DNA of 25,976 nucleotides from a virus: the IMG/VR virus record IMGVR_UViG_3300032236_001058, positions 1 to 25,976 of that record; one strand, 5' to 3'. Every line of letters starts with the position of its first letter. Within the stretch, counting starts at the first letter, position 1. Shown piece after piece: positions 1 to 25,976 of the stretch. Position numbers and translations under genes: made by a program. Under the pieces are notes generated by a model. That model searched no databases and was not told where the DNA came from. It saw nothing but the letters and a program-made list of their open reading frames with translations.

Positions 1-2217
1 GGAGCTTATGCTAACTGGACTCAGTTTACTTCATCTATTAGAGGAAGAAGCTACAATTCGACTTCTCAGAGATATGAGTGGGATCCTGTTATCACACAGG
101 ACGCGGATAGCATCAACATAAATCAAATCGACATACCAATCACTATAGGTGAACAAGTAGAGATCAGAATTAAGTCGATATCAGAAGCAGGATGGCCATC
201 TAATCCAGCATATTCTCAATATTCTAATTCAGTTATCATACCTTTCCCTGATAGCATCAATACTCAAAATGCTCTCAGTGATCTCATAAAGCAAAATCAA
301 GATGCTCTTGCAACAGTTAAATTACAAGAAGCTATCAATGCAAAAGGAATAGAAACACACTTAAGCAGTTCTTTCTATTCAGGCGATCGTTACTTTGCTC
401 ACGATTCTAAAGTAATTGCTTCAGGGTTCGTAGCTACAAACACGCAACAACCGATAGATCTTTTCACTAAGCTGAATGATCTTCAGAACGCAATTCTACA
501 ATTACAACAACAATTATCTGGTGTAAAGGCAGAGATTTCAATTACATTCTTGGACGAAAATGGAGTGGAAACTCAAGTCGCAAGAGACCAAAAGAACTCT
601 CTTTTCGCTGGTTACTATACAGATGCGGTCAATGGACTAAGCATCAAAAAAGGAGCTATTGTTACCAAGACGTTCTTCATTAATATCAAGAACAATACTC
701 AAACTCCTTTAGAACTAGTTTCTAGAATCTGGGGTAGCAGTGATAGGCAGGTGATTGAATCGCAAGATACAGTGAACGGTGGAAATTCTACAATACCTGC
801 TTCAGTCTATAACTACTTAGACAATTACGGAACTTATAATTCATCTGATAGCGATTATAACACAGTGAGAAGATACGATATCGTTCCATTATTGTTAACC
901 AACCCAACAGTTGCTAGCAATAGTAAATATGGAAACATCAATTCACTTGCGCCTTATCAGTCTTGTCAAGTTAAGGGACAATTCATCTACGCTAGATACA
1001 AAGACATTGCAGCTGAACAAGAGTTCTATTCATATCTAAATCCAACCGGTAACAGAATGGATAAATTAGATGATGTAGAAGATTCATATACTAGAACTAC
1101 AGCTACTACAACCGGAAACAGCTCTCAGTTTATCTGGGGAGGATCTTTCTATTGGGATAGTGGAACTAGTACGTTCTTACCTAGTACTGATTCGGCTTAT
1201 TCTGGATCTGGTGCAGCAACAGGTGACGTATTAGAAGTACACACTAGTCACCCAATGTTAACTAACTTAGATACATTCAAAGCTTTTTACGAAACTCATA
1301 CATACGATACTGGAACTGGATCAGGTCTTGGTGCTACTGTACCAAGCTCATCAGATTTGAGAGCGAATGGAACTCCTATCGATGTATTTGAAACTTGTAC
1401 AGCTGTACAACCTAGCAGCAATATTTTAGGAAGAAAAGTAGCTCTACCTATCTTCAGACATACTAAATTCATCAGCTTATTAGACAGCGATGTAAGAGGC
1501 AAACAACAGCCATACTACTTATTTGAAAAAGTAAATGCAATGGGAAGCTCAGGTACTTATAACATTACAGCTAGCCCTACATTAACAGATTCTTCTATAG
1601 GTATCATCGGTGGCGGTGGAACTTCTTATAATGGAGCAGGCTTAGGTCCTTTCAATTATCAGAGAGCTGTTAAAATGTCATTTGATTCAAACGATCAATA
1701 TCTTCTTGGTAAAAAGAGCTGTGGAGCTTATCTTTTCTTATCAACAGATACTCACGATAGCATTGTGGTAAACGGAAAATCTCAAAATTCTACCAGAACG
1801 GTACAAAACGGTTCAACATATTCTATTAAAATCCCTATTAGCTTCCAATATAGAATGACAGATTATTACGGTGCAGGAACGACTGGTATTGGTAATATCG
1901 GTGGTGATTCTACTGGAAGAACTGTAAATCTTAAGTATACAAAGAGAATGGGAATTGACATATATGTTTCTGGTGGAAATATATTTTCATTCGACATTGA
2001 AGTTACAGCCAAATATTCTCCAGACAACTTGAACTTAGACGTAATACCTAAGGTAGACGTATCAGGTGCTCTTAGCGATCTACAAAATACTATCAGAACC
2101 GTTGCTCCTAGTATCGGTGGCGGTGGCGGTGGTGGAGGCGTGAAATATGCATTAGATCAAAACGGCTACAACAATTTGTATAACCAGGGAACTTTCCAGA
2201 ACATCAATTTGCAGTAG
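1..2217 (+). CDS. Virion (tail/baseplate-type) protein, 5' end outside window
   Basis: The frame is open from base 1 to a TAG at 2215-2217, so 738 residues are visible and the true start lies upstream. A TTG at 550 could be read as a start, but nothing favours it over the open frame before it. The first visible part (about residues 45-82) has alternating beta character with the pattern EVEIRIKSISEAG...YSNSVIIPFP without its first residue exact, which resembles a fibronectin type III strand pair. A Gln/Leu-rich stretch near residues 155-180 could form a short coiled coil. The rest is Ser/Thr/Gly/Asn/Tyr-rich, as in phage tail and fibre proteins, and a run of eight glycines precedes the last 30 or so residues. 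It sits upstream of two more large virion proteins. The exact role is not recognised; a tail or baseplate-associated structural protein is an inference from composition and neighbours. Confidence 0.6.
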   Translation, partial: GAYANWTQFTSSIRGRSYNSTSQRYEWDPVITQDADSININQIDIPITIGEQVEIRIKSISEAGWPSNPAYSQYSNSVIIPFPDSINTQNALSDLIKQNQDALATVKLQEAINAKGIETHLSSSFYSGDRYFAHDSKVIASGFVATNTQQPIDLFTKLNDLQNAILQLQQQLSGVKAEISITFLDENGVETQVARDQKNSLFAGYYTDAVNGLSIKKGAIVTKTFFINIKNNTQTPLELVSRIWGSSDRQVIESQDTVNGGNSTIPASVYNYLDNYGTYNSSDSDYNTVRRYDIVPLLLTNPTVASNSKYGNINSLAPYQSCQVKGQFIYARYKDIAAEQEFYSYLNPTGNRMDKLDDVEDSYTRTTATTTGNSSQFIWGGSFYWDSGTSTFLPSTDSAYSGSGAATGDVLEVHTSHPMLTNLDTFKAFYETHTYDTGTGSGLGATVPSSSDLRANGTPIDVFETCTAVQPSSNILGRKVALPIFRHTKFISLLDSDVRGKQQPYYLFEKVNAMGSSGTYNITASPTLTDSSIGIIGGGGTSYNGAGLGPFNYQRAVKMSFDSNDQYLLGKKSCGAYLFLSTDTHDSIVVNGKSQNSTRTVQNGSTYSIKIPISFQYRMTDYYGAGTTGIGNIGGDSTGRTVNLKYTKRMGIDIYVSGGNIFSFDIEVTAKYSPDNLNLDVIPKVDVSGALSDLQNTIRTVAPSIGGGGGGGGVKYALDQNGYNNLYNQGTFQNINLQ

Positions 2218-2229
2218 TCTATCGTCCTA

Positions 2230-2273
2230 GCATCGCGCAATTAAAATATATAGATTAGAAATAAAGCGCGTGC
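2230..2273 (+). promoter_or_regulatory. GC-rich inverted repeat abutting a start codon
   Basis: Arms at 2230-2238 and 2266-2273 pair over 8 bp, with one unpaired T at 2233. The loop of about 27 bases is almost purely A/T and carries the AATATATAG box. The right arm ends at the base before the ATG at 2274. As RNA it could hide the start region of the 1530-residue gene; as DNA it frames the candidate promoter. The pairing is seen directly and the function is inferred. Confidence 0.4.
2244..2258 (+). promoter_or_regulatory. Candidate phage promoter box (ATATATAGATTAG)
   Basis: The 13 bases at 2246-2258 recur exactly at 18626-18638, and a shorter form recurs in two other gaps. In both exact cases the box lies 25-28 bases before an ATG that begins ATG-GC. 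T4-like phages use a short A/T late box (TATAAATA) read by a gp55-type sigma factor, and this could be the equivalent here. No transcription data are visible, so this is an inference from recurrence and position. Confidence 0.35.
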
Positions 2274-5200
2274 ATGGCTGAAGCTATCTTAGACAAGGCT
2301 TCTTTTCAATTGATTAGAACCAACCCAAAACTTACGACTAACGTGAAGTTAGTGGTCAATAGTGCTGGGAAGATTTTCCTAGAATCATTTGATGCTAATC
2401 AAGTATTGTCAACTTCCAATTACAAGGCATCTCCAGTAGATCCAAAGTCTAGTTACGATAAAGACGTGGCTAACTTTTATACTAACAGAAGTACTCCGAA
2501 AGAGATTGCGTACTCATCATATCAACAGAGCGGTGACAATGCCGTATTGCCTAGCTATGATCTCCAGTACGAAATGTTCTATGCATCTGGTACTGAAGCT
2601 ATTTCTTCTGAAGCTTATACAGAAGATCTTGGTATCTTGGCTCCTCTATGGCTAGAAGAGCAAATGCCTGATCACTTCTTAATATTTAGAATAGATGATC
2701 CCGTTGCTTTTAATTTGGTGAAGCAGAACAGTTCTAGCAATGGAATAGACGTGGCTAACACTCCCGATTATTTTGATCAAAAGATATTACAAGCTTGTAC
2801 ACTGATTAAATCGGTGGATCTTACGCCTGCATCAGACATAGGTTCATATTTAAGAAATTATCGCAATCAGGCGAACTTTCCAGAATCTCCACTATTCTTG
2901 AATCTCCAATCTGATCAGATGACTCAATATAGAGGAATCTCTTTCGCTGAAGGCAGATTCGCAGATAAAGGAGAACTACTCTACAGTGAATTCTACAAGA
3001 AAGATAAGTCGATGATCGAGCAAGAGTACTTTACGACCAGCGGATTCGAGAGAAATGGCGTTATAGTAGCAAACTTGATCAATTTACAATTCTTATTTTC
3101 TGATGCAACTGCTGCAGATTATTCCATCAACAGATATTTCGGTCTTTATGCAAACATGGTGGAAGAAGGGACTTTCAAAATAGACAGTGAAGGATTCTAC
3201 GTCAATTCTACAAAAGAAAAGAATCAAAAACCTGCTTTACCGACAGCCAATGCTCTAGAGACTTTGACATATTTTTCAGTAGAGAACCCAGAAGGTGTGG
3301 TGATGTATTATCAAAATGATAGTTTAGCAACAACTACAGGGGAACCTACATCAGATAGAGTAAACGAAGTAAGTTCAATATTTGTAGTAAAAGATAAAAA
3401 CGGTCTACTGCATTCTTTGAAAAAAGGAGCTCAATGGGACGTTAATTCTGTGAGACTCTCTGATACAAAGGTAAACGTTGCAGACTTTGGAGGTTATACC
3501 GCATCTAATGGATTCTTTGATACGGTTTTATTAGAGGGAAAAGCTAAGGCTTCAGTCAGCTGGAAAATTTCAGGAGAGATTCCTTTAGGCTACACTATTA
3601 ATTTTTACGATGGATCAGGATTCACTCTCACCTTAGAAAGCAATGCAACTCTAGTCAATAATAAATTAGGAGCTAATTCTTATGGAAAGAGCTTTGAATA
3701 TTTTTTCAACGGACAAGGACAACCGATGGACATTGCTAAATCTATAGTTTCTGCTCTAAATTTTTACGGGCAAGGACAAAGATTTTTTAGCGCAATAGCA
3801 CAAGACGATACAGTAATAATATTCTCTAGATTCGGAGGATCTCGTTTTAATAGATTGAATTTTGAAGTAGATGGGACAATCGGGGTGATTCCACAATTGA
3901 CTGTATTCCCTAACAAATACGATTCAGGTAAATTCTATTTCACCGGAGGTTCAGATTATCAAAAATCTCGAGTCAAGATTCCTATGTCTCTTCACTCTTC
4001 TATCGTAGGAAAATACACAGATTTAGAGAACTACAGTAAAGCAGAATGTCTGGGTTATGGGTTATATTTAGACGAGCCGGTCTTCAATCAAGAAGGGGCG
4101 CCTGTACAATTCAAAAATGTAACAAATTACGTCTCAGCTTTCTTTGATGAAGATAATATCAAGAAAAGTAAATCAGGCGGAATTGCAGTCTACGATCTTT
4201 ATAGCATTCCCTTTGGAAGACTTTCGGTCTTCCCAGTAAGAGATTTTGACTTTGACTTTTACAGTAGTCAATATAGTGAAGAAGGCGAACTTGCAGAAGA
4301 GTACAACCAATACAACCAGAACGTTAAATTAGTAAATCCTTCACAGCAGATATTGATGGTTCCTGTCAATCAGGGATCTTATCCTAATATCGTCAATTTC
4401 TATAAAAACGGTGGTTTCACTAAATTACAACCAGTATTAGAAAATACTGCGAACAGCGACATAGAAGAAGTTATCATATTGTCAGAATATGACAGACTAT
4501 TTGAAAACTTTAATAAAAATCTAGCTCTCTTTTCAAGAACAAATCCTAATGTCTGCAAATGGGTATACGATAATTACGGCAAGGATGTAAGAAACAAACC
4601 TTATAGATTCAATTTCTCAGATGCATTCGGGGTCTATAATTTCTCTCCTTCTCCGTTATCTAATAGACAAGATGCTTTATCATTCTCCCATGAATGGTAT
4701 TATCTAGGACAAGTTCCAGATTATTTTTCAGATTCTGGAATGATGAACTCCTGGAGCTATTTCAATTTCACGCCTAATGATAATGTAGGAAGTACTTTAG
4801 GTTTCTTCCAAGACATAACTAGCGATAATTTCGGTGACTTCTTTACTGTAGATCACTTGATTTCTAGTGGAGGTGGATCTCCGATATTTGCATATTTTGA
4901 TAAACAGATCAGATTCTCTAGATTCATCGGAGGCGATAATCAGAATTTTTCACAGACTTTTTTCAGAGGCATTAAAGTCATAGCAAAAGAAAGAGTAGAA
5001 AAAACTGTCCACTTAAATTATAACATAAATTCAATACAGACTGCAAAGAACTCTAATTTCAACGATTATAGATTTGCAGCTATTCTCATACCGACTACTA
5101 GAACTGATAAACCAAATTTCCAGATAAAGGTAGTCAGAAACAAAAAATGGAAGACATTAACGATCATGATATTCTTGAACGTTAATTATCCGACCATGCA

Positions 5201-6866
5201 ACCGGGTGCGAACACTTCTTCTATAGACAGAACTTTGCTCTATAATTTACAAGGCTTGATTAAATCAGGTACTTTTACAGTCTCTGGTTCTAATTTCACA
5301 ACGTTTAACCCGAACATCGGTTCAGCAGTAACTGGATTCTATCCTTCTCCTGTTACGAATTACAATCCAGCTACTTATCAGGTCACAAAAATGTCAGGTT
5401 GGATAAATCCTCTGACCAGCACCGGAACGCCTGGTGGAGTTTATACTATAAGAGGAGTAGGAACTAAATTCTTAACTGAAATAGTCGCTGGCAGCGATGG
5501 ACTTTTAAAAGATATTACTTTTAACGTCGCACCTAATTCATATAAAATCTCTCAAATCACTAAAGTTTTAAGCAACACTACCTTAGAAGCTTTATTAGTA
5601 CAAGAAAACGGATCTGATATTTCACTTCCTCTTTCAGGTGTGAATTTAACAGATTTTAAACATGGTACCTACGGTCTAATCGGTGGTGGTTTCGGAGTTC
5701 TTACTAATAGAATGAATCAAGTGAGCTTCTCTAACATTTACAATATGTTGAACCAAGGTTCGCCAGATGTAATATATGAGACGGTGAGTGAAACTGGGGC
5801 ACTGACGCATAATGATTTCTTAGTCGAACTATCTTCAGGTAGTTTAGACATGAAAGCTTCATATTTGAGATATGTACCTGATCCTAACAAACCAACTGCA
5901 TTTAATTTGCAGGATGTCGTAGGTTATGAGTTTGCAATATCTAAAAACCCTGGAGTGATTCCGATATACAGACAGCCAGGCAACTATAATATTAAATTTG
6001 TGGATCTCTTTAAATTCAAAGATCCTTATTTGCAAAATATTATAGAAAACATAGCGCCTACATCATATAAGCAAAATGTATTGAATCTTTGCAGATATAA
6101 AAATACGCAATTCGATACAAACTATCCTAATTTTGGACAAATCAGAAATTACTTCTTCCATAAAGTAAATTCTACTAATCCGGGTTCTATATTAGAACTT
6201 TCGAGTAATACTTCATATAGCAGCGTATATCCTTTAATCGGAGAAGTTGCAATAGACAAGAGAGATAAATTTTACGTCTTTGCTTCATCTTGGGATCCAG
6301 GGTATTTCACTACATATTTGACTAAAACTAGCAAATCATTGTCACCTGGCACTTTTGCTACCCTTGAACAGAAGAGCTTCTTTGGTTCTAAGTATCTTAA
6401 AGTTCCTCAGACTGTAATATTAGAAAATCTAGATACTTCTGAATTTTCATATTCATACGATAGTCAGAATACACTAACCGTATCTATAGATCTTCAAGCT
6501 AGACTGATTAGATTCTTTAGAGAGAATGCTTATAACATGTTCTTAAAATTTGTGAATCCAGCATATACGAATTTCTCACATACTGATCTTTCACAATTCA
6601 TAAATTCGTATGTAGAAAAGAACGTACTTCCTCTCTACAAATTGAATAATGTCAACATGTATCTCAAAGAAACTGCTGGTGGTACAGATGACTTTAGTTG
6701 GATGGCTTCTAGCAATCTAATTAAGTCTCAAGGTGGCTTGACTATCAATAAGAACTTCAGCATTCAAAAACAACGAGCGGACAGCTTAAATTTCAGTACA
6801 ATATATAGAAAGAAGCTAGGCTACTCAATATCGGTCGGAATCAGCATAAATCTAACTAAGAAATAA
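2274..6866 (+). CDS. Large (1530 aa) virion structural protein of unknown fold
   Basis: This is the largest gene in the window: 1530 residues from an ATG at 2274. It has no Shine-Dalgarno sequence and a GC-rich inverted repeat right before the start. The protein is rich in Asn, Ser, Phe, Tyr and Asp, has no signal peptide or membrane segment, and has the mixed beta composition of phage tail components. I recognise no enzymatic motif. Its stop overlaps the ATG of the collagen-triplet fibre-like gene by one base, so the two are probably translated together. Length and position between two tail-type proteins suggest a baseplate, tail-fibre-proximal or host-adhesion component, but that is inference. 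It is longer than T4 gp7 (about 1030 residues), and I see no clear similarity to gp7 or gp10. Confidence 0.6.
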   Translation: MAEAILDKASFQLIRTNPKLTTNVKLVVNSAGKIFLESFDANQVLSTSNYKASPVDPKSSYDKDVANFYTNRSTPKEIAYSSYQQSGDNAVLPSYDLQYEMFYASGTEAISSEAYTEDLGILAPLWLEEQMPDHFLIFRIDDPVAFNLVKQNSSSNGIDVANTPDYFDQKILQACTLIKSVDLTPASDIGSYLRNYRNQANFPESPLFLNLQSDQMTQYRGISFAEGRFADKGELLYSEFYKKDKSMIEQEYFTTSGFERNGVIVANLINLQFLFSDATAADYSINRYFGLYANMVEEGTFKIDSEGFYVNSTKEKNQKPALPTANALETLTYFSVENPEGVVMYYQNDSLATTTGEPTSDRVNEVSSIFVVKDKNGLLHSLKKGAQWDVNSVRLSDTKVNVADFGGYTASNGFFDTVLLEGKAKASVSWKISGEIPLGYTINFYDGSGFTLTLESNATLVNNKLGANSYGKSFEYFFNGQGQPMDIAKSIVSALNFYGQGQRFFSAIAQDDTVIIFSRFGGSRFNRLNFEVDGTIGVIPQLTVFPNKYDSGKFYFTGGSDYQKSRVKIPMSLHSSIVGKYTDLENYSKAECLGYGLYLDEPVFNQEGAPVQFKNVTNYVSAFFDEDNIKKSKSGGIAVYDLYSIPFGRLSVFPVRDFDFDFYSSQYSEEGELAEEYNQYNQNVKLVNPSQQILMVPVNQGSYPNIVNFYKNGGFTKLQPVLENTANSDIEEVIILSEYDRLFENFNKNLALFSRTNPNVCKWVYDNYGKDVRNKPYRFNFSDAFGVYNFSPSPLSNRQDALSFSHEWYYLGQVPDYFSDSGMMNSWSYFNFTPNDNVGSTLGFFQDITSDNFGDFFTVDHLISSGGGSPIFAYFDKQIRFSRFIGGDNQNFSQTFFRGIKVIAKERVEKTVHLNYNINSIQTAKNSNFNDYRFAAILIPTTRTDKPNFQIKVVRNKKWKTLTIMIFLNVNYPTMQPGANTSSIDRTLLYNLQGLIKSGTFTVSGSNFTTFNPNIGSAVTGFYPSPVTNYNPATYQVTKMSGWINPLTSTGTPGGVYTIRGVGTKFLTEIVAGSDGLLKDITFNVAPNSYKISQITKVLSNTTLEALLVQENGSDISLPLSGVNLTDFKHGTYGLIGGGFGVLTNRMNQVSFSNIYNMLNQGSPDVIYETVSETGALTHNDFLVELSSGSLDMKASYLRYVPDPNKPTAFNLQDVVGYEFAISKNPGVIPIYRQPGNYNIKFVDLFKFKDPYLQNIIENIAPTSYKQNVLNLCRYKNTQFDTNYPNFGQIRNYFFHKVNSTNPGSILELSSNTSYSSVYPLIGEVAIDKRDKFYVFASSWDPGYFTTYLTKTSKSLSPGTFATLEQKSFFGSKYLKVPQTVILENLDTSEFSYSYDSQNTLTVSIDLQARLIRFFRENAYNMFLKFVNPAYTNFSHTDLSQFINSYVEKNVLPLYKLNNVNMYLKETAGGTDDFSWMASSNLIKSQGGLTINKNFSIQKQRADSLNFSTIYRKKLGYSISVGISINLTKK

Positions 6867-9505
6867 TGGCGATCACAATATACGAAATTATCGCATCGGA
6901 CACCATCTCCCAGATGGCAGACAAGGTCAATTACAACTTTGACCAGCTGCTACAAAACGGTGGAGGTCCGGCGGGACCACAAGGACCACAAGGTCCCTTC
7001 GGACCAACTGGCCCTCAGGGCGTCGCAGGTCCTCAAGGAATTAGAGGTTCTAAATGGTTTGAAGGCAGCAGTTTTCCAACTTCTGGCGTAAATACAGGTG
7101 ATCTATTCTTAGACGTGAGTGGTTTAGTTTACGAATATAACGGATCAACATGGGTTTCTACTGGAATTGATTTAGTAGGTACTGGTACTGTGTGGGATGA
7201 AATTAACGGAGCATCTACTAGCATTAGCACTTCTTTGCCGGCTTACACATTTAGATATTTAAGACCTTCAATAAAGTTATCAACTAGTTCAGCCGGCGCA
7301 AGCAATGAACAAGCAGTATTAATCGGTGCAGCACCTTATGGCGCTGCAGATGATCAAGGAATAACTACACCGCCTGTTGATTATGTGACTGATACTTATG
7401 CAGCTGATATCAAAACAGATAATGCTACTCTTTTCGTTCACGCTCCTAAAGAATTAGGTCAAGGCAAGAACATCGTATTGTCTAGAACGATAGGCGATGG
7501 CTCTTCTTCTTTCAATACAGATGTAGTATCAGATATGAGCTACATCACATTAGATTTAGCTGATGGAATTGAAATATCAGGACAAAAGAGAGTAATAAAT
7601 TCTTCGATATACGGATCTTATCCAGAAGGAATTTTGATCAATACACAAGACTCGAGAACGAGGGTTAAATCAGGTAGAAACATAATCATAGAAACTGTAG
7701 ACCCTTTAACAGGTTACAATTCTAGCATATTCGGATCTGATAACAGCGTTGGAAATATCACAGTGCACGCAAAAGAATCTACGCTTTCAGGCTACGGCGG
7801 CGCTGCATTGACTTTGAAAAAAGGAACGAGTGGATCTTACGGTGATGCTATCATTGTCTTAGGTAATGTAAATCCTACGCAACCTGCAGCAGCTGGAGAT
7901 ACTACGATCTTCATGAAAAATGCGGGAACTAGCGGAGACATCATAATGTTATCCGGACGTTCTATAGTAACAACTTCGGGTAGAAGCTTTGCAATCAATA
8001 CACCAGGAGCAGATAATATTTCATTGGATGTTAGAGGCAATACGGCTTCTTCTCAATTGGTCTCTATCAAGAAAAATAATAATTCTGAAGCATTTGGTCT
8101 TTCTACTAGCGGTAGACTTACCCAAGCTTTGGCATTCCCTTCTAACGGTGTAAATTCTACAGATCCAAACTCTTTAGATTATTACGAAGAAGGTTCTTGG
8201 GCTCCTAATTTGGGTGTCTTCAATCCGAATTCAATCAGCGGAACTTTTGGAACTAGTGGAACTAGCAATTACAGTGTCGTAAAATCTAAATACACAAGAA
8301 TCGGTAAGATGATTACCGTTGATGCAGTATTCAATATTACGATACCAGGTTCGCTTAGTTGCCCAGGTTCAATAGATCACTTTGCGGCTAGTTTAATAGT
8401 GACTGGACTTCCTTATCAACCGGACTTAGACAATTCTACAATATCACCTACAAACCCTAACACAGATTACGGAATGCCTTTCTATTCTGCAGGCGCAACT
8501 GGATTGGGAGCAGCATGTTCTACAGATCCTAAAGTTGGAACTGTAAAAGCGTCATTCTATTGCGCAGGGACTAGCGGAGCAGCTATGGCATTCTTCGTAC
8601 AAGATACTAACGATGTCAATATGAGAAGATTGAGTTTTGTAGATTATCAAGGATCTACAAACGCAACTCTTAATTTCAGCGCAACATATCTAATAAGCGA
8701 ACAGGCAAACCCATGTTTAGGTGCAACTAGTGGAACTGGAGGTACGGGTGGTACGGGTGGTACGGGTGGTACAAGTTCGAATAATGGAACTGGAGTCTTA
8801 GTAATTTCTCAGACACAGGCCCCTTCTTCTGCACAACAAATCATAATTGAATCTAGTGATGATTTGATGACATGGACTCAACAAGATACTTTATCTAGAT
8901 CTAGCCCAGGAACAAGCACGAAGACAAATACTACTCTACCTTCATCTTCATACTATAGAGCTAGATTGACCAATAACACTATCGGTAGTGGTGTCGCAAT
9001 GCTCGGTAGGACTTGGGAAATTTCAAGTAGCGGTGGAACTAGTGTCGGACCTATTGCATCTCAAGGGCCTGATACTTCAGGTTATGGTGCATCTATCACA
9101 TGGTACGCTCCTAGTCCTTGGACTTCTGGAAAAGGTTACATCTTTGAAGCTAAGTTCTATGGAGCTGGAAGTTTCACACAAACTGGCAATACTACAGGTG
9201 GAAGCTATCCAAATTATTACAGGTACCAAACATTCACAGTTGGACCTTACGTTAACCCGGGAGACACCTACTATGTAGAAGTTTATAGTCACGTAGTAAA
9301 TTATGTCGTTCAGGCTTATGATACAGCTGCAGACGTTGCTACAGGGTTGATGTATGCCATAAATGCAACATCGACTTCAGATTGGAATTCTGCAGGTAGT
9401 GCACCGTTTGGAGCTTATGCATTCCCACCAACCGCAACGGTATCCGGAACTGATGTGAATGTAACATTGAACTACGCTAACCAAATGGGATGTGGAATAG
9501 TATAA
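6866..9505 (+). CDS. Collagen-triplet tail-fibre-like protein
   Basis: The product has 879 residues, and its ATG overlaps the preceding stop by one base. Residues 1-31 are a short helical head with an NYNFDQLLQNGGG motif. Residues 34-61 are nine uninterrupted Gly-X-Y triplets (GPA, GPQ, GPQ, GPF, GPT and so on), a collagen-like trimerisation stalk common in phage fibres. A long Ser/Thr/Gly-rich beta region follows. A flexible Thr-Gly-Gly linker near residue 626, encoded by a 9-base tandem repeat, separates a C-terminal module of about 240 residues rich in Tyr, Ser and Thr. Head, stalk, shaft, hinge and tip together fit a trimeric tail fibre or receptor-binding protein. The C-terminal module is the likely host-contact part, by analogy with other fibres. 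No enzymatic (depolymerase) signature is recognised. Confidence 0.72.
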   Translation: MAITIYEIIASDTISQMADKVNYNFDQLLQNGGGPAGPQGPQGPFGPTGPQGVAGPQGIRGSKWFEGSSFPTSGVNTGDLFLDVSGLVYEYNGSTWVSTGIDLVGTGTVWDEINGASTSISTSLPAYTFRYLRPSIKLSTSSAGASNEQAVLIGAAPYGAADDQGITTPPVDYVTDTYAADIKTDNATLFVHAPKELGQGKNIVLSRTIGDGSSSFNTDVVSDMSYITLDLADGIEISGQKRVINSSIYGSYPEGILINTQDSRTRVKSGRNIIIETVDPLTGYNSSIFGSDNSVGNITVHAKESTLSGYGGAALTLKKGTSGSYGDAIIVLGNVNPTQPAAAGDTTIFMKNAGTSGDIIMLSGRSIVTTSGRSFAINTPGADNISLDVRGNTASSQLVSIKKNNNSEAFGLSTSGRLTQALAFPSNGVNSTDPNSLDYYEEGSWAPNLGVFNPNSISGTFGTSGTSNYSVVKSKYTRIGKMITVDAVFNITIPGSLSCPGSIDHFAASLIVTGLPYQPDLDNSTISPTNPNTDYGMPFYSAGATGLGAACSTDPKVGTVKASFYCAGTSGAAMAFFVQDTNDVNMRRLSFVDYQGSTNATLNFSATYLISEQANPCLGATSGTGGTGGTGGTGGTSSNNGTGVLVISQTQAPSSAQQIIIESSDDLMTWTQQDTLSRSSPGTSTKTNTTLPSSSYYRARLTNNTIGSGVAMLGRTWEISSSGGTSVGPIASQGPDTSGYGASITWYAPSPWTSGKGYIFEAKFYGAGSFTQTGNTTGGSYPNYYRYQTFTVGPYVNPGDTYYVEVYSHVVNYVVQAYDTAADVATGLMYAINATSTSDWNSAGSAPFGAYAFPPTATVSGTDVNVTLNYANQMGCGIV
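6965..7048 (+). repeat. Collagen-like Gly-X-Y triplet run
   Basis: Nine in-frame Gly-X-Y triplets, residues 34-61 of the fibre-like protein, are encoded with variable codons. The selection therefore appears to act on the protein rather than on the DNA repeat. Such runs form triple helices in trimeric phage fibres. Confidence 0.8.
8741..8772 (+). repeat. 9-base tandem repeat encoding a Gly/Thr hinge
   Basis: Three perfect copies of GGTACGGGT at 8741-8767 plus a partial fourth (GGTAC) encode repeated Gly-Thr-Gly units. The unit is a multiple of three, so copy-number slippage would change hinge length without breaking the frame. Confidence 0.8.
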
Positions 9506-9534
9506 AAATTTTATCAACGTTTAAATAAAAACAA

Positions 9535-9780
9535 ATGACACAGGACGAAAAGAAAAAAGCAAGGGAGTTTGTATACACATACAGCTCAATGTATTCCAAG
9601 ATTGATTCAGCACAGAAAAAAATCGAGGACCTGAAAAAAGAGATGGAACACTTGCAGGAAGAGATGTTGAAGGTGAGAGAAGATGAAAAGATCTTTATCA
9701 ACGGTCTCAGACTCATATATGGTACAGAGAAGATCAATGCAGATTATCTTCTAGAAGCTCTAAAAAATGACGTAGTATAA
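9535..9780 (+). CDS. Small coiled-coil protein, unknown function
   Basis: The product has 81 residues. The ATG follows an A-rich leader (TTTAAATAAAAACAA) without a Shine-Dalgarno sequence. Residues 20-52 are strongly charged, with heptad-like Lys/Glu/Leu spacing predicting a coiled coil. There is no signal peptide or membrane segment. The TAA overlaps by one base the ATG of a membrane-anchored coiled-coil gene, so the two are probably co-translated. The gene lies between the fibre-like protein and a candidate lysis pair, so it could be a fibre-assembly chaperone or a cytoplasmic partner of the lysis proteins. The sequence does not decide between these. Confidence 0.6.
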   Translation: MTQDEKKKAREFVYTYSSMYSKIDSAQKKIEDLKKEMEHLQEEMLKVREDEKIFINGLRLIYGTEKINADYLLEALKNDVV

Positions 9781-10151
9781 TGAAAGCAATTTTAAATTTT
9801 GTAAAGGCTCATTTCAAGTTGATTCTTGAGATCGGTCTTGGACTATTTTTGCTCTATTGGATTTTGTTCTTCTTGACCCCGAAAGTCGAGATGGGAGCAG
9901 AATCTAAAAGACAAATCGATTCCTTGAACACTTACATTAAAGACGTGGAAAAGGAACAGAAAGTATTAGATGAAAAAATCGGAGGTTACAACCATGAAGT
10001 AAATCTAGTAGAGAGCAGAATAGAGAAGATAAAAACTCAGAAGGAAACAATCAAAGAAATATACCATGAAAAAATTAGTTCTGTTAATACTTATACTGAC
10101 AGCCAGCTTGACAGCTTTTTCACAAACCGCTACGGATTCAATCCCCGTTAA
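9780..10151 (+). CDS. Inner-membrane coiled-coil protein, spanin-like (i-spanin candidate)
   Basis: The product has 123 residues, with the ATG overlapping the previous stop by one base. One hydrophobic segment at about residues 13-33 has a short Lys-containing N-terminal tail, predicting an N-in anchor. Residues 42-98 are a charged coiled coil, and the C-terminus ends in a SQLDSFFTNRYGF segment. A single N-terminal membrane helix plus a periplasmic coiled coil is the layout of i-spanins (Rz type), which fuse inner and outer membranes at lysis. The last 86 bases overlap the next gene in another frame, and that gene encodes an exported protein. This also fits the Rz/Rz1 arrangement. Spanins are recognised mainly by architecture, so this is inference; a general membrane-tethered structural factor is the alternative. 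Confidence 0.5.
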   Translation: MKAILNFVKAHFKLILEIGLGLFLLYWILFFLTPKVEMGAESKRQIDSLNTYIKDVEKEQKVLDEKIGGYNHEVNLVESRIEKIKTQKETIKEIYHEKISSVNTYTDSQLDSFFTNRYGFNPR

Positions 10152-10482
10152 GAGTTTTCCAATTCCTGTCGTTAAGTTGATAGTCAAAGATCTCATGAGA
10201 GGAGATTCAGCGATCAATCTTTTACACTTGACTGAGGTGCAGTTAAAAGAAACTGAACATAAAGTAGTACTCAAAGACAGCATCATAAACACGATGACGA
10301 TCAAAGAGTTAAACTATAACAAGATCATAGATGCGGAAAGAGGTAAGTTTTCAATAATGGAGAACTACTCTAAAGATCTAGAGAATCAGTTAAGAAGAGA
10401 AAAGGTTAAAAATAAATTCACGAAAATAGTATCAGGTGGCGCTATGGCTGCTATGGCATATTTTCTCATTTTACATAAATAA
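10066..10482 (+). CDS. Exported protein with signal peptide and C-terminal hydrophobic segment, possible spanin partner
   Basis: The product has 138 residues and starts inside the previous gene (86-base overlap, different frame). Residues 1-20 form a clear signal peptide: two Lys, a Leu/Ile-rich core, then Ala-Phe-Ser-Gln, a cleavage region typical of Bacteroidota exported proteins. There is no lipobox Cys. The middle is amphipathic and helical, and residues 121-136 are a short hydrophobic segment before the final His-Lys. The overlap with a membrane coiled-coil gene suggests a two-component lysis (spanin) pair. A classical o-spanin would be a lipoprotein, so this one would have to reach the outer membrane differently, or the C-terminal segment would anchor it. 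Seen: signal peptide, C-terminal hydrophobic stretch, overlap. Inferred: lysis role. Confidence 0.5.
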   Translation: MKKLVLLILILTASLTAFSQTATDSIPVKSFPIPVVKLIVKDLMRGDSAINLLHLTEVQLKETEHKVVLKDSIINTMTIKELNYNKIIDAERGKFSIMENYSKDLENQLRREKVKNKFTKIVSGGAMAAMAYFLILHK

Positions 10483-10483
10483 C

Positions 10484-11860
10484 ATGACAAGTTCAAGGTT
10501 CATACCAATTTACGATGGAGCTCTGATAGAATATGTCTATTCGGATCCAGTCAGTCCGCTAACTTATAGCACGACTACTCTCCCAATAGAGATACTCATG
10601 GATGCATATACAGGTAACAGTTACATGTTCAATCCGATTGCATACGAGAACATCAGCCACAATATAAGAAGCAATTCAGCAGTGCCGATAGACGCTAATC
10701 TATCGACTTTCGCGTCTTTGACGACTGATAGAAGCATTTCTTATAATGATGTGGACCCTGATCTCACTCCAAATTCACAGGTCCTACAATCATTTTCACC
10801 TGCACAAAATATCGTATATGATACGGTGAAAGTGCATTTCGCAGCTGGTTTCAATTTTGATAATTTTGATGGATTCATCTTCCAAGCGAATTATCAAATG
10901 AGAGACATGGTTCGTTCTGGATTGATGTCAAGAGTCTATTTAAAAACTGACACTCCTAATTTCAACCCAAGACCTTTCATGATCGGTGAGAGATTGTACT
11001 CTACTTATATAGAATTAGACATTCCTTCTCTCAAGCACATCATCGATAATTTCTATACTCAACCGAATAATACTAACACTTTAGGTTATAAGTTGACAAG
11101 TGGAAAGGGATTCATTAAGACTAGCACGATAGATCTAACAGTCTTTGGAATTTATAAGACTACAAAGGAACAAGGATTTCCAATTTATTCTACTAAAAAC
11201 TTAAATACTGTATCTTTACCTCAGACTGATCCTTTCAATTTATTATCTGCGGTGGTCGAGCAATCAACGACTGGAGACTACTTTGAACTATACGGTGAAT
11301 ATGCGGGACAGATATTTGCAGATTTCATGGCTAGTCTAAATTCACAACCTAATGGTAATTGGGTTGTAGTACATCAGATAGACATGAAAGAACAGATAGG
11401 AACTTCTTTTGTAACTACTTCTTCTCAATCGATAACTCAAGTTGACAATTACGATCTTCCTACTATATACAGACCGGTAGTGATGAATTCTTCGATAGCA
11501 GTAAGTTTTACTATAGATTATATCTTGAGAATTATGAACAGAGACACTCAAGAGCAAATCATTAGAAATGCTTCTTTGACTTCAAGAGAAGTAGGTATCT
11601 ACGGTAGAAAACTTCAAAAGATCTATTTAGGAAAAGTACCTGAGATCGTTAAAGTCTATAATAAAGTGGTGGCTGACAATTCAAAACAGATAGTGATCGG
11701 TGGAAATACTGTCAATGTACAACAAAACCAAACGGGTCAAGTGGCTAATTCGCCGGTGACTACTCAGGTCGTAGTTAACACTGTCTTCAGAGACAGATCT
11801 ACTGTACTTGCAAAAATATCACCAGTCACCTTAACAGTAAATCAAAACACAGGTGGCTAA
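10484..11860 (+). CDS. Putative virion structural protein (458 aa)
   Basis: I place the start at the ATG at 10484, one base after the upstream stop, rather than at an in-frame ATG at 10436. The extra 16 residues from 10436 would lie inside the preceding gene's coding sequence for its hydrophobic tail. The product is soluble, with 458 residues, rich in Asn, Thr, Tyr and Ile, and has no signal peptide or membrane segment. No catalytic motif is seen. The C-terminal 70 or so residues are Val/Asn/Gln/Thr-rich. It overlaps the next gene, which starts with GTG, by 8 bases. It lies between the candidate lysis pair and coiled-coil virion proteins, upstream of a tail-tube-like gene, so a baseplate or tail component is the likely role. 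I do not recognise the family. Confidence 0.55.
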   Translation: MTSSRFIPIYDGALIEYVYSDPVSPLTYSTTTLPIEILMDAYTGNSYMFNPIAYENISHNIRSNSAVPIDANLSTFASLTTDRSISYNDVDPDLTPNSQVLQSFSPAQNIVYDTVKVHFAAGFNFDNFDGFIFQANYQMRDMVRSGLMSRVYLKTDTPNFNPRPFMIGERLYSTYIELDIPSLKHIIDNFYTQPNNTNTLGYKLTSGKGFIKTSTIDLTVFGIYKTTKEQGFPIYSTKNLNTVSLPQTDPFNLLSAVVEQSTTGDYFELYGEYAGQIFADFMASLNSQPNGNWVVVHQIDMKEQIGTSFVTTSSQSITQVDNYDLPTIYRPVVMNSSIAVSFTIDYILRIMNRDTQEQIIRNASLTSREVGIYGRKLQKIYLGKVPEIVKVYNKVVADNSKQIVIGGNTVNVQQNQTGQVANSPVTTQVVVNTVFRDRSTVLAKISPVTLTVNQNTGG

Positions 11861-13205
11861 TAGCATATCAACAAATACACTGACAACTGTCACGGCTTCT
11901 ACCTATACTTATTTAGCACAGGCCACGACACCTAACACACCGGAATATCTTCCTGGTGACGGGACTCTTGTAGTTCCAGACTTTGATAGCTATGTAATGT
12001 TTGACTTTTCTCAAAAGCTTCCAGATAATACTACGGTAGAGACTGATTTGTCTTCTGCAGGTGTGATCTATTTAACTTTTGTAGATGATCAAAGACAGGT
12101 TAAAATACCCTCTTTGGATAAAGTAGCAAATGCTAACAAGGTGATAGGACAAGTAGTATTCAAAATATCATCAGATCAAAGTTCTGCAATATTCCAACTC
12201 TCTAACAGATATTATTTTGTATCTTCTGCAGTTTCAGTGGGATCTGCAGTAGTCAATGAGACTGTCATCTATTCAGGAATTTGGCAAAAAGCAAATGAAC
12301 CTGAAAGGGTGACATATTCAGATAGGCTCAGACAGCTTAAGACTCAAGATGCCGCATCTAAAAGCACAGCGGATGCATTACAGAAAGAAGTAGATGATCT
12401 GTTAGCTCAAAAGAAAACTTATTCTGATAGATCTACAAGCCTAGACAAAATATTATCAGATCTTAAAAATCAAATAGGTTCTACTAGTGATGAAATATCT
12501 CAAATAGAGAGCAAGATAGAAAAGCAGAAAGAAGACGCACAAGCAGCAGCTGATGCTGCGGCTCAGGCTTCGGCAGATGCTAAAGCTGCCCAAGCTGAAG
12601 CAGATGCTAAAAAATCTAAGAGAAGAAAAGCAAAAGTATTAGAGAACAAACACACTTATACTTTCTGGGAAAGACTCAGCGGTATGTGGAAGAATCCTAT
12701 AGGTCTAATCGGATTTGTAGTGAATCCTTTTGTAGCAGTAGGTCAAATCGCATCAGCTGCTAGTAGTAGAAAATACAGCGTAACTTACGAATTAGAATTA
12801 GAAGATACAAAGGAGAAAGTAAAAATTAGAGGATTCAAAGCCATCTATTCAGATAGAGATAGTTTTATCAAAAATGTAGGAGTTGCGAATGCAAAAACTG
12901 GAATAGATGATTCTTGGTTCTCGATAAAAGATTCTGAAGGAGCTAGACCAGCTGCAGGAACTATCACATGGCTCGCATCTATTGAAAAGAGATTAGATCA
13001 ATTTGATTCTAAAGATCAATTTAAGACTATGGTAGGAACAGATCCAGTAATAGAACCACCAGCAGCTTACAATGATTCAGATAAGAGCGCTGCCGCATTC
13101 TATCTCGGAGGAAATGATCTATACTATTATAAGTATGTAACTTATGCTAGAGACGTAGATCCACAGAAAAAAATAACCGAGATAATCGGAGAAGTAGAAC
13201 TATAA
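11853..13205 (+). CDS. Virion-associated protein: N-terminal beta domain plus long Ala-rich coiled coil
   Basis: The product has 450 residues from a GTG at 11853, overlapping the upstream stop by 8 bases. Residues 40-145 form a beta-rich domain with the landmarks YLTF-x-D and VIYSG-x-W. Residues 155-255 are a long coiled coil ending in an Ala/Lys-rich stretch. A short hydrophobic, Gly-containing segment (about 282-303) precedes a C-terminal domain of about 145 residues. The N-terminal domain is related to that of the next gene, so the two are tandem paralogues with different tails. A beta domain on a coiled-coil stalk suggests a multimeric baseplate or fibre-attachment protein (inference). 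Function is not recognised. Confidence 0.6.
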   Translation: MANSISTNTLTTVTASTYTYLAQATTPNTPEYLPGDGTLVVPDFDSYVMFDFSQKLPDNTTVETDLSSAGVIYLTFVDDQRQVKIPSLDKVANANKVIGQVVFKISSDQSSAIFQLSNRYYFVSSAVSVGSAVVNETVIYSGIWQKANEPERVTYSDRLRQLKTQDAASKSTADALQKEVDDLLAQKKTYSDRSTSLDKILSDLKNQIGSTSDEISQIESKIEKQKEDAQAAADAAAQASADAKAAQAEADAKKSKRRKAKVLENKHTYTFWERLSGMWKNPIGLIGFVVNPFVAVGQIASAASSRKYSVTYELELEDTKEKVKIRGFKAIYSDRDSFIKNVGVANAKTGIDDSWFSIKDSEGARPAAGTITWLASIEKRLDQFDSKDQFKTMVGTDPVIEPPAAYNDSDKSAAAFYLGGNDLYYYKYVTYARDVDPQKKITEIIGEVEL

Positions 13206-13206
13206 T

Positions 13207-13974
13207 ATGGTAGACATACTAGTAAGCCCATTCGACAACTTTTTTCTCTTCACCATACAGTCTCAGGTGAACGGGTCGCAGACTGCGACTGACTTATCAA
13301 TTTATAGAGAAGCTTATCTGACTTTCAAAGATAATGACAATTATGCAGTGAGAATAAAATCTGCTCCTCTATATGGAACAGATGCGGCGACTAAAGGCGA
13401 GATCTCTTTCACGGTTCTCTCTTATGACGCACAACAAGCTAGAAAAATAAAGCAGAAGAATTTTTTAATATCAGTTATCAGAGACTATCCAGATAAAACT
13501 TCTGACGAGTCAGTGATATATTCAGGGACATGGGATCTTTTTGAAAAGAGTGCAGAACTTGAATATAACACAGTTTCGGCTGGAGTCCAAGCCAATTTAT
13601 CGCAAGATCTTGCGAATGTTGATGCTCTGACTAAACAGAAAGCTACATTAACAGCAGAAGTAGCAGCTTTACAAGATGCAGTTTCCTCAAAAGAGAGCGA
13701 AAAATCTTCTCTAGAAACAACATTAAACGCAAATTTAGCTAAGCTTTCCAGTTTAAAAACTAGCGGTCGTACAATTGATGGAATGACAAAGCCTGGACAA
13801 GGCGCACAAGCCATGCAGAACGACACTAACGCTTCTTTAGAATCTGGGCAGAAAGCAAATATTGCAAAAGTGATACCTGAAGTGGCAACACCATCGGATG
13901 TTGCGGCAAACCTCAGAAGAGGAGCTATTAACAGGACTTTCACTACAACAGACCCAAATGCTAACTTTAAATAA
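13207..13974 (+). CDS. Shorter paralogue: beta domain plus coiled coil (255 aa)
   Basis: The ATG lies one base after the preceding stop. Residues 8-110 match the N-terminal domain of the upstream 450-residue protein in layout and landmarks: an aromatic DNFFLF opening, TDLS, AYLTF-x-D, then VIYSG-x-W. Residues 118-186 are a coiled coil rich in Ala, Leu, Glu and Lys, followed by a Gly/Ala/Asn-rich tail with no fold I recognise. The stop overlaps the ATG of the tail-tube-like gene by one base. Tandem paralogues that differ after the shared domain suggest two related baseplate or fibre-connector subunits that pair with each other. That role is inferred; the shared domain can be seen directly. Confidence 0.6.
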   Translation: MVDILVSPFDNFFLFTIQSQVNGSQTATDLSIYREAYLTFKDNDNYAVRIKSAPLYGTDAATKGEISFTVLSYDAQQARKIKQKNFLISVIRDYPDKTSDESVIYSGTWDLFEKSAELEYNTVSAGVQANLSQDLANVDALTKQKATLTAEVAALQDAVSSKESEKSSLETTLNANLAKLSSLKTSGRTIDGMTKPGQGAQAMQNDTNASLESGQKANIAKVIPEVATPSDVAANLRRGAINRTFTTTDPNANFK

Positions 13975-14528
13975 TGCTACAGAGCGCCAAAAGTAACCAG
14001 TTTAGATTCAATTTCCCGAGAGCTTTCATCCCGGCAGAAATCAGTGCAAAGTATTCTAAATACATGAATAGAATACCAGGGAACATTATCAGTGATCCAC
14101 TGGAACTGATCAACTATTCAGTTCAATCTATAGTGTTACCGAGCTTTTCCTACGATCCTGTCCAACAGGTCGACAACCCAGGAGCTAAAAGACAATACAG
14201 GTCTTCTTTGCCACAAATTGAACTCTTTGCGAAAGAACTCAGAGTCAGCATGCAGGCGTTTGATGGCTGGTTCAATTACTGGCTCATGTATGAGACATTC
14301 CAGTACTACTACAATTTTGCTGAGAAGAATCCCTATCTGCCTGACGGCTTTAGACTTCAGATGATAGATGGTGAGGGTAACATATTGGTCACTATTAGAT
14401 TAGATAGAGTTCTCTTTCAGAGCGTTCCCGATCTGAATCTCAATTTCTCAACGAACACTCCTGACTTCAAAACCTTTGAGGTGGTCTTTGTCTACAATAA
14501 CTTGTGGATTGACCTCGAGTTCCAGTAA
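13974..14528 (+). CDS. Tail-tube-fold protein (gp19/gp54-like)
   Basis: The product has 184 residues, with the ATG overlapping the previous stop by one base. The order of elements matches T4 tail-tube-type proteins. An N-terminal F-x-F-x-FP strand is followed by a QSIVLPSFS segment (compare the LPAG region of gp19), then an extended loop with RQYRSSLP. A strand-helix DGWFNYWLMYETF follows (compare the W-containing helix of gp19), then a G-N-I-L-V-T-I-R-L strand, and a final FKTFEVVFVYNNLW-type strand (compare QTFEVTLALDYW). This is recognition by pattern, not by alignment score. Tail-tube proteins stack as hexameric rings; gp48 and gp54 form the first rings on the baseplate. Neighbouring baseplate-type genes favour a gp54/gp48-like role over the main tube protein. 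Confidence 0.55.
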   Translation: MLQSAKSNQFRFNFPRAFIPAEISAKYSKYMNRIPGNIISDPLELINYSVQSIVLPSFSYDPVQQVDNPGAKRQYRSSLPQIELFAKELRVSMQAFDGWFNYWLMYETFQYYYNFAEKNPYLPDGFRLQMIDGEGNILVTIRLDRVLFQSVPDLNLNFSTNTPDFKTFEVVFVYNNLWIDLEFQ

Positions 14529-14537
14529 ATATATAGA
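14527..14537 (+). promoter_or_regulatory. AAATATATAGA box in a short gene gap
   Basis: This is a short form of the box found before 2274 and 18651. Here it overlaps the upstream stop codon and lies only 2 bases before the ATG at 14540. If it is a promoter, its transcript would be leaderless or would start beyond that ATG, for example serving the in-frame ATG at 14549. It could be chance in AT-rich sequence. Confidence 0.2.
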
Positions 14538-14539
14538 AC

Positions 14540-14890
14540 ATGAAAGACATGCAAACATTCAACGAGTTCATCGGAGAAGCTTATGACCCTAACGAGATCG
14601 AGGCTCTATTGAACGAGAACGTTGATCAGAATATGATTGATGAAGCACTTGCTGCTTTCATCAAAAAAGCAAACGAAGAAGGTTATACCATCCAACAACT
14701 CCAAGAAGAACTTGCAAATGAGGGATTCATCGGATCTATATTGGGAGGTCTTACCGGATTTGCTTTAGGACAAGCAGTTGGAAGAATGGTAGCGAACGCA
14801 TTAGGTGTAGAAAAAGGACTCTTATTCGACCTCATGACTTCAAGAGTCATCGGCGCAGCTATCGGATATCACTTAGGAAAAAGAATCTAA
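14540..14890 (+). CDS. Candidate internal head protein with capsid-targeting N-terminus and glycine-zipper C-terminus
   Basis: The product has 116 residues. The N-terminus MKDMQTFNEFIGEA closely resembles the T4 internal-protein capsid-targeting sequence MKTYQEFIAEA, including the F-I-x-E-A cleavage site. An alternative ATG at 14549 would give a start that aligns directly with T4. The ATG at 14540 is preferred because it puts the two Phe at positions 7 and 10, as in the sibling genes. Possible prohead-protease sites (I/L-x-E) are at 11-13, 24-26 and 33-35. Residues 16-61 are acidic and helical. Residues 63-112 are hydrophobic with Gly spaced every 3-4 residues (glycine-zipper-like), suggesting membrane insertion. 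In T4 such proteins are packed in the capsid, trimmed and injected. The targeting call is well supported by motif; the membrane role is inferred. Confidence 0.62.
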   Translation: MKDMQTFNEFIGEAYDPNEIEALLNENVDQNMIDEALAAFIKKANEEGYTIQQLQEELANEGFIGSILGGLTGFALGQAVGRMVANALGVEKGLLFDLMTSRVIGAAIGYHLGKRI

Positions 14891-14903
14891 ACAAAACATA
14901 AAA

Positions 14904-15896
14904 ATGAAAAAACACGTCAAACTCTTCGAAGATTTCATGAGTGACAAAGAAAACTTAATGATCGCAGAGTCATTATCTTCTCCAATACTTGCTGGTATTC
15001 TTAATTTAAGATACGCAGGCAATGATCTTTTCAAATACTTCTACGGAGCATCTAAGATTCAATTGGATAAAATTCAAGATTCTGACATCATCACAGCTAC
15101 TCCAAGCGAAGCCCTCAGATGGAAAGGTGATGGAGCTATCTTCTACGTTAGCACTACAGAAAAAGAAAACCCTTACACTCCTGACAATGCTGCATGGGAC
15201 TATTCTAGCGTTTCTGTCATCCCAGCAAATACTCTTTTAGCTATCACTACAGGTGATAATAAATTCATGGGGACTGACTGGACCAAATGGAACGGAAAGA
15301 CTCTACGCACAATCGATAGAGTTAGTCAAGGTAATAGCGGAGTCGGTATCAAAAAACCAGCAAGAGGTTGGGACGCAACAGGTTTGGTAAATGCAAAGAG
15401 AATTGCAGAAGTTTCAGACGTTGCTTACATCGTTGATTTTGCTGCTTTAAGAGCTAATTATGATGCAAGAGGAATTAGAACTGATAGAGCTGCAGCTAGA
15501 AGCGGAGCAACTGCAATGATGAGCGACAAAGAGTTCAAACAACAAAACATGGCTAGATACAAAGAGATCTTAGCTACTAGATATGAGAATGATGGCGTCG
15601 ACCAAGAAGTACAAAGAGCTATCGAAAATGCAACTGCTATGATAACTGCAGGCATGAGAAAGATGGATCTTAACGGTTACGGTGAAATCAACTTCGGTAA
15701 GAATAAGAGAGGCGGACTAATTCGCATGTCAGACATTACTAACTGGATGAGCAATCTAATGAGCGATTACGAAAGATATGTTAGATATGCGAACGATTCA
15801 AAAGGGAATGATTATTACGAAAAAGAGAAAAAGACTTACGCTCTTAGTATCAAAGATAGAATTGAAAAGTTCAAAAAGAACGACATCGGTTGGTAA
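14904..15896 (+). CDS. Candidate capsid-targeted internal protein (330 aa)
   Basis: The ATG at 14904 follows an A-rich leader, 13 bases after the previous gene. The N-terminus MKKHVKLFEDF has the shared tag, one residue longer than its siblings, and an I-A-E site at residues 20-22 where a prohead protease could cut. The body is soluble and of mixed alpha/beta character. A Trp/Asp/Asn-rich part lies at 94-160. A helical part at 176-226 carries the landmarks ARGIRTDRAAARSG and FKQQNMARYKEI. I looked for an ADP-ribosyltransferase (the T4 Alt cargo enzyme) but did not find a convincing Arg...Ser-Thr-Ser...Glu-x-Glu set. Function of the mature body is unknown. Position in a run of five tagged genes supports a head-internal location. 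Confidence 0.55.
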   Translation: MKKHVKLFEDFMSDKENLMIAESLSSPILAGILNLRYAGNDLFKYFYGASKIQLDKIQDSDIITATPSEALRWKGDGAIFYVSTTEKENPYTPDNAAWDYSSVSVIPANTLLAITTGDNKFMGTDWTKWNGKTLRTIDRVSQGNSGVGIKKPARGWDATGLVNAKRIAEVSDVAYIVDFAALRANYDARGIRTDRAAARSGATAMMSDKEFKQQNMARYKEILATRYENDGVDQEVQRAIENATAMITAGMRKMDLNGYGEINFGKNKRGGLIRMSDITNWMSNLMSDYERYVRYANDSKGNDYYEKEKKTYALSIKDRIEKFKKNDIGW

Positions 15897-15910
15897 TTTA
15901 AAACAGAAAC

Positions 15911-17227
15911 ATGAAACACATAAAAGAATTTGAATCTTTCTTAGACGAGAAGATCAACGAGACAACTTATATCTTCCACGTATATCCAAGAGATGAATAC
16001 GGAGATCATATTCCGACTAAGAAGAAAGAAGTAAAAATCAATAGAGCGAGCATTGAAAGTGCAAGAGACGTTCTCTATAAGAAATATCCAAGATCAGATT
16101 TCTTTTCAGAACTCTATTCTACTTTAAACGAAAAGGAATTCTCATCTGAAGAAAGAGAAAAATTAGCAGATAAAGGTTATGCTCTTCCTGATGGAAGCTT
16201 TCCGATTGCTACAGTCGATGACTTAAAGAACGCAGTACATGCTTTCGGTAGATCAAACGATGAAGACAGAAAGAAAGTGGCTCAACATATCGCAAAAAGA
16301 GCGAAAGCATTAGGTCATGCGGATCTCATTCCTCAGACTGACATCTTCCAAAAAGCTCTTAAGGAAGATCTTGAAGATACAATGTGTCAATGCACAGGCT
16401 GTGGTGCTACTGCAGAATATGAAGCATACCAAGAAAATCCTAACATGACTTGCGACGAATGTGGTGGTTCATCATGGGCTACTTCAGTGTCAGAAGGTGC
16501 ATTTCACGTAGCTCTCTATAAAGCTAGAAACGAAGGAGCCAAAGAGTTTGAATTCAAAGGTCAGAAGTTTCCAGTTCACCCTAAGAAGGGAGAGCCTGAA
16601 ATGATCGATGAAGAAGACGAAAAGGTAGAGGAAGGTGTAGTTTCTATCAAAGGCGGTAGAATCTTAGCCAATAAAGTCCTCAATAAATTGGTGGACATGG
16701 ACATCGTTCCAGTAAAGAAAAAGTCTGAAGAAGCAATCGAAGCAATCGCTTCAGTTTTGGCTACGACTTCAATGTCTGAATCTCTTAACGAAGGCACTTA
16801 CGAAGTACATTTTTCTGATGGAGTAAGAGCTTCTAAGAAATTTAATAGTCAATCACAAGCAATTTCTTTTGCTAAGGATTTGATCAAGAATAAAAAGGGT
16901 TTGCAATTCGTAGACGTATTTGATGCAGGTTCTGGTTTCCACTCTACTGCAGATACTGATGCAATTGTTGCATGGTGGGGAGACGGTTCTTATACGGATA
17001 ACAAATCTAAGAACGATTCTAAACTTGCAGCTAAAAAGATTGAAGAATCTCTTGACGAAGCGATGGTACAAGTCGCAGGCAAAAACAAGCCTTCAGGTGC
17101 ACAGGTTCTTGCTATGGTTATCATCGATCACATGATTGAGAATGGCTACTTAAAACCAGGAGCTGATAAAGTCAAGAAGGAACTCACAATGGATCTACAG
17201 AAATTAATCATGGACAGCACGTTCTAA
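15911..17227 (+). CDS. Candidate capsid-targeted multidomain protein with zinc ribbon and DUF6582-like segment
   Basis: The product has 438 residues. The N-terminus MKHIKEFESFLDE carries the shared tag, with L-D-E at 11-13 and I-N-E at 15-17 as possible protease sites. Residues 88-141 (ALPDGSFPIA...DLKNAVHAFGR...HIAKRAKALG) match the DUF6582 pattern found in phage head proteins. Residues 157-185 form a zinc-ribbon-like module: Cys159/161 and 164, then Cys181 and 184. Further I/L-x-E sites occur at 72-74, 232-234, 292-294 and 381-383, mostly between compact segments, so the protein may be cut into several pieces. The 298-385 segment contains an AWWGDGS motif. It sits in the run of tagged genes. 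Tag and domain landmarks are visible; multi-site processing is inference. A free-standing virion protein is possible. Confidence 0.55.
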   Translation: MKHIKEFESFLDEKINETTYIFHVYPRDEYGDHIPTKKKEVKINRASIESARDVLYKKYPRSDFFSELYSTLNEKEFSSEEREKLADKGYALPDGSFPIATVDDLKNAVHAFGRSNDEDRKKVAQHIAKRAKALGHADLIPQTDIFQKALKEDLEDTMCQCTGCGATAEYEAYQENPNMTCDECGGSSWATSVSEGAFHVALYKARNEGAKEFEFKGQKFPVHPKKGEPEMIDEEDEKVEEGVVSIKGGRILANKVLNKLVDMDIVPVKKKSEEAIEAIASVLATTSMSESLNEGTYEVHFSDGVRASKKFNSQSQAISFAKDLIKNKKGLQFVDVFDAGSGFHSTADTDAIVAWWGDGSYTDNKSKNDSKLAAKKIEESLDEAMVQVAGKNKPSGAQVLAMVIIDHMIENGYLKPGADKVKKELTMDLQKLIMDSTF

Positions 17228-17238
17228 AAATCACAATC

Positions 17239-17565
17239 ATGAAATACGTAAAATTATTCGAAGACTTTGTAAAGATTATCGATAGCAAAAAAATGTCGAA
17301 GCGAGCTTTTTTAGAAGAATTAAAAAAGACAAAAAAAGGCGACTTGATTAAAATAATTCGTAAAGATGGTGCACTTTGGCATGAAACGATTGTATATGGT
17401 ACGTATGTACTTTCAGCTAGAGATTGGGAGGTTAGCGGAAATACAACTATAGGCCCTGCTTGTACAGATTTTCAGACCCGAGGTCTCTCTAACTATTATC
17501 AAGATTTTTGGTCAATGATGCTGAACGATGAATTTCAAATACAAATCATAAAAAAGGACAAATAA
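17239..17565 (+). CDS. Candidate capsid-targeted small protein (108 aa)
   Basis: The N-terminus MKYVKLFEDFVKI is almost the same as that of the next gene. The first 36 coding bases differ at only four positions, with 19 identical in a row, but the rest of the two proteins is unrelated. After the tag there is a basic helix with many Lys (17-40). A compact beta-like region with conserved-looking Trp and Tyr residues follows. No I/L-x-E site occurs close to the tag; the first is L-E-E near residue 27. The stop overlaps the next ATG by one base. Function after the tag is unknown. Head loading is inferred from the tag and neighbours. Confidence 0.5.
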   Translation: MKYVKLFEDFVKIIDSKKMSKRAFLEELKKTKKGDLIKIIRKDGALWHETIVYGTYVLSARDWEVSGNTTIGPACTDFQTRGLSNYYQDFWSMMLNDEFQIQIIKKDK

Positions 17566-17861
17566 TGAAACACATAAAATTATTCGAAGACTTCGTAAAA
17601 GTCGATGAATCTATTGACATCAAATACTGGTCAGATTATAACACTGATACTTCAGGACAAAGTGACCCAGATTATGCAAATAAATCTAAAGATTTTGAAG
17701 GCACTTTCAAAGAAGCTGTAAAAGACTGGAATGATATGGGAGAAGATCCAATAACTAATCAAGAAGCTGAGAAAGTTAAAAAGATCGCAAAAGAATTCTT
17801 CAATAAGACAGGTTGGATCTCAGTTAACGTTGCAAGCGCAATGATAGCACAAGAAGCTTAA
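17565..17861 (+). CDS. Candidate capsid-targeted small protein (98 aa)
   Basis: The ATG overlaps the previous stop by one base. The N-terminus MKHIKLFEDFVKVDE carries the shared tag. V-D-E at 13-15 is near the expected protease position but has Val instead of Ile/Leu. The remainder is acidic and soluble: a Tyr/Asp/Ser/Asn-rich linker (22-47), a helical stretch with DWNDMGEDP, and a Lys-rich helix near the end. No known domain is recognised. It is the last member of the run of five tagged genes. A role as a small head-packaged, injected protein is inferred. Confidence 0.5.
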   Translation: MKHIKLFEDFVKVDESIDIKYWSDYNTDTSGQSDPDYANKSKDFEGTFKEAVKDWNDMGEDPITNQEAEKVKKIAKEFFNKTGWISVNVASAMIAQEA

Positions 17862-17884
17862 TACTCACCTCAATACTCAATATT

Positions 17885-18508
17885 TTGCACATAGGCATAG
17901 ACTTTTCGATCAACAGTCCCGGTATCTGTATCAGGGCTGTTGATCATTTACACTTCATCGGTTTTTATAACGATCAGGGCAAGTTCCCAAAGAAAGATCC
18001 CAAGGGTTACGCCACTCACCGAGAAATCTCTTCCTTATCGGACGTAGACATCATCCATTTCAATAGAAGGGCAAAGCACGAAGACTATTCGATAGACCAA
18101 GCCCAAAAGATCGAAGACAGCCACACTCTGGCGACTCTCATTTCTGAGAAGGTTCCAGCTGGCGCACCTGTCGGCCTCGAAGGCTATTCTTATGGATCCA
18201 AAGGAAACTCATTCATCGACCTCATAGCTTTCAACTCAGTCTTGAGGAACAGGTTGTACCTGGACGGACACACTGTCAAAGTCTATACTCCTTCTCAAGT
18301 GAAGACTTGCGCTGGGAAGGGAAACTTAAATAAACAAGGAATGTTCTTGGCTTTTGTCGAGAATCGAACTTCTGACGAGCTGCTCTCGGGCTCTGAATTG
18401 TGGAAGTGGTGTGTCGAGCGTCGGGACTTTGCTCTCAGCGAGATCCCTAAACCGATAGATGACCTTGTAGACTCTTACTGGATCAGTAGACTGCTATCAC
18501 GCGCTTAG
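17885..18508 (+). CDS. RuvC-like (RNase H fold) Holliday-junction nuclease
   Basis: The product has 207 residues, with a TTG start at 17885 giving MHIGIDFS. No in-frame ATG fits upstream. The catalytic layout of RuvC-type resolvases is visible: first-strand Asp6 in IGIDFSINSPG, Glu99 in VGLEGYSYGSKG, and the C-terminal acidic cluster Asp192, Asp193 and Asp196 in KPIDDLVDSYWI. RuvC enzymes cut four-way junctions; in phages they debranch replicating DNA before packaging, the job done by endonuclease VII (gp49) in T4. It lies just before the gp32, primase, UvsY, UvsW group, which fits recombination-driven replication. The sequence seems richer in C-ending codons than the tagged genes just upstream. 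The family call is firm at fold level; exact substrate is inferred. Confidence 0.75.
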   Translation: MHIGIDFSINSPGICIRAVDHLHFIGFYNDQGKFPKKDPKGYATHREISSLSDVDIIHFNRRAKHEDYSIDQAQKIEDSHTLATLISEKVPAGAPVGLEGYSYGSKGNSFIDLIAFNSVLRNRLYLDGHTVKVYTPSQVKTCAGKGNLNKQGMFLAFVENRTSDELLSGSELWKWCVERRDFALSEIPKPIDDLVDSYWISRLLSRA

Positions 18509-18754
18509 AGTACTCTGTTCCCCCGGACGACTTAGATATCTGTTATATTGTGCTCTGGACTTTTGTTTCATAAAAGTGCCTCTTTTCAGAAATTATTTTT
18601 TTACGAAACTTAATGCTGATTCCCAATATATAGATTAGTAAGTTATTAAAATGGCAAATCATCTGGCAACAATTGGCAATCCCGGGAGTCGAAAGGCGTC
18701 AGAAGAACTATTTAGGGCTTACATTAATTTTAACTTAAACAAAAGGCAATTAAA
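18509..18754 (+). promoter_or_regulatory. Longest gene gap: leader region of the gp32-like gene
   Basis: This 246-base gap holds four things I can see. First, a weak hairpin at 18559-18577 (ACTTTT/AAAAGT) whose AAAAG can also pair with a CTTTT at 18582-18586, giving two exclusive folds, followed by a T-rich run at 18594-18602; this is at best a weak terminator for the RuvC-like gene. Second, the ATATATAGATTAG box at 18626-18638. Third, a small reading frame from 18651. Fourth, an unstructured A/T run at 18721-18754 just before the gp32-like start. T4 gene 32 is autoregulated through an unstructured AU-rich leader, and this leader could act likewise (inference). Confidence 0.4.
18625..18638 (+). 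promoter_or_regulatory. Candidate phage promoter box (ATATATAGATTAG)
   Basis: The 13 bases are identical to those at 2246-2258 and lie 25 bases before an ATG (18651). The box is 129 bases before the gp32-like start. It probably drives gp32 and the replication genes after it, but this rests on recurrence alone. Confidence 0.35.
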
Positions 18755-18762
18755 ATGGCAAA
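18645..18762 (+). repeat. Duplicated start region (ATTAAAATGGCAAA)
   Basis: The 14 bases at 18645-18658 recur at 18749-18762, 104 bases apart. Each copy contains an ATG that begins Met-Ala. The second is the gp32-like start; the first opens a 44-codon frame. This could be a remnant of tandem duplication or a deliberate decoy start. Confidence 0.6.
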
Positions 18763-18785
18763 AGAATTTGACATCTTCAATCTGA
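18651..18785 (+). CDS. Possible small upstream reading frame (44 aa)
   Basis: An ATG in exactly the same 14-base context as the gp32-like start opens a 44-codon frame (MANHLATIGNPGSRK...) that runs 31 bases into the gp32-like gene in another frame. The peptide is basic with no recognisable motif. Its translation would pass over the gp32-like start, so it could regulate that gene. It may also be only a relic of duplication. Confidence 0.25.
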   Translation: MANHLATIGNPGSRKASEELFRAYINFNLNKRQLKWQKNLTSSI

Positions 18786-19693
18786 GCGTCGGTGATATCG
18801 ACAGCTACCAGAAATCAGAAAGTAAAGGCAGCGATCTTTACAAACCCACAGCCGATCAAGGCAAAGATGGGGTCTACACTTCATTAGTACGTTTCGTACC
18901 GAATCCGAAGAATCCACAAAAATCAATCATCCGCAAGTTCGTCTACTGGTTAGAAGACGGAGAAGGCAAAGGGACTTATTACGACTCTCCATCTACGGTG
19001 GGAGAAAAATGTCCAGTGCAAGATCTCTTCTTCAAGCTTAGAAACTCAGACTCTGCAGTTGATAAGAAAATGTCGGAGAAACTCAAGAGAAGAGAGATCT
19101 ATTACTCTCTGATCCAGATCATCAAAGATCCACAAAATCCAGAGATGGAAGGATCAGTGAAAGTATTTAAGTATGGTTACCAGATCAAACAAAAGATCGA
19201 TGAAGAATTGAATCCTCAATTTGATGAACCATGCCAAGTATTTGATCTATTTGAGGGCAAGAATTTCGAGCTTAAAGTTACTAAGAGCGCAGGTTACAAC
19301 AGTTTCACTGCATCTAAGTTCCAAGGCAAGAGAACTGCAATCGCGATCAACGGTTCATTCATGGAAAATTCTAAAGAAGACAGAACTAAGATCATGGAAT
19401 ATCTAAAAGACGTTCCTGAATTAGATTCTTTCGACTTTAAACCATGGGATGACGCTACAAGAAACAATGTAGAAAGAATGTTGGACAATTATCGTTCTCC
19501 AGGAACGGCGATTGGAAAAGTCGCTTCTTCTAAAAAGGAAGAAAGCTACAGCAGCTTAGATGATCTTAACTTTGATGACGAGCCGAAAAAAGCTCCAGTT
19601 AAAGAAGAGAGAAAAGCTTCGGCTCCTGCACCATCAGCACCGGCTGAGGAAGAAGGAGACTTAGATGATTTCTTAAAAGGCTTAGATCTATAA
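18755..19693 (+). CDS. 32: Single-stranded DNA-binding protein, T4 gp32-like
   Basis: The product has 312 residues (T4 gp32 has 301). It coats single-stranded DNA during replication and recombination and recruits partners through its acidic tail. Landmarks in order: a LVRFVPNP strand near 44-51; KCPVQDLFFK at 85-94, matching the CPVC region of gp32; IIKDPQNPEMEGSVKVFKYG at 122-141, matching the VVKDP...EGKVFKY block of gp32; and an Ala/Pro/Glu-rich linker ending in DLDDFLKGLDL, the acidic tail. The second Cys of the gp32 CPVC zinc motif is Gln here and no other Cys pair is nearby, so structural zinc is probably lost. An AAAGG about 10 bases before the ATG is one of the few possible Shine-Dalgarno sites. 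The primase gene follows after three bases. Confidence 0.88.
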   Translation: MAKEFDIFNLSVGDIDSYQKSESKGSDLYKPTADQGKDGVYTSLVRFVPNPKNPQKSIIRKFVYWLEDGEGKGTYYDSPSTVGEKCPVQDLFFKLRNSDSAVDKKMSEKLKRREIYYSLIQIIKDPQNPEMEGSVKVFKYGYQIKQKIDEELNPQFDEPCQVFDLFEGKNFELKVTKSAGYNSFTASKFQGKRTAIAINGSFMENSKEDRTKIMEYLKDVPELDSFDFKPWDDATRNNVERMLDNYRSPGTAIGKVASSKKEESYSSLDDLNFDDEPKKAPVKEERKASAPAPSAPAEEEGDLDDFLKGLDL

Positions 19694-19696
19694 ACT

Positions 19697-20758
19697 ATGG
19701 ACATCACTGACAACATAAAGTCAGGGATCATAGACAAAGTCGAATCTATACTCGAAAAGAATCACAATTCTTTAGAGAAGAAGAGACTGAAACAGATGCA
19801 TCAGAGGTTGAATTTCGCATGTCCTTATTGCGGAGATTCAACCGAAGATGACAAGAAAAAGAGAGGCAATCTCTATTGGGAGAGCCTTTCTTTTCACTGT
19901 TTTAACTGTGGAAAACACAGAGATGTCGATTCCTTTCTTAGAGATTTTGAAGAAGGATTTGAGGGAGACGCTAGGGTTGAATTGGTGAAGATGGTCAGAG
20001 AGAAGAAGAAGTATGAAGTATCACACATCGTGAAATTTGATCTCTTCTTGGAACTCGACAACCTGTCAATACCTAAAGAGGAGCTGTTCAAACAGCTCAA
20101 CGTCTATCCGATAAATGAAAGGACGAAGAGAGCCTATGCTTATTTAAGAAGCAGGTTGCTCACCCAGCACATGGAATGCTTTGGCTTTGATCCCAGAAAG
20201 AACCTCTTATATGTCTTTAACTTGGACACATCAGGAGAAAGGGTCATCGGTTACCAGGTAAGACCTCTGGGAACGGCAGACGTAAAATATCTGAGCTATA
20301 ACTTGGAAAGAATGTACAAGAGGCTCAACAAAGTTCTTGAATTTACCCCTGAAAAGATCGACTCGCTTAACAAGATATCGATGCTCTTTGGAATATTACA
20401 TCTAGATTTTGCTAGAGACTTCACAGTCTTTGAAGGTCCGATAGATGCAATGTTCATGAGAAATTCGATAGGACTTACGGGAGTCAGAAAGAACGTGGAC
20501 GATTTTGATGAACTTGATTCAGTGAGATACTTCTTCGATAATGATAGAGAAGGAATCAAGAAGATCATAGAAAAGATGAAGATTGGAAAGAAGGGATTCA
20601 TGTGGAAGAAATACATGACCGATAATAAACTTACTCGTCATAAGATCAAAGATCTGAATGACTTGGTCAAAGTGGCATACAAAGAAAAAAACAAAGACAT
20701 CATCAACAATATAAATTTATATTTCAGCGATAACCCCAGAGACATAATTTATGTTTAA
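19697..20758 (+). CDS. 61: DNA primase, DnaG/gp61-type
   Basis: The product has 353 residues. The N-terminal zinc ribbon is visible: Cys42, Cys45, Cys68 and Cys71 in FACPYCGD and HCFNCG, used to recognise template. The TOPRIM catalytic core follows: Glu246 in FTVFEGPIDAM, Asp281 and Asp283 in YFFDNDREG, then KIKDLNDLV near 317-324. These are the metal-binding acidic residues that position primer synthesis. Length is close to T4 gp61 (342). It would make RNA primers for lagging-strand synthesis with a replicative helicase encoded elsewhere. The next gene starts 8 bases before this one ends. No fused helicase domain is present, unlike T7 gp4. Confidence 0.88.
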   Translation: MDITDNIKSGIIDKVESILEKNHNSLEKKRLKQMHQRLNFACPYCGDSTEDDKKKRGNLYWESLSFHCFNCGKHRDVDSFLRDFEEGFEGDARVELVKMVREKKKYEVSHIVKFDLFLELDNLSIPKEELFKQLNVYPINERTKRAYAYLRSRLLTQHMECFGFDPRKNLLYVFNLDTSGERVIGYQVRPLGTADVKYLSYNLERMYKRLNKVLEFTPEKIDSLNKISMLFGILHLDFARDFTVFEGPIDAMFMRNSIGLTGVRKNVDDFDELDSVRYFFDNDREGIKKIIEKMKIGKKGFMWKKYMTDNKLTRHKIKDLNDLVKVAYKEKNKDIINNINLYFSDNPRDIIYV

Positions 20759-20966
20759 TGAAAACGAAGTGATGGACGAGATCGATAAATTCTTTGAAGA
20801 CAACGAAAAGAGCAAGAAGAGATATAAGCTTCTCTTGCAGTTTGGATTGTCTCCGAAATATAAAGGCAAAGAATTAAAAATGGGTGAACCGAAAAAGAAA
20901 GAAGTCAAAAAGAAAGTTATCAAGATCCACAAAAAAGGAAAGCCTGATAACGATAACATTTTTTAA
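20751..20966 (+). CDS. Small basic protein between primase and UvsY-like gene
   Basis: The product has 71 residues. The ATG overlaps the primase end by 8 bases, and the stop directly touches the next ATG. The N-terminal third is acidic and helical (MFNENEVMDEIDKFFEDNEK), the middle has a short LLLQFGLSPKYKG motif, and residues 44-64 are strongly Lys-rich. Such a charged tail could bind nucleic acid or an acidic partner such as the gp32-like tail. I do not recognise the family. Tight coupling to replication genes suggests a replication or recombination accessory protein (inference). Confidence 0.6.
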   Translation: MFNENEVMDEIDKFFEDNEKSKKRYKLLLQFGLSPKYKGKELKMGEPKKKEVKKKVIKIHKKGKPDNDNIF

Positions 20967-21419
20967 ATGAGCGAGACAAAGACAAAGACAGCGGATGAAA
21001 GAACCCAAGAACTCGAAGACAAGCTCATCGCAGATCGGGAAAAGTGGTCCACTCGGATATTAGAGATGGTCAAATCTTTAAAACAGATAGACGTCCTCGC
21101 TGATGCTCAAGTGAACATGCTCTCCTACCGACACATGATAGTAGATCAGATTACTGATATACAAAGTGTCATATACAAGAAGAAAGAAGCTTACGAAATA
21201 AAATATAGAGAGAAATACATAGAATATACTACGAACGGCAACCTAAAGCTCAATGGAGGAGAAAAGGATCGTTTCGTAAAAGCAGATCTTACACCTATTC
21301 AGAGACAGATATCTCTACTCGAATCTCACCTTGATTTTTACAGGGAATGCATAAGAACACTCGATAATTCAGCGTTCGCTATCAGGAACCGTATCAGACT
21401 AGCTGAGGACGATTTTTAA
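20967..21419 (+). CDS. uvsY: UvsY-like recombination mediator
   Basis: The product has 150 residues (T4 UvsY has 137). Landmarks resemble UvsY. There is a central Lys-rich helix with YEIKYREKY (compare KARLDYYSGRGDGDEF), then a GGEKDRFVKADLTP loop (compare KTVLSADKDVL). The C-terminal helix HLDFYRECIRTLDNSAFAIRNRI matches the pattern LDFCSGALDAIKSRGFAIKH of T4. UvsY loads the UvsX recombinase onto gp32-coated single strands. The uvsW-like gene starts 14 bases after its stop, the same pairing as in T4 although the order is reversed. The call is by pattern plus context; UvsX itself is not in this window. Confidence 0.72.
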   Translation: MSETKTKTADERTQELEDKLIADREKWSTRILEMVKSLKQIDVLADAQVNMLSYRHMIVDQITDIQSVIYKKKEAYEIKYREKYIEYTTNGNLKLNGGEKDRFVKADLTPIQRQISLLESHLDFYRECIRTLDNSAFAIRNRIRLAEDDF

Positions 21420-21433
21420 AAAAGAAAAAGTAA

Positions 21434-22942
21434 ATGGACTTAAGACTATCAGAAGATAGAAAGTTTTTAATCATAGATGAATGCACGGAAATCGAGTACG
21501 AGCAAATGCGCTTGTCTTTGACCAAACGTATTGAAGGGTGGAGATTCCATCCCCTCGTAAAAAAGAGACTCTGGGACGGCTACATCTCTTACATCAAAGG
21601 AAATAAAATACCTTCCGGTTTGTGGAAAGAAGTTCTTGATATTGGACAGGAATATTCATTTGAGACAAAGATTTCAGGGATCAAAAAACTCTTCGATGAA
21701 GAGATCAAAGAAGAAGAATTCACGAAATGGGCCACTGAATTTTTTGAAAAACACCCTAAATATCAACCGAGAGACTATCAGATTCAAGCAGCTTTCAGGA
21801 TCTTAAAATATAGAAGATGCTTAGCTGAGTTAGCAACATCAGCAGGAAAGACCCTCATCAGTTTTATGGTGATCGCTTATCTCTTAGAAGTCTTGAAGAT
21901 GAAGAGGATTCTTTTCATCGTACCAAACGTCTCTCTGGTACTTCAAGCAACGGAAGACTTTGATGAGTACAATTTAAAAGACAGGATCCCATTAAAAATC
22001 CAACAAATATACTCAGGAGCTAAGATCAAGAAGAGCTCAAATATCGTAGTAGGAACTTATCAATCCCTAGTAAAGAAAGATCCAGAATATTTCGAAGAGT
22101 TCGATGTCGTGATGGTCGATGAGACCCATAAAGCAAAATCAAATTCTATTAGAAGCATCATGGATCTCTGTTGGCACTGCGATTATAGATTCGGTCTATC
22201 AGGAACTATTCCAAAGAAAGGGACTATCGATAGGCTGACTCTCATGGCTTGTACTGGACCTTTGATCACTAACGTGAGCGCTAGTTTCTTACAAGAGCAA
22301 GGGCACGTATCTCCTTGTAAAGTTACCATCATTGAGATGGACTACGCATCAGAAGAACAGAAAGAGAGCTTCTATTTTCTATCGAAAAGAGCTGAAGACA
22401 GAAAGAATCTTTTTAGTCTCGAACAGAATTTTGTGATCTCTTCCCAGAAAAGAAAGCAGTTCATCGTAGATATTATCGGTAAGACTAATCATAACAGTCT
22501 AGTCTTATTTTATCGAATAGAACAAGGCGAAGCTCTATACAATGCTCTGAGACAGATCCCAGGAAAAGAAGTCTATTATGTAGACGGTGGTACTGATAAA
22601 GACTTCAGAGAGATCTTCAAAAAGAAGATGGAGAAGAACGATAATGTGATTCTCGTGGCCAGCTATGGTACATTCTCCACAGGTATCAGCGTGAAGAAAA
22701 TCCACAATATCTTCCTAACTGAAAGCTTCAAATCAGAAGTTATCATTAGACAGTCAATAGGTAGAGGTCTTAGAAAGCACGAATCCAAGAATATGTTGAA
22801 CATTGTCGATTTTGTCGATGACATGAGATTCACCGGTGATGGCAGACTATTTAAGAACTATCTTTACAGACACGGAGAAGCCAGAAGGGAGATCTACACA
22901 GAGCAAAAATTCCCATATACCATTAAAAATATCAAATTCTAA
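21434..22942 (+). CDS. uvsW: UvsW-like superfamily 2 helicase
   Basis: The product has 502 residues, close to T4 UvsW (503). It unwinds branched DNA and R-loops, promotes branch migration and replication-fork regression, and helps shut off origin-dependent replication. An N-terminal DNA-binding domain (1-105, with EGWRFHPLVKKRLWDGYISY) precedes a Q-motif-like QPRDYQ at 111-116. Next are Walker A ATSAGKTL at 134-141, DETH at 229-232, GLSGT at 254-258, and motif VI RQSIGRGLRK near 437-446. All catalytic motifs look intact. The start follows an A-rich leader. A box-containing gap follows the stop. Confidence 0.9.
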   Translation: MDLRLSEDRKFLIIDECTEIEYEQMRLSLTKRIEGWRFHPLVKKRLWDGYISYIKGNKIPSGLWKEVLDIGQEYSFETKISGIKKLFDEEIKEEEFTKWATEFFEKHPKYQPRDYQIQAAFRILKYRRCLAELATSAGKTLISFMVIAYLLEVLKMKRILFIVPNVSLVLQATEDFDEYNLKDRIPLKIQQIYSGAKIKKSSNIVVGTYQSLVKKDPEYFEEFDVVMVDETHKAKSNSIRSIMDLCWHCDYRFGLSGTIPKKGTIDRLTLMACTGPLITNVSASFLQEQGHVSPCKVTIIEMDYASEEQKESFYFLSKRAEDRKNLFSLEQNFVISSQKRKQFIVDIIGKTNHNSLVLFYRIEQGEALYNALRQIPGKEVYYVDGGTDKDFREIFKKKMEKNDNVILVASYGTFSTGISVKKIHNIFLTESFKSEVIIRQSIGRGLRKHESKNMLNIVDFVDDMRFTGDGRLFKNYLYRHGEARREIYTEQKFPYTIKNIKF

Positions 22943-22957
22943 AGATATATAGTTAAA
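22943..22957 (+). promoter_or_regulatory. GATATATAG box in a 41-base gap
   Basis: This is a weaker form of the ATATATAG box, directly after the UvsW-like stop and about 39 bases before the next ATG. A TAGGGAC just before that ATG is a possible but weak ribosome site. The box may drive the acidic internal-protein gene separately from the replication genes. Chance is possible in such AT-rich sequence. Confidence 0.25.
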
Positions 22958-22983
22958 ATTGTCAAAAAATTAAAATTAGGGAC

Positions 22984-23757
22984 ATGCAACCAATTCAAAA
23001 ATTCTCAGACTTCCAGAACAAGCGAGCAGAAAGTGCTCAAGCTGTTAAAGAAGCTGATTTGCAAAAAGAATACGGCGAAGTATTCACATCTTTACTTAAG
23101 AAATACGGAGTAAGTTCACCAGCTGAACTTGATGACGCTAAGAAGAAAGAATTCTTCAACGAAATCGGTGATTTCTACAAAGCAGGCGAAGGCCAAACAG
23201 ATAAAGGAGAAGATCTAGTAGATAAAGAGGGCGGCGAAGCTCCAGTCAAAGAAGAAGACGAATCTACTGAAGATGACGAAGAAAAAGAAAAAGAAGAAGC
23301 ACCGGCTGAAGAAGCTCCTAAAGAAGAAGCACCAGCTGAAGAAGCTCCTAAAGAAGAAGCACCAGCTGAAGAAGCTCCTAAAGAAGAAACACCAGCTGAA
23401 GAAGCACCTAAAGCTGAAGATGACGAAGAAAAGAAAGAAGAAGTAGAAGAAGCTGAAACTAAAGGAACTGAAATTAAGAAAGCTCCTGAAGAAGATACAG
23501 AAGACGAAGTAGAAAAAGAAATTGTTGATATGGGAGAGCCTGAAACAGCAGGTGGTGAAGTTCCAAAGCAAGAAGAGCCAGTAACTCCAGCTGCAGATAC
23601 TCACGATGATCCAGAAGCTGGTAAAGCTGCTGAAGCTGTTCCAGATGAGGAAACTGCTAAAGAGATCGAAAAAGAAAAAGTAGAAACAGGAAAACCTGAG
23701 AAGGTTGTAATGGACTTCGATTCTTTCGTTAAATCTAATTTTGCTCCTAAGGGCTAA
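22984..23757 (+). CDS. Acidic, repeat-rich protein with capsid-targeting-like N-terminus (prohead-core candidate)
   Basis: The product has 257 residues. The N-terminus MQPIQKFSDFQNKRAES has Phe at 7 and 10, like the five tagged proteins upstream. Residues 18-75 form a helical domain (EYGEVFTSLLKKYG..., KKEFFNEIGDFYKAG). From about 78 onward it is very acidic and Pro/Ala/Glu-rich, with three copies of EAPKEEAPAE. The C-terminus ends in MDFDSFVKSNFAPKG. Highly acidic, tagged proteins are known in T4 prohead cores (for example gp67), where they fill the scaffold and are degraded before packaging. That role fits but is inferred. It is isolated from the other tagged genes by the replication block, has its own box-bearing gap upstream, and is closed by a strong terminator. 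Confidence 0.55.
   Translation: MQPIQKFSDFQNKRAESAQAVKEADLQKEYGEVFTSLLKKYGVSSPAELDDAKKKEFFNEIGDFYKAGEGQTDKGEDLVDKEGGEAPVKEEDESTEDDEEKEKEEAPAEEAPKEEAPAEEAPKEEAPAEEAPKEETPAEEAPKAEDDEEKKEEVEEAETKGTEIKKAPEEDTEDEVEKEIVDMGEPETAGGEVPKQEEPVTPAADTHDDPEAGKAAEAVPDEETAKEIEKEKVETGKPEKVVMDFDSFVKSNFAPKG
23311..23400 (+). repeat. Three 30-base tandem repeats (EAPKEEAPAE)
   Basis: Units at 23311-23340, 23341-23370 and 23371-23400 are nearly identical; the third has Thr in place of one Ala. A degenerate half-unit precedes them and another follows. The near-identity at the DNA level suggests recent slippage, and the length is a multiple of three, so the frame is kept. Confidence 0.85.
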
Positions 23758-23785
23758 TTGAAACTTTTAACACTATCATAAATAT

Positions 23786-23817
23786 AAAGGGAAAGCCACT
23801 AAGCTTTCCCTTTTATT
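23786..23817 (+). terminator. Strong rho-independent terminator
   Basis: An 11-bp perfect stem, AAAGGGAAAGC at 23786-23796 with GCTTTCCCTTT at 23803-23813, has a 6-base loop and is followed by TATT. It lies after the acidic gene. It ends at the base before the next ATG (23818), leaving no room for an independent leader. Confidence 0.85.
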
Positions 23818-24525
23818 ATGCTTAATACTGATCTCAACAAACGAAAACTCAAATACTCTTTCCTTAAAGAGGGATTTGTAATCATAGATGATTTCTTTCA
23901 GCAAGATTACGCTGATAGAGTTTTCAACCATTTCAATAATGAAATGCCGCAATGGTGGTGGAGTGTAAGCACTAGACCTGCTCCAGATGGAGAACAGAAG
24001 ATGCACAATTGCTACTATAATGACGAGAACTCTGATCTTATCGAAGAAAAAGAGAAAGCTGCAAGAGAAGCATTTGCAATATCTCAATTTTCATATATCT
24101 TCAGAAGAACCCTAGACGATCATGTCAAAGATTGTAATTGCACGGAATGTCAACTTAGAGCTTATTTAGCTACTTCTGAGATACACAATTTCATCACAAA
24201 CATCACAGATATTCCTGTACAACATAGCTTTGAACTTTTTGCGTCTTGGTATAAAGAGGGAGATTTTCTTTCAATGCACAGCGACGGTGATAACGGACAA
24301 GTTGGATTTGTTTACAACATTAGTAAAGACTGGAGACCTGAATGGGGTGGAATGCTACACTTTTTAGAAGAAGGTAGACCAAACGTAGTAAAGAAAGTGA
24401 TCTCTCCTAGATACAATGCTTTAGTTCTTTTCGATCTTTCCACTACTGCCGGAGCTGATCATTTCGTTTCTCATGTGAATACATCTCAAGCAAAAAGACT
24501 TTCATTCACAGGCTGGTTCAAATAG
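23818..24525 (+). CDS. 2-oxoglutarate/Fe(II)-dependent oxygenase (prolyl-hydroxylase type)
   Basis: The product has 235 residues. The double-stranded beta-helix core is marked by His154-x-Asp156 (SMHSDGD), a WGGMLHFL strand at 176-183 typical of prolyl-4-hydroxylase-like enzymes, distal His219 (HFVSHV), and Arg227, which would bind 2-oxoglutarate. These enzymes hydroxylate proteins or small molecules, or sometimes bases, using O2, Fe(II) and 2-oxoglutarate. A Cys106-x-Cys108-x2-Cys111 cluster and another Cys are in the N-terminal half and might bind a metal. The ATG at 23818 touches a terminator hairpin, so its leader is unusual. Such oxygenases are common in large marine phages, but the substrate is unknown. 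Confidence 0.82.
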   Translation: MLNTDLNKRKLKYSFLKEGFVIIDDFFQQDYADRVFNHFNNEMPQWWWSVSTRPAPDGEQKMHNCYYNDENSDLIEEKEKAAREAFAISQFSYIFRRTLDDHVKDCNCTECQLRAYLATSEIHNFITNITDIPVQHSFELFASWYKEGDFLSMHSDGDNGQVGFVYNISKDWRPEWGGMLHFLEEGRPNVVKKVISPRYNALVLFDLSTTAGADHFVSHVNTSQAKRLSFTGWFK

Positions 24526-24559
24526 TATCACATTTCACATTTTTTAACTAAATTTGTAT

Positions 24560-24940
24560 ATGCTTCTACAAGAGATATACAGAGAAGAACCGTGGAAGAT
24601 GCTGGTCGGCTGCATCCTATTAAATCAGACGACCAGAGTACAGGTCGATAAAGTCAGAGAAGAGCTCTTTTTGACATGGCCTGATCCTATCTCTATGGCA
24701 GAAGCAGATCCTAATGCTATAGCTGAGGTAATTAAACCTCTGGGCCTCTATAATAGAAGAGCACGTACCCTTATCAAATTTAGCAGAGACTGGACTGAGA
24801 AAGATTGGAAAGAACCTATTGAATTACATGGAATTGGAAAGTACGCACAAGATTCCTGGGAGATCTTCCAGAAGAATAACTTTTCTACACAACCCACCGA
24901 TAAAGAATTGCGGGGTTATCTTGAACACATGAATAAATAA
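24560..24940 (+). CDS. MBD4-like HhH-GPD DNA glycosylase
   Basis: I place the start at the ATG at 24560 (126 residues) rather than at a TTG two codons earlier. The sequence follows the catalytic domain of MBD4. EPWKMLVGCILLNQTT matches DPWKLLIATIFLNRTS, and VIKPLGLYNRRARTLIKFS matches LLKPLGLYDLRAKTIVKFS. IELHGIGKYAQDSWEIF matches the helix-hairpin-helix IELHGIGKYGNDSYRIF. Asp114 in QPTDKEL aligns with the MBD4 catalytic Asp of HPEDHKL. MBD4 removes T or U mispaired with G. With no methyl-binding or other domain, this is a minimal glycosylase. A base-repair or nucleotide-hypermodification role in the phage is inferred. It follows the oxygenase gene after a 34-base gap, and a gene with a ligase-like pattern follows it. 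Confidence 0.82.
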   Translation: MLLQEIYREEPWKMLVGCILLNQTTRVQVDKVREELFLTWPDPISMAEADPNAIAEVIKPLGLYNRRARTLIKFSRDWTEKDWKEPIELHGIGKYAQDSWEIFQKNNFSTQPTDKELRGYLEHMNK

Positions 24941-24944
24941 GAAT

Positions 24945-25976
24945 ATGATAAGCACCATACCTGAACTAGACAAGCTTTACCGCGAGAGAGGAGAGGACTT
25001 TTTGAAAGATCTCTTTGATTCTTACGTGATCATATCTGAGAAGATAAACGCGTCAGATTTCTATTGCAAAAGAATTGGCAATTCTCTTCTCTATTTTAAG
25101 AAAGGAGAAGAACCTATCAATCTTATCGATAGAACTCTAGCTTATTTTTATGAGAAAGGAATAAGACACTTTGAATCACTTCCAAAAGAAATAAAGGCAC
25201 AGATGCCTGACGATTGGACCTTCGGATTTGATTATTTCCCAGGCGATAATTCAATATACGGAACAGTACCTCCATCAGGATTGATACTGAGCAGAATTTT
25301 GATCAAGTCTCCAGAGACTCAAAGAACACTAAAAACTATCGAGGACCCAAGAGTTCTAGCTGAATGGTCGCATAAATTGGCAGTGCAAGAAAATCCTCCT
25401 CTATTTGCAGGAAGATTAGATGATGAAAGAAAATCTAAACTCTTAGATTTCTTAGCTACACCTAAAGATGAACTGAAAGAAATTCTCGGTACTGAATCTT
25501 TTTTCAAATACCTCTTTAACATACTAGACCCTAAAGGCTATTACATGTACAGACCGCTATTATCAAAAGACGATACTAGCATCTTCGATTCTATCATTTT
25601 CAAATTTGTAAAGCCAGGAGAGACTAAAGTACTCACTGCAAAGATGGTAGATCCTTACATGCATTCTTTATACACAAAAGAAAAATCTCAAAGAGGAACA
25701 GTAGATACTGTCTCAATACTCTTGTTAGATCTTTTAGAATTTATAGAAACTAATGGTATCAAGCCAGAAATGGCAATAGGAGAATTTCCAGATGAAAAGT
25801 ATCTAAATTTACTCTGTTCTATCTACAACGATTACATGGATAAGAAGCAAGGAGATTTGCAAAAATTAGATTTTGAGACGAGAGATTTTGCTAAAGCAGT
25901 TGAACATTCTCTGAACGTAGACATGATTCAAAACGACAAGACTAAAGAAATTGTCTCATCTACTGAGAACAATTCA
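24945..25976 (+). CDS. Nucleotidyltransferase/ligase-like protein, 3' end outside window
   Basis: The ATG at 24945 lies four bases after the previous stop. The frame is open to the end of the window, so 344 residues are visible. Faint covalent-nucleotidyltransferase (ligase-type) landmarks are seen. SEKINAS at 31-37 could be motif I (K-x-D-G-x, here with Lys33 kept but Asp and Gly changed to Asn and Ala). FGFDYF at 93-98 resembles motif III, FDSIIFKF at 214-221 resembles motif IV, and TAKMVDP at 231-237 resembles motif V. Phage proteins of this type act on RNA or DNA ends, but the altered motif I makes activity uncertain. The C-terminal third is helical and charged. It could instead be an unrelated protein; the call is tentative. 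Confidence 0.4.
   Translation, partial: MISTIPELDKLYRERGEDFLKDLFDSYVIISEKINASDFYCKRIGNSLLYFKKGEEPINLIDRTLAYFYEKGIRHFESLPKEIKAQMPDDWTFGFDYFPGDNSIYGTVPPSGLILSRILIKSPETQRTLKTIEDPRVLAEWSHKLAVQENPPLFAGRLDDERKSKLLDFLATPKDELKEILGTESFFKYLFNILDPKGYYMYRPLLSKDDTSIFDSIIFKFVKPGETKVLTAKMVDPYMHSLYTKEKSQRGTVDTVSILLLDLLEFIETNGIKPEMAIGEFPDEKYLNLLCSIYNDYMDKKQGDLQKLDFETRDFAKAVEHSLNVDMIQNDKTKEIVSSTENNS

What the first reader, a model, noticed from the sequence alone, without database searches (positions are those of the whole stretch)
14540..17861. A run of five unrelated proteins behind one capsid-targeting-like N-terminal tag
Five consecutive genes begin with nearly the same tag: Met, mostly Lys, then a hydrophobic residue, then Phe at 7 and 10 (for example KLFEDF). 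The rest of each protein is different. The 116-residue member matches the T4 internal-protein targeting sequence MKTYQEFIAEA best. In T4 this sequence directs proteins into the prohead, where they are trimmed and later injected to act on the host. This looks like a modular cargo set, with one short tag fused to several payloads, including one with a glycine zipper, one with a zinc ribbon and one with no recognisable domain. Most payloads have no assigned function.
Basis: partly seen in the sequence, partly recalled or inferred. Interest (0 to 1): 0.85.

Follow-up and report, generated by a model that had tools for sequence, protein, structure and literature searches.

The report
Phage capsid-loading tag on many effectors
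Several otherwise unrelated proteins of a large T4-like phage begin with the same short tag, which closely matches the 'load me into the capsid, then cut me off' signal of phage T4; relatives put such tags on at least 140 different proteins, including likely inhibitors of bacterial immunity, so the tag probably marks proteins carried in the virus head and injected into the host.

Summary
Five consecutive genes (14540-17861), plus a weaker sixth (22984), share an N-terminal tag with aromatic residues three apart on unrelated bodies. Six of 25 called window genes match, against 0.07% of internal Met positions. The tag repeats the experimentally mapped T4 capsid-targeting sequence: aromatic-x-x-aromatic for targeting, then (L/I)-x-E for cleavage by prohead protease gp21. 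Relatives show the same system on a far larger scale: 24 tagged genes in a 256-kb phage, about 30 in a 462-kb phage, and 140 payload families in 124 viral loci. A strict version of the tag's DNA pattern has no match in 257 Gb of cellular genomes. Of 19 tag-bearing contigs, 18 encode a gp21-family protease, and in most a tagged acidic protein sits between portal and protease, the place of T4 gp67. Payloads include Tad3 (anti-Thoeris) and Acb1-like (anti-CBASS) proteins, a Zeta-like kinase, GNAT, ATP-grasp and PNK phosphatase. The 438-aa member looks like a polyprotein whose modules meet at gp21-type sites. Packaging, cleavage and injection are inferred; no virion data exist here. Verdict: new, much expanded variant of the T4 internal-protein system.

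The parts
14540..14890 (+). Tagged protein p1, 116 aa (or 113 aa from Met4 at 14549); tag MKDMQTFNEFIGE|A, then glycine-zipper hydrophobic domain conserved in the relatives
   Evidence: orthologues in several contigs and in LR756500.1 begin MKTFVEYLEE, MKTFLDYMAE, MKDIKTFKEYLQE; from Met4 the window protein is in register with T4 MKTYQEFIAEA
14576..14578 (+). Predicted gp21-type cleavage Glu (I-G-E|A), p1
   Evidence: T4 rule (L/I)xE from PMC9026906
14904..15896 (+). Tagged protein p2, 330 aa, no known domain; aromatics at 8 and 11, Asp at the usual Glu position, later site I-A-E|S at residues 20-22
   Evidence: 78% identical orthologue in L130 keeps the later site as I-V-E|S; AlphaFold model pLDDT 75.7 with residues 1-19 below 50; no PDB fold match
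15911..17227 (+). Tagged polyprotein-like p3, 438 aa: tag, N-domain, ALPDGSFPI module (75-141), Zn ribbon (161-184), AFHVALYKAR module (196-), VVSIKGG module (242-), DUF2188-like module (295-382), C-terminal module (384-438)
16790..16792 (+). Predicted cleavage Glu294 (L-N-E|G) at the start of the DUF2188-like module; the same module starts after LNE, INE, VSE, VDE or VNE|G/A in relatives
17057..17059 (+). Predicted cleavage Glu383 (L-D-E|A) before the C-terminal module; K-I-D-E|A in L130 and N-L-D-E|A in L133
17239..17565 (+). Tagged protein p4, 108 aa, tag MKYVKLFEDFV, no obvious (L/I)xE at residue 13; absent from closest relative
17565..17861 (+). Tagged protein p5, 98 aa, tag MKHIKLFEDFV, site V-D-E|S at residue 15; in L130 the first 33 bases are identical and the C-terminal AMIAQEA is kept, but the body is different
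22984..23757 (+). Sixth, weaker tag (MQPIQKFSDFQ) on a 257-aa acidic repeat protein, candidate prohead-core component; N-terminus similar to that of a polyprotein-like protein in relatives
   Evidence: (phrog_28651, 6e-10)

Best explanation
The tag is a capsid-targeting sequence of the T4 internal-protein kind. Its aromatic-x-x-aromatic face binds the prohead core while the head is being built, so any protein carrying it is loaded. The phage's gp21-family protease then cuts after the hydrophobic-x-Glu at the tag's end (and at further such sites between modules in polyproteins), freeing the payload inside the head; DNA is packed around the payloads and they are injected with it. Different payloads are exchanged behind the tag. 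Shown: tag, spacing, clustering, protein-level conservation, protease and gp67-position protein in relatives, payload swapping. Inferred: packaging, cleavage, injection, and the reading that many payloads disarm host defences at entry.
For: (1) T4 IPIII mutagenesis: residues 4 and 7 (Tyr, Phe) target, 8 and 10 (Ile, Glu) are needed for processing, Asp at 10 blocks cutting but not targeting; gp21 cuts after (L/I)xE (PMC9026906). Here F/Y7-x-x-F10-[ILV]11-x-E13 is the same pattern three residues later. (2) Choosing genes by residues 1-10 only, 21 of 22 in the 256-kb phage and 21 of 37 in the 462-kb phage carry hydrophobic-11 plus E13; in other genes the motif is at that place in 1-3%. (3) 18 of 19 tag contigs encode PF03420. 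(4) A tagged acidic protein of about 113-151 aa lies between portal and protease in most of them; in the close relative G028 a tagged protein lies between protease and major capsid gene. (5) Tag codons vary synonymously and upstream DNA is not shared. (6) 140 payload families in 124 loci; none of 257 Gb of cellular genomes has the stricter DNA pattern. (7) Window versus L130: flanking and replication genes 65-92% identical, p3 modules exchanged at xE| boundaries, p4 missing, p5 body replaced behind an identical tag. (8) Gp21-like sites [LIV]xE[AGS] in two polyproteins of the relative: 14 seen, 3.3 expected, at most 10 in 500 shuffles. (9) Tagged Tad3 (3 of 4) and Acb1-like (8 of 9) proteins; a Tad3 homologue in Vibrio phage phi50-12 starts at the domain, without a tag.
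Against: No virion proteomics or cleavage data. The window is a 26-kb fragment without head genes, so the protease is known only from relatives. In the window only p1 and p3 have an intact hydrophobic-x-Glu at residue 13; p2 has Asp there and a later site, p5 a later V-x-E, p4 none that is obvious. Most payloads have no assigned function, so the anti-defence reading rests on a few recognised families; Acb1 scores are only just over the cut-off (about 27-31 bits, cut-off 27), and three of the nine are below it. Large T4-like phages as a class probably all have gp21, so its presence is necessary but not discriminating.
Confidence: 0.87

Rival explanations
1. The tag targets the proteins somewhere other than the prohead core, for example to the host membrane or to an infection compartment, as an amphipathic helix, and the (L/I)xE is incidental.
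For: The tag is short and of mixed hydrophobic and charged residues, compatible with an amphipathic helix; no direct virion evidence exists.
Against: The same tag sits on the protein in the gp67 position beside the protease and on a protein between protease and capsid gene; Glu13 is strongly fixed (21 of 22); the pattern equals the mutagenised T4 signal.
Confidence: 0.06
2. The shared start is a DNA-level feature: a translation-initiation leader or a recombination seed used to swap genes, with no function as a protein tag.
For: p5 and its counterpart in L130 share the first 33 bases exactly while the bodies differ, so the tag DNA may also help recombination.
Against: Within a genome codons differ synonymously (Phe7 TTT/TTC 11:7, Phe10 TTC/TTT 10:9, Ile/Val/Leu alternation) and upstream DNA is unlike.
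Confidence: 0.03
3. The tag does load proteins into the prohead, but the tagged proteins are mostly structural or scaffolding core components that are degraded or stay in the head, not injected effectors.
For: The gp67-position and acidic 22984 proteins look like core proteins; p1 is conserved with its place in the gene order; T4 IPIII affects head shape (PMC9026906).
Against: Recognised payloads are enzymes or immune-signal inhibitors (Tad3, Acb1-like, Zeta-like kinase, GNAT, ATP-grasp, PNK3P), payload sets are highly variable, and the three T4 internal proteins are each an injected GmrSD inhibitor (PMC12373910).
Confidence: 0.25

Closest known systems
Phage T4 internal proteins IPI, IPII, IPIII with the capsid-targeting sequence MKTYQEFIAEA
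   Same: N-terminal 10-13 residue tag; two aromatics three apart; hydrophobic-x-Glu end; gp21-family protease encoded by relatives; different payloads behind one tag; p1 from Met4 in register with T4.
   Different: Dozens of tags per genome rather than three; spacing from Met mostly three residues longer; payloads include enzymes and anti-Thoeris/anti-CBASS families; multi-module proteins with internal cleavage sites; phages of about 150-460 kb, distantly related to T4.
Internal-protein polymorphism of T-even phages (at least 10 Ips recognised by their signal; Repoila 1994, cited in PMC12373910)
   Same: Payload diversity behind one signal at variable loci.
   Different: That survey is confined to T-even phages of enterobacteria.
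Inner-body/ejection proteins of phiKZ and SPN3US with propeptides cut by a gp21-related protease (PMC9026906)
   Same: Jumbo phages; proteins packaged in the head, cut after a Glu motif, and ejected.
   Different: As far as I know those propeptides are not described as one short shared tag; the tag here is the T4 type.
Sphingomonas phage PAU (isolate, JQ362498)
   Same: About 17 genes, many round the portal-protease genes, share a start MKT(L/I)xxLYE(A/S), several followed by LNE(A/S); gp154 annotated internal capsid protein.
   Different: A different tag dialect, without Phe-x-x-Phe.

Membership tests
T4-type capsid-targeting sequence / internal protein | Two aromatic residues three apart near the N-terminus (T4 residues 4 and 7, needed for targeting) | tested here: met
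   All five window proteins, plus weaker 22984; also in 323 ORFs of relatives, found by a motif that requires it
T4-type capsid-targeting sequence / internal protein | (L/I)-x-Glu cleavage site at the end of the tag (T4 residues 8 and 10) | tested here: inconclusive
   Met in p1 and p3; displaced downstream in p2 (IAE|S) and p5 (VDE|S); not evident in p4. Met in 21 of 22 and 21 of 37 relatives chosen blind to it
T4-type capsid-targeting sequence / internal protein | Phage encodes a gp21-family prohead protease | tested here: met
   Not in the 26-kb fragment, but in 18 of 19 tag contigs incl. closest relative G028 and in G003, G004, G006, LR756500.1
T4-type capsid-targeting sequence / internal protein | Sequence-unrelated payloads behind the same tag in one genome | tested here: met
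T4-type capsid-targeting sequence / internal protein | Protein found inside the virion, trimmed after the tag | not testable with these tools
   Needs virion mass spectrometry
T4-type capsid-targeting sequence / internal protein | Payload injected and acting on the host (T4 Ip1-3 inhibit GmrSD) | not testable with these tools
   Only indirect: Tad3 and Acb1-like payloads in relatives
gp67-type prohead core protein (for the tagged protein next to the protease in relatives) | Small acidic protein encoded between portal and protease | tested here: met
   In most relatives, tagged; absent from G028 and LR756500.1, where portal and protease are adjacent. No sequence homology to gp67 was tested

The most novel reading that the evidence does not exclude
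Large T4-like phages run a general capsid-loading code comparable to a secretion signal: each lineage has its own tag dialect, shared by all its payloads and presumably co-evolving with its core, and uses it to carry up to about 30 different ready-made effectors per phage, including anti-Thoeris and anti-CBASS proteins and polyproteins cut apart inside the head, so immune-signal inhibitors arrive with the DNA instead of being made after infection.
Probability: 0.55. Interest if true: 0.88.

Novelty: new variant of a known kind. Interest (0 to 1): 0.76.

Why it matters
T4 injects a few proteins, and only its three Ips (plus Alt) have known targets. Tagged Tad3 and Acb1-like proteins suggest the rest is a hunting ground for counter-defence proteins. 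It also offers short tags for loading chosen proteins into large capsids, and makes the question of what jumbo phages inject directly testable in an isolate such as phage PAU.

Tried and rejected
No nucleotide relatives among isolated phages at megablast sensitivity. PHROGs and Pfam give little for the window payloads: only a sub-threshold 'internal head protein' hit at the N-terminus of p1 (phrog_2667, E 0.034) and DUF2188 in p3. AlphaFold of p2 gave a fair model but Foldseek against PDB found nothing (best E 0.19), and a sequence-profile search of PDB found nothing; p2's function stays open. AlphaFold of p3 was too poor to use (pLDDT 45.6), so domain boundaries rest on homology alone. p2 has no match in the isolate collection. 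Simple [LI]xE counts are not enriched in single-payload tagged proteins; enrichment appears only in polyproteins and head proteins and at residue 13. A comparative review of jumbo phages has no mention of polyprotein, prohead protease or capsid targeting. Papers holding both 'capsid targeting sequence' and 'metagenom': none in the library, which lacks most subscription journals. The tight tag pattern found no match in Lak-B1, PAU or MaF61 and one in LR745206.1; PAU nevertheless has its own dialect.
Full report
What is there. The window is a complete 26-kb IMG/VR record, a fragment of a large T4-like phage: tail and baseplate-type genes, then the tagged genes, then a RuvC-like resolvase, gp32, gp61-like primase, UvsY-like and a UvsW-like helicase (the UvsY and UvsW names are tentative). 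Its gp32 is 60% identical to that of the 462-kb uncultured phage LR756500.1. All five tagged genes are confirmed, and a sixth (22984, MQPIQKFSDFQ, acidic repeats) was missed. Aromatic spacing at gene starts is far above chance: 6 of 25 window genes against 3 of about 4,240 internal Met positions.

Relatives. A protein search with the 438-aa member gave 16 viral loci, one in a 256-kb contig (G006). A position matrix from 14 of its tags scored 24 genes in G006, about 30 in LR756500.1 and three window genes at 6 or more; no internal Met in any of the four genomes reached 6. In G006, about 15 tagged genes lie almost side by side at 193-200 kb. T4's own IPII and IPIII are recovered by a looser motif. 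A 138-sequence alignment of family representatives has no consensus beyond the tag. A stricter form of the same pattern has no match in 257 Gb of bacterial and archaeal genomes and many in the loci.

Why it is a capsid-targeting sequence. In T4, IPIII residues 4 and 7 target, 8 and 10 process, Asp at 10 blocks only the cut, and gp21 cuts after (L/I)xE (PMC9026906). The tag here reproduces this: aromatic, two residues, aromatic, hydrophobic, any, Glu. When genes are picked by residues 1-10 alone, hydrophobic-11 with Glu13 follows in 21 of 22 (G006) and 21 of 37 (LR756500.1), against 1-3% in other genes. Window p2 has Asp at that position, with a later I-A-E|S that its 78% identical orthologue keeps as I-V-E|S. 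Orthologues of p1 begin MKTFVEYLEE or MKTFLDYMAE; from Met4 the window protein reads MQTFNEFIGEA, in register with T4 MKTYQEFIAEA, so its real start could be 14549. Selection acts on protein: codons differ synonymously and upstream DNA is unlike. The gp21 family is present in 18 of 19 tag contigs, in 525-747 aa open frames that carry a second, repeat-rich part where read. Between portal and protease, where T4 has gp67, most relatives have a tagged acidic protein; in the closest relative G028 a tagged protein (MFIKDFGSFLNEA) lies between the protease and the capsid gene. This is the strongest argument that the tag belongs to prohead assembly.

Modularity. L130 (in G028) is a syntenic relative. 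Tail, resolvase and replication genes are 65-92% identical, p1 81%, p2 78%; p4 is missing; p5 keeps 33 identical bases of tag and the end AMIAQEA but has another body; p3 keeps two modules while the others are exchanged. The p3 boundaries fall at gp21-type sites: LNE74| at the start of the ALPDGSFPI module (several phage homologues begin at residue 75; some are annotated capsid maturation protease), VSE195|G, VEE241|G, LNE294|G before the DUF2188-like module, and LDE383|A before the C-terminal module. The DUF2188-like module follows LNE, INE, VSE, VDE or VNE in its other contexts, and in L008 it follows a tag-like start almost directly. Polyproteins in G006 have 14 [LIV]xE[AGS] sites against 3.3 expected. 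Cleavage inside p3 is inferred.

Payloads. Pfam finds Tad3, Zeta toxin, PNK3P, LRR, CTP-transferase, ATP-grasp and PAP2 among the 138 representatives, and GNAT, R2K ATP-grasp, a DUF2201 metallopeptidase and an Acb1/2H match in selected ones. Tad3 occurs in 4 of 49 contigs, tagged in 3; Acb1-like proteins in 9 of 49, clearly tagged in 8. In G006 the Tad3 and Acb1-like genes lie in the same tag array. Untagged Tad3 homologues exist (G010; Vibrio phage phi50-12), so the tag is an add-on. All three T4 Ips inhibit GmrSD restriction enzymes after injection (PMC12373910), which makes an anti-defence role the natural guess for many others; it is not shown.

Dialects. Tags resemble each other more within a genome than between genomes: mean identity over residues 2-10 is 0.54-0.64 within G006, LR756500.1 and PAU, and 0.16-0.39 between them (the tags were picked by motifs, which inflates this). 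The isolate PAU has about 17 genes beginning MKT(L/I)xxLYE, many round its portal and protease genes. In LR756500.1, 12 of 13 proteins with a C-terminal (N)ADDFGFFDN-like end also carry the N-terminal tag (one of the 12, at 11601, has its tag at residue 36 of the called frame). I read this as one lock per phage recognised by many keys; that is inference.

Limits. Gene calls are simple longest-ORF calls. No virion data exist. p2 and p4 have no assigned function, and p2's predicted fold has no PDB match.

Noticed in passing
LR756500.1 (loci L045-L070), e.g. 12631-13428, 13446-14282, 180972-181730: Thirteen proteins end in a shared C-terminal motif (N)ADDFGFFDN or close variants; twelve also bear the N-terminal tag, several with leucine-rich repeats between. 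Possible second targeting or processing signal.
   Followed up: partly
Sphingomonas phage PAU, loci L253-L265, mainly 100-114 kb: About 17 genes share a start MKT(L/I)xxLYE(A/S), several followed by LNE(A/S), many round portal and protease: an isolate with its own tag dialect.
   Followed up: partly
G006 51569-53383 (L023) and G028 44974-46818 (L248): The gp21-like protease is fused to a long part with repeated Y/H-(L/I/V)-(A/V)-E units, each a potential self-cleavage site; looks like protease and scaffold in one protein.
   Followed up: no
G006 86205-87485, LR756500.1 267941-269206: Tagged 421-426 aa proteins with a KxDG-like motif of nucleotidyltransferases/ligases; a homologue in Microcystis phage Mel-JY01 is fused to a cytidylyltransferase-like domain and lacks the tag.
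   Followed up: partly
G006 81047-83071: A 674-aa protein (MNFQNFLNEKY) carries the homologue of window p2 as its C-terminal half, with an internal tag-like stretch (FIYESFSEFVNSIDE), as if two tagged genes had fused.
   Followed up: partly
window 6866-9505: Tail-fibre-like protein with a short collagen-like GPxGPQGP stretch near its N-terminus.
   Followed up: no
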